From an uncultured Pseudomonadota bacterium (GTDB lineage Bacteria > Myxococcota_A > UBA796 > GCA-2862545): 64,000 bases of DNA. Location: positions 124,001 to 188,000 of the forward strand of contig CAJXTB010000008.1 of assembly GCA_913061235.1 (NCBI GenBank). Reading direction: 5' to 3'. The notes under the pieces are model-generated. The model searched no databases, had not been told where the DNA came from, and saw only the letters and a program-made list of their open reading frames with translations. The first letter of the stretch is position 1; each line of letters starts with the position of its first letter. The position numbers and the translations under genes were made by a program. Below, in pieces: positions 1 to 64,000 of the stretch.

Positions 1-665
1 ACGGCTTCGCAGACGAACGGTGCGATTGAGAAACATCCGTTGTCATTCCACTGGCCGGCGCTGTTGTAGTTGATGGTGGCGCAGTCTTCATTGTTGCGGT
101 TGTTCGGCTCGTTGTTTGCCCAATTCTCGTAGATATCGTCCGCAAACCCGCTGCCATCAGACCACGAAAAGTCTCCTTCATCATCCCGGTCGTTCAGACC
201 AATCCAGTACTGTAGATTTGGATTAACGGCGCGGACACGGCCCAGGACGTACGCATCTTCCTGGGCGCTTGTGATACTGGCTAAATCGTACGAAATGCCG
301 AAGTCGTTCGAGACGCTTCTGCAAAAGTCACGGGCGTTCCGCCAGAAAAGTGCCTGGAACGTTCCCACTCCACACACCGCGTACTGATGGTCCTCGAACA
401 TCCCATACGAACAACCCGAGCATCCCGCATCACCGTCGATGATGCCGTCGCAGTCGTCATCTAGGCCGTTGCACGACTCTTGCTCCGACGGCGAGATGTC
501 ATCCGAATTGTCATTGCAGTCGGTGTCGGACAGCACATACCCAATCGGCGAGGCGGCTTGGTCGGTGATGATGAAGTCACCACCATCGCCAAAGCCATCG
601 CCGTCGGCATCTCTGTACCAGGCAACATCCGCACTCAACGCTATCGACGACAGTAGAAGCCACAT
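1..665 (-). CDS. Secreted MopE-like / C-type lectin protein (3' end cut off)
   Basis: The gene is open from an ATG at 663-665 to the window edge (221 codons visible). Translating the minus strand shows a short signal peptide (MWLLLSSIALSADVAW), then an Asp-rich MopE-like motif (DADGDGFGD, later DCNDN and CNGLDDDCDGIID). From about residue 90 there is a C-type lectin-like domain with WIGLNDRDDEGDFSW, then EPNN and NEDCA, then QWNDNGC and PFVCE. The EPN-like and WND motifs are the usual Ca2+/sugar ligands, so it may bind carbohydrate outside the cell. It lies 9 bp after ddl on the same strand, so it is probably the last visible gene of the dcw transcript, where ftsQ is usual. Specificity is unknown. 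Confidence 0.85.
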   Translation of the reverse strand, partial: MWLLLSSIALSADVAWYRDADGDGFGDGGDFIITDQAASPIGYVLSDTDCNDNSDDISPSEQESCNGLDDDCDGIIDGDAGCSGCSYGMFEDHQYAVCGVGTFQALFWRNARDFCRSVSNDFGISYDLASITSAQEDAYVLGRVRAVNPNLQYWIGLNDRDDEGDFSWSDGSGFADDIYENWANNEPNNRNNEDCATINYNSAGQWNDNGCFSIAPFVCEA

Positions 666-674
666 GCCAGCACC

Positions 675-1598
675 TTACAGCGTGCCCGGCGGCTCCGCTT
701 GCATACGACGAGCGGTGTTTAGAATACGTTCACACAACTCGCCAAACGACATCCCGGCAGCCCCCACAGACATGGGCACTAGGCTGGTCTCCGTCATGCC
801 GGGAATGGTGTTGATCTCTAGAAAAATGGGCGTTCCATCCGCACGCACGATGAAGTCGGCACGCGCCACGCCTCGGCACCCCAGCGTCTCATACGCAGCC
901 ACCGCAGCAACCGACGCCTCAGACAGCGTGCTGGCCGGGAGATCGGCGGGACAGGTGTAGGTGGTTCGGCCCTTCGTGTACTTGGACGCAAAGTCGAAGA
1001 AGCCTTGGTCTGGTTGAATGTGGACAGCGGGAAAGGCCTCACCATCTAGAACGGTGACGGTAATCTCCTCGCCAGCGACGAACTCTTCAACCAACACACG
1101 CGTGTCCAGCTCAAAGGCCGCACCGAGGGCTATCGACAGCTCGCCATGGTCTTTCGCGAGGTGCATGCCGAGAGTTGACCCGCCAACATTGGGCTTGACC
1201 ACCACCGGGAAGACTAAACCTTCGGGCGTCTCCATGCCCTTCTCAATGACGGCATCACCGGCAAGACTGACACGGGAGTCGTGCATCAACGCCCGCTTTG
1301 TCGCCACCTTGTCCATGGCCATTGCAGAGGCCAAGACCCCCGAATGGGTGTACGGAATGCCCATGACTTCGAGCAGTCCTTGAACGCAGCCGTCCTCTCC
1401 AAACCGGCCATGCAGAGCAATCCACGCCACCTGGACGCCACCGGCAAGCAGCTCGCCTGCCAGGTTCTGCCCAACATCAATCTCGACGACATCATGGCCG
1501 CGCTCACGCAGGGCGCGGGCAACCGCGGTCCCCGTCTTCAGAGAAATCGGGCGTTCAGACGACAGCCCTCCCATCAACACACCGACTCGACGCTTCAT
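675..1598 (-). CDS. ddl: D-alanine--D-alanine ligase
   Basis: ATP-grasp enzyme that joins two D-Ala to make the dipeptide added by MurF. The 307-aa product shows the N-terminal VGVLMGGLSSER, the ATP-binding KPNVGGSTLGM segment, VEEFVAGEEITV and the C-terminal EINTIPGMTETS with the Mg2+-binding Glu/Asn. The length is normal for the family. The start used here (MKRRVGVLMGG) overlaps the murB stop by 4 bp (ATGA). An upstream in-frame start would add nine basic residues with no family match. It is the last peptidoglycan gene of the cluster, downstream of murB. Cytoplasmic. Confidence 0.93.
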   Translation of the reverse strand: MKRRVGVLMGGLSSERPISLKTGTAVARALRERGHDVVEIDVGQNLAGELLAGGVQVAWIALHGRFGEDGCVQGLLEVMGIPYTHSGVLASAMAMDKVATKRALMHDSRVSLAGDAVIEKGMETPEGLVFPVVVKPNVGGSTLGMHLAKDHGELSIALGAAFELDTRVLVEEFVAGEEITVTVLDGEAFPAVHIQPDQGFFDFASKYTKGRTTYTCPADLPASTLSEASVAAVAAYETLGCRGVARADFIVRADGTPIFLEINTIPGMTETSLVPMSVGAAGMSFGELCERILNTARRMQAEPPGTL

Positions 1599-2431
1599 TT
1601 GTCGCCTCCGTGACTTCCGGCCCACACCATTCGGGTGGCCAATTCGATGCCGCGCTCGCGACGGACGCGGTCCACGACCATTCGTTCAAAAAACGCTAGT
1701 TCCTTGGCGGTAGCACCACCCAGGTTGACCAGCATGTCAGGGTTTCCCTCGGGAATCATCAACTCACGCACGCGCACACCCGCCAAGTTGGCTCGGACAA
1801 TGCCATTGCGCATGGACCCGCGTGACAGCGGCTTCCACCACAACCCAACGTGGCTCTTTTTCCACGCCGACTCCATGGCCTTGTCAATCGCAGCCGCATC
1901 GCGGTGTTTTAGAGCGAGGGTGACGCCAAGAAACAACGGTGTCTTCAGCTTGCGAGCCTTCTCGATATCACCGGTGCGTACGCCACCACGGGCAAACCAG
2001 CTCGCTTGACGAATGAGGGCGTCCCAGCCACCTTCCGGTCCCGAGTCCAGCGCTACCGACGCACCAATGCTGCCGCCGTGGTTCGCCAACGACTCCAGGC
2101 CGGACAGCCCCGCGTTCGCCGCAGCCAATGCGACCAGACACACAGGAACCGCAGCTCCCACATGAATGTCCGTACCCTCCACATGAATGTTCGAGTAGCC
2201 AGTCCCCAGTCGGACAACGGCTCCCGATAAGCCGCCGTCACGGGGCACAAAGCGCGTGCCCTGCCCCATCAACGTGATCTTTAGGCCCTCGCTGCGCAGC
2301 CCGGAGAAGGTGGGCAACAGCGCGTCCTCGTCATGTACCACCACCCACTTTTCGCAGGTGCCGCCAACCCGCAGCGACGTATGCCGTGCGAGAACCTCGT
2401 CCGAACGCATGCTGACGCCCGAGACGTTCAT
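1595..2431 (-). CDS. murB: Divergent UDP-N-acetylenolpyruvoylglucosamine reductase
   Basis: By position (murC-murB-ddl) and by an FAD-PCMH-like N-terminus (TSLRVGG; GQGTRFVPRDGGLSG; NHGGSIGASVALDSG) this is MurB, which reduces UDP-GlcNAc-enolpyruvate to UDP-MurNAc with NADPH and FAD. At 278 aa it is short. A serine in RGSMRNG may correspond to the catalytic Ser of the family GSxFKNP motif, and the C-terminal Glu appears in RGIELATRMVWAG. The usual FGYRxSxFK segment with the catalytic Tyr-Arg is not recognisable; KLKTPLFLGVTLAL stands there instead. The start MNVSGVSMRSDE overlaps the murC stop by ATGA. Either a fast-evolving enzyme or one with a modified site. Confidence 0.75.
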   Translation of the reverse strand: MNVSGVSMRSDEVLARHTSLRVGGTCEKWVVVHDEDALLPTFSGLRSEGLKITLMGQGTRFVPRDGGLSGAVVRLGTGYSNIHVEGTDIHVGAAVPVCLVALAAANAGLSGLESLANHGGSIGASVALDSGPEGGWDALIRQASWFARGGVRTGDIEKARKLKTPLFLGVTLALKHRDAAAIDKAMESAWKKSHVGLWWKPLSRGSMRNGIVRANLAGVRVRELMIPEGNPDMLVNLGGATAKELAFFERMVVDRVRRERGIELATRMVWAGSHGGDK

Positions 2432-3819
2432 GCGGGCGCCTGACCGGTCAATGCGGCGGCCAACCCGGCGCACACGAGGTTGACGTTGCCAGCCCCAAGC
2501 GTGATCACGAGGTCACCGTCCTTGTGGTCGCGAGCGAGCTGGGCAACGGCGTCGTCCAGGTCCTCCACCACAACAACTCCACGGTGCCCACGTCGGGCAA
2601 TCTCCTGGGCCAAACGCTCGTGATCTACGCCATCAAGCGGCTGTTCACCGGCGGCGTAGACAGGACAGACCAACACCTGGTCGGCGTCGTTGAAGGCGTT
2701 GCAGAAGTCGTCCCACAGGTCGCGGACACGGGAGTAGCGGTGAGGCTGGAAGACAGCGATGAGCCGCCGTTCTGGAAAGCCCTTGCGCGCTGCGTCTAGC
2801 GTTGCGCGTAGCTCGACGGGATGGTGGGCATAGTCGTCGATAATGCGCACACCCGCGACGTCAGCATGGACCGTAAAGCGCCGCTGCACGCCGCTGAACT
2901 CGCCTATCGCCTTGGCGACGACGTCAAACGGGATGTTCAGCTCAACCGCCGTTGCAATGGCCCCAACGGCGTTCGATACGTTGTGCGCACCCGGCATGGC
3001 GAGCTCGACTGCACCGAGCTTGTCCGACTGGTGGTAGATGTCAAAGCGGCTGATGAGTCCGTCAGTGACCAGGTTTTCCGCACGGTAGTCCGCATGGCGG
3101 GCGAAACCGTAGGTGACCATGCGTCGGCGGACTTCTGGAATGAGCTTCTGGACGGTCGGGTGGTCTAGGCACAACACGCTGAACCCGTAGAACGGCACGC
3201 GATTGGCAAAGTCGACGAAGCTCTGCTCAAGAACGCTCTCGTCGCCGTAGTGCTCCATGTGCTCTGGGTCGATGTTGGTAACCAGTGCCACTGTCGGACT
3301 GAGCAGCAAGAAGGTCCCGTCGGATTCGTCCGCTTCTGCGACCAAGTACTCCCCCGCTCCAAGACGGGCATTGGCCCCCCCGAGAGAGTTGACTCGTCCG
3401 CCGATGACGACGGTGGGGTCGAGACCTCCGGCCGCCATGACGTCAGCGAGCATGGAGGTGGTGGTCGTCTTGCCGTGAGTACCCGCGACAGCGATGCCGT
3501 ACTTGAGACGCATGAGCTCGGCGAGCATCTCTGCACGACGAATCACCGGCACACCGCGCCGAAGCGCCTCGGCAACTTCTAGGTTTTCGTTGTTGACCGC
3601 GGTGCTGCGCACCAAGACGTCGGCTTGGCCCAGATTGTCTTCGGTGTGACCAATGTGAACCACCGCGCCCAGCTGACGCAGACGCAGAACACTCTCTCCG
3701 GCCTTGAGGTCACTTCCGGTGACGTCGAACCCTTGCGTCAACAGGACCTCGGCAATGCCGCTCATTCCAATGCCGCCAATGCCGACAAAATGGATGGTGT
3801 TCACTTTTCCACGAAACAT
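2428..3819 (-). CDS. murC: UDP-N-acetylmuramate--L-alanine ligase
   Basis: Mur ligase that adds the first residue, L-Ala, to UDP-MurNAc. The 463-aa protein starts with a Rossmann segment (HFVGIGGIGMSGIAEVLL). It has the ATP loop GTHGKTTTT, the central ADESDGTF and TNIDPEHMEHY motifs, and DDYAHHPVELRATL in the C-terminal domain, all typical MurC signatures. Its ATG overlaps the ftsW stop by one base (TAATG) with AGGACTG as a ribosome site. This leaves no room for murG, which normally lies between these two genes. Full length and very likely functional. Confidence 0.97.
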   Translation of the reverse strand: MFRGKVNTIHFVGIGGIGMSGIAEVLLTQGFDVTGSDLKAGESVLRLRQLGAVVHIGHTEDNLGQADVLVRSTAVNNENLEVAEALRRGVPVIRRAEMLAELMRLKYGIAVAGTHGKTTTTSMLADVMAAGGLDPTVVIGGRVNSLGGANARLGAGEYLVAEADESDGTFLLLSPTVALVTNIDPEHMEHYGDESVLEQSFVDFANRVPFYGFSVLCLDHPTVQKLIPEVRRRMVTYGFARHADYRAENLVTDGLISRFDIYHQSDKLGAVELAMPGAHNVSNAVGAIATAVELNIPFDVVAKAIGEFSGVQRRFTVHADVAGVRIIDDYAHHPVELRATLDAARKGFPERRLIAVFQPHRYSRVRDLWDDFCNAFNDADQVLVCPVYAAGEQPLDGVDHERLAQEIARRGHRGVVVVEDLDDAVAQLARDHKDGDLVITLGAGNVNLVCAGLAAALTGQAPA

Positions 3820-4964
3820 TAAACAGTCCTCCGGGCGGGAGACTCAAGGCCTACCCGCAACAACAGCCCGATACAAAGCACGTGTACAACGACCGCCGAG
3901 GCGCCGTAGGACACGAAGGGCAACACCAGGCCTTTGGGCGGAACCCAGCCAACAATGACGCCAAGATTAATGATGGCCTGCACCGCGAGGAGCGTGGTCA
4001 CTCCTCCAGCGAGCAGGTTGCCGTACAGTCCGCCAGCGCGGGAGGCCAAGACCGTGCCCCGCCACAGCACAATGCCGTAGCAAGCCACCATGACGAGCCA
4101 GCCAATCGCTCCAAGCTCTTCGCCAATGACCGCACCAATGAAGTCGGTGTGCGGTTCGGGAAGAAAGCCGCGCTGCGCGATTCCGTTTCCAAGCCCTTGC
4201 CCAAACAAGCCACCTTGGGCCAGCGCAATCCAGCCCTGAACCACCTGATAGCCGTCTCCGCTGGCGTTCTCGAGGGGGTCCGTGAAGCTGGCGAGCCGGC
4301 GGATGCGGTACGGCGCTAGAACAGCCAGGGACGCAAGCCCGGCGACCGCAACCGTGCCGCCAATCATGACCCAGAGTGTACGCATGCCCGCCACAATCAG
4401 CAGGTAGCCGACCAGGCCGCACAAGATGACGGTACTACCGAAGTCCGGCTGGATGAAGGTCAGAAAGATGGGAATGCCGCACAGCCCGAGCAGCGGCAGC
4501 ACACCACCGACCAAGTCCTTGAGCTTGTGCGCGTTCTTGGCCAGGTAGTGGCTAGCGAACAAGATGACAGCGACCTTGGCAACCTCACTGGGCTGAATGT
4601 TCAGCGGCCCAAGGTCCAACCAGCGGCGTGCACCCTTGGCACCATGACCAAGCGGCGTCCACACCAGAGCCAGCATGAGCGCAGAGGCCCCCAAGACGTA
4701 GTGAGCACGGGTCCGGTACCAACGCCACGGCACGACCAATGCCGTCACAGCAGCGGCCAGTCCGATTCCCAAGCCCATGATCTGACGCGTCACAAAGCGC
4801 AGGGCGTCCCCGTAGTTCTGGTCAGCCATGACCGAGCTGGCGGACAAGATCATCAGCAGGCCCAGACCACACAGGCCAAAGGTCACACCAAGCAGCCACC
4901 AGTCCCATGAGCCCGTTCGGCTCTGAGGGGCAGCAGCGGTGATGTCGGACGTGATGCTGCTCAT
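3819..4964 (-). CDS. ftsW: SEDS peptidoglycan polymerase of the division septum, FtsW
   Basis: Polytopic membrane glycosyltransferase of the SEDS family, expected to polymerise lipid II at the septum with FtsI. The 381-aa product has about ten hydrophobic segments. It shows the family signatures GARRWLDLGPLNIQPSEVAKVA, FIQPDFGSTVIL and GLGNGIAQRGFLPEPHTDFIGAVIGEELG, and ends PFVSYGASAVVVHVLCIGLLL. The cytoplasmic N-terminus of about 20 residues is short. It overlaps murD by ATGA upstream and murC by TAATG downstream, so its translation is coupled to both. Confidence 0.95.
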   Translation of the reverse strand: MSSITSDITAAAPQSRTGSWDWWLLGVTFGLCGLGLLMILSASSVMADQNYGDALRFVTRQIMGLGIGLAAAVTALVVPWRWYRTRAHYVLGASALMLALVWTPLGHGAKGARRWLDLGPLNIQPSEVAKVAVILFASHYLAKNAHKLKDLVGGVLPLLGLCGIPIFLTFIQPDFGSTVILCGLVGYLLIVAGMRTLWVMIGGTVAVAGLASLAVLAPYRIRRLASFTDPLENASGDGYQVVQGWIALAQGGLFGQGLGNGIAQRGFLPEPHTDFIGAVIGEELGAIGWLVMVACYGIVLWRGTVLASRAGGLYGNLLAGGVTTLLAVQAIINLGVIVGWVPPKGLVLPFVSYGASAVVVHVLCIGLLLRVGLESPARRTV

Positions 4965-6289
4965 GGCAGTACCTCCACTGAGAATCGGTCGTGGACCAGA
5001 GAGCGAAACACATCACCGCGATGAGCGAAGTTTCGGTAGGCGTCGAAGCTGGCACAGCCGGGCGACAACAGAATGGCATCTCCGGATTTAGCCAAGGAGA
5101 GTGCACGGTCGAGGGCTTCTTCCATGGAGGAGACGCGAACGACGGACACACCTGCAGCGACAAGCTCGTCAGCAATCGCAGGACCGTCCTGGCCAAACGC
5201 AATGACGGCTCGCTGCTTGGTGAGGAGCGGTGCAAGCTCGGCAAATCCTGGTCCTTTAGACTCCCCGCCGACAAGCACCACTGCCGGGCGGTCGAGGCCA
5301 ACAATTCCGGTGCGAGCGGCATCGATATTGGTGGCCTTCGAGTCGTTGATGACGAGCACACCGTCGGCCTCTGCAACGATTTCCATCCGGTGGGAAAGTC
5401 CAGTCAGAGACGGCACTGCAGCAGCGACGGCGTTCAGGGAGGCTCCGAGAGCAACCGCCAATAGAACGGCGGTCGCAGCGTTGTCCTTGTTGTGTTCGCC
5501 AGGCACGGTGAGTCCAGACAGGTCGACCTGCCCACGAACGTCTCCCCACTCTACCGTTGCCGTCACACCTATCCGCCGAACACCTGGCAGTCCACCAAGA
5601 TGAGCAAGGCGCTTCAACGGGTAACGACGCGCCGCCGCCATGAGAAAAGCGTCGTCCACTGGCAAAATAGCGACGTTTTCGGAATTTTGCGACCGGAAAA
5701 TGTCCGTCTTCGCATGGGCGTAGCCATCCATGTCGCCGTGGCGTCCAAGGTGGTCTGGGGTCAGATTTAGGACCACTGCGACAGACGGTTGGAAGCCCTC
5801 TGCCAACTCAAGCTGGTAGCTTGAGACCTCCAATACCCACACGTCGTGCTCGGAACCCACGGCCTCACACGCTGCGCGGCCAAGATTACCGCCCACAAAC
5901 GGGTTGTAGCCGGCGGCAGTCAGGAGCTGCTGGGTGAACCAGGTGACCGTGGATTTGCCGTTCGTTCCGGAGATAGCGACGATTGGAACCGTCGCAAATC
6001 GCGCTGCAAACGCCAGCTCACCAACCATCGGCACACCGGCTTGTCGGGCTTGCACCAAAGCCGGGTGTGCTGCAGCAATTCCAGGAGACACCAACACGAG
6101 GTCCGCTGCTAGCAGCTCCGCAACATCTAGGTCGCCGGTGACAAGACGCACACCGTCCATGGGCGTGCACGCAGCAGACTGGTCGAGTCCAACTACCTGC
6201 GCCCCCTTGGACAGAGCGAGTGTCGCTGCAGCACGCCCGGAGACCCCGAGCCCAACAACCACAACGGTCTTGTCACGCAGCTCGGTCAT
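4961..6289 (-). CDS. murD: UDP-N-acetylmuramoyl-L-alanine--D-glutamate ligase
   Basis: Adds D-Glu to UDP-MurNAc-L-Ala. The 442-aa protein has the N-terminal Rossmann motif VVVVGLGVSGRAAA, the ATP loop SGTNGKSTVTWF, the NLTPDHLGRHGDMDGYAHAK region, and NDSKATNIDAA followed by LVGGESKG, all diagnostic of MurD. The start chosen (MTELRDKTVVVVG) overlaps the mraY stop by ATGA. An upstream in-frame start would add an odd Cys/His-rich 18-residue leader that lies inside mraY. Cytoplasmic, in the middle of the coupled mur run. Confidence 0.96.
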   Translation of the reverse strand: MTELRDKTVVVVGLGVSGRAAATLALSKGAQVVGLDQSAACTPMDGVRLVTGDLDVAELLAADLVLVSPGIAAAHPALVQARQAGVPMVGELAFAARFATVPIVAISGTNGKSTVTWFTQQLLTAAGYNPFVGGNLGRAACEAVGSEHDVWVLEVSSYQLELAEGFQPSVAVVLNLTPDHLGRHGDMDGYAHAKTDIFRSQNSENVAILPVDDAFLMAAARRYPLKRLAHLGGLPGVRRIGVTATVEWGDVRGQVDLSGLTVPGEHNKDNAATAVLLAVALGASLNAVAAAVPSLTGLSHRMEIVAEADGVLVINDSKATNIDAARTGIVGLDRPAVVLVGGESKGPGFAELAPLLTKQRAVIAFGQDGPAIADELVAAGVSVVRVSSMEEALDRALSLAKSGDAILLSPGCASFDAYRNFAHRGDVFRSLVHDRFSVEVLP

Positions 6290-7392
6290 CGCAGCTTCAG
6301 CGTGGACAGCGCAATCATGGCAAGCACAATGCTGACAATCCAAAAGCGAACGATAATCTTCGGCTCGGACCAGCCAATCTTCTCATAGTGATGGTGAATC
6401 GGCGCCATCGCGAAGATGCGCTTGCCACGGAGCTTGAAGCTTCCGACCTGAAGAATGACCGAAAGGGTCTCTAGGACGAAGATGCCGCCAACAACCGCGA
6501 GCAGAATCTCGTGCTTGGTACACACGGCAATGATGCCGAGCGTGCCGCCCAGAGACAGCGAGCCGACGTCGCCCATAAAGATCTGAGCGGGGTACGCGTT
6601 GTACCAAAGGAAGCCAAGACCTGCGCCGACCAGCGCCACGCAGATGATGGTCAGCTCACCCGCTTGCTCAACATGGGCAATGCCAAGATACGCCGAGAAG
6701 TCTACACGACCCGCCAAGTAGGCCAACAGCGCGTAGGTGGCGGCAGTGGTCATGACCGGACCAATCGCAAGGCCATCGAGACCGTCGGTCAAGTTCACCC
6801 CGTTGGACATCGCCACCAAGATGAACGCCGCGCCGAGCACGTAGAACACCCCGAGGTCGGGCGCTCCGGTCCACAGCTCAGCAAAGTCAATGGTGACGTC
6901 CTTGACGAACGGCAGAGTGATGTCCGGGGTCAACCAGCCGAACCACCAACCGACACCAATCGTGCCCACGCCAATGAGCACCTGCCAGATCAGCTTCCAC
7001 CGACCGGCAAGACCATCCGACGACTTGTGCATGACCTTCTTCCAGTCATCTACAAAGCCAATGAGTCCGTAGCCCAAGAGAACCGTGAGCGTCATCAAGG
7101 TGTAGGGATTGTCGAGTCGGGCCCACAGCAAAGACGAGACGACGACGCCCGCAAGCAAGCACACTCCGCCCATGGTCGGAGTGCCCACCTTGTTGAGGAG
7201 GTGGCTCTCTGGGCCATCACTGCGGATGATCTGGTCCACTTTGCGCCGATTCATCCAACGAATGAACCCGGGGAACAGCATGTAGGCGAACCCGAGTGCT
7301 GTGATGAGTCCCCACGCGGCACGAAACGACGTGTATCGAAACACGTTCGCGCCAGGAATGCTCTCGGAGAGCGTGAACAACCAGTACAACAT
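6286..7392 (-). CDS. mraY: Phospho-MurNAc-pentapeptide transferase (lipid I synthase)
   Basis: Integral membrane enzyme that moves phospho-MurNAc-pentapeptide onto undecaprenyl phosphate to make lipid I. The 368-aa sequence contains FVDDWKKVMHKSSDGL, NLTDGLDGLAIGP and YNAYPAQIFMGDVGSLSLGG with the catalytic Asp residues, plus the HHHYEKIGWSE loop near the C-terminus. About ten transmembrane segments are evident. The start overlaps the murF stop by one base (TGATG) with AGGAG just upstream. The next enzyme, MurG, would make lipid II but is not encoded in this window. Confidence 0.97.
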   Translation of the reverse strand: MLYWLFTLSESIPGANVFRYTSFRAAWGLITALGFAYMLFPGFIRWMNRRKVDQIIRSDGPESHLLNKVGTPTMGGVCLLAGVVVSSLLWARLDNPYTLMTLTVLLGYGLIGFVDDWKKVMHKSSDGLAGRWKLIWQVLIGVGTIGVGWWFGWLTPDITLPFVKDVTIDFAELWTGAPDLGVFYVLGAAFILVAMSNGVNLTDGLDGLAIGPVMTTAATYALLAYLAGRVDFSAYLGIAHVEQAGELTIICVALVGAGLGFLWYNAYPAQIFMGDVGSLSLGGTLGIIAVCTKHEILLAVVGGIFVLETLSVILQVGSFKLRGKRIFAMAPIHHHYEKIGWSEPKIIVRFWIVSIVLAMIALSTLKLR

Positions 7393-8753
7393 CAGGAGAC
7401 CTCAGAGGAAGATGCGAGTGCGTGAGACAGCGCCTGCAGAATGCGTTCCACCTTTGCTCCACGGCTGCCTTTGAACAGCACCCGGTCACCGGCACGCAGC
7501 CAATCAGCGAGTGGTCCGGCGAGCAAGGTGCCGTCTACAGCGCGTTCAACACGGCCTGCATCGACGCCCTGAAGGGCAAGAGACATCCGCGGCCCGACGA
7601 GCAGGACACGGTCCAGACGCAGCCGAACCGCAAGCTCAGCAATCTCGTCGTGGAAGCGAGCTTCGTCGTCGCCCAGCTCAAGCATGTCGCCAAGAACCGC
7701 CACCTTCCGACCTGGGAGCGACGCAAACATGCGCAGTGATGCTTCCATAGACGTGGGGTTGGCGTTGTAGGCGTCATTGAATGCGGTGATGCCCTTTGGG
7801 AGCGACTCGATGGCCATTCGCATGCCCACGGGTTGGTAGGCAGTCATCGCTTCACAAGCTTGGCCGAGGTCAACGCCAGCAGCCAGGGCAACAGCCAGCG
7901 CGCCAGCCGCGTTGTGAGCCATGTGAAGCCCAGGAGTGGGCAGTTCACAGAAATGGGACTTGCCGTCGATCTCAAAGGCCATCTGTGTAGACAGCGCAAC
8001 GGGATCAATCCTTGCTTCTAACAGCCGAACGCGCGCATTCTCCGCCGTTCCGTACGTGATGACGGTCGCATGGTCGGGAATCGTCATCTCGCGAATGTAC
8101 GGGTCGTCCACGTTGACACAGCAGATGTCACCCGGGCGAGAATCACGGAACAGCGCACCTTTCTCCTCCGCAACACCGGGCAGTCCGCCAAGTTCTTCGA
8201 GATGCGATGCCCCAATGTTGACGATGAGGCGAATGTCTGGTCGTCCAATGCTCGACAGAAGCGCAATCTCGCCCGGTCCGGACGTTCCCATCTCCACAAC
8301 ATTGGCCGATGCCCGCTCAGGCGCCGCGACCAAGGTCATGGGCACACCGAAGTGGTTGTTCAGGTTGCCGACCGTCTGATGGATGTCCCCCAAAGGAGAC
8401 AGCGCACAGGCAATCAACGCACGAGTTGTGGTCTTTCCTGCACTTCCGGTCAGTCCAACGACGGGCCCCTTCAGGCGGTCCCGCGCTGCACGGCCCAGGT
8501 CTTGGAACGCCTTGGTGGTGTCCTCAACACGTACGACGCCGCACGTCACGTCAACATCGCGGTCCACAATGACGCCAGCCGGCTCAACGAGGGAGTCCAG
8601 AACATCGTGACCGTCGAAGCGTTCACCAACAATGGCAAGGAACCAGTCACCGGCTTTGCAGGTCCGTGAGTCGGTATGAATACGACCAGCGCCCGCGTCT
8701 GTCACAACGGTTCCGCCAGTCGCTTCGGCAATCTGTTCAGCAGTGAAGTTCAT
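7392..8753 (-). CDS. murF: UDP-MurNAc-tripeptide--D-alanyl-D-alanine ligase
   Basis: Adds the D-Ala-D-Ala dipeptide made by Ddl, completing the pentapeptide precursor. The 453-aa protein has an N-terminal uridine-binding domain (DSRTCKAGDWFLAIVGERFDGHD), the ATP loop LTGSAGKTTTRALIA, a central NIGASHLEELGG segment, and FNDAYNANPTSMEASL with AVLGDMLELG in the C-terminal domain, as in MurF. The ATG overlaps the murE stop by ATGA, and the gene ends by overlapping mraY. Full length. Confidence 0.96.
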   Translation of the reverse strand: MNFTAEQIAEATGGTVVTDAGAGRIHTDSRTCKAGDWFLAIVGERFDGHDVLDSLVEPAGVIVDRDVDVTCGVVRVEDTTKAFQDLGRAARDRLKGPVVGLTGSAGKTTTRALIACALSPLGDIHQTVGNLNNHFGVPMTLVAAPERASANVVEMGTSGPGEIALLSSIGRPDIRLIVNIGASHLEELGGLPGVAEEKGALFRDSRPGDICCVNVDDPYIREMTIPDHATVITYGTAENARVRLLEARIDPVALSTQMAFEIDGKSHFCELPTPGLHMAHNAAGALAVALAAGVDLGQACEAMTAYQPVGMRMAIESLPKGITAFNDAYNANPTSMEASLRMFASLPGRKVAVLGDMLELGDDEARFHDEIAELAVRLRLDRVLLVGPRMSLALQGVDAGRVERAVDGTLLAGPLADWLRAGDRVLFKGSRGAKVERILQALSHALASSSEVS

Positions 8754-10192
8754 CGCATCTCCAAGGCGCGACTCAGCGCAACCCGGTCATCAAAATCAAC
8801 GCGAGTACCGGCAATTTCTTGGTACGTCTCATGGCCCTTGCCAGCGACAAGCACAACGTCCCCAGCAGCCGACTGAGCGACCGTCCAGGCAATCGCAGCT
8901 GCGCGGTCCACGTCCACGTGGCCGGGCTGTGCAACTCCTACAAGAATGTCGTCCACGATTCGTTGCGGCGACTCCGACCGTGGGTTGTCCGACGTGACAA
9001 CAACGACATCGGCAAGCTCGCCTGCGACCGTTCCCATCTGTGGGCGCTTGCCCCGGTCCCGGTCTCCGCCACAGCCAAAGACAACGAAGAGCCGTCCGGT
9101 ACACAGTGGGCGTGCCGCCTGCAACGCAGACGCGAGGGCATCAGGCGAGTGTGCATAGTCGACCAGCAACAGGGCACCCTGTGGGTTGCTCACGGTCTCA
9201 AAGCGTCCGGCCACACCGCTGACCTGTGCAAGCGCCCAGCCCGCTCGCTCCAACGGCACGTCCAGCGTGAGCAGGCACCCCAGAGCGGCCACCATGTTCT
9301 GGGCGTTGTGATGCCCGACCATCTGTGAGGTCCACGACACCGGCCCCAACGGAGTCTCGACACTCAGTGCTGTCCCCTCGCCTGTGGTCCGTGCGTGAGT
9401 CAGGCGTAGATCTGCAGTCTGGGTGCCGTACGTCCAGCAGTCCGCCGGAAGGTGCATGGCGCCGCGGTTCTCGTCGCCCTCAAAAGCGAGTGCCCTCGGC
9501 CAGCCGCCCGACGGCCGCAACAAGTCCTTGAACAGACGAGCTTTGCAGGCTGCGTACCGCTCCATGGTGCCGTGGTAGTCCAAGTGGTCGCGCGACAGAT
9601 TGGTAAAGACCGCGGTGTGAAACTCAATGCCGTCCACCCGATGCTGATCCAGTCCAATCGAAGACACTTCCATAGAGACGGACAGCAGTCCGAGGTCACG
9701 GGCCTGTGCCAACGTGCGCTGAAGTGCTGGCGCTTCTGGTGTGGTCAACGATGACGGAACCGGTGTGCCATCAAGAACGACTCCAGTCGTACCAATTCGC
9801 CCCGAGCCGATTTCCAAGCGGCGCAACGCTTCATCTACCAGCGTAGTGCTTGTGGTCTTGCCATTGGTTCCAGTGACGCCAATCACCTTGAGGGAGCGAC
9901 TCGGGTAGCCGTACTGAGCGGCCGCAAGCAGCGCAAACGCCATGCGTGTGTCCGCGACGAGCACCACCGTGACTCCTTCAGGAGCCACCACATCACGCTC
10001 CACAACGACCGCAGCCGCATGCGACAATGACGCTACAAGGTCGTGGCCATCGACGTTAGCGCCACGTATCGCCACGAACACACCGTTCGGACGCACGTCA
10101 CGACTGTCCCGGGTCACTGTGGACACCGGACGCTGGTCGGTACCGTCGAGACGCACGACGGACACATTGGCAATGAGTGAGTGCAGCATCAT
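8750..10192 (-). CDS. murE: UDP-MurNAc-L-Ala-D-Glu--meso-diaminopimelate ligase
   Basis: Adds the third residue of the stem peptide. The 480-aa protein shows DSRDVRPNGVFVAIRG, the ATP loop VTGTNGKTTSTTLVD, TNLSRDHLDYHGTME, and in the C-terminal domain TSDNPRSESPQRI. The DNPR motif is the one that reads meso-diaminopimelate rather than lysine, so the wall is expected to be meso-DAP type. The start is set at MMLHSLIANV. An upstream in-frame reading would add a Gly/Pro-rich leader with no family match. No clear Shine-Dalgarno is visible, and a 377-bp gap separates it from ftsI, unlike its tightly coupled neighbours. Confidence 0.93.
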   Translation of the reverse strand: MMLHSLIANVSVVRLDGTDQRPVSTVTRDSRDVRPNGVFVAIRGANVDGHDLVASLSHAAAVVVERDVVAPEGVTVVLVADTRMAFALLAAAQYGYPSRSLKVIGVTGTNGKTTSTTLVDEALRRLEIGSGRIGTTGVVLDGTPVPSSLTTPEAPALQRTLAQARDLGLLSVSMEVSSIGLDQHRVDGIEFHTAVFTNLSRDHLDYHGTMERYAACKARLFKDLLRPSGGWPRALAFEGDENRGAMHLPADCWTYGTQTADLRLTHARTTGEGTALSVETPLGPVSWTSQMVGHHNAQNMVAALGCLLTLDVPLERAGWALAQVSGVAGRFETVSNPQGALLLVDYAHSPDALASALQAARPLCTGRLFVVFGCGGDRDRGKRPQMGTVAGELADVVVVTSDNPRSESPQRIVDDILVGVAQPGHVDVDRAAAIAWTVAQSAAGDVVLVAGKGHETYQEIAGTRVDFDDRVALSRALEMR

Positions 10193-10569
10193 GGCCGGGG
10201 TGGCCGGGGGCAGGAAGGGAGGAGGAGGGGGGAGCCCGTCATAGCAACCGAGGCCCCCGCTGCGCAACTGCTGAAGGCAGTCTGTTTCCTAGGCTGCGGA
10301 CGCCGCCCCGCGCACCAGCGACTCATGGATGCACAACCGGGAGGCGGATGTACGGGTATTCGGCAGTGAACAACGCAGTCGGGACCGTGCGAACGCGGGT
10401 CTGGGACTGACTGGGGGATGTTGAACAGTGTTCCGAAACCACCACAGAGAACTGGGCACGGGACAGGCGGGCTCGCAGGAGCCTAGGAAGACGCAGGTGG
10501 ACCCAAAAGAGGGCCCGGCACCGATGAAACACCGGTGAGAGGATACAAAATGAAGAGAGAGTGGAGCGG
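10193..10569. other. 377-bp non-coding gap inside the dcw cluster
   Basis: No credible gene is seen here. The short frames crossing it are low-complexity or antisense. Read on the minus strand, an imperfect inverted repeat lies near 10530-10550 (CACCGATG, three bases, CACCGGTG, one mismatch), just downstream of the ftsI stop. It may weakly attenuate or stabilise the ftsI transcript. The gap splits the cluster into mraZ-ftsI and murE-ddl halves, and a second promoter for murE could lie in it, but no convincing -35/-10 pair was found. Confidence 0.4.
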
Positions 10570-12567
10570 TCATCGCAGCACGACCGAGACTGACTGGCCG
10601 GGCTCAATGATGGTCCCAGCAGCAGGCACTTGAGAGACGACATGGCCGCTTCCATCTAGTTCCAGCGACAGGCCAGCGCCTTGAACGCCGACCAGGACAT
10701 CGCGCAGGGCGTAGCCAGACAAGTCCGGCACTCGCCAGCCCTCACCCGCCCACTCCATAGAGATGCCGTCGAGATCGGCAACGGCAGCAACGTCGATCGG
10801 CTCCTCAACGGAGTCGTCGAGCAGCTCCAGGTCAGGAGCAATGCCCAAGGCCCGCATGGTGGCAGCCCCCAACTCGGAGAACGCCGGCCCGGCAACCGTG
10901 CCGCCGTATCGAGAGCCCTTGGATGGCTCATCGACCATGACCACAATCGCCACTTCGGGGGCCTCTGCTGGAAGAAATCCGACAAAGGAGCTCACTCGAG
11001 CTTCACCGTAGCCGCCCTGATGTGCCTTTTGAGCCGTTCCGGTCTTTGCAGCTACGCGGTACCCCGCAATGCGCCCTGCCCTGCCCGTTCCGCCCTCTTC
11101 CATGACGGCCTGCATCATGCGACTGACCTGGGCGGCCGTGTCGGGCGAGACGGCCTGACGGACCTCCGTCGGCTCCTGGGTCCACTCGGGTAGACCGTCG
11201 TTATCGGTAACCGCAGTGATGAGACGTGGCTTCATGAGGACGCCGTCATTCGCGATAGCAGCGATGCCCATCGCCAGCTGCATAGCCGTCGCCGTCATGC
11301 CCTGACCGAACGCGGTGTTCGCCAACTCGATGGTTCGAATACGGTCCGGATGACGGATCTGTCCGGCCAGCTCACCGGGCAACGGCACACCAGTTCGCTG
11401 TCCAAAGCCGAACGCCCGTAGGCTATCGATGAACGCTTCTGGCCCAAGCTCGAGGGCGAGCTTCGCGCTGCCGATGTTCGAGCTGTACTTCATCACCTGA
11501 GTCACGGTGATAATGCCCTTCGGATGGTCATCGCGGATACGACTGCCACCAGTACGCCAGTAGCCCGCTTCACAGTTGACCATGGAGTCTTCGGTCACTG
11601 CACCCGCTTCCACGGCTGCTGCAATCGTGAACGGCTTCATGACCGAGCCAGGCTCAAACCAGTCCTGCACCGCATGGTTGCGACGGGACTGTGGATTGCG
11701 ACTCACGGCGTTCGGATTGAACACTGGCGCGTTGGCTAGCGCTAGAATGTCACCCGTCTGAACATCGATAACCACTGCCGTGGCGCTCTTTGGCGCGCTA
11801 CGCTCGACCACGTGGGCCAGCGCACGCTCGGCAGCCCGTTGAATGTCACGGTCAATGGTCGTGGAGACGATGTGCCCAGCGCTGGTGTCCGGGTCAAACT
11901 CAGACGCATCTACTCCCCGGCCCCTTCGGTCACGACGGCGCTGAAGGATGACCGTGCCACCGGCAAGTTCGTCATTGAGCGAGGACTCCAGGCCACTGCG
12001 ACCGTTGCCATCTGCATCAACAAAGCCCAAGATCTGCGCGGCGAGGTTCTCTTCAGGGTAGAACCGCTTGCGCGTTCGCTCAACCCAAACGGCTCGGTGA
12101 GGGTAGCGACGAATCGCGTCTGCGACAGTGGGATGCACGTCGCGGCCAAGGCGAGCGTAGCGCGTCGGCTGTTCGAGCTGCGCCAAGACCGACTCAATAT
12201 CCCGACCCAAGATCTCGGCGAGGTCAGCAGCAACGGTAGCGCGCTCGTCATCATCGATGCTTGCGGGATCAATGACAATGCTCGGCGTCACAACTGTGGT
12301 CGCCAGTGCCCGACCGTCTCGGTCGAGAATGTCGCCGCGGGGTGCGGTCAAACGAACCCGTCCCCAGCGTTGCAGGTCATTGGCGTCCACCACCTTCTCG
12401 TGAGGACTCATACACAGCGCGGCACCGCGCACACCAACGCCGCTTAGGATCAAGCCAAACGCCAGAGCAATGCCCTTCGTACGCAGAATGGCCTGTCCAC
12501 GAGCGTCCTTCGCATTCTTAGGACGCCCAAACGTCAGGGCAAGCTGTTGCAGCAGCGACGAAATCAT
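10570..12567 (-). CDS. ftsI: Septal class B penicillin-binding protein with one PASTA domain
   Basis: Transpeptidase that cross-links septal peptidoglycan, partner of FtsW. The 665-aa protein has a membrane anchor at about residues 30-52, a dimerisation domain starting RGDILDRDGRALA (about 77-89), and the catalytic motifs S308-V-M-K311, S362-S-N364 and K508-T-G510. A single PASTA domain follows at about 608-665 (VPDLSGYALRDVL ... GQSVSVVLR). The PASTA tail is absent from E. coli FtsI but known in Myxococcota and Gram-positive relatives, where it is thought to bind uncross-linked wall. It overlaps ftsL by ATGA. Confidence 0.95.
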   Translation of the reverse strand: MISSLLQQLALTFGRPKNAKDARGQAILRTKGIALAFGLILSGVGVRGAALCMSPHEKVVDANDLQRWGRVRLTAPRGDILDRDGRALATTVVTPSIVIDPASIDDDERATVAADLAEILGRDIESVLAQLEQPTRYARLGRDVHPTVADAIRRYPHRAVWVERTRKRFYPEENLAAQILGFVDADGNGRSGLESSLNDELAGGTVILQRRRDRRGRGVDASEFDPDTSAGHIVSTTIDRDIQRAAERALAHVVERSAPKSATAVVIDVQTGDILALANAPVFNPNAVSRNPQSRRNHAVQDWFEPGSVMKPFTIAAAVEAGAVTEDSMVNCEAGYWRTGGSRIRDDHPKGIITVTQVMKYSSNIGSAKLALELGPEAFIDSLRAFGFGQRTGVPLPGELAGQIRHPDRIRTIELANTAFGQGMTATAMQLAMGIAAIANDGVLMKPRLITAVTDNDGLPEWTQEPTEVRQAVSPDTAAQVSRMMQAVMEEGGTGRAGRIAGYRVAAKTGTAQKAHQGGYGEARVSSFVGFLPAEAPEVAIVVMVDEPSKGSRYGGTVAGPAFSELGAATMRALGIAPDLELLDDSVEEPIDVAAVADLDGISMEWAGEGWRVPDLSGYALRDVLVGVQGAGLSLELDGSGHVVSQVPAAGTIIEPGQSVSVVLR

Positions 12568-12893
12568 GGGGTCACCATGGGGACATCAGCCGACAGCTCC
12601 AACGCCTTCGCCAGTTCTTCCATGGCAACAGCACGCCGACGGGTCTGCACTTCCAAGCGTAGACGCTCTTGTTGCACCGTCGCTTCGCGCATCAGGTGTG
12701 TGTTGCGCTCAAGGTCCAAGACAGACTGACGCACCGCAAGGCGCACAGAGACAGCCCCAGCCAGCATGACGAAGACAAGCCCGAACCACACGGCGTGGCG
12801 CCACAGGGCCAACAACCCAAACCAAGGATTGGCACTCGCAATGAGCTCAACGTCGGCACTCGGAATCTGCGATGTCACGGAGCGAGTAGTCAT
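12564..12893 (-). CDS. ftsL: Cell division protein FtsL (bitopic, coiled coil)
   Basis: A 109-aa protein between rsmH and ftsI, the normal position of ftsL. It has a cytoplasmic N-terminus of about 35 residues, one transmembrane segment (AVWFGLVFVMLAGAVSVRLAV) and a periplasmic helix with heptad-like leucines and charged residues (LDLERNTHLMREATVQQERLRLEVQ). FtsL family members are recognised mainly by this layout. They link FtsB/FtsQ to FtsWI. The start (ATG at 12891-12893) makes ATGA with the rsmH stop; a second ATG six bases upstream is possible. It overlaps ftsI by ATGA. Confidence 0.85.
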   Translation of the reverse strand: MTTRSVTSQIPSADVELIASANPWFGLLALWRHAVWFGLVFVMLAGAVSVRLAVRQSVLDLERNTHLMREATVQQERLRLEVQTRRRAVAMEELAKALELSADVPMVTP

Positions 12894-13789
12894 GGGCATC
12901 TCATGGCGGTGCGTAGGCGAGCGGAGCGGGCGCGAGGATTGGGGTCGTCATCCGTGGGACGAATGAGTCGAAGGTCTTGCAATCGAACCGGGGCGGTCGG
13001 ATTGCCATAGGCATCTTTGGGGCCGGTCCGGCCTGCTTCCGCATAGAAGAAGCGCTTGACGAGACGGTCTTCAAGCGAATGAAAGGCAATGAAGGCCAAA
13101 CGCCCACCGGGGCGGACGGCCTGCACAGCAGCAGGAAGCAACCGCTCGACTTGGCCCAGCTCATCGTTGACCGCAATCCGGAGGCCTTGGAAGGAACGTG
13201 TGGCCTTGTGGATACGTTCGTGCTTTCCGCCAACGGCCTTTTCGATGGCCGCGGCCAGCTCCAGAGTGTTCGACCAAGGACGCCCGTCAACGAGGGTCCG
13301 TGCGACTCTACGCCAGCGACGTTCTTCGCCGTAGTCCCGAACAATACGGCCGAGTTCCTCTTCCGACGCCTCATTGACTAGCGTAGCCGCTGACAACTCC
13401 GCGTCACCGTCCATGCGCATGTCGATCGGCCCCTCCCTGCGAAAGGAGAAGCCGCGCTCATCAATGTCGAGCTGGTGAGAGCTGACGCCAAAGTCGGCAA
13501 GAATACCGTCCACCTGTGCCAATCCAAGGCTGGCGAGGGCCGCAGGTAGTTCAGCAAACGTGGTGCGTACGGGCCGAAAGCGGTCGCCAAAGCGAGCGAG
13601 ACGCTCGGATGCCGCAGCAATCGCGTCTGGGTCTCGGTCCAAGCCAATGACCGTACAGTCGGCCATGGACAACAGGCGTTCAGTGTGACCACCGCCACCC
13701 AATGTGCAGTCGACGTACGTGCCCCCGTCCACTGGATGCATGGCATCGGTGGTCTCGTTCAGCAGTACTGAGACGTGGTGAAAGCCCAT
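12890..13789 (-). CDS. rsmH: 16S rRNA (cytosine1402-N4)-methyltransferase
   Basis: RsmH (MraW) methylates N4 of C1402 in the ribosomal P site using SAM. The 299-aa protein begins FHHVSVLLNETTDAM and has the SAM motif VDCTLGGGGHTERLL, GLDRDPDAIAAASERL, DFGVSSHQLDIDERGFSF and the C-terminal GGRLAFIAFHSLEDRLVKRFF, all hallmarks of this family. It sits directly after mraZ with only one base between stop and start codons and is coupled to ftsL by ATGA, the classical dcw beginning. Confidence 0.97.
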   Translation of the reverse strand: MGFHHVSVLLNETTDAMHPVDGGTYVDCTLGGGGHTERLLSMADCTVIGLDRDPDAIAAASERLARFGDRFRPVRTTFAELPAALASLGLAQVDGILADFGVSSHQLDIDERGFSFRREGPIDMRMDGDAELSAATLVNEASEEELGRIVRDYGEERRWRRVARTLVDGRPWSNTLELAAAIEKAVGGKHERIHKATRSFQGLRIAVNDELGQVERLLPAAVQAVRPGGRLAFIAFHSLEDRLVKRFFYAEAGRTGPKDAYGNPTAPVRLQDLRLIRPTDDDPNPRARSARLRTAMRCP

Positions 13790-13790
13790 G

Positions 13791-14270
13791 TCAGCGACGC
13801 TCCGGGAACGGGATGGTCTCGCGCGGTTGGCGCTTGGGGAGTCCGCGCATGCGCTTTGGACGGTTCTTCATGACGGACGTGAAGTGTTCGGTCCACGCCG
13901 AACGGTCCCAGATCTCCAGGCGACGCTGCACGCTGTTGATGGTGACTTCGCGATCTAGGTCACCAAGCTCACGCAACAGGGGCGGAAGCAAGATTCGTCC
14001 AGCCTTGTCGATCGTCACATCTTGCGCGGGTGCGAGGACAGCGTGGACCCACTCTTGGACATCTTCGTCCCACAAGTCACCCTCTTCGAGAGGCTGCTCA
14101 ACACGTTCGTAGAAGTCGTCTGGGGTGAATGCCCACAGCGAATCTCCTGAAAAGGTAACTACAAGTCGGTCAATTCCAGCTTCTTCCAATGCGGTCCGCA
14201 GCGGGCGAGGCAGTGCCAATCGACCCTTGGTGTCGACCGTCGAATTCGACTGGCAATGGACTCGGAGCAT
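13791..14270 (-). CDS. mraZ: MraZ transcription regulator of the dcw cluster
   Basis: DNA-binding protein with two SpoVT/AbrB-like MraZ domains. The start used is MLRVHCQSNSTVDTKGRLALP, matching the family pattern of a start shortly before DxKGRxxLP. The second repeat is DVTIDKAGRILLPPLLRE. The product is 159 aa, close to the usual 145-155. A longer upstream reading adds 69 residues with no similarity and overlaps the operator, so it is rejected. MraZ of E. coli represses its own promoter by binding short TGGG-type repeats; a matching repeat row lies 33-86 bp upstream. Confidence 0.93.
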   Translation of the reverse strand: MLRVHCQSNSTVDTKGRLALPRPLRTALEEAGIDRLVVTFSGDSLWAFTPDDFYERVEQPLEEGDLWDEDVQEWVHAVLAPAQDVTIDKAGRILLPPLLRELGDLDREVTINSVQRRLEIWDRSAWTEHFTSVMKNRPKRMRGLPKRQPRETIPFPERR

Positions 14271-14302
14271 GACAAACCGCGCGCTGTAGGCTGCGACTGT
14301 AT

Positions 14303-14356
14303 CCCATTCTCTCCCACTTTGGATCCATTTCCCTCCACTTTCACCCACATCGTCCA
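14303..14356 (-). promoter_or_regulatory. MraZ operator: six TGGR direct repeats
   Basis: On the minus strand upstream of mraZ, TGGG or TGGA occurs six times (plus-strand starts of the complement at 14303, 14313, 14324, 14334, 14344 and 14353), spaced 10, 11, 10, 10 and 9 bp, about one DNA turn. MraZ in E. coli and Mycoplasma binds TGGG-type direct repeats of this period in front of its own gene. Six copies is more than the usual three or four. The array ends 33 bp before the mraZ ATG. Autoregulation is inferred. Confidence 0.75.
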
Positions 14357-14512
14357 CAAAACTCGCCACCCCAGCCATGCCCTGCCAAGCTGCGCTATCG
14401 ATCGCCGCCCCTGTCTTCGCCCCCCGCAGGGTCCCCGGGCACAGCGGCCCCACTTTTCCCCACCGATCCCCTTTCAAGGTGGGGCGGTTACAAGTCGGGT
14501 CATGGAGACGTT

Positions 14513-14962
14513 GTGAAACCCGTCAAAGAACGCAACCTGGTCGAACACAGACGCGCCAAGTACGAGTACACGCTGCACCAGTCCTTCGAAGCCGGCATCT
14601 CTTTGCTCGGCAGCGAGGTCAAGAGCATGCGTGCAGGGCAAGCCAACCTTGCCCAGGCTTTTATCCGCCTCAAGAAGGGAAGCGCGTTCCTAGTCGGCTG
14701 TCACATCTCGCCTTACGAACAGGCGAATCGCAACAACCATGAGGCCGTCCGAGACCGCCAGCTGCTGCTCAAGCGCCCCGAGCTCGAGAAGCTCCGCAAG
14801 GGCATGCAGCAGAAAGGCATGACCGTCGTGCCACTGCGCCTGTACCTAAAGGGCTCCCTGATCAAGCTTGAAATCGCTCTGGCCAAGGGCAAGAACATGT
14901 ACGACAAGCGTGAGACGCTCAAGGCCAAAGACCAGAAGCGGGACGTTAGCCGCCGACGCTGA
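14513..14962 (+). CDS. smpB: SsrA-binding protein SmpB (trans-translation)
   Basis: Binds tmRNA and brings it to stalled ribosomes. The 149-aa protein shows ERNLVEHRRAKYEYTLHQSFEAGISLLGSEVKSMR, then NLAQAFI, HISPYEQAN, and the C-terminal ALAKGKNMYDKRETLKAKDQKRD tail that mimics an anticodon stem, so it is complete. It starts at a GTG with GGAG 6-7 bases upstream. It is divergent from mraZ across a 242-bp region that holds the MraZ operator. The tmRNA gene itself was not seen in this window. Confidence 0.96.
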   Translation: MKPVKERNLVEHRRAKYEYTLHQSFEAGISLLGSEVKSMRAGQANLAQAFIRLKKGSAFLVGCHISPYEQANRNNHEAVRDRQLLLKRPELEKLRKGMQQKGMTVVPLRLYLKGSLIKLEIALAKGKNMYDKRETLKAKDQKRDVSRRR

Positions 14963-15043
14963 TCGGCATGCAACGGGTCGTCGCCAGAAGCGGACGAACG
15001 CCGCGCATTCGGATAGCTGGCCCACCGTGTGTGGAGAATGCTC

Positions 15044-16390
15044 ATGAGTCCCCTTAAGATTGCCCCTTTTGCGGTTGCTGTCATTGCCGCCGGCGCTGCC
15101 TTTGCCCTGCAGAGTACCCCTGGTGCCTTGCTTATCGGCATGTGCGTCGCAGCATGGGCCGGTACCTTCGGCTTCATCGCGATTGACCGTCGCCTCGGCA
15201 TCGCGGTCACCGCGGCCGCGGCCGCCTTCGCTAACGGCTACCTGTTCACCCTTAAATGGGCAGCAGAAGACGCCTCAAGCTTGTGCTCGGTCAACGAAGT
15301 CATCAACTGCAGTGCCGTGAATGACTCGGTGTACTCAGAGGCGTTTGGCATTCCCATCACGCTTTTCGGCGTGGCCTTCTACATTGGACTCGCCGTTGCC
15401 GCGATGTTCAAGAAAGAGTCCACACCGCACCTGTTCACGGTGACGATTGCGTTCATGATTCCCGCTCTGGCGTACAGCGTATTCTTGGCGTACATCAGCA
15501 AGACCATCGGTGCGTTCTGCATGTTCTGCATCAGCATCTACGTCGCCAACATCTGGCTGCTCGTCGCAGCCATGTGGGGACAACGGTCCGACCCGGATGA
15601 AGAGCCATTCAACGCCGCTGCAGCGCTCACAAGTCGCTCCATGATGTCTATCGTGGCGGTCTTCGTCATTGGCGTCATCGCTGGACTATCGGTCTGGCAA
15701 GGCAAGAAGAACTCTGGCGCCGCCGCGGTAGTGGCAGAGGCTGTTCAGACCAACCAGGCCATTCCGCAAGATGCGTTGAGCTCCATGTACTCGCGCGCCT
15801 TGGGCCCTGTAAACCTTGACGGCACAGAGCCCATCCTTGGCGACCCGAACGCCAAGTACATGGTGGTGGAGTTTGCGGACTTCGGCTGTGGACACTGCGC
15901 ACGAGCAGCACCTGACCTCAAGGCACTTGTGGCATCCAATCCAGACATCCAACTGCGCTTCCGTGCGTTCGCTCTGTCCGCAGAGTGCAACCCGGCCCTC
16001 AGTGGTGAAGGTCGCGCCGAGCCCTGCCAGGCAGCCATCGCCGCAGAATGTGCCAACCAGCAAGGCAAGTTCTGGGAGTTCACAAGCAAGGTCTTCAAGA
16101 ACCAGCGCTACCTAGACGACGGCAGCCTCGCCTTCCAAGCAGCCGAAACCGAGCTGGACATGGCCGCGTACGAGATGTGTATGGTCAACCCCGAGACCCG
16201 CGCGGGAATCGAGGCTGACGGACAAGCTGGCGGAGATGCCGGTATCCAGGGCACTCCTGGCCTGTTCCTCTTCGGCGTTCGCTCCGAGCCCATCTTTGTT
16301 CATGGCCGCGTGGAGTACATCGAAGCGCTGATCGACGCGGTTGAGTCCGGACGCACGCTGCCCCCGGGCGGCGACGCCCCGTCCCACTGA
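15044..16390 (+). CDS. VKOR-DsbA fusion, disulfide-bond-forming membrane protein
   Basis: A 448-aa fusion that can both make and pass on disulfides in the periplasm. The N-terminal VKOR domain (about 1-180) has five hydrophobic segments, a loop cysteine pair C81/C89 and the redox CXXC C159-M-F-C162. A linker helix (about 200-218) leads to a DsbA-like thioredoxin domain with C282-G-H-C285 in EFADFGCGHCARAAP and the cis-Pro region IQGTPGLFLF. The start chosen follows GGAG by 7 bases; GTG or ATG codons 15 and 6 bases earlier are possible. Single-gene VKOR-Dsb fusions replace DsbA plus DsbB in several phyla. The window encodes several Cys-rich secreted proteins as likely clients. Confidence 0.92.
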   Translation: MSPLKIAPFAVAVIAAGAAFALQSTPGALLIGMCVAAWAGTFGFIAIDRRLGIAVTAAAAAFANGYLFTLKWAAEDASSLCSVNEVINCSAVNDSVYSEAFGIPITLFGVAFYIGLAVAAMFKKESTPHLFTVTIAFMIPALAYSVFLAYISKTIGAFCMFCISIYVANIWLLVAAMWGQRSDPDEEPFNAAAALTSRSMMSIVAVFVIGVIAGLSVWQGKKNSGAAAVVAEAVQTNQAIPQDALSSMYSRALGPVNLDGTEPILGDPNAKYMVVEFADFGCGHCARAAPDLKALVASNPDIQLRFRAFALSAECNPALSGEGRAEPCQAAIAAECANQQGKFWEFTSKVFKNQRYLDDGSLAFQAAETELDMAAYEMCMVNPETRAGIEADGQAGGDAGIQGTPGLFLFGVRSEPIFVHGRVEYIEALIDAVESGRTLPPGGDAPSH

Positions 16391-16397
16391 GCCAACA

Positions 16398-17264
16398 ATG
16401 AGCTGGCGCCAACTCTCGGTTGTGGTCTCGCGAACTCGCGCAGAGTTGGTGTGCGCATCTCTGCACGCCCAAGGCGCATCGGGCACACAAGAAGACTGGA
16501 TAGCCGGAGAGGCCCCTCCCCCCCGCCAACCTTGGGATGACGGGCCGGCGGCTCCCCTTCCTGAGCGGGCCTTGGTACACGCATGGTTCGAAGACGCCGA
16601 TGAGGCCGCTGTGGCCTCGGGGTTGGCTCGGCTACTTGCTGTAGACACTCTGGCAGGTCCCATCGAGTGGGAAGACGTTGTTGAGGTGGACTACGAAGCC
16701 CAATACCGCGACAGCATCAAACCACTGGTGATCAGCGAACGCCTCGTCATCTGTCCCCCATGGGACATTCGCCCAGGCTGCCTCATCATTGAGCCAGGTC
16801 AGGGCTTCGGAACAGGTGACCACCCGACGACCGAGCTCGCCCTCCGTGTCCTCAACGACGCGGTCAAGCCGGGTGTGCGGGTGCTAGACGTCGGGGCTGG
16901 CTCGGGCATCCTAGCGCTCGCTGCGGTATTGCTGGGCGGCACAGCCTACGGCATTGACGTTGACCCAGACGCCGTGGCAGACGCTCACCGCAATGCTGAA
17001 AAGAATGCCCTTGAGGTTCCCTTCGACACCACACGCGTCGAAGACGTGCCTGGCGTCTGGGACATCGTTGTCGCCAACGTACACGCAGAGATTCTGGTCA
17101 CAATGGCCCCAGCACTGTTGGCGCGAACCGGCCACCTCTTGGTCCTCGGCGGAATTCTCGCAGACCGCGAACACCTCGTGCGAGAGGTCTTCGACGACGT
17201 CCTGACGCTCGTCAAGCGCGACACCCTCGAAGACTGGGTCGGCCTCACCTACCGGAAGGCATAG
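16398..17264 (+). CDS. prmA: Ribosomal protein L11 methyltransferase
   Basis: SAM-dependent methyltransferase that trimethylates lysines of ribosomal protein L11. The 288-aa product shows IEWEDVVEVDYEAQYRDSIKPL, then ICPPWDIRPGCLIIEPGQGFGTGDHPTTELAL and VLDVGAGSGILALAAVLLGGTAYGIDVDPDAV with VANVHAEIL, the complete PrmA pattern. It starts 8 bp after the VKOR-DsbA stop and ends 4 bp before rsmE, so these three genes probably share a transcript. The prmA-rsmE pairing is common in bacteria. Confidence 0.95.
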   Translation: MSWRQLSVVVSRTRAELVCASLHAQGASGTQEDWIAGEAPPPRQPWDDGPAAPLPERALVHAWFEDADEAAVASGLARLLAVDTLAGPIEWEDVVEVDYEAQYRDSIKPLVISERLVICPPWDIRPGCLIIEPGQGFGTGDHPTTELALRVLNDAVKPGVRVLDVGAGSGILALAAVLLGGTAYGIDVDPDAVADAHRNAEKNALEVPFDTTRVEDVPGVWDIVVANVHAEILVTMAPALLARTGHLLVLGGILADREHLVREVFDDVLTLVKRDTLEDWVGLTYRKA

Positions 17265-17268
17265 CCCC

Positions 17269-17940
17269 ATGCGTCGCTTTCAGGTCGCAGACGTAGGCGA
17301 CGTTGGTGCATCCATTGTCCTTCCATCGGATGCGGCCCACCACCTCGTTCGCGTCCTCCGTGGAAAAGCCGGGCAGACCATCGAACTGTTCGACGGTGAC
17401 GGGCATACGGCCCTAGCAACCGTCAATGACATTGATGATGGCGTCGTCACAGTGGTCATCAACGAGATTCGTACAACACCGACCACGCGCTCGGTGACCC
17501 TGGTCTTGGCTGTCATTAAAGGACCAGCGATGGATGCAGCCGTACGAATGGCGACTGAAGCCGGCGTTGCAAGAATACTTCCGGTACTCTCTTCGCGGAG
17601 CGTCGCCAAAGGGGACCGAACTGAGCGTTGGGCCCGCATTGCAACGTCTGCTGCCCAACAGTCTGGGCGGGGCGACACCCCTACCATCGCCGCCCCTACA
17701 ACGCTGACGCAAGCTCTACTATTGGTAGACGGAGCCACGCTGTACATCGCCGTTCCAGGCTCGACCGAACCCGTATCCGGCACAAATGACGCGGCGGTGT
17801 TTGTGGGGCCTGAAGGTGGATGGACCCCTGCCGAGGTCAGCCAAGTTCTAGCCGCTGGCGCTCATCCCATTTCGCTTGGGCCCTGGGTTCTAAGGGCCGA
17901 TACAGCTGCTGCCATCGCTGTCGCACAAGCGCTTCAGTAG
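17269..17940 (+). CDS. rsmE: 16S rRNA (uracil1498-N3)-methyltransferase
   Basis: SPOUT-class enzyme that methylates N3 of U1498. The 223-aa protein has an N-terminal PUA-like segment (DAAHHLVRVLRGKAGQTIELFDGDG) and the knotted C-terminal domain with LVLAVIKGPAMDAAVRMATEAGVARILPVLSSRS, FVGPEGGWTPAEV and ISLGPWVLRADTAAAIAVAQAL. It lies 4 bp after prmA. A perfect 9-bp hairpin downstream probably ends the operon. Confidence 0.94.
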   Translation: MRRFQVADVGDVGASIVLPSDAAHHLVRVLRGKAGQTIELFDGDGHTALATVNDIDDGVVTVVINEIRTTPTTRSVTLVLAVIKGPAMDAAVRMATEAGVARILPVLSSRSVAKGDRTERWARIATSAAQQSGRGDTPTIAAPTTLTQALLLVDGATLYIAVPGSTEPVSGTNDAAVFVGPEGGWTPAEVSQVLAAGAHPISLGPWVLRADTAAAIAVAQALQ

Positions 17941-18003
17941 GCTTAAGGCACTGGGTCGCAGACGCACAAAAGGCCGGCTGGCGAACCAACCGACCATCTG
18001 TGT

Positions 18004-18025
18004 GTAGTGAGGCGAACCTCACTAC
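18004..18025. terminator. Perfect 9-bp hairpin between convergent rsmE and HU genes
   Basis: GTAGTGAGG (18004-18012) and CCTCACTAC (18017-18025) form a perfect stem with a CGAA tetraloop. It sits between two convergent genes, 64 bp after rsmE and 31 bp before the HU stop, where a shared terminator is expected. No strong T-run follows on either strand, so it could act through protein factors or as an RNA 3'-end stabiliser. Confidence 0.5.
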
Positions 18026-18056
18026 AGGGATTCCGAGCTCAATGAGCCCGGAAGTC

Positions 18057-18335
18057 CTAGCTTGGGTTCAAGGCGTTCTTGAGACCCTTACCAGCGCGGA
18101 ACACTGGAATGCGACGGCCTGGAACCTTCATCTCTTGACCATTCTTAGGGTTGTGGCCCGTGAATGGACGACGCTTGGAAACCGTGAAGGTACCGAAGTC
18201 GGAGATGGTCACCTTCTCGTCACGGACGAGAGCTTCTTGGATAGCTTCGGTGATGATGTTGATGTAGTTCGCTGCGCGAACCTTGGGGATTCCGCCGCGC
18301 TCAGCGAGCTTTTCGGTCAGGTCTGCTTTGTTCAT
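18057..18335 (-). CDS. HU/IHF family DNA-bending protein
   Basis: A 92-aa nucleoid protein. The sequence MNKADLTEKLAERGGIPKVRAANYINIITEAI forms the dimerising helices. It is followed by KVTISDFGTFTVSKRRPFTGHNPKNGQEMKVPGRRIPVFRAGKGLKNAL, with the beta-arm Arg-rich tip carrying the intercalating Pro in the RNP-like GHNPKNG segment. HU and IHF subunits cannot be told apart reliably here. It stands alone with its own upstream region, which carries a perfect palindrome at 18415-18432. Confidence 0.95.
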   Translation of the reverse strand: MNKADLTEKLAERGGIPKVRAANYINIITEAIQEALVRDEKVTISDFGTFTVSKRRPFTGHNPKNGQEMKVPGRRIPVFRAGKGLKNALNPS

Positions 18336-18655
18336 TGTAGAACTCCATGCCTCTAGTGTTGAGGCGTAGGAAGGTTTGCTCGATTTGACTGTCGGAGGGT
18401 CACTGGACCGGAACTTTCAATGCTCATTGAAAATTGGCGCCTCTGCAGAGCTTCGGTGCCGATGTTCGAAAACTGAATGTCCGAGACCTTGTTTCCCTGA
18501 CGCGGACTATCTACGCCGTTTACGAGGGACCGCGCAAGCCCATATGCTAACTTTTTTGTCTCACAATTCCGCACGGGTCCCTAAACAGATACCCCAAATT
18601 CTACGGGTCTGTTGATTGAAACTACATTATCGAGCGGCGAGAAACCAAATCGATC
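18336..18655. other. 320-bp intergenic region upstream of HU, A+T-richer
   Basis: No gene is supported here. Lying between the HU start and the end of the lipid-kinase gene, both on the minus strand, it should carry the HU promoter. A TTGTGA-type -35 and an A/T-rich stretch near 18540-18580 on the minus strand are possible elements. An 18-bp perfect palindrome at 18415-18432 is listed separately. The base composition is visibly less G+C rich than the surrounding genes. Confidence 0.45.
18415..18432. promoter_or_regulatory. 18-bp perfect palindrome in the HU upstream region
   Basis: TTTCAATG and CATTGAAA are exact inverted repeats separated by CT. The site lies 80-97 bp upstream of the HU start codon. 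Its size and short centre look like an operator for a dimeric regulator rather than an RNA stem, since a 2-base loop cannot fold well. The regulator is unknown. Confidence 0.45.
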
Positions 18656-19627
18656 TCACCAAACTCCGCGTAGTCTGACCGCTTTTGCCAAAATGGTGAC
18701 ATCAAGAGGTAAGGTTCCGGGCTGCTCTCCATCAATGTCGATGGCGGCCCGACCGCCTTCGCGTGCAACCGCATGCAACGCCGTGATGCGTGCCGTTTCG
18801 ACCCCAGAGACCGATGCCAACGTGCCTCGGTACAAGTGTGGCGTCAGTGCAAGTGTCCGACGCAACGATCGATCCTCAATTATCGTGAGGTCCAGGGCAC
18901 CATCCGTCATTGAGCCTTGTGGCCCGACACACATACCACCACCACACCACGCACCATTTGCAATGAAACACGACAGGAGCTTGCCGCTCCACTCGCCTTG
19001 CGCACCATCAGCGGTCGTCCAGTTCATGTCGACCATTGGGGCAACGTACCGAGCGAGAGAGCCCAGGGTGGCACCCAAGAACGTGACGGTGCCCCCCAGC
19101 CGCTTGGAGCTGCGGTTAGCGCGAGCGACGGTGTCCCCGTTCATGCCGAACCCAGTGACATTGATTCCAATCTGTTCGGTCAGCGCACCTGAGGCGTCCA
19201 CAAATTGATGATGAACGGCATCGCCGTCACGGTCAGGCCCAAACGCTGCTAGGCGAACGGCATCGTCTAGGTTCTTGGGCATGCCTAGACTCTTGATGAG
19301 GTCTGAGCCGGTTCCAGCAGGTACAACGGTAAAGACCACGCCTTGTCGACGAGGTTCTTTGCCGTCGAATAGGCCAGCGACGGCCTCACTAGCCGTACCG
19401 TCTCCACCAACAGCCACCACAACGCCAATCCCATCTGCGACGGCTTGGGTCGCCAGCTGCGTCGCGTGTCCCGGACCTTCGGTCAGGACGATATCCGCTT
19501 GGGTAAAGTATCGGTCGATGCTCTGACGCAGCGCATCTACGCGCTTGCCAGTAGCCCCACCGGCTGAGTGTGGATTGACGATGAACCGCGTTCGGTCCTT
19601 CTCGTTCGGGCGAAGCCGCGAGTTCAT
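18656..19627 (-). CDS. Diacylglycerol kinase-family lipid kinase
   Basis: A 323-aa kinase of the YegS/LCB5/DgkB type, which phosphorylates diacylglycerol or a related lipid alcohol. Visible motifs are RFIVNPHSAGGATGKR, the nucleotide-binding VVAVGGDGTASEAVAGL, PAGTGSDLIKSLGMP, and NGAWCGGGMCVGPQGSMTDGALDLTI. The start MNSRLRPNEKDR overlaps the preceding Fe-S gene by ATGA; a longer N-terminus lies inside that gene and has no match. Being last in an operon with an alkyl-DHAP-synthase-like protein suggests it phosphorylates an ether-linked diglyceride or lipid intermediate; this is inference. Confidence 0.9.
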   Translation of the reverse strand: MNSRLRPNEKDRTRFIVNPHSAGGATGKRVDALRQSIDRYFTQADIVLTEGPGHATQLATQAVADGIGVVVAVGGDGTASEAVAGLFDGKEPRRQGVVFTVVPAGTGSDLIKSLGMPKNLDDAVRLAAFGPDRDGDAVHHQFVDASGALTEQIGINVTGFGMNGDTVARANRSSKRLGGTVTFLGATLGSLARYVAPMVDMNWTTADGAQGEWSGKLLSCFIANGAWCGGGMCVGPQGSMTDGALDLTIIEDRSLRRTLALTPHLYRGTLASVSGVETARITALHAVAREGGRAAIDIDGEQPGTLPLDVTILAKAVRLRGVW

Positions 19628-20409
19628 GCCGTCTCTCCTTGTCGAGCGACCCCGTGTGGGTCCACCGCACATCCAGAATTACGAAGATGCTGAGCGCACC
19701 GAGTATCTAACAACACACTGCCGGGCGCTAGGCGGCGAGCAAATGCCTGGGCCAGGTGAACCGCTGACTCTGGGTGATGCTCCCGAAGAGGTCCTCGCGC
19801 CCCACAGCAGGCCAGAGGTGGACGTTCCCCTAGCGCACAGACACAACTTCCTACGGACGTTGGCGGGACGTCTAGCGCCCACTTCGGTTCAAGCCCAGCA
19901 CGGTGCAGGACGTCAAAAATCCCGCCATCCATTGTGTACAGCTCGAGTCCCGTAAAGGCAGCAAGGACTGCGCCCAATGCTGGCGACGAACCGAAGTCGT
20001 GGTCCACGCCTAGACGGTCCGGACACACCACCACATGCGCGTCAGAGGGCACCTGCGCAGTCGGTCGCAGGGAGTCGGCGGACTGTGCAATCAACAACAG
20101 TACGGAGACGCCAGCTGGGACCGCCGGAAGGTCTGGTTCTGGGGACGGAGACAGCAGTACATCCCGAGCCTCGCGAAGCATGGCCGGAAGCGGTTGATGC
20201 AGATGACAGGCATCTTGACAGGCACCACAGTCGACACACAGCGTGGCTGCCTGTCGCGCCAGTTCATCGGATACCTGACCCCGAGCATGGTCGACCAGTA
20301 CGCCAGCAATGGCTGTTGGCGTAGCCGCTTCTCTTCCTGTTCCCACAGAAACCGGACAGGCATGCCGACAAAGCCTCGGACACAGCGAACATGTCTGCAC
20401 GTCACTCAT
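19624..20409 (-). CDS. Short two-cluster [4Fe-4S] protein of the GlcF/GlpC type
   Basis: The first 70 residues hold two ferredoxin-like cysteine sets, C7/C10/C14/C18 and C58/C61/C64/C68, as in the electron-transfer subunits of glycolate and anaerobic glycerol-3-phosphate dehydrogenases. The remaining 190 residues contain only one clear CCG-like motif (LACCGARGPL) instead of the usual two full CCG domains, so it is shorter (261 aa) than GlcF or GlpC. It overlaps the upstream flavoprotein gene by 8 bp and the lipid kinase by 4 bp. It probably accepts electrons from that flavoprotein, but a non-redox AGPS-type partner would not need it, so the role is open. Confidence 0.78.
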   Translation of the reverse strand: MSDVQTCSLCPRLCRHACPVSVGTGREAATPTAIAGVLVDHARGQVSDELARQAATLCVDCGACQDACHLHQPLPAMLREARDVLLSPSPEPDLPAVPAGVSVLLLIAQSADSLRPTAQVPSDAHVVVCPDRLGVDHDFGSSPALGAVLAAFTGLELYTMDGGIFDVLHRAGLEPKWALDVPPTSVGSCVCALGERPPLACCGARGPLREHHPESAVHLAQAFARRLAPGSVLLDTRCAQHLRNSGCAVDPHGVARQGETA

Positions 20410-22501
20410 CCGCAGGCCTCCACGCGCATTGATGCGTCACATGAACTGCTGAAGGATTTTCATCTTCACAGGCCACTAATGGCCCCGAAGGAAGTGTAGT
20501 AGACACCCACTCCGTGTGGAGGAGCCCACCCGGTACAAGGGTGCTAGCCAGAGCACCGAGAGCGCTACCGGCGTGGCCATGGAATCCGACAAGGAGGTCG
20601 CCCTCTACAACCGTCAGCACGCTCGGACGCAGGTCATGACGCAACAACGAGCGAGCCACAACCCATGGGTGTTCAACGGTGGCGCGTCCCATCCATCGTC
20701 CGTCGGTCGATACCGTTGCTACCGTGACGCGGGACATGGGATCTTCCTGAACAATGGTAGGCCGGAGGTCACTTCCAGCCGCACTGCGCGGACCTCGACC
20801 CAAATGCACGAGCTCACCGTCTACCGTACCGCGCACATCAATCCAGGTGGTCTGCCACGCCAGACGCTGCCATCGCGGCAGGCCACAGGTCTTCTCCCAC
20901 GGCCATCGTAGGTCGTGCGGGTGTGCAAGCACCCTGCGGTCGTCAACAGTCGACGCAACCGGCACGTCGACCAGTCCGTCGTCCTGGTGAAGGGCGAAGT
21001 GAGGAACCTCGCCCACCACAGTCTCGGAGAACATCAAACCCGTTCCCAAGATATCGTTTGGATCAAGAGTGTCTCTCAGCCGTTGCCACCCCACCGCTGC
21101 GGCCCCCACTTCGGCCATTGCATGACGCTGCTTAAGCCGTCCTACTCCGTGATGGTGAGTGGTCGTCGCTCCAGAAGCGAGCACAGCATCCAGCGCTTTT
21201 TGCCACAGAGCATCGTAGGTTTTCTGGTCACCATGGCCGGCGAAGGAGAAGTACAGACTGCCTCCCTCCGGGTACAAGTGACTCATGTGGGCCATGACCA
21301 ACGCATGGCCGCGCACCGCCTTGCGAACTGCAGCGTAGACCTTGGGAACGTCCGACCAGCGGCACCCGACTTCCATGGTGTCAGCGAAAGCGCCTCCGAC
21401 AAAGACAGGCATCAGCTTGTAGGAGACAGCATGACGCGAGTTGAACCAGCGCTCGCCTGGCGTGGCGCCCAGGTCGCGTCCGTCCGTCTCAAGCAGCGGG
21501 CAGCCGGCCTTCACAAGTGCATCCACAACGTCGGGCTCCCCTTCCCACCCCACAATCAACAGCACCTCGCCGGACGCAATGTCCGCCAACGTGTTCAGCA
21601 GACGAGGAAGCGACAGTGGCAACGCCAACATACGGTGTTCCATACCAGGGATACTCGCAATCGCCTTGCGCAATCGGGTCAGGGCAGACACCCCTGACTT
21701 GTCCGACTTAGGCTTGGTCTTACCGCCAATGCGCGTGTCTACAGGGTCGTACAAACGCAGTACCGCCGGCCATGTCTCTGCCTGCATGAGCTTACGCATT
21801 GCGGACAACGCTGTATCTACGCTGGGAAATGCGTATCCACGCAACCATCGAGACTTGGCGATTGGCATGACCCGCAGTGTCATCTCGGTCACAACACCAA
21901 GGGTGCCTTCACTCCCGAACAGAATGGGCATCCACGCATCTGGCGCGTCTCCGTCCATGCCAACACTGACAGTCCCCTCGCCTGGCGTTGCCACGCGCAT
22001 TTGCAGGACCATGTCTTCAAACACACCGTACCGACTACTGAATTGCCCTGCGCTTCGAGCAGCAGCCCACCCACCAACCGTGGAGCACACAATGGAGGAG
22101 GGACTGTGTCCGAGGGTGAAACCACGCTCAGCAAGCCAGTCTTCAAGGTTCTGGCCAATCACGCCGGCCTGAACACGAACGGTCCAACGCTCCGTATCTA
22201 AGGGGCCGATTTGGTCAAGACGCTTGGTGTCCAGAACGATGGAGCCTTCCACACCACGCGCACCGCCGACCACTCCGCTGCCAGCTCCGTACACAACCAC
22301 CGGCTGTCTGGTGTCGTTGGCGTGGTCGAGCAAGGCTTGCACCTGCGCTTCACTCTCTGGCCAATACACCCGCTCAGGAGTCGGCGGTAGCGTGCCCTGC
22401 CACCAAGCAAGGGTATCGCGCGGCCACAGGTCACGGGACGCTGCGCGAAGGTCCAGCGCATCAGCGCTGTTGGGGATGTCGCCTACGGCCCAGTCAGACA
22501 T
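20402..22501 (-). CDS. Alkyl-DHAP-synthase-like FAD protein with an extra C-terminal domain
   Basis: A PCMH-type FAD protein of 699 aa. Residues about 45-230 hold the FAD domain with VVYGAGSGVVGG and GHSPSSIVCSTVGGWAAARSAG followed by YGVFEDMV, the pattern of alkyldihydroxyacetonephosphate synthase. The catalytic-like His cluster THHHGVGRLK also matches AGPS, which swaps an acyl for an alkyl chain to form ether lipids. The last 180 or so residues have no recognised family and extend it beyond ordinary AGPS. Downstream coupled genes encode an Fe-S protein and a lipid kinase. A plain D-lactate or glycolate dehydrogenase is the alternative, but the GGW and HHHGVG motifs argue for the ether-lipid group. 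Confidence 0.8.
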   Translation of the reverse strand: MSDWAVGDIPNSADALDLRAASRDLWPRDTLAWWQGTLPPTPERVYWPESEAQVQALLDHANDTRQPVVVYGAGSGVVGGARGVEGSIVLDTKRLDQIGPLDTERWTVRVQAGVIGQNLEDWLAERGFTLGHSPSSIVCSTVGGWAAARSAGQFSSRYGVFEDMVLQMRVATPGEGTVSVGMDGDAPDAWMPILFGSEGTLGVVTEMTLRVMPIAKSRWLRGYAFPSVDTALSAMRKLMQAETWPAVLRLYDPVDTRIGGKTKPKSDKSGVSALTRLRKAIASIPGMEHRMLALPLSLPRLLNTLADIASGEVLLIVGWEGEPDVVDALVKAGCPLLETDGRDLGATPGERWFNSRHAVSYKLMPVFVGGAFADTMEVGCRWSDVPKVYAAVRKAVRGHALVMAHMSHLYPEGGSLYFSFAGHGDQKTYDALWQKALDAVLASGATTTHHHGVGRLKQRHAMAEVGAAAVGWQRLRDTLDPNDILGTGLMFSETVVGEVPHFALHQDDGLVDVPVASTVDDRRVLAHPHDLRWPWEKTCGLPRWQRLAWQTTWIDVRGTVDGELVHLGRGPRSAAGSDLRPTIVQEDPMSRVTVATVSTDGRWMGRATVEHPWVVARSLLRHDLRPSVLTVVEGDLLVGFHGHAGSALGALASTLVPGGLLHTEWVSTTLPSGPLVACEDENPSAVHVTHQCAWRPADE

Positions 22502-22516
22502 GCGCCCCCATAACGC

Positions 22517-22549
22517 AAAAGAGCCCGGTCCCTACTTGAGGGACCGGGC
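22517..22549 (-). terminator. Strong intrinsic terminator just upstream of the AGPS-like start
   Basis: GCCCGGTCCCT (22523-22533) and AGGGACCGGGC (22539-22549) form a perfect 11-bp G+C-rich stem with a 5-base loop. Read on the minus strand it is followed by CTCTTTT. It ends 16 bp before the ATG of the minus-strand flavoprotein gene, so it would stop transcripts arriving from upstream. It is therefore either an attenuator in that gene's leader or the end of an unannotated minus-strand RNA in 22550-22990. Confidence 0.7.
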
Positions 22550-23011
22550 CTTCCACTGAGCGACGGGCCGGAGAACCGGCATCGGCAGCTCTTGTGTCTC
22601 CACAATTACACCTGCACGATGCATACCAAGATGCTGAAAATCGCTGAAAACAGAGAAATAACGTCAATTCCACACAACGAGTTCAAACGAGTACGCCTCA
22701 AACCTGACGCAAATCATGACATCTATGTCGCAGTTCGACGGATATTCACAGCAAATCTGGGGCATCATGGCCGAATTAGTAACCTTAAACGCCATTAAAC
22801 CAGAACCCGCCTACCGGTCAAGGCACGTCACCAAGTAATCCCTCGCCATCCCACCCTAACGGCTCATTAGCGACCCTAATCCCCGTCTATTCACAACATT
22901 CTGAACCCTGACATTCCTGTCGCGGCCTGTCGGTCAGGGCCTACGGTTGTCACGCGGACAGCAAAAGGCTACCTACCGAGGTCCATCACTCCCCGATCGA
23001 GCGAGCTTTTC
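22550..23011. other. A+T-rich divergent intergenic region
   Basis: No protein gene is supported; one 68-codon plus-strand frame has no ribosome site or family likeness. The stretch 22600-22960 is clearly richer in A+T than its surroundings. Structures seen are GCCGG-TTCT-CCGGC on the minus strand just before the terminator, and CCCTGAC/GTCAGGG (22906-22912, 22933-22939), a 7-bp stem that could fold in the leader of the plus-strand dihydroorotase-like gene. Promoters for both divergent genes should be here, but none is convincing. Confidence 0.45.
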
Positions 23012-24217
23012 GTGTACGACCTTATTCTCCGCGACGCCACCATCGTCACCAGCACCGGTCGTCTCGTAGCCGACATCGCCATTCGTGATGGCGAAATTGT
23101 CTACGTTGGCCCACGGCCTCGCCGCGCTGGCCGCCAAGACATCTCGGCAATCGGCAAGTTCGCTATGCCCGGTGTGATCGACACCGGCGCCCTGTTCGAC
23201 GGTGACGGAGGCAACACAGCCTGGGAGCACGAGTCCAAGGCGGCCGTCTCCGGCGGCATCACCACGGTCATCGGTCTTCCCTACGGAAACAAGCCCGTCA
23301 TCGACAGTAAGAGCGCGATTGCCCGCGCCAAGAAGATGAAGAAGCACTCGTGGTGCAACTACGGCTTTTGGGTAGACGGCGACATTGCCTCTACACAGAC
23401 GGTTCGCGAAGTGATGGATGCAGGCAATGCCTTCGGCGTCATCATCAACCTCACCCAAGACAACGAAGCCAAGGCCGCTGCCCGCCTCACAGAGCTGGTA
23501 GATGTCGATGGCATCCTGGCGGTTCGCTTGGGTCGAACCAGTCGCGACGCAACCGGAATCAACGAAATCCTGGCCGTGGCTCGCGAGCACAACCGCAACA
23601 TCCACATTGCTCATCTATCGACAGCAGATGAGCTCTCAGCACTCGACCCCGTGCTCGGTGAGCTTCCAATCAGCTGTTCGGTGACATCGCACCACCTCTT
23701 CTTGTCGACCGACCACTCCAATCCGGGTGTCTCACTGCCTCCGGTTCGTCCGGAACAAGACCGCCGTACCCTATGGACCGCCCTGCGCCGGGGCCGCGTC
23801 ACCTGTGTGGCTTCGGACCACCACACCTCTCCAGCAGAGGGACCGGGAATCCCAGGGGCCGAGTTCCTGTTCCCGCTTCTGCTCTCGGCAGTGCGCCATG
23901 GTCGCCTATCGCTCGAGCAGCTCGTGGCGCTGACCAGTGAGGGGCCTGCTGCCCTACTGGGGCTTCCAAAGAAGGGTCGTATCGAAAAGGGCGCAGACGC
24001 AGACCTCGTGTTGTTCAGCGAAGGCGAGCTGACCAAAGTGCGCGCGAACAGCATCCTCACCGGTGCAGGCTGGTCCCCGTACTTGGGTCGTGAATCTGCG
24101 CCAAAGCCAGACCTCGTCATTGTCAACGGCCAGATTGTGTCGACCAAGGGCACCATTGCTGCAGCCAAGCCGAACGGCGTCTTGCTGTCGCCACCAACAG
24201 CAGCACCTACCCCCTAG
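23012..24217 (+). CDS. Dihydroorotase-like amidohydrolase lacking the HxH metal motif
   Basis: A 401-aa amidohydrolase-fold protein of the dihydroorotase/allantoinase group, starting at GTG with GAGCGAG upstream. The N-terminal composite domain (LILRDATIVTSTGRLVADIAIRDGEIVYVG) and the turn MPGVID are typical, but the metal-binding DxHxHF that should follow reads D57-T-G-A-L-F62, so both histidines are replaced (G59, L61). Later elements remain: IHIAHLST, SHHLFLS, ASDHHTSPAEGPGIPGAEFLFPLLL, and the C-terminal GRIEKGADADLVLF. Catalytically dead DHOases serve as structural partners of aspartate transcarbamoylase in other bacteria (PyrC'); no pyrB is nearby. A changed metal site is also possible. 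Confidence 0.85.
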   Translation: MYDLILRDATIVTSTGRLVADIAIRDGEIVYVGPRPRRAGRQDISAIGKFAMPGVIDTGALFDGDGGNTAWEHESKAAVSGGITTVIGLPYGNKPVIDSKSAIARAKKMKKHSWCNYGFWVDGDIASTQTVREVMDAGNAFGVIINLTQDNEAKAAARLTELVDVDGILAVRLGRTSRDATGINEILAVAREHNRNIHIAHLSTADELSALDPVLGELPISCSVTSHHLFLSTDHSNPGVSLPPVRPEQDRRTLWTALRRGRVTCVASDHHTSPAEGPGIPGAEFLFPLLLSAVRHGRLSLEQLVALTSEGPAALLGLPKKGRIEKGADADLVLFSEGELTKVRANSILTGAGWSPYLGRESAPKPDLVIVNGQIVSTKGTIAAAKPNGVLLSPPTAAPTP

Positions 24218-24227
24218 CCGTCGGCTG

Positions 24228-24254
24228 CTGACACCTGTCGGCGGCCTGTGTCAG
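24228..24254 (+). terminator. Possible hairpin after the dihydroorotase-like gene
   Basis: CTGACAC (24228-24234) and GTGTCAG (24248-24254) form a 7-bp stem 11 bp after the stop codon, with a 13-base loop. There is no T-run. It may mark the 3' end of that transcript. Confidence 0.3.
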
Positions 24255-24421
24255 TAGGAACAAGGGAGATTGCACCACGCGACCGGAAGTCGTTGGCACG
24301 TAGTGCACCTGTAATTCACGCTTCGGCCGAAACAAGACTTCGGCAGTAACAAGCGTCATAACCCAGCGAAGCGCACCCTTGGCACGCTCCATGCTTTGTC
24401 CCCCTACATCAGGAGGGACAC

Positions 24422-25909
24422 ATGGCCGTTCGCGTCTTCGCAGCCACATTGCTTGGGGCATCTGCGCACCCCGTTGAAGTTGAAGTCGACTTGCTTCGAC
24501 GCCTCCCAAGCGTCAGCATTGTTGGCCTGCCTGCAAGCGCCGTTCGTGAGAGTGCCGAGCGCGTTCGTTCCGCGATTGCCGCCTCCGACCGCGAGTTCCC
24601 ACGCAAGCGTGTGGTCATCAACCTCGCCCCAGCAGACGTTCGCAAGGAAGGCACCGCGTTCGACCTACCGATGGCGCTGGGCATCCTGGCTGCCGACGGA
24701 GACATCGACCCTGACTCGCTCGAGGACATCCTGGCAGTCGGAGAGCTGTCTCTTGCCGGCGCATTGCGACCGATTCGTGGAGCACTTCCGCTCGCCCTTC
24801 TTGCCCGGGACCTCGGACGAACACTCATCCTGCCCCGTTCTTGTGCCGCCCAAGCAGCCCTCGTGCCGGACGTCACTGTGTTGTGCGCAGACACCCTGCT
24901 CGACGTGCTCGACCACCTGAGCGGTATCCGTCCCTTGCAAGCGGCCACCCCACCGGACGCAACGGTCGCCCCTATTGAGGCCGACATGGCCGACGTCCGC
25001 GGCCAACCCGTCGCTCGCCGCGCCATCGAAATCGCCGCCGCCGGCGGACATCATGTGCTGTTCACCGGCCCTCCCGGGTGCGGAAAGACCATGCTGTCCA
25101 AGCGCTTTCCAAGCATTCTACCGCCCATGTCATTCGACGAGTCGCTGGACGTGACACGTGTCTATTCGGCAGCCGGTCTGCTGGATGATGCCCAGGGCCT
25201 GCTGCGACGTCGCCCCTTTCGCGCTCCCCACCACTCGGTCAGCGCTGCTGGACTCATTGGTGACCGCACGCTGCGCCCGGGCGAGGTCAGCTTGGCCCAT
25301 CATGGCGTGCTGTTCTTAGACGAAGCCACCGAGTTCCCACGGTCTGTCTTGGACGTGTTGAGAGAGCCGGTTGAAGAGGGACGCGTTCGACTGACGCGGG
25401 CCTCCGGAACCGTCGAATACCCCGCCGAGATGATGCTGGTCATGGCCGCCAATCCATGTCCCTGCGGGCGGCGCGGCACCAGTGCGGCGTGCACCTGTAC
25501 CGACAACGATGTCCAGCGCTACCAGCGTCGCCTCTCGGGTCCCCTTCTCGACCGCATTGACCTGCACGTCCCGCTTCAACCGGTCGGTGCAGTAGACCTC
25601 CTGAGCCAGGAGAAAGGCGAGTCCTCAGCAGACGTTCGCACCCGTGTCATCGCAGCCCGAAAGCGCCAAGCCGCACGCGGACAAGGCTGTACTAACGGTC
25701 GTCTTGCCGTCCATCAGCTACCCCAGCCCACCGGTCACGCCCGAACGCTGATGCTCCAGGCCATGCAGCTTCACGGCATGTCCGGTCGCGGCGTTCACCG
25801 TATCCTTCGCGTGGCACGAACCATCGCGGACCTCGCTAGCTGCGACAGCGTGGAGCCCATTCACTTGGCCGAAGCGCTCGGCTTTCGTACCCAAGACGTG
25901 TCGGCATGA
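24422..25909 (+). CDS. comM: ComM/YifB-family AAA+ ATPase
   Basis: A 495-aa member of the Mg-chelatase-like YifB/ComM family. ComM is a hexameric helicase that promotes branch migration during integration of transforming DNA. The N-terminal ChlI-like domain (VDLLRRLPSVSIVGLPASAVRESAERVRSAI) is followed by Walker A GPPGCGKTML, Walker B GVLFLDEATEF and the Cys pairs of NPCPCGRRG and ACTC. The ComM C-terminal helical domain carries RVART. A ribosome site AGGAGGG precedes the ATG. It is coupled by ATGA to a small gene and through that to recA, which fits a shared job in recombination of incoming DNA. Confidence 0.92.
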   Translation: MAVRVFAATLLGASAHPVEVEVDLLRRLPSVSIVGLPASAVRESAERVRSAIAASDREFPRKRVVINLAPADVRKEGTAFDLPMALGILAADGDIDPDSLEDILAVGELSLAGALRPIRGALPLALLARDLGRTLILPRSCAAQAALVPDVTVLCADTLLDVLDHLSGIRPLQAATPPDATVAPIEADMADVRGQPVARRAIEIAAAGGHHVLFTGPPGCGKTMLSKRFPSILPPMSFDESLDVTRVYSAAGLLDDAQGLLRRRPFRAPHHSVSAAGLIGDRTLRPGEVSLAHHGVLFLDEATEFPRSVLDVLREPVEEGRVRLTRASGTVEYPAEMMLVMAANPCPCGRRGTSAACTCTDNDVQRYQRRLSGPLLDRIDLHVPLQPVGAVDLLSQEKGESSADVRTRVIAARKRQAARGQGCTNGRLAVHQLPQPTGHARTLMLQAMQLHGMSGRGVHRILRVARTIADLASCDSVEPIHLAEALGFRTQDVSA

Positions 25910-26196
25910 GCCGCCTGGCCCTCGCCGTCTGGCTCGTTGTGGTCGTAGACCAAGTGGACGGCTCCACAGCACTCGTCGAGTGGGGCCCCAACGTCTTCGG
26001 CACGGTCTGTACCGACATTCTTCCAGCGCACACGCGCGAAGGCGACCGCATCCAAGTGCGTGTCAGAGCCCGTGACCTGCGTCCCACAGACGCCGTGCAC
26101 GACGAAGTGTGGATGAGCGCCCCCGTGCGCCAGTCCCGCCCCTACCCGTTTTCAACCCGGACCCGAAGAGGGTCCATTCGCAGGAGTCAATCATGA
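25906..26196 (+). CDS. Small DUF3006-like protein between comM and recA
   Basis: A 96-aa protein whose first 60 residues ([17 protein letters not shown] ... [19 protein letters not shown]) resemble the small DUF3006 beta-barrel family, which has no known function. The C-terminal 25 residues are Arg/Ser rich and run into the recA ribosome-binding region. It starts within the comM stop (ATGA) and its stop overlaps the recA start (ATGA), so translation of all three is linked. Whether the protein matters or its reading mainly serves to couple recA translation cannot be decided. Confidence 0.7.
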
Positions 26197-27218
26197 CCAC
26201 AAGCCCCGATGTCCAGCGCGCCAAGGCGCTCAATGCCGCTCTCAAGTCCCTTCACGCGACCTACGGCGACGGCTCAGTCATGCGCCTAGGCGAACGCCCA
26301 AGCGCCACCGTCGACACCATTCCAACAGGCTGTCGGCCACTGGACGTGGCCCTCGGAATTGGCGGCCTGCCGCGTGGGCGGGTTGTCGAGGTCTACGGTC
26401 CCGAGGCTTCGGGCAAGACCACGCTCACTCTTCACCTCATCGCCGAGTGCCAAGCGCGCGGAGGCACAGCCGCGTTTATCGACGCCGAACATGCCTTGGA
26501 TGTCGAGTATGCCAAGCAGCTCGGCGTCGACGTCGACAGCCTGCTCGTCAGCCAGCCCGACTGCGGCGAGCAAGCCTTGGAAATTACCGAGACACTAGTG
26601 CGAAGCGGCGCCATCGACCTGCTCATCATTGACTCGGTAGCGGCCCTTGTTCCGCGCGCCGAGATCGAGGGTGACATGGGCGACCACCACGTCGGCCTAC
26701 AGGCACGACTGATGTCCCAGGCACTGCGCAAGATCACCGCTACCGTCCACCGAAGCGGCACGATGGTCGTCTTCATCAATCAAATCCGTCACAAGATCGG
26801 CGTGACCTTTGGCAACGGTGAAGTCACGACCGGCGGCAATGCGCTGAAGTTCTACTCCTCCGTGCGCCTGGAGATTCGCCGTATTGGCTCAGTACTCGAT
26901 GGCAAGGACGTCATCGGCGCCAAGACCAAGATCAAGGTGGTCAAGAACAAGCTGGCACCGCCGTTCAAGATCGTGGAGACCGAGATTCTCTTCGGAAAGG
27001 GATTCTGCCGCGTGGCGGACCTGCTCAAGCGGGCCGAGGCCGAAGGCATCGTCACCAAGAGCGGTGCGTGGTTCCAGTTCGGTGACGACAGTCTTGGTCA
27101 GGGACGCGAGAAGACACGCGCGCGTATGAACGACGACCCTAAGCTGTGCCTAGCCATCGCAGCAGCCGTTGACGGCACACTCATGTCGGAAGCCAGTGAG
27201 GCAGCGAGCGCCAAGTAG
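26193..27218 (+). CDS. recA: RecA recombinase
   Basis: ATP-dependent strand-exchange protein and SOS co-protease. The 341-aa product begins [20 protein letters not shown]. It shows [10 protein letters not shown], Walker [46 protein letters not shown], and loop-2 [36 protein letters not shown]. The C-terminal acidic tail is short. The start at 26193 sits in the ATGA overlap with the preceding small gene and has GGAG upstream (CAGGAGTCAATC). An upstream in-frame start would add 28 unlike residues. No LexA-type box was identified. Confidence 0.97.
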
Positions 27219-27254
27219 AGACACCTTGGGGGTGGGCGTTCACGGTACGAACCT

Positions 27255-27270
27255 GTGAGCGCTCACTTTT
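27255..27270 (+). terminator. Possible recA terminator
   Basis: The palindrome GTGAGCGCTCAC followed by TTTT lies 37 bp after the recA stop, between two convergent genes. The stem can only be four pairs around a tetraloop, so it is weak. Confidence 0.35.
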
Positions 27271-27280
27271 CCCTCAATGC

Positions 27281-27961
27281 CTACCGACGGCGACGGCCGC
27301 GGCGAGTGGGCGCCTCGGTGTCGGCTTCCGTATCGACCTCAACCTCGGGCTCTGGAATGGGCTCAGGCAACACACCATCCGGCGGATTGCCGACGACTTC
27401 CACCCACAAGTTGCCGTTAGCACCAATGGTCGCCAAGTCTGCCCAGTCGTAGGGCGCCTCTGACGCATTGCTCCAGAAGTTCAAGCCTTCCTCAGCGTTC
27501 GAGCGGCAGGTCTTGATGCAGCCGACATTCGGTTGAGTTCCACCAAAATCGACGGCCGCCCACAGGTACTCACCCGCATTCAGAGTAATCGGCGTGTCGA
27601 GCGCCGCCTCAATCAACCGCTCTTCACCGAGCGTCTCTTCGATGGGGAAGCTCAGCGTTGCCGCATTCGTTGGCTGAACATCTGGCGTGTCTGATGTACT
27701 CTTCCACACCACCAGTTGGCGCGGCATTGACGCGTCACACATCACCCCACCCACTGAGCCATGATGTAGACGGGCACGGACAGAGGTCACCTCAAACGGC
27801 ACATCTGCCGTCGCCAAACGTGTGGCGGCAATGTGCCCTTCTTCACCTGGGCCTGGGCCTAAGGCGCCGGTATTCCCGCACAACGTGTCGTAGTTGGTGA
27901 GCACCTCACCGGCGCTGGCAGATGACGACACCAACAATCCGAACAGCAACCAACGCGACAT
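27281..27961 (-). CDS. Secreted protein of unknown function with basic C-terminus
   Basis: A 226-aa exported protein. The start MSRWLLFGLLVSSSASAGEV gives a clean signal peptide with cleavage after SASA; a longer frame would add 24 residues before it. The mature part has four cysteines and reads like a beta-sandwich (FEVTSVRARLHHGSVGG, QLVVWKSTS, GEYLWAAVDFGG), with a Pro/Glu stretch (PEPIPEPEVEVDTEAD) and a final RRGRRRR. The Arg tail resembles the end of a MYXO-CTERM sorting signal, but no Cys-plus-hydrophobic helix precedes it. It is convergent with recA. No family recognised. Confidence 0.75.
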   Translation of the reverse strand: MSRWLLFGLLVSSSASAGEVLTNYDTLCGNTGALGPGPGEEGHIAATRLATADVPFEVTSVRARLHHGSVGGVMCDASMPRQLVVWKSTSDTPDVQPTNAATLSFPIEETLGEERLIEAALDTPITLNAGEYLWAAVDFGGTQPNVGCIKTCRSNAEEGLNFWSNASEAPYDWADLATIGANGNLWVEVVGNPPDGVLPEPIPEPEVEVDTEADTEAPTRRGRRRR

Positions 27962-28062
27962 GAAAACTCCTGTGCCCCAATCTATCGCGTTCGGAGACGC
28001 GCTGGGGCGGGACGTAACAACACGCCAAGACACTGTGTGTTCCAGGCGCCTCTTCCATCACA

Positions 28063-29610
28063 ATGACACCGCGATACACACCCACCGTGAACGACGCCTA
28101 CGACGAAGTCCCCTACATGAGTCGCGCTTTTGCGGCTACCCACCCAGCCTCACTTGCGGTCATGGGGACGCTCTTTGGTTTGACGCCTACACCGCCAGAG
28201 AGGGCGAGAGTGTTGGAGCTGGGGTGCGCTGCCGGCGGCAACCTCATCCCCATGGCACACGGAAACCCTGACGCTCAGTTCGTTGGAATCGACCGCAATG
28301 CAAAAGGAATCGAAGTCGGACAGGCACGCATTCGCGACCTTGGACTGACCAACATCTCGCTGCATACCGCCGACCTACTGGACCTGCCGGACCTTGGGCA
28401 GTTCGACTACATTGTGGCGCACGGCGTGTATTCGTGGGTTCCCGCTCAGGTTCAACGGGCCTTGCTGGACGCCTGTAAGAAGCGCCTCACACCTCATGGC
28501 ATTGCCTACATCAGCTACAACACCATGCCTGGCTGGGCCAACCGCAGCGCCCTTCGCGAGATGGCCCTGTTCCATGCGGGTGAGCATCCAGCACTCAGCG
28601 ACAGACTCGGCCAGACCCGTGCCTTGGTTCAGCTCGTTCAGCAAGCCACCCCGGAAGACCATCCACTGCGTGCCGTTCTAGACCACGAACACCGCCACTT
28701 CTCAGCCATGCCCGACTGGTACGTCATTCACGAGCACCTTGGCGAAAACAACGAGGCGCTGTGGTTTCACGAATTCGTCCGACGTGCAGGCGTTGCCGGG
28801 CTTCAGTTTCTCGGAGAGGCCGAGCTTCGCGACATGGTCGCCGTGGACCTTCCACCCGACATTCGCACCCAAGTCGAAGCCCTTGGCAGCGACCAGCTCC
28901 GCCTAGAGCAGTACCTCGACTTCGTACGCCACCGGACCTTCCGACGGACCCTACTCGTTCACGATGACGTCGCCATTGACCGCGACATCGCACTCGACCG
29001 AATTGACCGATTGTACGTCGGTGGCGCACTCGCCACACAGCCGTCCGACCCTACTGTGCCCAACGTCGCCCCCAATGCAACGGATGATGTCGAGCAGGAC
29101 ACCGTCGCGGAGGCCACATGGGACGTCCTGCAACACAGCCTGCCCAGTGGTCTAGCGTTCACTGATCTGCTTCAGCAGGTTGTAGACCGAACGTCTGGCA
29201 CAGCGACCGAACTGCACGACGACGTAGCCAATCACGTGTTCTCAGCGCTGCTCCAAGGCAGTGTGCACCTGTCGGCCTCCGCCATGGTCGCAGCCCCGCC
29301 GAGCCCACGCCCGGTCGCGTACACCATCGCCCGAGACGAAGTCGCGCGCGGCGAGACTTGGGTGACCAACCGTCGTCATCAAGGCGTTCAGCTCGACCCG
29401 TACATGGTGACCGTGCTCCCACTGCTGGACGGCACCCGGTCCACCGCTGACATCATCGCCTTCCTGGCACAGGCCGCCACCACCGGCGTCTTCGAGTTGC
29501 TCGACCTCGACCACAACACAGTGACCGACAGCGACCAGGCTGTTCGCGTTCTGACCGAAGGCTGGCCGCGTGCCCTCGATGTGTTGGCGTACTACGCGCT
29601 GCTGGACTGA
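28063..29610 (+). CDS. PKMT-like SAM methyltransferase with regulatory domain
   Basis: A 515-aa protein with a class I SAM domain (about 1-200) whose opening NDAYDEVPYMSRAFAATHPASLAVMGTLFGL and motif I ELGCAAGGN (52-60) match the group that includes the rickettsial outer-membrane-protein lysine methyltransferases. A methyltransferase regulatory domain (about 220-310) and a C-terminal winged-helix-like part follow (about 420-515, with LPLLDGTRSTADIIAFL). Likely substrate: lysines of a surface protein (by family), but none is identified. It is first in a tight run with a lipoprotein (2-bp gap) and two GTPases. Confidence 0.85.
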   Translation: MTPRYTPTVNDAYDEVPYMSRAFAATHPASLAVMGTLFGLTPTPPERARVLELGCAAGGNLIPMAHGNPDAQFVGIDRNAKGIEVGQARIRDLGLTNISLHTADLLDLPDLGQFDYIVAHGVYSWVPAQVQRALLDACKKRLTPHGIAYISYNTMPGWANRSALREMALFHAGEHPALSDRLGQTRALVQLVQQATPEDHPLRAVLDHEHRHFSAMPDWYVIHEHLGENNEALWFHEFVRRAGVAGLQFLGEAELRDMVAVDLPPDIRTQVEALGSDQLRLEQYLDFVRHRTFRRTLLVHDDVAIDRDIALDRIDRLYVGGALATQPSDPTVPNVAPNATDDVEQDTVAEATWDVLQHSLPSGLAFTDLLQQVVDRTSGTATELHDDVANHVFSALLQGSVHLSASAMVAAPPSPRPVAYTIARDEVARGETWVTNRRHQGVQLDPYMVTVLPLLDGTRSTADIIAFLAQAATTGVFELLDLDHNTVTDSDQAVRVLTEGWPRALDVLAYYALLD

Positions 29611-29612
29611 AC

Positions 29613-30401
29613 ATGCCCCATCCTCGCTCTGGAGCCGCATCTGTGCGACGCATCCTGCCCCTGGTCCTCGCCCTGTGGGCGTGCACTCCCACGTTCGACC
29701 TGACGCCTGACCGCGCCGACAAAACAGAGGGAACAGCCACATTTACGCTACTCGAACAGGCGCTAATCGCCCTGAACGGCCATGAGATGTCGACCACAAT
29801 GACCGGGTCACTCGACCTGTCCATTGCCCCCGGCGCGTTCGCAGACGACACCATTGCCCTCACAGCGACTCACCGCGGACTTCAGATGAAGCGACAGGCG
29901 ATGGGCGACACTCTCACTCTATCCACCTCGGGCGACATTCCACAGACCCTTCAGGCCGCCTTTGCACACGAAAATGCTCCCCGAATAGCGACCGTGTCCA
30001 CGGACCGCAGCCTTCAGATCGAGCGTGAAAGCCCGCTCGGCAGCGACATCGATGTGCTGATGGACCCGGTGATCTGGGCGCCGGCAGGTCGCATCCCTGT
30101 GGGTCACACATGGGGACGGCCCGTGGGTGAGCCCACCGAAGATGGCGTTCAGTGGTACCGCAGCTACACCTTGACGTCCGTCAAAGACGGTGTTGCCATG
30201 ATTCGGTATGCCCACCGTCAAGACGACCCCATCACAGGGGATGAAGGTCCCGAGAACCGCCGGATTCGCGGCGCTCAACAGGTCGACCTACACACCGGCC
30301 TTCCCTACAACCTGCGCGTGCGAAGCTTCGCTCGCGGCGCGGTCGGGGAAGATACGTGGGCCACCTTCAGCTGGCCTGGCCTCGAAACCATCGAACCGTG
30401 A
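29613..30401 (+). CDS. Lipoprotein of unknown function
   Basis: The 262-aa protein begins MPHPRSGAASVRRILPLVLALWACTP, a lipoprotein signal with the acylated Cys in LWAC; a GTG ten codons in is an alternative start. The rest is beta-rich (TATFTLLEQAL, SLDLSIAPGAFADDTIALTATHRG, DVLMDPVIWAPAGRIPVGHTWGR) and ends TWATFSWPGLETIEP. The mature part resembles uncharacterised myxobacterial-type lipoproteins that measure like a barrel or lipocalin fold, but no named family is recognised. It sits between the PKMT-like gene and the GTPase pair, so it may be the anchored or modified partner. Confidence 0.75.
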   Translation: MPHPRSGAASVRRILPLVLALWACTPTFDLTPDRADKTEGTATFTLLEQALIALNGHEMSTTMTGSLDLSIAPGAFADDTIALTATHRGLQMKRQAMGDTLTLSTSGDIPQTLQAAFAHENAPRIATVSTDRSLQIERESPLGSDIDVLMDPVIWAPAGRIPVGHTWGRPVGEPTEDGVQWYRSYTLTSVKDGVAMIRYAHRQDDPITGDEGPENRRIRGAQQVDLHTGLPYNLRVRSFARGAVGEDTWATFSWPGLETIEP

Positions 30402-30408
30402 GCGACGC

Positions 30409-31488
30409 ATGAGCACCAACATTCCCGCCGTGAGCGCTCGCTGGGAAGCGGCCGCCGAAGAGACAGACTCTGCGCTGAGCAAGACTCTCGTCGTCGCCTT
30501 CTTGGGCTCTGCCAGCTCCGGCAAAGATGCCGCGATTCGAGCCCTCTTCGGTGTGGATTTCGGTGAGATCGACCCCATTCCAGGCTCGACAGACCGCCTG
30601 CGTGTCGCCGCTATCGACCACCAGCAGAAGTTCCTTGTGGTCAACGCCCCAGGGTTTGGTGACCTACGAGACGAAGTAGACGCCGAAGCCAGCAAGGCAC
30701 TCGACTCACTCGACGTCGCCATCTACGTGCTCAATGCAGACGGTGGCGCGACCATCGACGAGCGCGGAGACCTCGACCGAGTCCGTGCCCTCGGGCGTCC
30801 CGTGTTGGTCTGCATCAACAAGATCGACCTCATCCGTGAGAGCGACCGCAAGGCGTTCATTGCCGCCACTCTGCTTCAGCTGGGTGTCGCCCCCAAAGAC
30901 GCCATCGTCACCGCGTTTGACCCCATGCCGGCCCTGTCCCCCGAGCCCATTGGGGTTGACGAGGTCATCTCTTGGATTGCCCGCACTCTTGCGAAGGACG
31001 GCAAAGAACTGCTGTTCGCCAAGTACATGCGGAACAAGGCCAGCGCATGCGAGCCGCTCATCTATCAAGCCGCCAAGCGGGCAGCTGTCGCCGGCGCCAT
31101 TCCCGTTCCTGGAGCAGACGCAACCGCGGTCACGCTCATCCAGGTCAAGCTCATCGCAGACATTGCCGCGGTGTTCGGCCGTGATCTGGACCGAGACGTC
31201 ATGCTCTTCCTCGTTGGAGAAGCGCTCGCCGGTGGAAGCAAAGGCTTCGTTCGCTGGGCCGTCAACGCACTCAAGGCAGCCGGCTGGGTTCCCGGCGGTC
31301 AGATTGTCCACGTTGCGACCAGCACCCTTGGCGCCACCATCTCAAGTGCAGCCACCTGGGGCGTCGGCAAGGCCGCTGTCGCCTATATGCAGCGCGGTGA
31401 CATGACTCCTGAGCAGTTCCGTACCGTGTTCGAGGCCGCCGCGCAGGCGTACCGCGTGCACCAAGACGGCGGCGTCGCCACCCCATGA
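30409..31488 (+). CDS. GTPase with GKD P-loop and DUF697-like C-terminal region
   Basis: A 359-aa Era/Der-type GTPase domain fused to a helical membrane-associating region. G1 reads GSASSGKD (33-40), so the Mg2+-ligand Ser/Thr after the Lys is Asp40. G3 is NAPG (79-82), without the usual Asp, and G4 NKID (137-140) is normal. From about residue 205 the sequence IYQAAKRAAVAGAIPVPGADATAV and the following hydrophobic helices look like DUF697. The start MSTNIPAVSARW lies 7 bp after the lipoprotein stop; a far upstream start overlaps that gene and is rejected. Its stop overlaps the second GTPase gene by ATGA. Confidence 0.85.
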   Translation: MSTNIPAVSARWEAAAEETDSALSKTLVVAFLGSASSGKDAAIRALFGVDFGEIDPIPGSTDRLRVAAIDHQQKFLVVNAPGFGDLRDEVDAEASKALDSLDVAIYVLNADGGATIDERGDLDRVRALGRPVLVCINKIDLIRESDRKAFIAATLLQLGVAPKDAIVTAFDPMPALSPEPIGVDEVISWIARTLAKDGKELLFAKYMRNKASACEPLIYQAAKRAAVAGAIPVPGADATAVTLIQVKLIADIAAVFGRDLDRDVMLFLVGEALAGGSKGFVRWAVNALKAAGWVPGGQIVHVATSTLGATISSAATWGVGKAAVAYMQRGDMTPEQFRTVFEAAAQAYRVHQDGGVATP

Positions 31489-32609
31489 GCGACAGTCTGT
31501 ATGAGTTGCTCAGGCGCTGTCATCGCGTAGAGCTCGAAGCACTGGCAACGCATCTCAAGATTCGGGAGCAAGACCTTGGGCTGTCCAAGCTTGCCCGTCG
31601 CATTGATCAGCGTCTTCGTCAGATGGGTGGACACGGCATCGTCAACATCTTGACGCGTGGCGGCGAGGGCCCGCCCTGGTCGGACATTGTCATGCGTCTG
31701 TGCCGTAAAGCCGGAGTTGCAAGCAACGATGACATCGGAGTCATGGAACACGGACTGATGGAGCACTGGGTCACAACCACCTGGTCTTCCCTCACCACTG
31801 AACAGCAGAACAGCGCATGGGACGAGCTTGGGCTGCCCCGTCCCATGTCAGACGCCGGCGAGCCGGACCTGGACCTCAGCCAAGCTCCGACCGGCACACT
31901 CATGGCGCACATGGGCGACATAAACCCCGTCTTTGCCCTACCGTTCTTACCGTTCCTGGGCCCCATTGGGACCCTGCTGTACGTGGGGCGTCCACGCGAC
32001 GACCAACTTCTGCCCGCAGTCCTTGAGGTCGCACGACTTCGCCAGCTCGCACGACACCGCATCACGATTGGTGTTGTCGGAAGCCCCTCGTGCGGCAAAG
32101 ACGCCGGTATTCGCGCGCTGTTCGGCATCGACAGCGGAAACATCGACCCTGTGGCTGGGTCCACGTCCACTGTGGCAATCACCAAGCTTCCCAACGCTTC
32201 CGCACTCTACGTGGTCAACACCCCTGGCCTCGGAGACGTCATCGAAGCGGTGACCGAAGAAGCCCGTCAGGTTCTTGATCTGGTCGACGTCTACATCTAC
32301 GTGGTCAACGCCCAAGGCGGTGTACAGACCCGAGAGAAAGCAGACTACGACGACGTTGTCTCTCGCGGACGCCCGGTGCTCGCCGTCATCAACAAGATCG
32401 ACACGCTCCGAGAACGCGACCGCGAACGCTACCTGGCAGACGCTCGCATCAAGCTCAACGCTCCCGAAGACGCTTTCTTAGCCGCAGCCTTCGACCCGCT
32501 TCCTGCATTGAGCGACTCCCCCATCGGCATTGCCCCCATCCGCGAGTGGCTACACGGCCAGCTACGGTTGATGGGTAAGGATGAGAGCGAACTCAAAGCG
32601 CTCTCATGA
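31485..32609 (+). CDS. Second GKD-type GTPase with a long helical N-terminal domain
   Basis: A 374-aa paralogue arranged the other way round. Residues 1-190 form a helical domain (DSLYELLRRCHRVELEALATHL; a hydrophobic patch PVFALPFLPFLGPIGTLLYV at about 148-167) reminiscent of YaaW-like proteins. The GTPase domain follows with G1 GSPSCGKD (199-206), G3 NTPG (245-248) and G4 NKID (303-306). Asp206 replaces the P-loop Ser/Thr exactly as in the upstream gene. The segment after G1 (AGIRALFGIDSGNIDPVAGST) is nearly shared by both. Coupled translation suggests the two form a heterodimer or act on one membrane. Confidence 0.82.
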   Translation: MSDSLYELLRRCHRVELEALATHLKIREQDLGLSKLARRIDQRLRQMGGHGIVNILTRGGEGPPWSDIVMRLCRKAGVASNDDIGVMEHGLMEHWVTTTWSSLTTEQQNSAWDELGLPRPMSDAGEPDLDLSQAPTGTLMAHMGDINPVFALPFLPFLGPIGTLLYVGRPRDDQLLPAVLEVARLRQLARHRITIGVVGSPSCGKDAGIRALFGIDSGNIDPVAGSTSTVAITKLPNASALYVVNTPGLGDVIEAVTEEARQVLDLVDVYIYVVNAQGGVQTREKADYDDVVSRGRPVLAVINKIDTLRERDRERYLADARIKLNAPEDAFLAAAFDPLPALSDSPIGIAPIREWLHGQLRLMGKDESELKALS

Positions 32610-32612
32610 TGG

Positions 32613-33518
32613 CTACTGGGGTGTCTCGGCGTTCGACCGAGTGCCAATGGTCCACTCGCGCGTAAACGGTGCTCCACGAACATTGCCGGTCACTTCGATT
32701 CGGTAGGTGCTCTCGGGCTCCAGCGGCTCGAGAGGCACAGCGAAGACCTCGTCATCTAGGGACTCTGCCGGATCCGTGCTCGGGTCGATGAAGCGTGTGG
32801 CGACCTCGGCGCCTTCCTCGTCAAACACGCGAAACCCTTGCACGTCACCGCCAGCATCTCGGCGAAACTGAACACTCAATGGGTACCCGTGGTCATCCGC
32901 CAAGTCCGGAACGGGGTCGGGTCGCTCCAAGCCATCCCAGCGTCCTGGAACGAACGTGTCTCCATCCGCAGGCCAAACGGTGATGTCCGGGGAGGTGGCA
33001 GCGCCGGACTCGGCGAACAGCGCCACATCAAAGCGAACGCCATCCGAACAGGTCTGCGCGTACCCCATGCCATCGACCTCTGGGGTCAGGATTGGAACGC
33101 GATGGTAGACCGTGCGCAGCCAGCCAAACACGGCCTGTTCGGGCACTCCAGACCGACTGATGTCCTCGTACAGCCGTTCTCCGGACCAGCCAGCCGCGAT
33201 TGCACGGTCAAAGTGGGTCTCTCCGGTGAAGCCACTGTTCGAAGCAGACTGACCATGGGACGAGACCCCGGCAACGTCCGGCGAGTTCGCGAGCAAGTAG
33301 GCGATGTGCCCCGCCGCAGCCGCATCGAGTTCGGGCACGCGCACCACGGGCGATAGTCCCGCATCCACTCGCGCCGCGTTGACCGCGACCAAAGCCTCCG
33401 CAGAGACATCTCCCGAGGGGCACTCACAGGCACCTGCTGTGACGTCTCCGTCGGCAGCCCAGCACCCAATAGACTCGCAGCCCGTCAACACCAACATCAT
33501 CAGTACAGAGTTTCGCAT
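32613..33518 (-). CDS. CAP/SCP-domain lipoprotein
   Basis: The 301-aa product starts MRNSVLMMLVLTGCES, a lipoprotein signal with lipobox LTGC. The next part has a Cys pair (CECPSGDV), then a CAP (SCP/PR1) domain at about 40-180: LVAVNAARVDAGLSPVVRVPELDAAAAGHIAYL, SSHGQ, and YHRVPILTPEVDGMGYAQ. The C-terminal 100 residues form an Ig/FN3-like beta domain (GYPLSVQFRRDAGGDVQGFRVFDEEG; STYRIEVTGNVRG). CAP domains in bacteria are extracellular and of mostly unknown activity. Longer upstream frames overlap an obvious promoter region. It converges on the GTPase pair with 3 bp between stops. Confidence 0.85.
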   Translation of the reverse strand: MRNSVLMMLVLTGCESIGCWAADGDVTAGACECPSGDVSAEALVAVNAARVDAGLSPVVRVPELDAAAAGHIAYLLANSPDVAGVSSHGQSASNSGFTGETHFDRAIAAGWSGERLYEDISRSGVPEQAVFGWLRTVYHRVPILTPEVDGMGYAQTCSDGVRFDVALFAESGAATSPDITVWPADGDTFVPGRWDGLERPDPVPDLADDHGYPLSVQFRRDAGGDVQGFRVFDEEGAEVATRFIDPSTDPAESLDDEVFAVPLEPLEPESTYRIEVTGNVRGAPFTREWTIGTRSNAETPQ

Positions 33519-33615
33519 AGCGTCAGAAGACACGGCAAACGCGCCCCCCGCAAGTGATGTCGGCACCTGCAGACCGTTCAGGACAACCCCAGTCTCGTAA
33601 ACCGCCTCCCAGGAC

Positions 33616-33644
33616 TTGCGCGAGATCCCGCTATCTCCTACAAT
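33616..33644 (+). promoter_or_regulatory. Sigma70-type promoter for the zinc-ribbon gene
   Basis: TTGCGC (33616-33621) and TACAAT (33639-33644) are separated by 17 bp, and a start about 70 bp upstream of the GTG at 33720 is expected. TACAAT matches TATAAT at five of six positions. The -35 matches at four. The following 60 bases are pyrimidine rich. Confidence 0.55.
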
Positions 33645-33719
33645 AGCAGCCCTTCCCCTCGTCCCTCCGCCCCTCCACCTCCAGCTCCAGTTCCCTCCCC
33701 GGGAGCGCCAGGAGCGACA

Positions 33720-34085
33720 GTGATCTGCCCCGATTGCAGTCTGCACCCGCTACACTGCCACGCCAGTATTGCCTCGATCAGTCGCGACCAGACGCGTCGT
33801 CACACGTCTCAGTGGTGGCGCTGCAAAGGCTGCGAGTGCTGTTTCTACGCGGTTCTCACCGAGTGGACAACGGATACCTGGGTCGAGCACATGGGCTACC
33901 AAGTCGACCCGAAGCGGTGGAAACGCACACTGCCCATCGCCCGCGCCTGCCCCACCCCATCGGATGGTAACTGTCGCTGCAGCGCGCATGGTCAGTTTGC
34001 AACCCCCTGGTTCGGCGGCACCGCGCCCCGCGTATGGCACCACAGCCAACGCGAGTGGGGCCTGGGCGACCGAGTTTCCCAGTAA
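33720..34085 (+). CDS. Small Cys/His-rich (zinc-ribbon-like) protein
   Basis: The 121-aa product begins with GTG, 5 bases after a good AGGAG. It has cysteine pairs MICPDC and CKGCECC, then HGQF after CRCSAH, with further Cys and His (CPTPSDGNC), suggesting one or two structural zinc sites. Between them lies WVEHMGYQVDPKRWKRTLPIAR. No family is recognised. It has its own promoter-like elements upstream and lies 29 bp before the OmpA-like gene start. Codon pattern and ribosome site support a real gene, but homologues were not checked. Confidence 0.55.
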   Translation: MICPDCSLHPLHCHASIASISRDQTRRHTSQWWRCKGCECCFYAVLTEWTTDTWVEHMGYQVDPKRWKRTLPIARACPTPSDGNCRCSAHGQFATPWFGGTAPRVWHHSQREWGLGDRVSQ

Positions 34086-34114
34086 CGGGCGCCAAATCGC
34101 GCTACGGTGGCGAC

Positions 34115-35500
34115 GTGCCAATCCTCGTTTCCATACTGATGCTCATCGTGCCCGGTCTGGCGCAAGCGAGCGGCCTGTCCACGGACATCTCCATGAGTCC
34201 AGTGGGCGCTGCTGGCGTGTCTGTGGGCCCCATACAGCTGACTTCGGTTGCCACACCCGGCTCTGTACGTGTGGGATGGGCCGCGGACTACACCCACCGT
34301 CCCATGGACCAGTACCGCTGCTCAGCGACTGACCCTGAAGACTGCGACGAGGTCGTTGGCACCGTCATTGGTGACCGGGTGGTCGGGGTTGTTGCCCTGG
34401 GCGTCGCGCTGTCACGAAGCACCTGGATTGAAGCGACCGTGCCGGCAGCAGCCCAATGGGGAGGCTCAGTCGACACCTTGTCGCCAGACGGCGTGGTGTT
34501 GGGTGACCCGCGCCTTGGCCTGCGCACCCGGTTTATAGACGGTCCCATCAGCCTAGATGGCTATGGAGAAGCCAGCTTTCCTCTCGGTAAGCAGGGCGCT
34601 TGGTTCTCCGACGCACTGCCGACTGTGCATCTGGGCGCGGTAGGGACAGCGACCTCGGGCCCCATCACAGGCTTGCTCGATGTCGCTGGCTGGATGCGCA
34701 GGTCGGCAGACACGAATCCATGGGATTTTCGACTAGGAAGCGCGGTTCTGGTTGACGCGGGCGTCATGGTGGCCATCAGCTCACAGACGGTGTTGTGGAC
34801 TGTTGCACAGAGCCGGTTCACCGGTGGTGCCCCTGCCATCGTTGGCTCGGTCGGAGTCGCCGTGGACCTGAGCCCCGAGCTGCGGGTGGACCTGGGAGTT
34901 GGACGCGCACTCGCCACCGCACCTGGAGCCGGCCCCGTTCACGGGCGTCTAACCCTCACCTACAGCCTCTCCCGCGCAGAACGAACGCCAGACGACCTTC
35001 AAATCGTGCGGACCGAGCCCGAGCTCGAGCCGGACGCCTGGCAGGATGGCCAGTCTCAGCGTGTACGGGACGGACGCGTCGAGCTGCGCAAACCCCTCAC
35101 GTTCGTCTCCAACAGCGCGTCCCCCAGCTGGTCGTCCTACCCAGACATCGTGAGTCTGGCCGAGTGGCTCATTGCCACCGACAACGTAGAACACCTACTC
35201 ATCGCTGCATACGCCAGCTCCGAAGGCACCAGCGCGGCGAACTACAGCCTCTCGCTCAGCCGCGCGCAAGCCGTAGCCGAGGCCCTCGTCACCGCCGGTG
35301 TGCCCCGAGCCCAGCTCAGCTACAAAGGGATGGGAATGCTCGCCCCCGACGCCGACTCTGGCGAACATCAAGTCGTCATCAACGGCCAGATACTCGACCA
35401 CACCACGCTCAACGTCATGGACCTCACCAGCGAACAGATTACGCCGGGCGCCTTGAGCTTTGACTTGTGGTTCGCCGTTGAAGGCCAGGACGCCCCATGA
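34115..35500 (+). CDS. OmpA-like outer membrane protein
   Basis: The 461-aa product starts at GTG with signal peptide VPILVSILMLIVPGLAQASG. Residues about 25-300 are rich in alternating short hydrophobic/aromatic strands and Gly/Ser turns, as in an outer membrane barrel (VRVGWAADYTHRP, ATVPAAAQWGGSVDTL, RVDLGVGRALATAPG). The C-terminal 120 residues are OmpA-like (YASSEGTSAANYSLSLSRAQAVAEALVTAGVPRAQLSYKGMGM), likely binding peptidoglycan. Its ATGA-coupled partner carries calcium-binding repeats and a membrane-anchoring tail. Substrate or pore role unknown. Confidence 0.83.
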   Translation: MPILVSILMLIVPGLAQASGLSTDISMSPVGAAGVSVGPIQLTSVATPGSVRVGWAADYTHRPMDQYRCSATDPEDCDEVVGTVIGDRVVGVVALGVALSRSTWIEATVPAAAQWGGSVDTLSPDGVVLGDPRLGLRTRFIDGPISLDGYGEASFPLGKQGAWFSDALPTVHLGAVGTATSGPITGLLDVAGWMRRSADTNPWDFRLGSAVLVDAGVMVAISSQTVLWTVAQSRFTGGAPAIVGSVGVAVDLSPELRVDLGVGRALATAPGAGPVHGRLTLTYSLSRAERTPDDLQIVRTEPELEPDAWQDGQSQRVRDGRVELRKPLTFVSNSASPSWSSYPDIVSLAEWLIATDNVEHLLIAAYASSEGTSAANYSLSLSRAQAVAEALVTAGVPRAQLSYKGMGMLAPDADSGEHQVVINGQILDHTTLNVMDLTSEQITPGALSFDLWFAVEGQDAP

Positions 35501-36246
35501 GCTGGCTCCTCCTGCTGGCAACAGCCCTTGCACAAGATGAGTGCATGCCTGAAGCGTCGCAAGACCTCAACTGCAACCTTGTGGACGCCGCAGACGAAGG
35601 ACTCGTCGACACCAGCTCGTCCTTCTGCGCGACCGCCATTGCTGCCGACTCCCGCGCCGCAAGTATCGACGCCTGGTTCGACTACAGCACCCTTGGATGC
35701 ACCGTCTCAGTCCTGGAACTCGACAGCGATTCCGACGGATTCGGCTACGGACGCCTGGAGCTCGTAGACGACGACGGACGGCCCTACCTTGAAGTCACCC
35801 TGCGTTGCGACGCCTGCCCGAGCACCGCAGACGACCAAGTAGACACCGACTGTGACGGCGCTGGTGACGCCTGCGATGTGTGCCCGGAAGACACCACTCA
35901 GACCGAAGACTCTGACGGCGACGGATGGGGGGACGCTTGTGACCCCTGCCCTGCCGTGCCAAACGAGAGCACCGCAGATGCCGATGGTGACGGCATACCA
36001 GACGACTGCGACGTGTGCTCCGCTCTAAGCGACGACCAGACCGACACCGACGGCGATGGGCTTGGTGATGCCTGCGATGCCTGTCCAGACGACACGGAAC
36101 CCGGGCGAGACACAGACGGTGACGGCATTATCGACACCTGTGGCCCACAGTTCCGTCTGGGCGGAGGCGCATCGTGCTCCGTTGCGCCGGTTCCCACGTG
36201 GATGGTGCTGTTCGCCCTGGTCCTCGTGAGACGACGACGCCGCTAG
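35497..36246 (+). CDS. Secreted thrombospondin-type-3 repeat protein with MYXO-CTERM tail
   Basis: A 249-aa secreted protein: signal MSWLLLLATALAQ, a Cys-containing head of about 90 residues, then five or so Asp-rich calcium-binding repeats of thrombospondin type 3 kind (DSDGDGWGDACDPCPAVPNE, DADGDGIPDDCDVCSALSDDQ, DTDGDGLGDACDACPDD). It ends GGGASCSVAPVPTWMVLFALVLVRRRRR, which has the Cys, hydrophobic helix and Arg cluster of the MYXO-CTERM sorting signal processed by a CPBP-type protease in Myxococcus. The sequence links this genome to Myxococcota-like sorting. It is ATGA-coupled to the OmpA-like gene and shares a CTAG stop overlap with the convergent transporter gene. Confidence 0.9.
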   Translation: MSWLLLLATALAQDECMPEASQDLNCNLVDAADEGLVDTSSSFCATAIAADSRAASIDAWFDYSTLGCTVSVLELDSDSDGFGYGRLELVDDDGRPYLEVTLRCDACPSTADDQVDTDCDGAGDACDVCPEDTTQTEDSDGDGWGDACDPCPAVPNESTADADGDGIPDDCDVCSALSDDQTDTDGDGLGDACDACPDDTEPGRDTDGDGIIDTCGPQFRLGGGASCSVAPVPTWMVLFALVLVRRRRR

Positions 36247-37499
36247 ACGGCGACGAACCGTACCCAGACGTACAAGGCTGCCAGCCCGGCGAGCACCACA
36301 ATTGCCGCCACATGCGCCGCTAGGAATGCGCCTCGGGGGCGGAAGGCTTCGGGTACCTCTGCTCCACGCAGCGCAGCGAGGTTCATAGCCGCCAACACTG
36401 GAGCGGTCAGACCGGTCAGCGTTGTAGCCAGGTCAACCAGCGCCAAGAGCTGACCGGTGAACTGAACAATGATGAGCAGCGCCCCCGATGCAATGACGCC
36501 GAGCGCTGTCCAATACACCCACGTCCGCTCGGTCGGTTGCCCGTCTTGGCGAACGCTCTGAACCGCTCCCTCAATCGCACGCGGAAAGCCGTCCACTACC
36601 GCCACTGTCGTGGACAACATCGTCGCAAACGCGGCAACGAGCAGGATGGGACGGGCCCAATTGCCCAGAGAAGCCGCGAATACATCAATGAGGGTGACAG
36701 CGAACGCCCCCGCACTCTTGGGCAGCTCCTCGGACGCGCCGAACAGCATCGCCGCACCGAGAAACACGAAGCACACCGCCAGCAGCGCCGTTCCGATGTA
36801 CCCCACGTTGAAGTCAAAGCGAACCTCGCTGGCATCGAGCGATTCCCCGGCACCTCTGGCGCGCTCTAGGCACCACAGCGACTGCCAGACCGAGATGTCG
36901 ATAGCCGACGGCATCCAGCCAACAAGAGCGACCACAAACGCCAGGGTCGCGGTGTCTGCTGTAGGCACCCAAGGGGCAAGGCCGACCTGGGACCACTCCA
37001 CTCCGGGCAGTGAGACCACCACGGCAAGAACTGTGGCCACGGCCAACACAAGCATCATCGTCTTCATGAACGCTTGGAGCAGCCGGAACCGCCCAATGGC
37101 GAGCATACCGCTAGACAAGGCCAACAATCCCGCTGCCCACACGCCCACCGGCAGGGTCACCGGTGCAAGAGCGGCGGTCATGCCGGCGGCCACAATCGTG
37201 ACCGCTGCGACCACCGTGAACATGGTGGACACGGTCACAGCCAGGAAGATGGCTACCATCCACCAGCCACGCCGGCGGTAGCCCATCAATAAACTACTGC
37301 CAGTTGCTGCCGCATAGCGAGGCCCCGCCTCGAAGGCCGGGTACTTCACTACGTTCGCGGCTACAACGACCCACAATAGCGCCAAGCCGAAGCCCGCTCC
37401 GGCCCGAGTGGACTGAACCAAGTGCGACACGCCCACTGCCGTGCCGGCCCAGATCAGCCCCGGGCCAAGAAGCGACCACCAGCTCTTGCGTGCTGTCAC
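36243..37499 (-). CDS. Atypical Nramp-family transporter
   Basis: A 418-aa membrane protein with about eleven hydrophobic helices. The opening GPGLIWAGTAVGVSHLVQSTRAGAGFGLALLWVV and RYAAATGSSLL align with the Nramp divalent metal transporters. The TM1 metal motif DPGN is replaced by GVSH (23-26), and the TM6 MPH motif reads MPS. It is therefore unlikely to be a standard Mn2+/Fe2+ transporter. Nramp relatives with altered motifs move Mg2+ or other substrates, or have lost transport. It overlaps a 62-aa upstream gene by ATGA, and its stop shares CTAG with the convergent thrombospondin-repeat gene. Confidence 0.82.
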   Translation of the reverse strand: MTARKSWWSLLGPGLIWAGTAVGVSHLVQSTRAGAGFGLALLWVVVAANVVKYPAFEAGPRYAAATGSSLLMGYRRRGWWMVAIFLAVTVSTMFTVVAAVTIVAAGMTAALAPVTLPVGVWAAGLLALSSGMLAIGRFRLLQAFMKTMMLVLAVATVLAVVVSLPGVEWSQVGLAPWVPTADTATLAFVVALVGWMPSAIDISVWQSLWCLERARGAGESLDASEVRFDFNVGYIGTALLAVCFVFLGAAMLFGASEELPKSAGAFAVTLIDVFAASLGNWARPILLVAAFATMLSTTVAVVDGFPRAIEGAVQSVRQDGQPTERTWVYWTALGVIASGALLIIVQFTGQLLALVDLATTLTGLTAPVLAAMNLAALRGAEVPEAFRPRGAFLAAHVAAIVVLAGLAALYVWVRFVAV

Positions 37500-37684
37500 G
37501 CCGCGTCGTCTCCCTGCAGGTGCTGGCGAATTTGGTCGAGCTGCTGCTCGATCAAGAGCATGGACATAGCAATCGAGGTGGTCGCCACTTCCATGGTCTC
37601 TTCCGCCGCAGCCCGATGATTCTTCAGGCTCTCAGCCATCAACGCAAACTGCCATGCCTTCTCACGAATCTCTTCAACTGTCAT
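37496..37684 (-). CDS. 62-aa helical protein coupled to the Nramp-like gene
   Basis: Starts at ATG 37682-37684 with a strong GGAGG five bases upstream. The product MTVEEIREKAWQFALMAESLKNH ... LIEQQLDQIRQHLQGDDAA is almost wholly alpha-helical and amphipathic, with no signal peptide. Its stop overlaps the Nramp-like start by ATGA. A longer reading through the upstream region adds 86 residues that are antisense to the kinase gene and is rejected. It may be a small regulatory subunit; no family is recognised. Confidence 0.65.
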   Translation of the reverse strand: MTVEEIREKAWQFALMAESLKNHRAAAEETMEVATTSIAMSMLLIEQQLDQIRQHLQGDDAA

Positions 37685-37811
37685 ACGACCTCCAAGGTCG
37701 GCAGTGTACTGGCAATCGCACACGCTGTGACAGTTGGCACCGACATCCCCGCCAACCACGCGCTTATCGCACCGCCGTGGTAGCCTGTGCGTCGGGTCAG
37801 GAGAGTGCGGA

Positions 37812-39470
37812 ATGCTGTCGGAAGGCGACAGAATTGGAGACTGGGTCATTGAGCGCGCTCTCGGCGAAGGGGGCATGGGAGCCGTGTATCTGGCGACCAA
37901 CTCGTTGACCGAGCGCATTCGTGCTGCCGTCAAGGTCATCAAACCCAGGGCCTACGCCGAAGAACGCGAGCGCTTCTCCCGCGAAGTCGAAGCCTTAGAC
38001 TCCCTTCGCCACGAAGCGATTGTTGGTGTCAAAGGCTGGGGCGAAGACCCAGAACGTGGCCTGCTGTGGATGGCCATGGACTTGGTCGAAGGCGAGGAGG
38101 TTGCCCACGTTCTCGAACGCGGCCCCATGTCACTACAAACCGCCGCCACCACCTTTAGTGTCGTCGCAGATGGCCTTCAATACGCACACGAGCGGGGCTT
38201 TCGCCACCGGGACATCAAGCCCGCGAACATCCTCATCGACAGCAGTGGCATCGCACACTTGGTGGACTTTGGCATTGCCGTTGAGAGCGGTCGGACCCGA
38301 CTCACCGCCGCAGGCAAGATGCCGGGTACCCCAGCGTACATGGCGCCCGAGGTCTTTGAAGAGATCAGTCCAGACCCATCGCTCATGGACGTGTACTCAC
38401 TTGGCCAAGTGCTCTACGAAGCCCTTACCGGCGAGTTTGCCTTCCCCGAGAACATGGACCTGGCCCCGCGCCAGCAAATCGTGCACCTCATTCACCGCAA
38501 GGTGCGCTCCGAGCCATTGGACCCAGGCGCCGAGTTCCCACAGGTGGTGCGCGACTTGGTCAAGGCAGCGACCCACCCGCGTCCGGCAAAGCGCCTGTCG
38601 GACCCCGCTGCACTCCGAGATGGGTTGATGCCCTTCATTCCCAAACGCACCCTGTCGCGTCTTCCTCTTCGGGCGACGTTGCCCCCGGCTCTCGAGCGCT
38701 CCAACGCCGGCGTCACACTCGCTCCTGTAGCGAGCGACACCTTCACACTGACCTTGCCCAAACCTCGCGGTCGTCGCAACATCGCCGCATGGGCCATTGG
38801 AGGACTCGGCACCCTCTCCATTTTCGGTGCCGCAATGGGCGGGCTATACCTGCTCAACCAGCCGCCTGACATCCGAGATGCCATCATTGTTGTAGCCGGA
38901 ATCAGCGCTGACGTTCCAGTTATGCTCTCCGTCAACGGTAACCAGCCTACGTCGTACACCGGCCAAGAGTACTGGTTCGAAGACATGCCCACCGGTCCCA
39001 TGGTGGTGTCGGTTGCTGCCGGAGCCGAGTGCGACTTCTTGAGTGTTGACGGCGAGACCTGTCCGGCCTGCTGCGCCTGTCACCTCCAGGAATACAATCT
39101 TGAAGGCGGTTTTGAGCCAGACATGACCTTGGTCACGCTACCGGACCTCGGAGATGTCGGCTCACGCACCCTCGCCATCAATGTGGTCGAGCTGCCACAA
39201 GCCTGGCCGGTCCAGATCTTGTTGGATGGCGCCCCCGCAGCCGAGTCAACGACAGGCCGCGACTTCACCTGGACCGACCTGCCCCTTGGCGCATACGAGC
39301 TGACCGCTGTTGTCGGAACCTGCCCAGAGTCCGCCCACGGCTGCGCCAATGACGGTACCTGTCCAGGTGGCTGCACCTCGCGCTCTGGCCCCATTGGCCT
39401 GGCCTGTGGAGACGGCACCATGTCCATCGACATTGCCATGGACCCTCCCTTCGCAGCACCTCCCGGGTAG
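37812..39470 (+). CDS. Hanks-type Ser/Thr kinase with Cys-containing extracellular domain
   Basis: A 552-aa transmembrane kinase. The catalytic domain (about 10-275) has GEGGMGAVY, K41 in AAVKVIK, HRDIKPAN (133-140), VDFGIA and GTPAYMAPE, so it should be active. After a juxtamembrane stretch one transmembrane helix (about 322-346) leads to an extracytoplasmic part. That part has two PEGA-like beta repeats and Cys clusters (CDFLSVDGETCPACCACH; GTCPESAHGCANDGTCPGGCTSRSG). The start MLSEGDRIGDWVIERALGEGG is the usual kinase N-terminus. Ligand and targets are unknown. The cysteines suggest dependence on the VKOR-DsbA protein. Confidence 0.9.
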   Translation: MLSEGDRIGDWVIERALGEGGMGAVYLATNSLTERIRAAVKVIKPRAYAEERERFSREVEALDSLRHEAIVGVKGWGEDPERGLLWMAMDLVEGEEVAHVLERGPMSLQTAATTFSVVADGLQYAHERGFRHRDIKPANILIDSSGIAHLVDFGIAVESGRTRLTAAGKMPGTPAYMAPEVFEEISPDPSLMDVYSLGQVLYEALTGEFAFPENMDLAPRQQIVHLIHRKVRSEPLDPGAEFPQVVRDLVKAATHPRPAKRLSDPAALRDGLMPFIPKRTLSRLPLRATLPPALERSNAGVTLAPVASDTFTLTLPKPRGRRNIAAWAIGGLGTLSIFGAAMGGLYLLNQPPDIRDAIIVVAGISADVPVMLSVNGNQPTSYTGQEYWFEDMPTGPMVVSVAAGAECDFLSVDGETCPACCACHLQEYNLEGGFEPDMTLVTLPDLGDVGSRTLAINVVELPQAWPVQILLDGAPAAESTTGRDFTWTDLPLGAYELTAVVGTCPESAHGCANDGTCPGGCTSRSGPIGLACGDGTMSIDIAMDPPFAAPPG

Positions 39471-39512
39471 AGGGGCGACGACTACCGAGCTACGCTCTCG
39501 GCCCCGTCTGGA

Positions 39513-41405
39513 GTGTCTGTGCGCCCGTTGCTTCTTCTTCTGCTCGCTGGCTGTGCGGACCGTCCAAGTGTTGTCGTTGAGGCGTCCCGTGACGGCTTCT
39601 TCTTCGACCGGCCCTTCCCGAGCGACGAGCTGCTCACCGACCGTGGCACCGTCGACCTGTCCGGCTGGCCCATGCCGGATGCACAGCTCGGCAGCACCAT
39701 TGTTGGCGGCTGGGCACGCATGGTCGGCGAGAGCGTTCACGGCTTCTCCCACCTAGGTCCCGTCTACCTGCAGCTCACCGGACCCATCGACGTCCCCGAG
39801 ACTACCATCGGCCTCGACACGGACGACGTCCGGCTGGTCTCCCTCGATAGCGGACACCGCCCCCCACTGCGCCTGCGCTTTGTCGAAGACCCCAACGGCG
39901 ACCCCTTCTACGCACCCAACACGTTGGTCATCGCCCCCCTTCAGAGCAACCCTCTTCGCAGCGGAGAACGGTACGCAGTGGTGCTATCTAAGCAACTCGT
40001 AGACGCGACCGAGGGCGTGGAAATCCCCGAAGAACTCAGTGATGAGAAGCGCGTTGGGTTCGCGTCTACCTTCACAGTCCAAGACAGCATCGGCCAGCTT
40101 CACACCCTGCGTGACGCCACAGATGCCCTGCTCGACGCCAACCCTGACTGGCTACAGCCCACCGACTGGCGAGAGGTCGAGTCCATCGGCTTCGCCCCCG
40201 CCCAGACCCCTTCCGGTCGCGACGCCACACAGTTCACCGCGACCTACGTTGGCGGCGACACCGAAGTCACCTGGCTTGCCAACCGTGCCGGGCAGACCAC
40301 CGAGACCTTCGACCTAAGCACCGACACCATGCACGTCTTCGAAGCACGCATCCAGACCGTCGCATGGCGTCCGCTCGCAGAGCTGCCCTACGCGACGCCC
40401 GGCATCGGCTTTCTGTCCGACTTTGGTCGTTCTGACGGAAGAATCGCCTTCAACGCCGACGGCTCGCTCGCGTTCCCCGGTGAGCCTGAGTCCATGCGCA
40501 TCGTGGTCCAGGTGCCACGGGACATCGCCGCAACGGCCGTCATGACCTGGGACCACGGTACCGCCGGACATGCCTACCACGCTGTCCAACAAGTGAATCT
40601 TGCGCGCAGAAGCCCCGAAATTCGTGATGCAGCCGCCGCTGCCGGCGTCGCCATCGTCAGCTACGACCAGCCCCTGTACGGCCAGCGCTACCCGCTCATC
40701 GACCAAGGATTCGACGGCTCCTTGGGCTTCTACAACATCGCCAATCTACCAGCCTTCCGCGACAACCAACGCCAAGGAGGCATTGACCACCACGTGCTGT
40801 ACCGCTTCACAACCGAAGTGCTGCCCACGCTCACCCAGGTCGACGTCACCCCCACAACGGTTGGCGCCTTCGGCCACTCTCTGGGCTCGGTCACCAATCA
40901 CATCGCGTTGTCCATGGTCGAAGGCGAAGGGGCTGACGTCGCGTTCCAGTCCGGAAGCGGCGGGTTCTTGGCCAACTATGTTGTTCAGACCGGCCTGCTC
41001 GGCACCGACAATGACGTTGTTCAGCTGCTCCAGGGCTTTGTCGAGGCCGACCTGCCACCCGACCCGAACGGCTCCGAGGCCGTCGGTGCGCTCATGGGAA
41101 TCCCCGAAGAGAACTGGGAACAAGTAGACGACATGCACCCGGTCTTCGTGCTGTTCCAGATGATCATGGACCCTTCCGACCCAGTCGTCTTGGCGCCGCA
41201 TCAGCCAGTGCTCGAGACCTTTCTTGTAGGCATTGGCGACCTGCAGGTTCCGAACGTCACCACCGACTGGCTCATTTCCGCCACGCCCAACGCCGACCGC
41301 ATCGAGTGTCAGCCCCAGTCCGACTACGACCCGCACGGATGCCTGTTCATCGAAGACGACGGGCTCCGCACCTTCAACGAATGGATACAGGGCCTCGCCG
41401 AGTAA
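39513..41405 (+). CDS. Lipoprotein alpha/beta hydrolase
   Basis: The 630-aa product starts at GTG (MSVRPLLLLLLAGCAD; a GTG two codons on is equally possible) with lipobox LAGC. A beta-rich N-terminal half (FFDRPFPSDELLT; SGERYAVVLSKQLVD) resembles the Ig-like head found in myxobacterial and actinobacterial lipoprotein hydrolases. The C-terminal half carries AVMTWDHGTAGHAYH and a nucleophile elbow GHSLGSV. Probable esterase or lipase acting at the outer surface; the Asp and His of the triad were not assigned. It is followed by an O-methyltransferase gene 9 bp downstream. Confidence 0.82.
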   Translation: MSVRPLLLLLLAGCADRPSVVVEASRDGFFFDRPFPSDELLTDRGTVDLSGWPMPDAQLGSTIVGGWARMVGESVHGFSHLGPVYLQLTGPIDVPETTIGLDTDDVRLVSLDSGHRPPLRLRFVEDPNGDPFYAPNTLVIAPLQSNPLRSGERYAVVLSKQLVDATEGVEIPEELSDEKRVGFASTFTVQDSIGQLHTLRDATDALLDANPDWLQPTDWREVESIGFAPAQTPSGRDATQFTATYVGGDTEVTWLANRAGQTTETFDLSTDTMHVFEARIQTVAWRPLAELPYATPGIGFLSDFGRSDGRIAFNADGSLAFPGEPESMRIVVQVPRDIAATAVMTWDHGTAGHAYHAVQQVNLARRSPEIRDAAAAAGVAIVSYDQPLYGQRYPLIDQGFDGSLGFYNIANLPAFRDNQRQGGIDHHVLYRFTTEVLPTLTQVDVTPTTVGAFGHSLGSVTNHIALSMVEGEGADVAFQSGSGGFLANYVVQTGLLGTDNDVVQLLQGFVEADLPPDPNGSEAVGALMGIPEENWEQVDDMHPVFVLFQMIMDPSDPVVLAPHQPVLETFLVGIGDLQVPNVTTDWLISATPNADRIECQPQSDYDPHGCLFIEDDGLRTFNEWIQGLAE

Positions 41406-41414
41406 GGAGGCCAT

Positions 41415-42077
41415 GTGTCCAGAGAGCCGACCCCTGTAAACAAAGCCCTATACGACTACATCGTTCGTGTTGGCGTACCCGAAATTCCCGCCCAGGCCGC
41501 CCTGCGGGAGCGCACGGATGTGCTGGCTGAAGCCAACATGCAGGTCAGCGCGGACGAAGGCGCGTTCTTGGCCATGCTCGTTCGTCTGACAGGCGCCAAG
41601 CGGATTGTCGAAGTGGGAACCTTTACCGGCTACTCGGCCCTTGCGATGGCCTTAGCCCTGCCGGAAGACGGCACCCTCATTGCGTGCGACGTAAGCCGTG
41701 AGTGGACCGACATTGGCCAAGAGTACTGGGCCAAAGCCGGCGTCACCGACCGCATCGACCTGCGCATAGCGCCTGGAACCGAGACCCTGGCGTCTCTCAT
41801 CGAGGACGGCCACACTGGCACCTTCGACATGGCGTTCATTGACGCAGACAAAGAAAACTACGACGCCTACTATGAGCACTGCCTCACACTCATGCGCCCA
41901 GGCGGGCTCATCTGCGTGGACAACGTGCTGTGGGGTGGCTCTGTGCTGCGCGCGGACGACGAGCGCTCTGCGACACAAGCGATTCGCGCCTTCAACGCAG
42001 CCAGAGCAACCGACGAGCGCGTGGACCGGGTACTCATCACGGTTGGCGACGGCGTGACCATGCTACGAAAGCGGTAG
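41415..42077 (+). CDS. O-methyltransferase of the catechol-OMT family
   Basis: The 220-aa SAM enzyme starts at GTG with AAGGAGG upstream. It shows KRIVEVGTFTGYSALAMALALPEDGTLIACDVS (motif I), GTFDMAFIDADKENYDAYYEHCLTLMRPGGLICVDNVLWGGSV, and ATQAIRAFNAA, the pattern of the cation-dependent O-methyltransferase family (COMT/caffeoyl-CoA OMT like). The acidic metal ligands D-A-D-K are present. Substrate unknown, most likely a small catechol or hydroxylated metabolite. Co-transcription with the upstream hydrolase lipoprotein is likely. Confidence 0.92.
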   Translation: MSREPTPVNKALYDYIVRVGVPEIPAQAALRERTDVLAEANMQVSADEGAFLAMLVRLTGAKRIVEVGTFTGYSALAMALALPEDGTLIACDVSREWTDIGQEYWAKAGVTDRIDLRIAPGTETLASLIEDGHTGTFDMAFIDADKENYDAYYEHCLTLMRPGGLICVDNVLWGGSVLRADDERSATQAIRAFNAARATDERVDRVLITVGDGVTMLRKR

Positions 42078-42089
42078 CCAGGAGCCCCA

Positions 42090-42941
42090 ATGCGCACAGC
42101 CCTCTTCGTCGTCCTTGTGTTGAGCACCGGCTGTGTCACCCAACGCGAGGCCTGCGCAGACGGAGAGACCTTCGACCACCAAGATCAGGTGTGCACCGTG
42201 TACACCGAGGTCGCGCCGGTCACGACCGATGTGTGGACCCCCGCTCCTGGGACCACCTGGCAGTGGCAGCTCACCGGAGAGATCAACACCACTCTCGCCG
42301 TGGACATGTACGACGTAGACCTGTTCGAAACACCGGATGCCGTGTTCGAGGCCCTGTCTGACAAGACCGTCATCTGCTACTTCAGCGCCGGCTCCGTCGA
42401 GAGCTTTCGTGAGGACGCCACCGGCATGCCCGAAGAGGCAGTGGGCGACCGACTCTTAGGGTGGGGGGACGAACGCTGGCTGGACGTCAGCAACCCCGCC
42501 GTATTTGACATGATTGAGCGCCGCCTAGACTTGGCCGTGGAGCGTGGGTGCGACGGCGTGGAGCCTGACAATGTTGACGGCTACCGCAACCGGAGCGGCT
42601 TCCCTATCAGCTCTGCTGAACAGCTTCAGTTCAACCGCTTCATTGCCGACCAAGCCCACATGCGCTCGCTGTCCGTGGGGCTGAAGAACGACGTCGACCA
42701 GCTCGAAGAGCTCGAGCCTTGGTTCGACTGGGCGCTCAATGAAGAGTGCCACGAATTCGAAGAATGCGGCACCTACACGCCATTCCGACGTGCTGGAAAG
42801 GCCATCTTCCACACCGAGTACGTGTCCGACTTCAGCCGCGCAGACGAGCTGGCAGACGAGGTCTGCGTGCACTCGGGGTTCAGTACGCTGGTCAAGCTAC
42901 TCGACCTTGGACCGCAGATTGTGGCCTGCCAACCCGAGTAG
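42090..42941 (+). CDS. GH114-like lipoprotein (endo-alpha-1,4-polygalactosaminidase family)
   Basis: A 283-aa lipoprotein (VLSTGC lipobox) whose body matches glycoside hydrolase family 114. Visible elements are TWQWQLTGEI, VDMYDVDLFET, VICYFSAGSVESFRED, DERWLDVSNPAVFDMIERRLDLAVERGCDGVEPDNVDGY and SVGLKNDVDQLEELEPWFDWALNEECHEF. Family members cut alpha-1,4-linked galactosamine polymers, such as those in fungal and Pel-type biofilm polysaccharides. It may act on another microbe's matrix or on self-made polymer. The probable catalytic acids D (in VEPDNVDG) and E (in NEECHEF) are present. It lies 12 bp after the O-methyltransferase. Confidence 0.88.
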   Translation: MRTALFVVLVLSTGCVTQREACADGETFDHQDQVCTVYTEVAPVTTDVWTPAPGTTWQWQLTGEINTTLAVDMYDVDLFETPDAVFEALSDKTVICYFSAGSVESFREDATGMPEEAVGDRLLGWGDERWLDVSNPAVFDMIERRLDLAVERGCDGVEPDNVDGYRNRSGFPISSAEQLQFNRFIADQAHMRSLSVGLKNDVDQLEELEPWFDWALNEECHEFEECGTYTPFRRAGKAIFHTEYVSDFSRADELADEVCVHSGFSTLVKLLDLGPQIVACQPE

Positions 42942-42946
42942 TCCCG

Positions 42947-44230
42947 CTACAGAAGGAACTTCATCACAAGAAGTGTACCGCCGAGCCCCACGACAAACAG
43001 CACCATGCCGGCGACTGCCGCCAGCCCCAACCACACCCAGATGGGCACGCTGTTGATGAATGCAGGCACCTTCTTGACGAAGGAACTCACCCCATCAACG
43101 AACGAGGGGCCTGGGTCTGTCTGACCGATGGGAGCCACAATGCGAACATCCTTGACCGGAGCGCTCGTTGGCATGGCCATTGGAGAGTACGACTGACGCC
43201 GCTGCAGCGGACTGGGGGCCGGAGGTGGCGTGGCCTTTCGCGCAGGCGCCGGCTGCGGCGACTCAGAGTGACCGCCGAGTGAGTCGGGTCCCTGCTCCCG
43301 GACCGCCGGCGCTGGCGTCGCCGTGTGGCGCTCCGGCCACTGGGCAAAGTCGTCCTGCTTGGCTCCCTGGCGACGCTGCTTTGCCGGGCGTTGGTACCAC
43401 TCAGGCTTGATTCGAGCATCATCTCGCAGTCGCTTGACCTCTTCGGCCATCTCCCATGCCGTCGCGTACCGTTGGGTGCGGTCGAGGTGGGTCGCCTTCA
43501 GGATCATCGGACGCAATGGTGCCGGCACTGGGTCGAGCATCTTTGGCCGAATCGGCGCGCGGGACAGATCTGGCGGACGACGGCTGGTCAGCAGCGCGTA
43601 CAGCGTGGCCCCCATCGCATAGATGTCTGTTCCGCGCCCAACGTCCCGCGGATCTGCCCGTTGTTCTGGTGCCATATAGATAATCGAGCCGAGTCGATCG
43701 AACATTTGCGTGAGCGCTTCGGCGCTCGCGTTGGGGTCTTCCACCTTCTCTTGGCGGGCAATGCCAAAATCGCACAGCTTGACCGCGGAATTCTCGCCCA
43801 AAAGAATGTTTTGCGGCTTCACATCACGGTGAATGATCCCGGCCTGATGGGCCTGTTCAAGCCCCAACAAGACCTTGTAGCCAATGTCCAAGGCCTGCTC
43901 TGCCGACAGCGCTCCCTGTTTCTTCAGAGCACGCCCCGCACTGCCACCACCCATGAGTTCCATGGCAATCCACAACCGGCCTTTGTCCTCGCCAACTGCG
44001 CGAACAGGCACAATGTTTGGATGCTCCAATGACTCGAGCGCAGCCGCTTCCGACAAGAAACGAGCCCGGCGCTTCTTACTGTTGCTGGAATCGTCATTCA
44101 TCAGCTTGAGCGCACACATCTCGTTCCGCGTGCGATCATACGCGCGGTACACAGTTGCAACCGCCCCGGCCCCGATGGGGTCGTAGATCTGGAAGCGTCC
44201 CTTCGATGCAGACTTCAGAGGTGCAGACAT
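42947..44230 (-). CDS. Hanks-type Ser/Thr kinase with C-terminal membrane anchor
   Basis: A 427-aa kinase. The N-terminal catalytic domain has IGAGAVATVYRAYD (a variant Gly loop), the Lys in CALKLM, HRDVKPQNILL, CDFGIA and APEQRADP. A Pro/Ala/Gln-rich linker (about 280-380) ends in one hydrophobic helix with a short tail (WVWLGLAAVAGMVLFVVGLGGTLLVMKFLL), so almost nothing lies outside. It should respond to cytoplasmic cues or to dimer partners rather than to an external ligand. Divergent from the PhoD gene. Confidence 0.9.
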   Translation of the reverse strand: MSAPLKSASKGRFQIYDPIGAGAVATVYRAYDRTRNEMCALKLMNDDSSNSKKRRARFLSEAAALESLEHPNIVPVRAVGEDKGRLWIAMELMGGGSAGRALKKQGALSAEQALDIGYKVLLGLEQAHQAGIIHRDVKPQNILLGENSAVKLCDFGIARQEKVEDPNASAEALTQMFDRLGSIIYMAPEQRADPRDVGRGTDIYAMGATLYALLTSRRPPDLSRAPIRPKMLDPVPAPLRPMILKATHLDRTQRYATAWEMAEEVKRLRDDARIKPEWYQRPAKQRRQGAKQDDFAQWPERHTATPAPAVREQGPDSLGGHSESPQPAPARKATPPPAPSPLQRRQSYSPMAMPTSAPVKDVRIVAPIGQTDPGPSFVDGVSSFVKKVPAFINSVPIWVWLGLAAVAGMVLFVVGLGGTLLVMKFLL

Positions 44231-44313
44231 AGACAGTGCTCCGTTCTACCTCACCACACATTCTGCGGTCGACCCGTGGTCAGTACATCGCTCGGTCGGC
44301 TATCCTTCCCAGC

Positions 44314-45702
44314 ATGTCCAAGCCCACCCGTCGCGCCTTTCTCGCCTCCCTCACCGCTGCCGGTGTGGGTATTGCCTGCAAACCAAGCACTACCGATCTA
44401 CAACCGGTCGACCAGGGTCCACCAGTCAGCGCGGATGAGCCTTGGCAGGGCGTCTCAGCGCCAAGTGGCGACGTCGCCCATATTGCTGTTGGTGACCCAA
44501 CGCTGGCCTCTGTAATTGTGGTTGGACGGGTCGACGCGAACGCGACAGTCACTGTCCACTGGTCACAATGGGACGGCACTTGGGCAAGCCCGGACTCCGA
44601 AGAACTCGTCGCCGACGATGGCGGCTACATCCGCACCACGCTGACCGGTCTGACAGCTGGACTCCCAATCGCCGTCCAGCTCACCACCGCAGACGCAAGC
44701 TCCACCATCGTTCAGGCCCGCATGCCCCCCGCCGCAGATGCGCGCACGCGCGTCACTCTTCTAGCTGGAAGCTGCTCGAGCCAGCAACACGTGGACTTTC
44801 CCAGCCTCACCCGCGCCGTCGAGCGTGGTGCACCGGACCTGTACATTGGCCTTGGTGACACCATCTACGCAGACCGTGCCGAGACGTCGGACGACTTTCG
44901 TCGCATGTGGATGCAGAACCTACAGTCCCCGTCCTACCGCGCCATGTTCGCAAACACGCTGACCGCGTTCACTTGGGACGACCACGAAGTCGACAACAAC
45001 TTCGACCCCACCAATACACCGCGGGTGAACTTGGGCCGCGACCGCATGCGCGAAGTGCTGCCCATCACCATTGACCCGGACCATCCCGACCGGCTGTGGC
45101 GCAAGATGTCCATGGGCGAGACCGTGGACCTGTTCATCATGGACATGCGCAGCGAGCGCCGCCCCGAAGAGCTGGAGTTCATCTCGCAGGCGCAGCTCGA
45201 GTGGCTGGTTCAGGGCATCACCGAGTCGACCGCTACATGGAAGTTGGTCTGTGCACCCGTGCCTGTGTCGCGACTTCCGGGCCTACTCGAAGCGGAGCTG
45301 GCCCGAAACGACACCTGGAAGGGAGATGCCTACAACGAGCAGCGTCTGGCCTTCATCGCCGCAATCGACGGCATTCCCGGCGTGCTCTTTCTGACCGGCG
45401 ACCACCACATGCCCGTTGTGTCGACCCTCACCCCCAGTGGTGCCGGCAGTCGCACCTGGGAGGTCTTCACCGGCCCTCTAGGCAGCTTCCGCTCGCCCGC
45501 CTACGTGATTGTCCCAGAGTCCCCACAAGTGCTGTGGCGGGCGCAACAGTGGACCACAACCAAGCTCGAGTTCAGCGCGAACGGTGTGGTCGAGGTCACC
45601 TTCATTGGCGAAGACGACGAGACCTGGTTCCAGGCCATCTTCACCGACACTGGCGAGATGCTGGACCTGTTCACGACCTACGACCCCATGCAAGACGCGT
45701 AG
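44314..45702 (+). CDS. PhoD-like phosphatase/phosphodiesterase, Tat-exported
   Basis: The 462-aa product starts MSKPTRRAFLASLTAAGVGIAC, a twin-arginine signal whose end is also a lipobox (Cys22), so it is probably a Tat-exported lipoprotein. A fibronectin-like N-terminal domain (VVGRVDANATVTVHW) is followed by the metallophosphatase core: LLAGSCSSQQHVDFPSLT, IGLGDTIYAD, FTWDDHEVDNNF, and FLTGDHHMPV. PhoD uses Ca2+/Fe3+ and hydrolyses phosphodiesters such as teichoic acid or phospholipid head groups. The start after CAGC avoids a longer frame overlapping the divergent kinase leader. Confidence 0.92.
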   Translation: MSKPTRRAFLASLTAAGVGIACKPSTTDLQPVDQGPPVSADEPWQGVSAPSGDVAHIAVGDPTLASVIVVGRVDANATVTVHWSQWDGTWASPDSEELVADDGGYIRTTLTGLTAGLPIAVQLTTADASSTIVQARMPPAADARTRVTLLAGSCSSQQHVDFPSLTRAVERGAPDLYIGLGDTIYADRAETSDDFRRMWMQNLQSPSYRAMFANTLTAFTWDDHEVDNNFDPTNTPRVNLGRDRMREVLPITIDPDHPDRLWRKMSMGETVDLFIMDMRSERRPEELEFISQAQLEWLVQGITESTATWKLVCAPVPVSRLPGLLEAELARNDTWKGDAYNEQRLAFIAAIDGIPGVLFLTGDHHMPVVSTLTPSGAGSRTWEVFTGPLGSFRSPAYVIVPESPQVLWRAQQWTTTKLEFSANGVVEVTFIGEDDETWFQAIFTDTGEMLDLFTTYDPMQDA

Positions 45703-45839
45703 ACAGTTCGCCCGCCCAGCGCCGCACTGACACCTCCTGACTCAAAAACTGACCCCGTCGTCGTTTTTACAGGTCACACTACAGTATCGGGTTGAAAAGC
45801 CGATGCATCCTTAGCGGATAGCAGCGGTCCCGAGTTCAC

Positions 45840-45858
45840 TATCGGCACGCTGCCGATA
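45840..45858. promoter_or_regulatory. Operator-like inverted repeat before the fatty acid hydroxylase gene
   Basis: TATCGGCA (45840-45847) and TGCCGATA (45851-45858) are exact inverted repeats with CGC between. The site sits 37-55 bp upstream of the ATG at 45895, where a repressor would block initiation. A half-copy TATCGG lies at 45785. No regulator gene is next to it. Confidence 0.5.
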
Positions 45859-45894
45859 CACGATGCGGTGCTGCGGCCGCAACGGGAGGAGTGC

Positions 45895-46773
45895 ATGAGG
45901 CGTTGGGTGTCATACGGGTTGTTTCCAGCGGTTCTATCGTCGGCGGTCCTGGGTGGACTGGCGTTGCTGAGAGCCGGCATTCCACCAGCGTGGACCGTCA
46001 TCGTAATGATTGTCGTCTGCGTTGTACCCATTGCACTGGCCCAACGATTCATGCCCTACGAGCGGTCGTGGGCAAGCGAGGCCAAGACCTACGGCTTGGA
46101 TCTGGTCCACATGCTGCTCACCGGCATTGCTGGTGAGCTGTCTCGCGCCGTCGTGCTCGGTGTCTTGGTCTGGGCAACCTTCTCGGCAGCGGACCATGGC
46201 GGTCTGGGTTGGTGGCCGTCATCGTGGCCAGTCCTGCTTCAACTTCCGCTCGCTCTTGTCGTGGGTGACTTCGGCGCGTACTGGGTGCATCGCTCTGCAC
46301 ACCGAATCCCCCTACTGTGGCGGGTTCACGCCATGCATCACAGCTCCGAGCAGCTCTACGTGCTCTCCAGCGGGCGCAACCACCCCATGAATGTTGTGCT
46401 GACCTACACCTGCCAGATTGGCCCGTTGCTGGTTCTTGGTGCCGGCGGCGAAGTGCTGACGTTGGTCGCCCTGTTCACGTCCATGCACGGCATGCTTCAA
46501 CACGCAAATATCGACATGAAACACGGCCTGTTCAACCACATCTTCGCCACTGCTGACCTGCACCGCTGGCATCACCACACCGACGCGGACACCGGAAACC
46601 ACAACTTCGGCAGCAACCTCATTCTGTTCGACCAGCTGTTTGGTACTCGCTACCTGCCACAAGACGAGCAGTGCCGACAGGTCGGCCTACCGGACCTTCA
46701 CCTGCCCCACAACGTGCTTCACCACCTCATCTCGCCGTTTCGACTCGCTCACTACAGCAAGCCGCCGAGCTAG
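45895..46773 (+). CDS. Fatty acid hydroxylase/sterol desaturase family membrane protein
   Basis: A 292-aa di-iron membrane enzyme with four or five hydrophobic helices. The histidine boxes are H132xxxH136, H145xxH148H149 and, after a long loop, H223 with H226-H228 (LHRWHHHTD), the standard set for this family (sterol C4/C5 enzymes, alkylglycerol monooxygenase, ceramide hydroxylases). Start ATG 45895 has GGAGGAG upstream. It may hydroxylate or cleave lipids, including ether lipids made by the AGPS-like system; no direct evidence. It stops in a shared CTAG with the convergent gene. Confidence 0.9.
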   Translation: MRRWVSYGLFPAVLSSAVLGGLALLRAGIPPAWTVIVMIVVCVVPIALAQRFMPYERSWASEAKTYGLDLVHMLLTGIAGELSRAVVLGVLVWATFSAADHGGLGWWPSSWPVLLQLPLALVVGDFGAYWVHRSAHRIPLLWRVHAMHHSSEQLYVLSSGRNHPMNVVLTYTCQIGPLLVLGAGGEVLTLVALFTSMHGMLQHANIDMKHGLFNHIFATADLHRWHHHTDADTGNHNFGSNLILFDQLFGTRYLPQDEQCRQVGLPDLHLPHNVLHHLISPFRLAHYSKPPS

Positions 46774-47957
46774 TCGTCGTCTGTGTCTTCGCTAGGCAGC
46801 AGGCCGCCGACCAGGTCCACCACGTCGACCGTGACCGTCTTTCCGGTCCGGGCCACAGCAGACACGCTCTCCGGCGCTAGCGCCTTTGCGAACGCGCCAA
46901 TCATTGCGTTGAGCATACCTGCCGCATGATTCGCGACGAACGCACTGTCGATGACCGGCTCAGCATCGGGGTCCTGCTCGGCCATGTAGCTTCGCAGGGT
47001 CTCGCTCACATCGAGCGCTGGAAGCACGCGTTCCGCCGAACCACGTCCACGGTAGACACGCTTGGCGTAGGCGGTACGCACGGCATCTAGAACCGCTTCG
47101 GCGTCGGACACCGACCCGCCGCCAGCCTTGAGGAACTTGGCCCGAGCGACATCGAATGCCTTGAGCAGCTGTGCCGGCGTAAAGCCGTCCGTCTGCACCG
47201 ACTCCACGGCAACCGGCTCGGCTGTCGCGACCGCTTCCCCGTCCCAGTCCAGTGGAAAGCCAGCCACAAACTCGTCGACGTCATCGCTCCACGCCAGGTG
47301 GTGAATCGCGAGGCCATGGCCGGAATCTGGGGTATCGAGAACCACCCACATTTCATCGACAACATCCGACCGACGCCGTGTAAACCGCAGTCCACAGACC
47401 ACGCGATGGAGGCCGACCAACTCCCACTCACCCGTACGGTCCATGCGCACACCGGGCTCACCGGTCAGGGTCCGCAGCTTCTCAACCGCCTCCACCCGCT
47501 CCTCATCCTTGGGCCACGCCGCCGGTCGCCACTCACCAGCACTGCTCACCACTTCGCGCGACCACGCAGCTCCTTGCTCACTCGTCGGCAGATCCGCTAC
47601 GCGGGCAAGAGAGGACAGGCCGCCAGAAAGGTGCAGCCCTGAGCGAACCGAGTCCTGGGGCAACGCGACCAAGCGCCACTGTTGCTCCTCGTCCAAGGCA
47701 AACAGCGCGTGTGCGACACCGTCAGCACCACTGAACCGGACCGCAGCGCGATCATCCCGAACCACCACCTCTTCGGACGCTTCAGGGACATGCCCCAACC
47801 GAGACGCTCGACGAAAGTAGCGTCCGACCGCTGGTCCACGGCCACGCCAGCCCGCATGGGTGGACAGCGCTTCAGCGCGGGGGGCGGACTTGTCCCGAAT
47901 GGCGTCCCGAAAGGCGTCAAACACTGCAAGGACTACCGCATGGCGTGGGTCGGACAT
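46770..47957 (-). CDS. Conserved-looking protein of unknown function
   Basis: A 395-aa soluble protein with no signal peptide, start MSDPRHAVVLAVFDAFRDAIRD. A longer frame would add 24 residues before it and is less likely. Features are an N-terminal helical part with EEVVVRDDRAAVRFSGADGVAHALFALDEE (beta, possibly a small domain), a central DEMWVVLDTPDSGHGLAIHHLAWSDDVD and VDEFVAGFPLDWDG, and a C-terminal helical part. Acidic end DDTDDD. I recognise no family. It is convergent with the hydroxylase gene and divergent from a TPMT-like gene with 70 bp between. Confidence 0.75.
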   Translation of the reverse strand: MSDPRHAVVLAVFDAFRDAIRDKSAPRAEALSTHAGWRGRGPAVGRYFRRASRLGHVPEASEEVVVRDDRAAVRFSGADGVAHALFALDEEQQWRLVALPQDSVRSGLHLSGGLSSLARVADLPTSEQGAAWSREVVSSAGEWRPAAWPKDEERVEAVEKLRTLTGEPGVRMDRTGEWELVGLHRVVCGLRFTRRRSDVVDEMWVVLDTPDSGHGLAIHHLAWSDDVDEFVAGFPLDWDGEAVATAEPVAVESVQTDGFTPAQLLKAFDVARAKFLKAGGGSVSDAEAVLDAVRTAYAKRVYRGRGSAERVLPALDVSETLRSYMAEQDPDAEPVIDSAFVANHAAGMLNAMIGAFAKALAPESVSAVARTGKTVTVDVVDLVGGLLPSEDTDDD

Positions 47958-48027
47958 CGGCCATGGCGATACCACACCGGACTGCCCGGTTCCACACCAC
48001 GACAAAACCGCGGCACAAGGAGGCATC

Positions 48028-48678
48028 ATGGAGCCTGAATTCTGGCAGGAAAAATGGGACGCGGGGCAGATTGGCTTTCACAGCGATGACGTTCACACCG
48101 ACCTTCACGACTACGTCGACGCCTGGCTTGCCGGTGGTCCCCACCAGATCTTGGTTCCGCTGTGTGGCAAGTCCGTCGACTTGGCCTGGCTAGCCGCGAA
48201 GGGGCATGAGGTGATTGGCATCGAGCTTGCCAAGAAGGCGGTCATCGCCCTCTTCAATGATGCTGGACTGACGCCCACCTGGACTGACGTTCCGGGCGCA
48301 GAACGCGCTCAAGCCGGCAACCTAACGGTGTACTGCGGCAATCTCTTCGACATCTCGCCGGCCACCATTGGCCCCATCACCCGCGTGTGGGACAGAGCCG
48401 CGTTCATCGCACTTCATCCAAGCCAACGCGCATCGTACGTCGCTCGCCTGCGGGCGTGCTTGGCCCCAAAAGGCAAGCTGCTCATGAACGTGCTCAACTA
48501 CGACCCCGCTGTAATGGACGGTCCACCATGGGCGGTCGACGGTTCCATCGTCGCCCAACACTACCCAGAGGCCATCCAGCTCGGCACCCGAGACGCCCTC
48601 GATGACCGCTGGAAGTCCAGGGGCCACGAACGGGTTGAAGCCGTGACGTGGCAAGCAGACGTGAAATCTGACGCGTAG
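48028..48678 (+). CDS. Thiopurine S-methyltransferase family enzyme
   Basis: A 216-aa SAM enzyme. MEPEFWQEKWDAGQIGFH, ILVPLCGKSVDLAWLAAKGHEVIGIELAKKAV, VWDRAAFIALHPSQRASYVARL and KLLMNVLNY follow the bacterial Tpm pattern; family members methylate thiopurines or inorganic selenium and tellurium species. ATG at 48028 follows AAGGAGG. Longer frames upstream overlap the neighbouring minus-strand gene and have no match. True substrate in this organism unknown. Confidence 0.92.
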   Translation: MEPEFWQEKWDAGQIGFHSDDVHTDLHDYVDAWLAGGPHQILVPLCGKSVDLAWLAAKGHEVIGIELAKKAVIALFNDAGLTPTWTDVPGAERAQAGNLTVYCGNLFDISPATIGPITRVWDRAAFIALHPSQRASYVARLRACLAPKGKLLMNVLNYDPAVMDGPPWAVDGSIVAQHYPEAIQLGTRDALDDRWKSRGHERVEAVTWQADVKSDA

Positions 48679-48751
48679 GATTGACGTCATCGGTTGTCTT
48701 GGGTGTTCATAGGGTCGGTCACAATGGCCGGCGGGTGGTAACGGATAGATA

Positions 48752-50803
48752 ATGAATCGCTTACTTGCTCCCCTACTGCTGCTCCTTGCCTCCGTGGCCA
48801 ACGCCAGTACAGCAGACGTGCGCGAGTGCCTAGACCGCAACGATGTTGTGTGCGCGGAAGCCGAGCTAGACGCCATGGACGCGCGCTCCAACACCAATCC
48901 AAACATCCAAGCGTTGGTCGCCGAGGTCGCGTTCTACGCCGGTGACTACCCCACCGCTTACGACACACTCAAGGTCGCTGTAGACGGTGGTTGGCAGGAC
49001 CGCTACGAACGCCTAGCGCTGTACGAACGCACCTTATTCACCACTGCTGGCTGGACCGAGGTCGAGCGAGACGGCTTCCGTATTCGCTACCTGCCCGGTG
49101 CAGATGCGGTCTTGGTGAACGATGCTGTGTCCGCCCTCGCCGCTACGGTTGAGCACACGGTACCTCTAATTGGCGAAAAACCGCCCGGTTCCACCGTTGT
49201 GGAGCTCTTCCCAGACGCCAAGAGCTTCATCGCGTCGTCGTCGCTGACCGAAGACGACGTACGGACGACCGGCATTGTGGGCCTCTCCAAGTGGTCTCGC
49301 CTGCTCGTCACGTCGCCACGCGTTCTTGGCCGCGGCTACGGTTGGCAAGAGACGCTGTCCCACGAATACCTGCACCTCGTCATCGCCCGCGCCACCAACG
49401 ACAAGGCGCCGGTCTGGCTGCAAGAGGGCATCGCCAAGTACCTCGATGGTCGCTACCGCACCGTGACCGACGACTACATGCCGAGCATCCATCAGCAAGG
49501 CCTCATCGACACCGCCCTTGCAGAGAACGACCTGGTCACCTTCGACGAGATGCACCCGTCCCTCGCCAAGCTCCCCACCGCAGAGCGCGCGGCCCTCGCC
49601 TACGCTCAGCTCGCCACCATGCTGAAGTTCGCGTTCCAACAGGGTGGCGACGAGCTGCTTCTGCGTGCCCTTCCACGCGTGGGTGCTGGCGAAGACCCGC
49701 GAGTCGCGCTGGCAACAGAAGCCGGATTCGGCGACTTCCCATCCTTCGAGACCGCCTGGCGAACCTGGCTTGCCGCGCAGCCCTACGTTCAGCGCAACAT
49801 TGAGACCCTGCCGACTGTCGTCGAAGGCGTGTCCGACATTGAGAGCGACCCCATCCTGTCGCAGAACCAGGACCTCGCCCGATGGGTGCGTCTTGGGGAT
49901 CTGCTGCTGGAGCGTGAACGCCCTGAAGCCGCCCTCGTCGAGTACGCCAAGGCCATTCCGCCTGACGCCCCCGAGTCGCCGCTCACCGCAAATCGAATCG
50001 CTCGCGCACATATCGAGCTGGGCGACACGCTCTCCGCGCGCTTGGCCCTGACTCGGTCCCTCGAGAACTATCCAGAGTTCACCCTCACCCACAAGACACT
50101 GGGCGAGATCTACAAGCTCGACAACAACGTGGCCGAGTCCCGCAAGAGCTACGCCCGCGCCGTGGCCCTCAACCCCTTCGACTGGGAAGTCCAACAGGCG
50201 CTCGCAGATCTGTACGCTGCCGAAGGCAACACCACCCAAGCCCAAGTACACGCAGGCTACCTTCGCATCTTGCGACGCGGCGGTCAGGACATTGAGCTGC
50301 CCGTCCTTCACGAGCGCGGTGGCGACATCGTCCTGCCCAGCAGCCGAGGCTCGTCAAACCAACAAGAGCTGGTTGGACTCGACGCGCCCGCGATTGACGC
50401 TGAAGACATGGACGGCAACCGAATCCGTCTGAGCGACCACTCCGGCAAGGTCATCGTGCTCGACTTCTGGGCGACGTGGTGCGGTCCGTGCCGGGCCTCC
50501 ATCCCACACCTGGCCGAACTTCATGCGAACGCCGGCGACGACCTAGTGGTCATCGGCGTGACCGACGAAGATGTTCGTACCGTCGAGCGCTTCCGTCGCC
50601 GCACAGAGATGCCCTACACAGTGGCGCGAGACCCCGACAGCGCAACCAAGCGCAACTACGGCGTGAGCTCGCTTCCCACCATGGCCGTGATTGGCAAAGA
50701 TGGCCGTGTCGTAGCCACGTTCAAGGGCTGGTCGCAGGGGGTACAGGCGCGGCTGGACCAGGCGGTTGAGGATGCACGTGGTGCCGCAGACCGCCCCGAT
50801 TAG
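48752..50803 (+). CDS. Secreted metallopeptidase-TPR-TlpA thioredoxin fusion
   Basis: A 683-aa exported protein with signal MNRLLAPLLLLLASVANAS. A peptidase-MA-like gluzincin domain (about 100-345) has H204-E-Y-L-H208 and the third ligand E225 in WLQEGIAKY. Then come TPR helices (about 375-525) and a C-terminal TlpA/ResA thioredoxin domain with W576-C-G-P-C580 (DFWATWCGPCRASIPHL) and the cis-Pro loop VSSLPTMAVIG. Peptidase and TlpA domains joined by TPRs in one exported chain are unusual. A role in processing or folding of periplasmic Cys proteins is inferred. No partner gene is coupled. Confidence 0.88.
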   Translation: MNRLLAPLLLLLASVANASTADVRECLDRNDVVCAEAELDAMDARSNTNPNIQALVAEVAFYAGDYPTAYDTLKVAVDGGWQDRYERLALYERTLFTTAGWTEVERDGFRIRYLPGADAVLVNDAVSALAATVEHTVPLIGEKPPGSTVVELFPDAKSFIASSSLTEDDVRTTGIVGLSKWSRLLVTSPRVLGRGYGWQETLSHEYLHLVIARATNDKAPVWLQEGIAKYLDGRYRTVTDDYMPSIHQQGLIDTALAENDLVTFDEMHPSLAKLPTAERAALAYAQLATMLKFAFQQGGDELLLRALPRVGAGEDPRVALATEAGFGDFPSFETAWRTWLAAQPYVQRNIETLPTVVEGVSDIESDPILSQNQDLARWVRLGDLLLERERPEAALVEYAKAIPPDAPESPLTANRIARAHIELGDTLSARLALTRSLENYPEFTLTHKTLGEIYKLDNNVAESRKSYARAVALNPFDWEVQQALADLYAAEGNTTQAQVHAGYLRILRRGGQDIELPVLHERGGDIVLPSSRGSSNQQELVGLDAPAIDAEDMDGNRIRLSDHSGKVIVLDFWATWCGPCRASIPHLAELHANAGDDLVVIGVTDEDVRTVERFRRRTEMPYTVARDPDSATKRNYGVSSLPTMAVIGKDGRVVATFKGWSQGVQARLDQAVEDARGAADRPD

Positions 50804-50942
50804 CTGCTCATCGTTCGTGGCAGCGACGGGATTCCTGCTCGGCCCTGACGGAGAGCTCATCGGTTCGGACGGTCGGTCTTAAGGGCTCGGGTCTAGCGAC
50901 GTTGTCACTAGGCAGCGCTTCGCGACAACGAACCCAGCAAAG

Positions 50943-50983
50943 AAAAAGTCCCCGAACCCGACGTCACCGTCAGCTCCGAGGAC
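50943..50983 (-). terminator. Intrinsic terminator of the long helical lipoprotein gene
   Basis: Read on the minus strand, GTCCTCG (50983-50977) pairs with CGGGGAC (50954-50948) with one G-U, followed by TTTTTC (50947-50942). It lies 22 bp after the stop codon of the minus-strand gene, so its place and the T-run support it despite the long loop. Confidence 0.55.
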
Positions 50984-51004
50984 CTTCTCAAACACAGCCG
51001 GCGG

Positions 51005-53119
51005 CTACGGAAGCTGAAGCTGACGCAACGTCTTCCAATAGGCCTTGAGCTGCTCGGGACTCGGCTCTCCGTTGAGCCAGTACGGCTGAAGCGTCTGGGT
51101 CGGCTGGAGTGCCAGCAGCCCGGCCCCCTCAGGTGCACCAACACCTTCGGACAGGAGCTGTCCAACCTGCTCGCCAGCGGGTTCGGACAGGACTTGTTCA
51201 CCCTGTTCAGTGACTGACGCAGCAACCGCTTCCGCAGGCTCGGACAGCTGAATCGCTGACTCCTCAACGGCTGCCTGCACCTGTCCCGGTTCTTCCGACA
51301 ACGCCACGACGCCGGCGGGCTCTTGTGCAGTCTGGCGGCGTTCCTCCGCCATGCGACGCTCCTGCGTCTCTTGCTGGCGTGCATCCGCTCGTGCTTGCTC
51401 TACCGCTTCCGTCTCTCGCGCTGCAACCGTGGCGGCACGGCTGGTGGCTTGTTCAGCAGCTTGCGCCTCCGCACGCTGGGTCGACCGAGCGGACTCTGCC
51501 ACCTGGGCAGCCTCAGCTTCGGCCGCTGCTTGCTCTGCTATGGCTTCGCGAGCCGACGCCGTTTCTTGCGCCACCGCTACTTCGCGAGCGGACGCTGCTG
51601 CTTGCGCTTCAGCTGCCTGCGCCGCCGCGGCTTCGCGAGCCGACGCCGCTTCTTGCGCTGCCGCGGCTTGTGCCGCTGCGGCTTCACGAGCCGACGCTGC
51701 TTCACGCTCAGCACGACGTGCTGCCCGGGTTGTTTGAGCGCGTTCGGCGGCAACCTCTCGGGCTTGCTCTTCCGCACGCGCTGTCGCCGCGGCTTCCTCG
51801 GCACGAACGCGGTCCTGCTCGGCAGCCAGGGCCGTCGCAGCAGCTTCTTCCGCGCGCACACGCGCTTGTTCTTCGGCCTGCGCCGCTGCGGCCTGTGCGG
51901 CTACTTCACGCGCTTGTGCTTCGGCGCGCGCGATTGCTGCGGTCGCCTCTGTCTCACGTTGTCCAGCCGTGCGTGCACGCTCACGTTCCTGTTCGGCCTG
52001 ACGCTCGGTTGCGGCCGCAGTCTGTTCGGCCCGTTCCTCAGCGCGGGCCGCAGTTTGACGGGACTGCTCCGCTTCGCGTTCGGCAGCCTGTTCGGCTTGC
52101 GCTGCCTCCCGCACGCCTTGCTCTCGCGCGCGCTGCGCGGTCTGTTCCGCTTGCTCGGTCTCACGCTCAGCTCGGTCGCTCGTACGTTCAGCCGCCTGCA
52201 CGGCCTGCGCCGTCTCGCGCTCTGCACTGTCTTCGGCACGCTGTACCGCCTCTTCGGCCCGGTCCGTCTCGCGTACAGCCTGTGCGGTCTCGCGCGTAGC
52301 TTGTGACTCAGCACGCTCGGTCGTTCGCACAGCTTGCGTCGTTTCACGCTCGGCCCGTTCCGTTGCGCGTGCCACGGCCGCCGCTTCACGCTCGGCATCC
52401 GTCGCATCTTCGGCCACAGCCGGGACAACAGCAGCAGCCACGACCGATGGAGCCTCAACCACCTCGGGTCTCTCCAGCGGCACAACGACGGAGCTGGCCA
52501 TCAGTAGACTCGGTGGAATGTCGTCACCGCCCGCAGCCGTGTACTTGCGCTCCGCCTTCGCAGCGTCTTCCCGAGCCCGTTGAAAGTCGAGCTCAGCAGA
52601 CGCACGCGCTTCACGCAAACGGGCCACGTTTAGGGCCTGCACTTCAGCGTCAACTTCGCGTCCCAACGCTAGCTGCCGCTCTGCACGGCGAACGTCTGCT
52701 TGTGCCTGTACCTGTGCCAGCTGGGCATCCAGCAGTGACACACGCTCGTTCTCCAGGCCGGACCGCTCGCGTAGGGCCTCCAGCGATGCTTCACTGGCCG
52801 CCAATCGGTCCGTCGACTCCGCTAACCGCTCACTGTCCCCCGCTTTCCGAGCCGACTTGATGGCCGCTTTGTCGGCTTGCACCGTGGCACGCTGCGCGCG
52901 GATTTCAAGGTCCAGCACGTCGGCATCTCCGTGAGCATCCCGTGCCTCACGTTCCTTCTGTTCGACAGCCCCCTCAAGTGCCTCGATCTCCGCCTGAAGG
53001 GCGTCCGCTGTGACCATGGAGCTCTGCGGAAGCTGGCGAACCAGTGAGTTGCTGACCTTGGGGCCTCCACAACCTACGGTAAGCAACAGCGCAACAAACG
53101 CAGGGAGTAAACGGCGCAT
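51005..53119 (-). CDS. Long repetitive helical lipoprotein
   Basis: A 704-aa lipoprotein (LLTVGC lipobox) that is nearly all helix. Residues about 30-195 form a coiled-coil region rich in Glu/Ala/Arg, with a stretch like DUF4398 (ADVRRAERQLALGREV). After a short Pro/Val linker (VVPLERPEVVEAPSVVAAAV), residues about 235-590 are an Ala/Glu/Arg/Gln low-complexity array. Near its end the units are about 17 and 12 residues (ASAREAAAAQAAAAQEA). The last 35 residues (QPTQTLQPYWLNGEPSPEQLKAYWKTLRQLQ) are distinct. Likely an extended periplasmic rod or spacer linking envelope layers; no enzyme motif. Its G+C-rich codons make long false frames on the opposite strand. Confidence 0.85.
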   Translation of the reverse strand: MRRLLPAFVALLLTVGCGGPKVSNSLVRQLPQSSMVTADALQAEIEALEGAVEQKEREARDAHGDADVLDLEIRAQRATVQADKAAIKSARKAGDSERLAESTDRLAASEASLEALRERSGLENERVSLLDAQLAQVQAQADVRRAERQLALGREVDAEVQALNVARLREARASAELDFQRAREDAAKAERKYTAAGGDDIPPSLLMASSVVVPLERPEVVEAPSVVAAAVVPAVAEDATDAEREAAAVARATERAERETTQAVRTTERAESQATRETAQAVRETDRAEEAVQRAEDSAERETAQAVQAAERTSDRAERETEQAEQTAQRAREQGVREAAQAEQAAEREAEQSRQTAARAEERAEQTAAATERQAEQERERARTAGQRETEATAAIARAEAQAREVAAQAAAAQAEEQARVRAEEAAATALAAEQDRVRAEEAAATARAEEQAREVAAERAQTTRAARRAEREAASAREAAAAQAAAAQEAASAREAAAAQAAEAQAAASAREVAVAQETASAREAIAEQAAAEAEAAQVAESARSTQRAEAQAAEQATSRAATVAARETEAVEQARADARQQETQERRMAEERRQTAQEPAGVVALSEEPGQVQAAVEESAIQLSEPAEAVAASVTEQGEQVLSEPAGEQVGQLLSEGVGAPEGAGLLALQPTQTLQPYWLNGEPSPEQLKAYWKTLRQLQLP

Positions 53120-53228
53120 ACAGGACCTCGGGGAATCGGTGCAGTAACTTCAAGACGATGCGGGGTCTTAAACCCGCGACCCGTCACAAGACCACTGACG
53201 CGGGACTGTCAACGCGTCTCACACCGCC

Positions 53229-55463
53229 CTACAGCCCTGCCAAGTCGGTCTCTCGGATTTGCAGCACATAGGTCCACGGAACGGCCGACATTGGCGTCCA
53301 CACAAACAATGTGGGCTCCCCCTCGACGTCCACAACGGCCTGCCCCGCTGGGTGCCGGTCCATCTGTGACAGAACCTCGGACACCGGGAACGGCTCTGGC
53401 GAGTACGTCGTCATTGTCCGCGCCGTCGCCTTCTGCTGAGAGCGCACAACTACGCGGTCGTTGGAGTCGACGAGCCACGCTTCCGCCGGTACGGACAAGT
53501 CAGCGGGGTCCAGATAGCGCTCGATGAAGGCGCCAAAGGCCAAGTCAGCCGCAGCGACTCCAAGGCGCTCACCCTGAGCATCGCGAATCGCCAAAGTACA
53601 CGTGAGCAACAGACCTGGGTCGCTCTCCTCGACCGACAGCGCACTCCATTGAGGCCCATTCGAGTCCGCCCCCACGCGATACCAGGGACGCGCCCGCGGG
53701 TCGAGACCCGACGAGTATCCTCCAACACCGGGGTACCCGACCAACACCCCCTGCTCGGTCGCTACATACGTCCATGTCGCAATGACGCCTTCATCTACCA
53801 CCCGCTGACGAACGTCTTGCCAGGGTCGACGTGCCAGCGCGGGGTTCTCAGAGCGCAACAGCGCGAGACGGAGCTGCGGCATCAAGCCAGCGAGCTGGTA
53901 CAGCTGCTCCTGAACAGAGGCAAGAGGCACGCTCGCGGGGACGTGCAGGTCCGGATGTTCCATGGAAATGACCGCGTCATAGTGATCGCTCTGTACCTGG
54001 TCCGGTGGTCCATCATCCTGGCCGAAGGTGGTGGCCAGGAACAACGGACGGCTCGTGTCCGCGGAACGAGTCAGCGCCTCGGCGGCCGCTGCTCCTAAGC
54101 CCGTCACTAGGGCTTCGGTCTTGAACAGCTCCGCGTCAATGATGCTGGCTTGCTGCTTGCTCGTGGTCAAGGCAACCACCACCTGACGTTCCCGCTCCTC
54201 AGCGGCCCGTTCGGCGACCTCTGAGGCCGCCATAGCTCCAAGTACCGCAAGCAGGGCCACCGCAAAGACAGACGCCAGCAACAAACCCATGATGCTCAGC
54301 GTGACCTGACGATGCTGGGCCATCCACCGACCAAACGTCTGCACCCAAGAGTCGGGGCTCGCCAAGACAGGTTCATCGCGTTGGTAGCGGCGCACGTCGT
54401 CTGCAAGCTGCTCGACCGACTCATACCGGTCGTTAGGCGCCAGTTGCGTAGCCCTGCGTACGATGGCGACGAGCTCTCGCGGAATGCGCTCACCATGGGC
54501 GTGAACCATCGGCGGGACATCGCCATTACTGGCCTTCATCAGCACCAAATACGACGTCTTCGCCCGAAGCGCCCGGGTCAGCGAGACCATCTCGAACAAC
54601 ATCAGACCAAGGGCATACTGGTCGCTGCTCGCGTCCAGTTCATTGTTCTCGCCGCGTGCTTGTTCCGGTGAGCAGTACTGCGGAGTTCCAATGACCGTAC
54701 CAATCTCGGTACCTTCGCCTGCAGTGCTGGATGGCAGACCTTCAAGGGTGTCTTCCGTCGCACCAATCAGCTTGGCCACCCCCCAGTCCACAACCAAGAC
54801 TTCGTGAAACGCACCGAGCATGATGTTGTCCGGCTTCAAGTCACGGTGCAGCACCCCGCGTGAGTGGGCATAGGCGACGGCGTTGCACACCTGTACAAAC
54901 ACGTCCAGCCGGGCCTTGAGGTCATGGTCATCATCGGGCTTGCTGCCACCACCGTACTGTCCACCACAAGCGGTCAGCCACGCCGTGAGGGTGCGACCAC
55001 GAATCAGCTTCATTGCATACGACGGTACTCCGGAGCGGTCCGTCGACAAGGAATACACTGGTACAATGCCTGGATGGTCGAGCTGTGCCGTGATCTGGGC
55101 TTCGGCCTTGAACCGCCCAAGCATCACCGCATTGTGAGCGGCCTTCGGGTCCATCTTCTTCACGGCTACATTTCGGCCCAAGGCACTGTCGCGAGCCGCG
55201 TGCACAAACCCCATCGCCCCACGGCCGAGCTCATTGACAACGTGGAACGGCACGTCTGACGAGTCTTGCACCGGTCCTTCCGACAACGTGATGACGCTCT
55301 CTAGCTCCGACATCAACGACTGAAGCTGTGCATGGGCGACTATCCCTTCGTTGCACAGCTCCACCAAGACGTCTCCGACGTCTCGTCCACCCGCTGCTAG
55401 GCGGTCTTCCACCGCATCAGCGATTCGAGGTTCTACCCGGTCCAGCCACCATTGACGGTTCAT
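53229..55463 (-). CDS. Receptor Ser/Thr kinase with extracellular Cache domain
   Basis: A 744-aa transmembrane kinase. An N-terminal helical cap (about 1-70) precedes the kinase domain with GRGAMGFVHAA, K102, HRDLKPDN (206-213), DWG in place of DFG (226-228, as in many bacterial kinases of this kind) and GTPQYCSPEQARG. A transmembrane helix (about 388-412) leads to a periplasmic region with a long helix and a dCache-like sensor (about 430-744), marked by YPGVGGYSSGLDPRARPWYR and SFSVEESD-like strands. Cache domains bind small ligands such as amino acids. It is divergent from a helical-repeat/micropeptide/sigma operon, which may be its output. Confidence 0.9.
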   Translation of the reverse strand: MNRQWWLDRVEPRIADAVEDRLAAGGRDVGDVLVELCNEGIVAHAQLQSLMSELESVITLSEGPVQDSSDVPFHVVNELGRGAMGFVHAARDSALGRNVAVKKMDPKAAHNAVMLGRFKAEAQITAQLDHPGIVPVYSLSTDRSGVPSYAMKLIRGRTLTAWLTACGGQYGGGSKPDDDHDLKARLDVFVQVCNAVAYAHSRGVLHRDLKPDNIMLGAFHEVLVVDWGVAKLIGATEDTLEGLPSSTAGEGTEIGTVIGTPQYCSPEQARGENNELDASSDQYALGLMLFEMVSLTRALRAKTSYLVLMKASNGDVPPMVHAHGERIPRELVAIVRRATQLAPNDRYESVEQLADDVRRYQRDEPVLASPDSWVQTFGRWMAQHRQVTLSIMGLLLASVFAVALLAVLGAMAASEVAERAAEERERQVVVALTTSKQQASIIDAELFKTEALVTGLGAAAAEALTRSADTSRPLFLATTFGQDDGPPDQVQSDHYDAVISMEHPDLHVPASVPLASVQEQLYQLAGLMPQLRLALLRSENPALARRPWQDVRQRVVDEGVIATWTYVATEQGVLVGYPGVGGYSSGLDPRARPWYRVGADSNGPQWSALSVEESDPGLLLTCTLAIRDAQGERLGVAAADLAFGAFIERYLDPADLSVPAEAWLVDSNDRVVVRSQQKATARTMTTYSPEPFPVSEVLSQMDRHPAGQAVVDVEGEPTLFVWTPMSAVPWTYVLQIRETDLAGL

Positions 55464-55591
55464 CCAGCGCGCTCCAGTTCGTCAACACCACGTCAACCGA
55501 AGACTGTTTTCGTCACCATGGTTAACACTCAGGCATCTGAACATACAACTATTGCAGATGTGCAGCCGCACTCGCTTTTTGGGAATTCATC

Positions 55592-56197
55592 ATGGACTAC
55601 CGCTCCGTACTTGAGCGCATCATTGAACAGGTCGACTCGGTCGCCTACCTCACGCCCTCGGCGCAGGTAGACCCCCGTCATCGCAGTGTTCTCACCGAAG
55701 TCGGTGCCATGATTCAGGACTCCACGATTACGCCGGACCACATCCGCACCCACATCCAACGCAGCTACGACAAGGGTCGGCTGGACCGCGTGCACTACCT
55801 GTCGGCGCTTCACGTGCTGGCCGCCAGTCCGCGCGTGCAAGACTGGGCGGAAGCCGCTCGGCTCGCCGGAGAGCAAGAGCTCGCGGCACTCGACCACGGT
55901 GGCCCGTTCCAGCAGACGAACTTGGCTGCCGTCGACCGTCACCGCGGTGTCGTCGCCTACTTGCGGGGTCACTACGACAACGCACTCGACCACTTCTCTC
56001 GCGCCCTTGAGCGTCAGCGAAGTGCAGAGAATCTCGGCAATGTCCTGTGCTCACTCGTCCGCCTAGGCGAAATTGACGAAGCACGGTCGCTACTCGCGCA
56101 AATCCGCGCAACACTTCCACAAGCTTTGGTCACGGACCTCACCGCGATGGTGAACCAAGACCCCGATCTGGCTCTTTTGCGAACGGAGGACGCATGA
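55592..56197 (+). CDS. TPR-like helical-repeat protein
   Basis: A 201-aa cytoplasmic protein. The second half has TPR-like helices (GPFQQTNLAAVDRHRGVVAYLRGHYDNALDHFSRALERQRSAENLGNVLCSLVRLGEIDEARSLLAQI). The N-terminal part is helical with paired Val/Leu and acidic residues and resembles no known domain. It is translationally coupled by ATGA to a 57-aa secreted peptide gene and then to a sigma factor, and lies divergent from a Cache kinase across 128 bp. It could act as a scaffold or anti-sigma-like switch; inferred from context only. Confidence 0.78.
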   Translation: MDYRSVLERIIEQVDSVAYLTPSAQVDPRHRSVLTEVGAMIQDSTITPDHIRTHIQRSYDKGRLDRVHYLSALHVLAASPRVQDWAEAARLAGEQELAALDHGGPFQQTNLAAVDRHRGVVAYLRGHYDNALDHFSRALERQRSAENLGNVLCSLVRLGEIDEARSLLAQIRATLPQALVTDLTAMVNQDPDLALLRTEDA

Positions 56198-56367
56198 ACG
56201 CGTTGTTTTTCTTCTTTGTCTGGGTACTCGCCTCAATCTCTGGCGGTGACCCCTGTGACAACCCACAATTCGCCGACGCCCACGCCGACGAGTGTGTTGA
56301 AGATGTAGCTCCAACCGCAATCCCGAAGTCGGACACAAGTCTCGGCGACATCTCGAACGGATTCTAA
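56194..56367 (+). CDS. 57-aa secreted Asp/Cys-containing peptide
   Basis: Translated directly from the sequence. ATG at 56194 overlaps the previous stop (ATGA), and the TAA at 56365-56367 leaves one base before the sigma factor ATG. The product MNALFFFFVWVLASISGGDP followed by CDNPQFADAHADECVEDVAPT has a hydrophobic signal-like N-terminus and a mature part of about 37 residues with two cysteines and many acids. Perfect coupling on both sides and a clear export signal support a real gene too short for most gene finders. It may be an exported sensor peptide or lie in the membrane. Confidence 0.65.
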   Translation: MNALFFFFVWVLASISGGDPCDNPQFADAHADECVEDVAPTAIPKSDTSLGDISNGF

Positions 56368-56368
56368 A

Positions 56369-56974
56369 ATGACTGAGCTGACTTTCCAGCTCCAGGATCT
56401 GTTAGCGGACCGGCATACGCAGGAATCCCGCGCACTCTTCGAGCTGTTGTTGAAATACGTGAACCGTCGTGTACGGAGTGCCGCTTGGCGCTGCTGTCGT
56501 GGCGTGTTCGGCGAGTCCGAACTGGACGAAATTGTGAGCGATGTACTGCTCCAGCTGATGACCAGCGCTCTAGCGCGCTTCCGTGGCGAGACCATCGGCG
56601 AGATGCTGGCCTTTGTCCGCACCGTTGCCGACCGTTCGCTGTGGCGTGCGGCCCGTAAGGTCCAGCGTGAGCGCAAGGCCATTCGTCAGGATGAACGCGT
56701 TGTCCGTGCTTGGCACGCAGAGTTGCCTTCGCCCGAAGACCTCGTGCGTCTGGTACCCGACTCTCCCCTAAGCGACGTTGATGAAGCCTACCTTCGTGGA
56801 CTGCTCGCCGCAGGAAGCAAGGTCGCATACGCAAGGGAGACCGGCGTGTCTCGCGCAGCCGTGACCCAACGGGTCAAGCGCATCCAGACACGAATCGCCA
56901 AGCTCGCTGATGGTGAGCAGATGGCAGTCGACGCTTGGCTACATCAAGCCGCCCACGAAGTCCTCGCACAGTAG
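56369..56974 (+). CDS. ECF-like RNA polymerase sigma factor
   Basis: A 201-aa sigma-70-family protein. Region 2 (about 15-100) includes LLKYVNRRVRSAAWRCC and LDEIVSDVLLQLMTSALARFRGETIGEMLAFVRTVADRSLWRAARKVQRER. Region 4 (about 135-180) has a helix-turn-helix YARETGVSRAAVTQRVKRIQTRI. Length and the lack of region 1/3 indicate the extracytoplasmic-function group. There is no classical zinc anti-sigma gene after it; the upstream peptide and TPR-like genes may do that job. It is followed after 51 bp by a convergent gene. Confidence 0.82.
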   Translation: MTELTFQLQDLLADRHTQESRALFELLLKYVNRRVRSAAWRCCRGVFGESELDEIVSDVLLQLMTSALARFRGETIGEMLAFVRTVADRSLWRAARKVQRERKAIRQDERVVRAWHAELPSPEDLVRLVPDSPLSDVDEAYLRGLLAAGSKVAYARETGVSRAAVTQRVKRIQTRIAKLADGEQMAVDAWLHQAAHEVLAQ

Positions 56975-57025
56975 CGAGTCTTCGCAGGGCCTTCCCCCGT
57001 CAGCGCCTCTATAGACACCGCAGGG

Positions 57026-57802
57026 TCAGTCGCGCGACACGACCCACAACGTCTTGCCCGACTCAAGCCACGGGTACTCTGCGGGTGCACCCAACGGGTG
57101 AAATGTGAGTGCCGACTCCACGTGAAGTCCAGCCTCGCCCAAGGCGTGCTTCAGCTCATCGTCGGACCAGTACCGCTGGCGGATGCTGCCGCGCAGGTCC
57201 CGTGTGATCATGGGCGTCTCTTCTTCCACATTCAACGAGAGACGGCCAATGTTCGACCGCTCGTTGAACCGAGCCGTACACGACATGGTGTAGTTGGAGC
57301 CTTCAGCCCGAGCGTCTGTGCAGTTCCACAGCTGGGAGCGGTAGATGACGAGGTTGTTGGTATCGAAGACCATGACCCCACCACGCGTCAGCGCGTCATG
57401 GACGCAGCTAAACATGTCCACCAGCTCTTGCTCTTCGAGAAGATGATTGACCGTATCGCCAGTGCAAACCGCCACATCGAAGCTTCCGTCAAGCTCGAAG
57501 GCGCGAATGTCGCCAACGCGCAGATCAATGTCCATCGAGTCGCGTTCAATTCGACGCCGGGCAATGTCCAGCATGCGGTCCGACTGGTCCAGGCCCGTCA
57601 CCTGGTAGCCCCGCTTGTGCAGCCCCATTGCCAGTAGTCCAGTTCCACAGCCAAGATCGAGCAAGCGAGCCGGCGCAACAAGGGCGTGGTCTAGCAACGC
57701 GTCACAGATGTGATGCACCATCAGCTCACTGAAGTGGTCGCGAATGGCATTGTCATAGAAGGTAGCTAGGTCTTTGTACACGCGAACTCCAGCGCAAGGC
57801 AT
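57026..57802 (-). CDS. SAM-dependent methyltransferase
   Basis: A 258-aa class I methyltransferase: YKDLATFYDNAIRDHFSEL start region, motif I RLLDLGCGTGLLAMGL, GLDQSDRMLDIARRR, DVAVCTGDTVNHLL and a C-terminal part with RQRYWSDDELKHALGEAGLHVES. The pattern is that of the general Methyltransf_11/25 group that acts on small molecules; substrate unknown. The start MPCAGVRVYKDLATFYD is 40 bp from the divergent lspA start; a GTG four codons later is equally plausible. Confidence 0.88.
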   Translation of the reverse strand: MPCAGVRVYKDLATFYDNAIRDHFSELMVHHICDALLDHALVAPARLLDLGCGTGLLAMGLHKRGYQVTGLDQSDRMLDIARRRIERDSMDIDLRVGDIRAFELDGSFDVAVCTGDTVNHLLEEQELVDMFSCVHDALTRGGVMVFDTNNLVIYRSQLWNCTDARAEGSNYTMSCTARFNERSNIGRLSLNVEEETPMITRDLRGSIRQRYWSDDELKHALGEAGLHVESALTFHPLGAPAEYPWLESGKTLWVVSRD

Positions 57803-57842
57803 CGTAGCCTGTGGCTCGACTAATTGGGTTAGACGCGATGAC

Positions 57843-58403
57843 GTGAACACCAAGAACATCGGTTTTAGCGTCACCGTAGCGGTCGGGCTCGTGCTTGATC
57901 AGCTCACTAAGGCGTGGGCGCGCGGCGAACCCCTTCTGCAGACACGAGATGGTTGGGCAGTCAGCGAACACTTCTTGCACCTTGTGCGACGAGAGAACTC
58001 GGGCGCTGCATTCAGCCTGCTGAGCGGTCTACCCGCGGAGTGGCGTGTGCTTGCATTCGCGATGTTCAACGTGGTGGCCGCCGTGATTGGCCTGTGGCTG
58101 CTGTCTCGCACCACCAAGACTCGCTGGCCACGTGCCATCGGGATTGGTCTGTTCGTTGCGGGTGCGGTCGGTAACGGCATCGACCGTCTCATCTTCGGCT
58201 CCGTCACCGACTTTATCCGAGTCCATGCGGACGTAGAGCCACTGTACTCCTTCATCCTCAGCACGTTCGGTCGCGCCGACGGTCCGGTATTCAACATTGC
58301 CGATGTTTGGCTGTTGATTGGCGTGTTGTGCATCCTTATTGCGGACTGGCGCTGGGAACGTCGCCAGTCTGCCGCGGAGAACTCCAATGCCCCTTCCCTC
58401 TGA
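57843..58403 (+). CDS. lspA: Lipoprotein signal peptidase (signal peptidase II)
   Basis: A 186-aa aspartic membrane protease that removes lipoprotein signal peptides. It has DQLTKAWA, RRENSGAAFSLLSG, the catalytic Asp in GNGIDRLIFGSVTDFI and the second catalytic Asp in PVFNIADVWLL, with four transmembrane helices. It starts at GTG in MNTKNIGFSVTV; the upstream frame is antisense to the divergent gene. The gene overlaps the next by 17 bp. This window encodes at least seven of its likely substrates. Confidence 0.95.
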   Translation: MNTKNIGFSVTVAVGLVLDQLTKAWARGEPLLQTRDGWAVSEHFLHLVRRENSGAAFSLLSGLPAEWRVLAFAMFNVVAAVIGLWLLSRTTKTRWPRAIGIGLFVAGAVGNGIDRLIFGSVTDFIRVHADVEPLYSFILSTFGRADGPVFNIADVWLLIGVLCILIADWRWERRQSAAENSNAPSL

Positions 58404-58872
58404 CTTCGCTGTCGAGTGCTTGTACACTTCTGAAGCTTGGTACGTACACGACCTCATCGAGGTCAACGCCGAGCGCATTGTCGCCGTCACGGACACCACC
58501 CGTCTTGGCCACTTGGTTGATGCCCAGCGCGTCTGGCCCGGTCATCCCAAGCACCTTCCCGGTGCCGCGGTCATTCAGATCACTGGGGTTCTAGGACAGC
58601 TGCACGCCATCTACGGTCTGAACCTCCGCCCCACGGACGGTTGGGTCGGCTTTGGCACACACGTGCACGGCTGTAAGTTCGCTAGCCTTGGCGAGATTGG
58701 TCCGCCGGTGGAGCTTGTGGGAGAGATCACCCGGTCCCGCACCATTCGAGGCACCGTCTTCACCGACTACACCTTCTCCTTTTCCCAAGAGGGGCGCAGC
58801 GTCTACACCTCTACACAGACCGCTGGCTGGCGACGGTCCGACCATCGCGGCCCGCTTGAGCCGAGCGCATGA
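58387..58872 (+). CDS. Hotdog-fold FabZ/FabA-like protein
   Basis: A 161-aa protein of the 3-hydroxyacyl-ACP dehydratase type: PGHPKHLPGAAVIQITGVLGQLHAIYGLNLRPTDGWVGFGTHVHGCKFASLGEIG and GTVFTDYTFSFSQEGRSVYTSTQTAGW show the central hotdog helix and sheet. A His/Glu active-site pair typical of FabZ was not clearly placed, so a thioesterase-like or non-catalytic role is possible. It overlaps lspA by 17 bp and the CsgG-like gene by 4 bp (ATGA), so all are co-translated. Confidence 0.75.
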   Translation: MPLPSDFAVECLYTSEAWYVHDLIEVNAERIVAVTDTTRLGHLVDAQRVWPGHPKHLPGAAVIQITGVLGQLHAIYGLNLRPTDGWVGFGTHVHGCKFASLGEIGPPVELVGEITRSRTIRGTVFTDYTFSFSQEGRSVYTSTQTAGWRRSDHRGPLEPSA

Positions 58873-60530
58873 GATGGCTTGTGGCGGTCCTGCTCCCGAG
58901 CATTGCCTGGGCAACCCCCACCCTCGCCGTGCTGGATTTGGACAACCTCACCGGTGACCCCTCGCTCGACAGTGCCGGCGCGGGTGTTGCCGCAGTGCTT
59001 ACCACCAAGCTCACACGGGTAGACGCGGTCACTGTCGTGGAACGCAGCCGACTCTTGGAGGTCTTGGCAGAGGTCGACTTGGGACAATCGGGCGCCGTCG
59101 ACCCCACCACCGCCGCACGCGCTGGCGCACTGCTCGGTGCCGACTACCTGGTCATGGGCTCGCTCTTTTCCGTCCAGCTTCCAGCCATCGCAATCGACCT
59201 ACGCATCATTGATGCCTCTACCGGACAAGTCGTTCAGGCCGAACAAGTTCAGGGGTCGATTGGTGAGACCGGCGAAGAGTTTTTTGTTCTGCTGGATGAC
59301 CTGTCGTCCCAGGTCTTGTCCGGTATGGACATCACCCTGGGAGCGCGCGACCGTATTCGCCTGTCCCAAGTCGATGTTGAGCGGCTCTCAACGGTGTCGG
59401 TGTACGGCGAAGCCCTACAAGCCTTGGACGCCGGAAACGCTTCCGAAGCCCGTGGACTGCTCGCGCAGGCATCTGCCCTAGAGCCCGGCTTCACCCTCGC
59501 AGCCGCCACCCTCGCCGGCATTCGCGACGAGAACACCGCTCGCCAGACCACCATCGCCCACGACGGTCTGGTCGCCTACCGCGCCGCTCTCGACACGCTC
59601 GAAGCGTCTATCGAACGACGGTTCCCCTCTGGCGACGTCACGTCCGAGACCCTAGCTGCAATGGCCCTGTCCGCACATCTACACCTGATGAAGGGAGAGG
59701 TAGACACCTACCTAAGGCTCGAACTGGAACGCGAAGCCTTGATGCTGGCCTCAGACGCCGACGGTGCCCTGCGAGACCCCCACGGTTTCTCCAGAGCGAA
59801 GCGTCAGATCCTCCAAGATGAAGTCGGCCACGCCAAGCTCGTCCAGCACATGCAGTGGGTCCACTTCTGGCCGCACGAAGCCCGTGAAGAGCGCGCGAAA
59901 ATCCTGGCGAAGCTCGGACGCCGAGACGCCGCCATGGCGCTCATTATCGACAACTACCAGCATCCAGGCCCAGGCAACTCCGCGGTTCCTAGACCCACCC
60001 CACCCATGCGATTCGCCAGAGACATCGACCTGTATGACATGTACGTGGTGCTCAAGCGTCAACAGGTCCAGCAGCTCGAGCTGAGGGGGGACGAGAGCCT
60101 CTCGCGTGAGTCCACTCGACTTCAGCGCGTCATCGACAGCGCCGTACGCTCCCGCGAGCGAGCAGGCACTCTGGACGCTCTTCAGACCCGTCTAAACACA
60201 GGTCCCATCACCGCCGACTTGGTCGACGAAGAACTCGGACGGATGGACTGGATTGACGACGATGAGGGCTTTCCCACCGCCTACTACTCGGCGTTTCGAG
60301 ACCGCGTCGCGGCAGGGGCCTATTCGGACGTCTCCACCGAAGAAGATTTCTACCGAGTCTGCCGCGAGTGGGGTCAGGTGATGCGGGACCACTTTCGCCA
60401 CCCCATGTTCTTCGAGCAGCGTCTGGACGTAATGCTCCAAGCCCAGGCCATGGCGCCTGCGCGCGACGACGAAGAAGCCGCCCGCTACGCCCGTGACATC
60501 CGCTCCATCATTGACGGACATGTCCAATGA
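58869..60530 (+). CDS. Exported CsgG/TolB-like domain plus helical protein
   Basis: A 553-aa exported protein (signal MRWLVAVLLPSIAWATP). Residues about 18-120 (TLAVLDLDNLTGDPSLDSAGAGVAAVLTTKLTRVDAVTVVERSRLLEVLAEVDLG ... LLGADYLVMGSLF) match the CsgG/FlgT-like periplasmic fold found in curli-assembly and other envelope proteins. The remainder is helical, TPR-like in places (QALDAGNASEARGLLAQASALEPGF). CsgG itself is a lipoprotein with a transmembrane barrel; none is seen here, so it is not a true curli channel. Next gene overlaps by ATGA. Confidence 0.8.
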   Translation: MRWLVAVLLPSIAWATPTLAVLDLDNLTGDPSLDSAGAGVAAVLTTKLTRVDAVTVVERSRLLEVLAEVDLGQSGAVDPTTAARAGALLGADYLVMGSLFSVQLPAIAIDLRIIDASTGQVVQAEQVQGSIGETGEEFFVLLDDLSSQVLSGMDITLGARDRIRLSQVDVERLSTVSVYGEALQALDAGNASEARGLLAQASALEPGFTLAAATLAGIRDENTARQTTIAHDGLVAYRAALDTLEASIERRFPSGDVTSETLAAMALSAHLHLMKGEVDTYLRLELEREALMLASDADGALRDPHGFSRAKRQILQDEVGHAKLVQHMQWVHFWPHEAREERAKILAKLGRRDAAMALIIDNYQHPGPGNSAVPRPTPPMRFARDIDLYDMYVVLKRQQVQQLELRGDESLSRESTRLQRVIDSAVRSRERAGTLDALQTRLNTGPITADLVDEELGRMDWIDDDEGFPTAYYSAFRDRVAAGAYSDVSTEEDFYRVCREWGQVMRDHFRHPMFFEQRLDVMLQAQAMAPARDDEEAARYARDIRSIIDGHVQ

Positions 60531-61468
60531 TTGCCCTGCTTGCTCTCGCTCTCGCGTCCCCTCCAGGCATCACCGCTGAGCCCACCCTGGCTTGGACCAC
60601 GAACACCTTCGAGTCGGTCACCTTCAACGCGGAAGAGTGCGCCACCCAGCCCACAGAGCGAGGCACCCTGCCCGCTGGCACTCCGGTCATGGCGAGCTGG
60701 CTGCACGAAGACACCTGTGGTCAGACGGTCGTCCGCGTACGCATTCCCTTCAATGCCGAAGGCGGTCGCAGCTACATCACACCAGCTCAGGGCGTCACCA
60801 CCCGTGCACCAAGACGTGCCGTTCAAGCCAGCACCGGCACGCCAGGCTTCATCCGCGGCTCAACCAGCCGGCTCACCCGAGCACTCGCCCTGGGCCCTGA
60901 ACGGACCGAAGCACAGTTCCCCGACGGCATGCCCGTCACCCTTGTGGACCCCGACGTGGGTACCTTCGCCGATGCTTCTGGGCAGGTCTGGCTCGCGCAA
61001 GACAACAGCCTAAAACCAGAACCCCCCGTTCACCGCGGAGGCAACCGACGAGTCTTCGACCAACGTCAAGCACTCGCAACCGGATGGGCAGGCCACAACG
61101 ACCCCGTCATCACCGGTGTTCCAGACGCACAGACACTCACCCAACTGTCCAGTGATGCCATCTACCTGGTCAAGGTCCGCCGAGAAGACATGACCGCTCA
61201 GCGAGAGTTCAGTCCAGACTGGATTGACCCCATCGGACAGACCATTGAACGCACCTGCGAGGAGCTCCCCAGCGCTACTTCCATGGCACCGTGCGGCCGC
61301 TATTGGCTGGACTACCGTGCGTTCGGCGCGCTGTGGTTCGAGGGAAGCACCAGCCTACTGCTTGTCCGCTACACCGGGACCGACCGACGAAGCGGTGAGT
61401 CCCTGCCTACCCTGCGGATAATCGGCATGGACATTCCGAGTACGCCGATCTTGAGTCGCGAGTGGTAG
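60527..61468 (+). CDS. Secreted protein of unknown function
   Basis: A 313-aa exported protein; MIALLALALASPPGITAEP is a signal peptide. The mature part has four or five cysteines (EECATQ, EDTCGQTVV, ERTCEELPS, APCGRYW) and beta-type repeats (VVRVRIPFNAEGGRSYITPAQGV, QVWLAQDNSLKPEPPVHRGG). ATGA-coupled to the CsgG-like gene, so the two may form one envelope complex. No family recognised. Confidence 0.72.
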   Translation: MIALLALALASPPGITAEPTLAWTTNTFESVTFNAEECATQPTERGTLPAGTPVMASWLHEDTCGQTVVRVRIPFNAEGGRSYITPAQGVTTRAPRRAVQASTGTPGFIRGSTSRLTRALALGPERTEAQFPDGMPVTLVDPDVGTFADASGQVWLAQDNSLKPEPPVHRGGNRRVFDQRQALATGWAGHNDPVITGVPDAQTLTQLSSDAIYLVKVRREDMTAQREFSPDWIDPIGQTIERTCEELPSATSMAPCGRYWLDYRAFGALWFEGSTSLLLVRYTGTDRRSGESLPTLRIIGMDIPSTPILSREW

Positions 61469-61496
61469 CCTCCTCGACCTGACCGTCGGAGTTCCC

Positions 61497-63047
61497 ATGC
61501 GCCCCTTGTTGTTGTTGTTGTTGTCCGCATGCGCTGACGCCCCCACCACCTGGCACGAAGATGTGCGGCCCATCGTGGATGCCCGGTGCATGACTTGCCA
61601 CACCGACGACGGCATTGGCCCCATGTCCTTCTCCAACACCGACACGGTCCAACAGTGGCAGCAAGCCATTGTTCTCGCCGTACAATCCCGCGCCATGCCG
61701 CCGTGGGGAATGGACCCCGACTGTCGCGACATTCAGGACAGCCAAGCCCTATCGGACGACGAGATTGCAGCGTTTACCGCATGGTCGGAGTCGGGCTTTC
61801 AGATGGGCGACGAGAACGCCTACGTCGCACCGCTCATGCCCGACATTCAGCCCCTACCGCCAGCCGACATGACCCTCGACTTTGGCGATGCCTACCTTCC
61901 AGACGCCACCAAGCTCGACGATTATCGCTGTGTGGCCGTGGGCGATGTGCTCGACCAGGACCTGTATCTGCGCGGCATGAACATCCGCCCCGACCGAGCA
62001 GACCTCGTCCACCATGTCTTGCTCTATGCAGTCCCGCCTGGAGGCCTAGCAGAGCTCGCGCGCCTGGAAGCAGAAGACGACGCGCCAGGATTTGCGTGCT
62101 TCGGAGACACGGGTGTGGGTGATTCGCAGAACGTAGGCGGCTGGGCCCCCGGTGGCGTGCCATCGCTGTACCCCGAAGGCACCGCTATGCGCGTCCCCCA
62201 AGGCTCACAGTTGCTGGTGCAGATGCACTACAACACCGCTGCCGGCGAGCTCGAAGGCGACCGGACCCAGATCGACCTGTGGGTCCAACCCCCCGATGTT
62301 CGCCCCGACTTCTTGGTCAGCACACATCCGATTGCGTACACAACACTCGACATCCCCGCAGGCGCCGAAGACTCGCTACAGCGCCGCGAACAGCGCGTCC
62401 CAGTGTCCGGCCAGATCGTAGGCGTGAGCCCCCATATGCACACGCGCGGACGTACCATCGAGACACGCCTTCACCGTGCAGACGGTACCGAAGAATGCTT
62501 GTCTCGGGTCATGGACTACGACTTCGACTGGCAACGCGGCTACGAGTACGAGCTGGACGATGCCGTAGACATCAGTGTCGACGACATCATCGAGATTCGC
62601 TGCACCTACGACAACAGCGACAACGACGAGCGGGTTCAGTGGGGCGACGGAACATCCGACGAGATGTGCCTCGACTACATCAGCGTGCTGCATCCCAACA
62701 CCTTGCAGGCCGACGATACCGGTACGTGTGCGGGCGTCGACCGCTGTGTGTCCGAGTGCGACCCGGCAGATGCCTGGTGTCCAATGACCTGCATGAGCCA
62801 CTCGAGCGAGGCCTGCTTGTACTGCGGCATTGACCAGATGTTCGACTTTGGTGGCTGCCTCGCTGAGAGCTGCCAGTCGCAGATGCAGGGCTACGGCATC
62901 TGCGTACAGTCGTGTATGGACGGCTTCGAGGACTTCTTTGAGTGCTCCTATGAGACCTGTGCCTCGACCTTCCAGCCGTACTGGGAGTGCGCAACCAACC
63001 AGCTCAGGGGCCCGTGCGCGGGCCTCATTGAACAGGAATGTAACTAA
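61497..63047 (+). CDS. Lipoprotein with haem-c motif, PHM-like monooxygenase domain and Cys-rich tail
   Basis: A 516-aa lipoprotein. The signal contains six TTG leucine codons and the lipobox LSAC. It then shows a c-type haem motif C31-M-T-C34-H35 in a cytochrome-like domain (about 20-110). A copper type II monooxygenase-like domain (about 120-405) has histidine motifs LVHHVLLYA, VQMHYN and SPHMHTRGR. A tail of about 105 residues carries 16 cysteines. Peptidylglycine-type monooxygenases need ascorbate or another electron donor; an attached haem could pass electrons to copper. It overlaps the next start by TAATG. Confidence 0.8.
   Translation: MRPLLLLLLSACADAPTTWHEDVRPIVDARCMTCHTDDGIGPMSFSNTDTVQQWQQAIVLAVQSRAMPPWGMDPDCRDIQDSQALSDDEIAAFTAWSESGFQMGDENAYVAPLMPDIQPLPPADMTLDFGDAYLPDATKLDDYRCVAVGDVLDQDLYLRGMNIRPDRADLVHHVLLYAVPPGGLAELARLEAEDDAPGFACFGDTGVGDSQNVGGWAPGGVPSLYPEGTAMRVPQGSQLLVQMHYNTAAGELEGDRTQIDLWVQPPDVRPDFLVSTHPIAYTTLDIPAGAEDSLQRREQRVPVSGQIVGVSPHMHTRGRTIETRLHRADGTEECLSRVMDYDFDWQRGYEYELDDAVDISVDDIIEIRCTYDNSDNDERVQWGDGTSDEMCLDYISVLHPNTLQADDTGTCAGVDRCVSECDPADAWCPMTCMSHSSEACLYCGIDQMFDFGGCLAESCQSQMQGYGICVQSCMDGFEDFFECSYETCASTFQPYWECATNQLRGPCAGLIEQECN
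61506..61523 (+). repeat. (TTG)6 codon repeat in a lipoprotein signal peptide
   Basis: Six tandem TTG triplets encode Leu in the hydrophobic core of the signal peptide. Slippage would change the helix length by single residues without shifting the frame. Confidence 0.9.
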
Positions 63048-63583
63048 TGCCTTGGCCTGCAACGATTCTGACCTTCTGGTTCACCACGCTGTCCCCTAAG
63101 GATTGGTACGCCGGTGGTCCGACACTCGATGCACGCATCCGCACCGAGTTCGGTGACGTGCACCGTCTGGTCGCGAGCACGCCCGATGAAGACCTACTCG
63201 CAGACGCAGACACCGCACTGGCCGCCATCATTGTGCTCGACCAGTTCTCACGCAATCTCGGTCGCAAAACAGCCGCTGCCTTTGCTCACGACGAAAAAGC
63301 TCTACGCATCGCCATGAGCGCCATCGACAAGGGGTACGCCGACGGACTGAGCACCGAGCGTCGCAACTTCATGTACATGCCGTTCATGCACTCTGAGTCT
63401 CTTGACGTTCACGAACGCGGCGTCGCCTTGTTCGCCGGCACGCCGAGCGAGTCATTCGCACGCGACCACCACGACATCATCGCCAAGTTCGGGCGCTACC
63501 CGTACCGGAACCCTGCCCTCGGACGCGAAAACACGGCGGCAGAGAACGACTATTTGAAGACCGCAGAGACCTTCGGACAGTAG
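63047..63583 (+). CDS. DUF924 family protein
   Basis: A 178-aa helical protein of the DUF924 family. WPATILTFWFTTLSPKDWYAGG, IIVLDQFSRNLGRKTAAAFAHDEKAL, RRNFMYMPFMHSESLDVHERGV and DIIAKFGRYPYRNPALGRENTAAENDYL are typical, with length close to the usual 180-200. No function is established. Start ATG overlaps the previous stop by one base (TAATG). Likely cytoplasmic. Confidence 0.9.
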   Translation: MPWPATILTFWFTTLSPKDWYAGGPTLDARIRTEFGDVHRLVASTPDEDLLADADTALAAIIVLDQFSRNLGRKTAAAFAHDEKALRIAMSAIDKGYADGLSTERRNFMYMPFMHSESLDVHERGVALFAGTPSESFARDHHDIIAKFGRYPYRNPALGRENTAAENDYLKTAETFGQ

Positions 63584-63887
63584 TCTTGAGAGCGGCCCCC
63601 CGCCCAACCCAGGCACAATGCCAACAGTTCGAGGGGCCACTTATCAAGAGGGTTCGCGACCAGACGTGCTCCCCGGGAGCCATTGGCCCCCGCGTCCGTT
63701 GCGAACATGAGCATCTTAGCGCCGTGAGTCTCTCCTGCTATCTCACTTGTCTGTCAGTGAGGGCCCCGAGAGGAAACTAGGGAATATCAATGGTTCTTGC
63801 TTGATCACCGCCAGTACTAGCCTGGGCACCACACAACGCGACTAAAGAAGAACACTGTCCGACCGATTGCGACCCGGGAGGTCGCCC
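63584..63887 (+). other. 304-bp intergenic region
   Basis: No gene is supported; a short frame here has no ribosome site. A hairpin CTCACT (63742-63747) with AGTGAG (63756-63761), flanked by CTCTC/GAGAG, could be the terminator of the preceding gene. A promoter for the last gene should lie between this hairpin and 63888, but no clear elements were seen. Confidence 0.35.
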
Positions 63888-64000
63888 ATGTCCTTGTTTA
63901 AGGCGTTTGGTGGGAACCGAAAACTGTTCCAACGCAACGCAACGAGTCACGCCACTCCGCAGGAGCCAACACCTCGCGCCTCTGCGCCTGAGACCGCCCC
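63888..64000 (+). CDS. Start of a gene cut off by the window end
   Basis: ATG at 63888-63890 follows GGGAGG (7 bases). The 37 visible codons begin MSLFKAFGGNRKLFQRN and continue in a Thr/Pro/Ser/Ala-rich stretch (SHATPQEPTPRASAPETAP). No domain can be read from so little; the basic start is not a signal peptide. Confidence 0.5.
   Translation, partial: MSLFKAFGGNRKLFQRNATSHATPQEPTPRASAPETA

What the first reader, a model, noticed from the sequence alone, without database searches (positions are those of the whole stretch)
28063..32609. Operon with two tandem GTPases whose P-loop Ser/Thr is Asp, led by a PKMT-like methyltransferase and a lipoprotein
Both GTPases carry GxxxxGKD instead of GKS/T, although the rest of the G1-G4 set is present and the segment after G1 is shared. 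The Ser/Thr normally binds Mg2+. The same change in both, with reversed domain order (helical domain first in one, DUF697-like domain last in the other), suggests an evolved pair rather than decay. The translationally linked operon with a methyltransferase and a lipoprotein has no function known to me.
Basis: partly seen in the sequence, partly recalled or inferred. Interest (0 to 1): 0.75.

Follow-up and report, generated by a model that had tools for sequence, protein, structure and literature searches.

The report
Paired GTPases with swapped Mg-site acid
Two neighbouring bacterial GTP-binding proteins share a rare, strictly conserved double change in the part of the pocket that normally holds magnesium, and their closest outside relatives are fused to an anti-phage sensor domain and sit in phage-defence gene clusters.

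Summary
So the acid near the metal site has in effect moved from switch II (G3) to the P-loop (G1). The Asp is invariant in 44 A and 41 B sequences, and G3 is never Asp. Lys, G2 Thr and NKxD are intact. About 60 canonical GKS/T GTPases pulled out by a G-domain model keep Asp in G3. GKD proteins form one clade (98/97) spanning Myxococcota, Spirochaetes, Acidobacteria and Gammaproteobacteria. A and B are co-retained in 39 of 40 genomes, even where unlinked, and also pair in a spirochaete. The methyltransferase and lipoprotein are local passengers. B's helical N-terminus is a shortened JukA/YaaW domain (JukA is the Juk anti-jumbo-phage sensor). Four JukA-GKD fusion relatives sit beside BREX, DISARM or ShosTA genes, or on a provirus; three share a cassette with a Gly-zipper protein and an RtcR-like regulator. 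Best reading: an obligate GTPase pair with a rebuilt metal site, from a defence-linked family. Metal chemistry, dimerisation and a defence role here are inferred.

The parts
30409..31488 (+). GTPase A (359 aa): G domain then DUF697-like helical domain
   Evidence: Pfam MMR_HSR1 28.2 bits (cut-off 21.9), DUF697 27.7 bits (cut-off 27.7); start moved from 30208 to 30409 because the longer ORF overlaps the lipoprotein gene; AF2 model pLDDT 84
30505..30528 (+). A: G1/P-loop GSASSGKD; Asp40 at 30526-30528
   Evidence: translation; D in 44/44
30643..30663 (+). A: altered G3, NAPGFGD; Asn79 at 30643-30645 where canonical GTPases have Asp
   Evidence: N in 43/44, T in 1
30817..30828 (+). A: intact G4 NKID
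31021..31416 (+). A: DUF697-like domain, hydrophobic helices
   Evidence: Pfam match aa 205-336; all-helical in model
31485..32609 (+). GTPase B (374 aa): JukA/YaaW-like helical N-terminus then G domain
   Evidence: Pfam MMR_HSR1 31.6 bits; PADLOC JukA E 1.2e-10; AF2 model pLDDT 84
31485..31488 (+). ATGA stop/start overlap of A and B; NTGA overlap in 18 of 32 homologous loci
31572..31838 (+). B: shortened JukA/YaaW-like domain (aa 30-118)
   Evidence: the family relative P0005 matches JukA over most of the domain at E 1e-46
32079..32102 (+). B: G1/P-loop GSPSCGKD; Asp206 at 32100-32102
   Evidence: D in 41/41
32217..32237 (+). B: altered G3, NTPGLGD; Asn245 at 32217-32219
   Evidence: exception V in L148
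32391..32402 (+). B: intact G4 NKID
28063..29610 (+). PKMT-like SAM methyltransferase; same local operon, not part of the conserved module
   Evidence: Pfam MethyTransf_Reg E 1.3e-21, PKMT_2nd E 5.5e-18; absent beside A/B elsewhere; 4 paralogues in own genome
29613..30401 (+). predicted lipoprotein (LWAC lipobox), orphan; same local operon, not part of the conserved module
   Evidence: no Pfam/NCBIfam match; no relative in 37 genomes of the order

Best explanation
A and B are an obligate pair of GTP-binding proteins from a distinct clade of TrmE/Era-type DUF697 GTPases in which the metal site was rebuilt once and then kept. The P-loop Ser/Thr became Asp, and the G3 (switch II) Asp became Asn. 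SHOWN: the two substitutions, their near-absolute conservation, one origin, intact Lys, G2 Thr and NKxD, an intact G-domain fold in the models, co-retention of A and B, the JukA/YaaW-type N-terminus of B, the DUF697 C-terminus of A, and defence-island or provirus location of the JukA-GKD fusion relatives. INFERRED: the proteins still bind guanine nucleotide, with the P-loop carboxylate taking over the metal-facing role of the G3 Asp; because switch II no longer carries the acid, hydrolysis and the GDP/GTP switch are slow or gated by the partner rather than intrinsic; A and B form a hetero-oligomer; B's JukA-like domain senses a trigger and A's DUF697 helices act on a membrane. By descent this would be a stress or phage sensor-effector pair resembling Juk, with a GTPase relay.
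For: GKD invariant in 44 A and 41 B; G3 never Asp. GKS/T relatives, including the sister DUF697 pair L101, keep G3 Asp. One GKD clade at 98/97 with the trait columns removed. G-domain fold Z 18-19 to YsxC, 16-18 to Era. B in 39 of 40 genomes with A; six have them on different contigs, five of these with A and B both well inside their contigs; A/B Mantel rho 0.81. Overlapping A-B pair also in a spirochaete, L156. B's N-terminus matches JukA at E 1.2e-10; relatives P0005, L104, L216 and L105 match JukA at E 1e-46 to 1e-32. Contexts: PglZ+BrxL at L104, DrmA/B/C plus an integrase-like ORF at L102, ShosT plus a DprA-family gene at L105, IMG/VR contig with an integrase-like ORF at L216. Cassette RtcR-like AAA / 116-140-aa Gly-zipper protein / JukA-GKD GTPase at L102, L104 and L216. 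JukA is described as the Juk sensor in PMC13282480.
Against: In the window's own order the pair is not seen in defence islands. It lies near recA here, and in some genera it keeps syntenic neighbours, as a resident gene would. The Gly-zipper protein is absent near A/B. B's JukA-like region is short and diverged. No biochemistry exists. The joint G1/G3 change has one origin, so it cannot be counted as repeated covariation.
Confidence: 0.45

Rival explanations
1. Resident housekeeping pair: A and B do a vegetative job in this order (for example ribosome-associated quality control or envelope maintenance), and the defence contexts belong only to the JukA-GKD fusion branch.
For: Conserved neighbours around the pair within genera. 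In seven loci a ~117-aa gene follows B directly, read by eye as the same GGQ protein and confirmed as an RF-1 domain in L149. Best fold matches are YsxC, Era and EngA-type ribosome GTPases. Present in 22 of 27 high-quality relatives.
Against: Absent from five high-quality relatives, so not essential. Downstream partners differ between genera. B carries a JukA-type domain. YsxC/Era similarity only reflects the shared G-domain fold.
Confidence: 0.3
2. Pseudo-GTPases: the double change abolished nucleotide hydrolysis or binding and the pair is a structural scaffold.
For: Both residues that position Mg2+ in ordinary GTPases are replaced. PseudoGTPases that keep a nucleotide structurally are known among septins (PMC10731463).
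Against: P-loop Lys, G2 Thr and NKxD are invariant in all 85 sequences; a fully dead pocket would be expected to drift. The gained Asp is itself invariant.
Confidence: 0.2
3. Local drift or sequencing artefact.
For: None found beyond the window itself.
Against: The change is identical in dozens of independent genomes across four phyla.
Confidence: 0.01
4. The methyltransferase modifies the GTPases or lipoprotein, and the four-gene operon is the functional unit.
For: Tight co-directional spacing here.
Against: Neither gene lies beside A/B in 40 other loci; the lipoprotein is an orphan and the methyltransferase has paralogues elsewhere.
Confidence: 0.04

Closest known systems
DUF697 TrmE/Era-type GTPases (Pfam PF01926 + PF05128), e.g. 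the twin genes in L101
   Same: G domain followed by DUF697; also found as tandem pairs; nearest canonical sister of the GKD clade
   Different: Canonical relatives have GKS and DTPG; A and B have GKD and NxPG; B lacks DUF697
JukA/YaaW (UPF0174, DUF3944) proteins, sensor of the Juk anti-jumbo-phage system
   Same: N-terminal helical domain of B, and most of the domain in JukA-GKD relatives
   Different: JukA profiles are ~250 aa long, without a GTPase; no JukB-like partner recognised beside A/B
YaaW-GTPase fusions reported by Delaye et al. 2008 (PMC2268670) in Shewanella sp. and Campylobacter coli
   Same: YaaW domain and GTPase domain in one protein, as in B
   Different: Reported only as a fusion; no mention of altered G1/G3 in the passages read, and I could not check whether those proteins are GKD
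LeoABC bacterial dynamin-like GTPases
   Same: Weak PADLOC similarity over the G domain; paired GTPases
   Different: E-values 4e-6 to 0.05 only; no dynamin stalk matched
Immunity-related GTPases (Irga6, IRGB10)
   Same: A aligns over 260-280 residues with Z 16-17
   Different: rmsd 7-8.5, about 12% identity; only the G domain is convincingly alike
Septin pseudoGTPases, e.g. yeast Cdc3 with its unusual G1 Asp128
   Same: Precedent for a G1 Asp contacting the gamma phosphate (PMC10731463)
   Different: Eukaryotic; from memory a different P-loop position, not the Ser/Thr; a G3 Asp (Asp210) is still discussed for Cdc3 there

Membership tests
MMR_HSR1 / TrmE-Era-type GTPases | Profile score above curated cut-off | tested here: met
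   28.2 and 31.6 bits against 21.9
MMR_HSR1 / TrmE-Era-type GTPases | G-domain fold | tested here: met
   Z 18.1 (A) and 19.1 (B) to YsxC, rmsd 2.7-2.8
MMR_HSR1 / TrmE-Era-type GTPases | G1 GxxxxGK[ST] | tested here: not met
   GKD in all 85 A/B sequences
MMR_HSR1 / TrmE-Era-type GTPases | G3 DxxG | tested here: not met
   NxPG, T or V once each
MMR_HSR1 / TrmE-Era-type GTPases | G2 Thr and G4 NKxD | tested here: met
   invariant
DUF697 (PF05128) | Profile score above cut-off in A | tested here: met
   27.7 bits, exactly the cut-off
JukA/YaaW domain | Match over the whole domain in window protein B | tested here: inconclusive
   aa 30-118 only, profile 53-141 of 245, E 1.2e-10
JukA/YaaW domain | Match over most of the domain in the nearest JukA-GKD relatives | tested here: met
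   E 1e-46 P0005, 1.8e-46 L104, 1.6e-41 L216, 3.1e-32 L105
Juk defence system | JukA beside a recognised JukB effector | tested here: inconclusive
   None of the four operon proteins or the cassette and neighbouring proteins scanned at L102, L104, L105 and L216 is called JukB; coverage of JukB by the library not verified
Juk defence system | Protection against nucleus-forming phages | not testable with these tools
   needs experiment
PseudoGTPases | Loss of GTP hydrolysis or binding | not testable with these tools
   needs biochemistry
Immunity-related GTPases (IRG) | IRG helical domains around the G domain | tested here: inconclusive
   A aligns to Irga6/IRGB10 over 260-280 residues but at rmsd 7-8.5

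The most novel reading that the evidence does not exclude
A clade of GTPases in which the metal-site acid moved from switch II to the P-loop runs a new kind of nucleotide switch: the metal is held by a P-loop carboxylate and the state is read by a paired GTPase. Bacteria use it, coupled to JukA-type sensors and membrane modules, in a previously undescribed Juk-like anti-phage system.
Probability: 0.3. Interest if true: 0.82.

Novelty: new variant of a known kind. Interest (0 to 1): 0.66.

Why it matters
The P-loop Ser/Thr and the G3 Asp are among the most conserved residues in all GTPases and together position Mg2+. A natural, ancient clade that replaced both, and gained an invariant Asp in the P-loop, directly tests which features of the GTPase switch are necessary. 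The link to JukA-type sensors and to BREX, DISARM and ShosTA islands also points to an unrecognised GTPase branch of a very common phage-defence sensor family.

Tried and rejected
Drift or artefact: rejected by dozens of homologues. MTase plus lipoprotein as part of the machine: rejected. Relatives on plasmids: none for A or for the G domain of L104; P0005 matched only over its JukA/YaaW part. Phages: only weak or JukA-part matches. Viral contigs with the G-domain profile: nothing; with the JukA-GTPase profile one provirus contig, L216. E. coli genomes: no relative of the Lelliottia gene. Sampled Gammaproteobacteria, the order of Halopseudomonas, Spirochaetes and Acidobacteria: no further GKD member among the matches inspected, so the clade looks rare there; at most 5-10 candidates per genome were scored. 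PDB by sequence: only Der/Era-type G domains; no entry matched the JukA domain. Literature: no paper found for a GKD G1 in GTPases (open-access library only). IRG-like overall fold for A: not claimed. Gly-zipper partner near A/B: not found. AF2 models contain no ligand, so metal geometry was not tested.
Full report
OBSERVATION. The region 28063-32609 holds four co-directional genes: a PKMT-like methyltransferase (28063-29610), a predicted lipoprotein (29613-30401), GTPase A (30409-31488) and GTPase B (31485-32609), the last two overlapping by ATGA. The mechanical ORF for A starts at 30208, but that start lies inside the lipoprotein gene; 30409 is the better start. A reads GSASSGKD in G1 and NAPGFGD in G3; B reads GSPSCGKD and NTPGLGD. 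G2 Thr and NKID are intact in both.

CONSERVATION. A search of 58 relatives with A found it in 40 genomes, and 39 of these also have B. In full-length sequences fetched from named genome records, G1 Asp is present in 44/44 A and 41/41 B; P-loop Lys, G2 Thr and NKxD are invariant; G3 is Asn in 43/44 A (Thr in the spirochaete L156) and 40/41 B (Val in L148). An HMM of the GKD G domain pulled in about 60 canonical GTPases (Der, Era, gammaproteobacterial tandem GTPases, DUF697 twins); every one whose motifs could be read has GKS/T with G3 Asp. A distant Acidobacterial DUF697-like GTPase is likewise GKS/DTPG. The two substitutions therefore go together without an observed intermediate.

ONE CLADE. 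A maximum-likelihood tree of 47 G domains, with the two trait columns removed, puts all 20 GKD rows on one side of a branch (98/97), next to a DUF697 twin pair of another family in the same phylum (L101, GKS/DTPG). The double swap thus looks like one old event. That is strong evidence for stable maintenance but not for repeated covariation. In this tree the spirochaete A and B G domains group with each other (97/90), which may be long-branch attraction or gene conversion; I did not resolve it.

THE PAIR. A and B overlap by NTGA in 18 of 32 loci, and most other pairs lie within about 60 bp. In six genomes A and B lie on different contigs, and in five of them (G008, G026, G030, G043, G056) both genes are well inside their contigs, so the linkage is truly broken, yet both are kept. 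A and B distances correlate (Mantel rho 0.81, 0 of 2000 permutations as high); shared species history would give the same sign, so this is supporting only. A spirochaete (L156) has an overlapping GKD-DUF697 / YaaW-GKD gene pair. Co-retention without linkage is the best evidence that they act together.

PASSENGERS. Neither the methyltransferase nor the lipoprotein is found beside A/B in any of 40 homologous loci. The lipoprotein has no relative in 37 other genomes of the order. The methyltransferase has four paralogues in its own genome, and relatives elsewhere are not beside A/B.

DOMAINS. A ends in a DUF697-like all-helical domain (exactly at the Pfam cut-off). B begins with a helical region that matches JukA profiles over aa 30-118 (E 1.2e-10). 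In a member from another family of the phylum (P0005, locus L102) the JukA match covers most of the domain (E 1e-46) and the G domain is again GKD/NYPG. YaaW-GTPase fusions were noted in Shewanella and Campylobacter coli in 2008 (PMC2268670). AlphaFold2 models of A and B (mean pLDDT 84) keep the G-domain fold: Z 18-19 to YsxC and 16-18 to Era. A also aligns to immunity-related GTPases over 260-280 residues, but at rmsd 7-8.5, which I treat as a G-domain match plus generic helices.

DEFENCE CONTEXT OF THE SISTER BRANCH. All four JukA-GKD fusions found lie in defence or mobile contexts: L104 (Halopseudomonas) next to PglZ and BrxL of BREX; L102 next to DrmA, DrmB and DrmC of DISARM and an integrase-like ORF; L105 (Lelliottia) near ShosT and a DprA-family gene; L216 on an IMG/VR contig with an integrase-like ORF. 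In L102, L104 and L216 the gene is preceded by a 116-140-aa Gly-zipper membrane protein (pairwise BLAST E 1e-5 to 1e-10; Pfam Gly-zipper match for the L102 copy) and a divergent RtcR/PspF-like sigma-54 activator. JukA is described as the sensor of the Juk system, acting with diverse effectors (PMC13282480). By contrast, A/B in the window's order sit in neighbourhoods that are partly syntenic within genera, and no Gly-zipper gene is nearby. I did not scan every neighbour of A/B for defence genes. The defence reading for the window pair is therefore by descent, not by context.

MECHANISM. From established GTPase structures (own knowledge): the G1 Ser/Thr and G2 Thr ligate Mg2+ directly and the G3 Asp holds it through water. 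Replacing the first by Asp and the last by Asn keeps one acid at the site but moves it from the mobile switch II to the rigid P-loop. I infer retained nucleotide binding with altered metal preference and weakened gamma-phosphate sensing by switch II, so that the state is probably set by the partner GTPase. Septin Cdc3 offers a precedent for a G1 Asp reaching the gamma phosphate (PMC10731463), although, from memory, at another P-loop position. None of this chemistry was tested here.

VERDICT. The pair is a new variant of a known kind: GTPases of the TrmE/Era fold that fail two defining motifs, with a JukA-type domain in one partner. The mechanism is inference.

Noticed in passing
L113, L125, L127, L130, L144, L146, L149, directly after gene B: A ~114-127-aa gene with a GSGPGGQH-type motif follows B directly, sometimes with a 4-bp overlap; the L149 copy was scanned and is an RF-1 domain protein (Pfam E 2.5e-20), ArfB-like by eye. 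The function of this subclade-specific linkage is unknown.
   Followed up: partly
L102:8383-11836, L104:3025-6579, L216:2000-5486: Cassette of RtcR/PspF-like sigma-54 activator, small Gly-zipper membrane protein and JukA-GKD GTPase in defence islands or provirus; a candidate phage-defence system in its own right.
   Followed up: partly
L178, L179, L173 and others (Gammaproteobacteria): Canonical tandem GTPase pairs (GKS, D-type G3) with ~1.3 kb spacing are common; twin GTPases seem to be a recurrent theme in this superfamily.
   Followed up: no
26109-27218: recA lies just upstream of the operon region.
   Followed up: no
L156 A and B G domains: The spirochaete A and B G domains group together in the tree although their other domains match A and B; gene conversion or long-branch attraction.
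   Followed up: no
L148: The only B sequence with neither Asn nor Asp at G3 (VGPGMGD); its partner A is ordinary for the clade.
   Followed up: no
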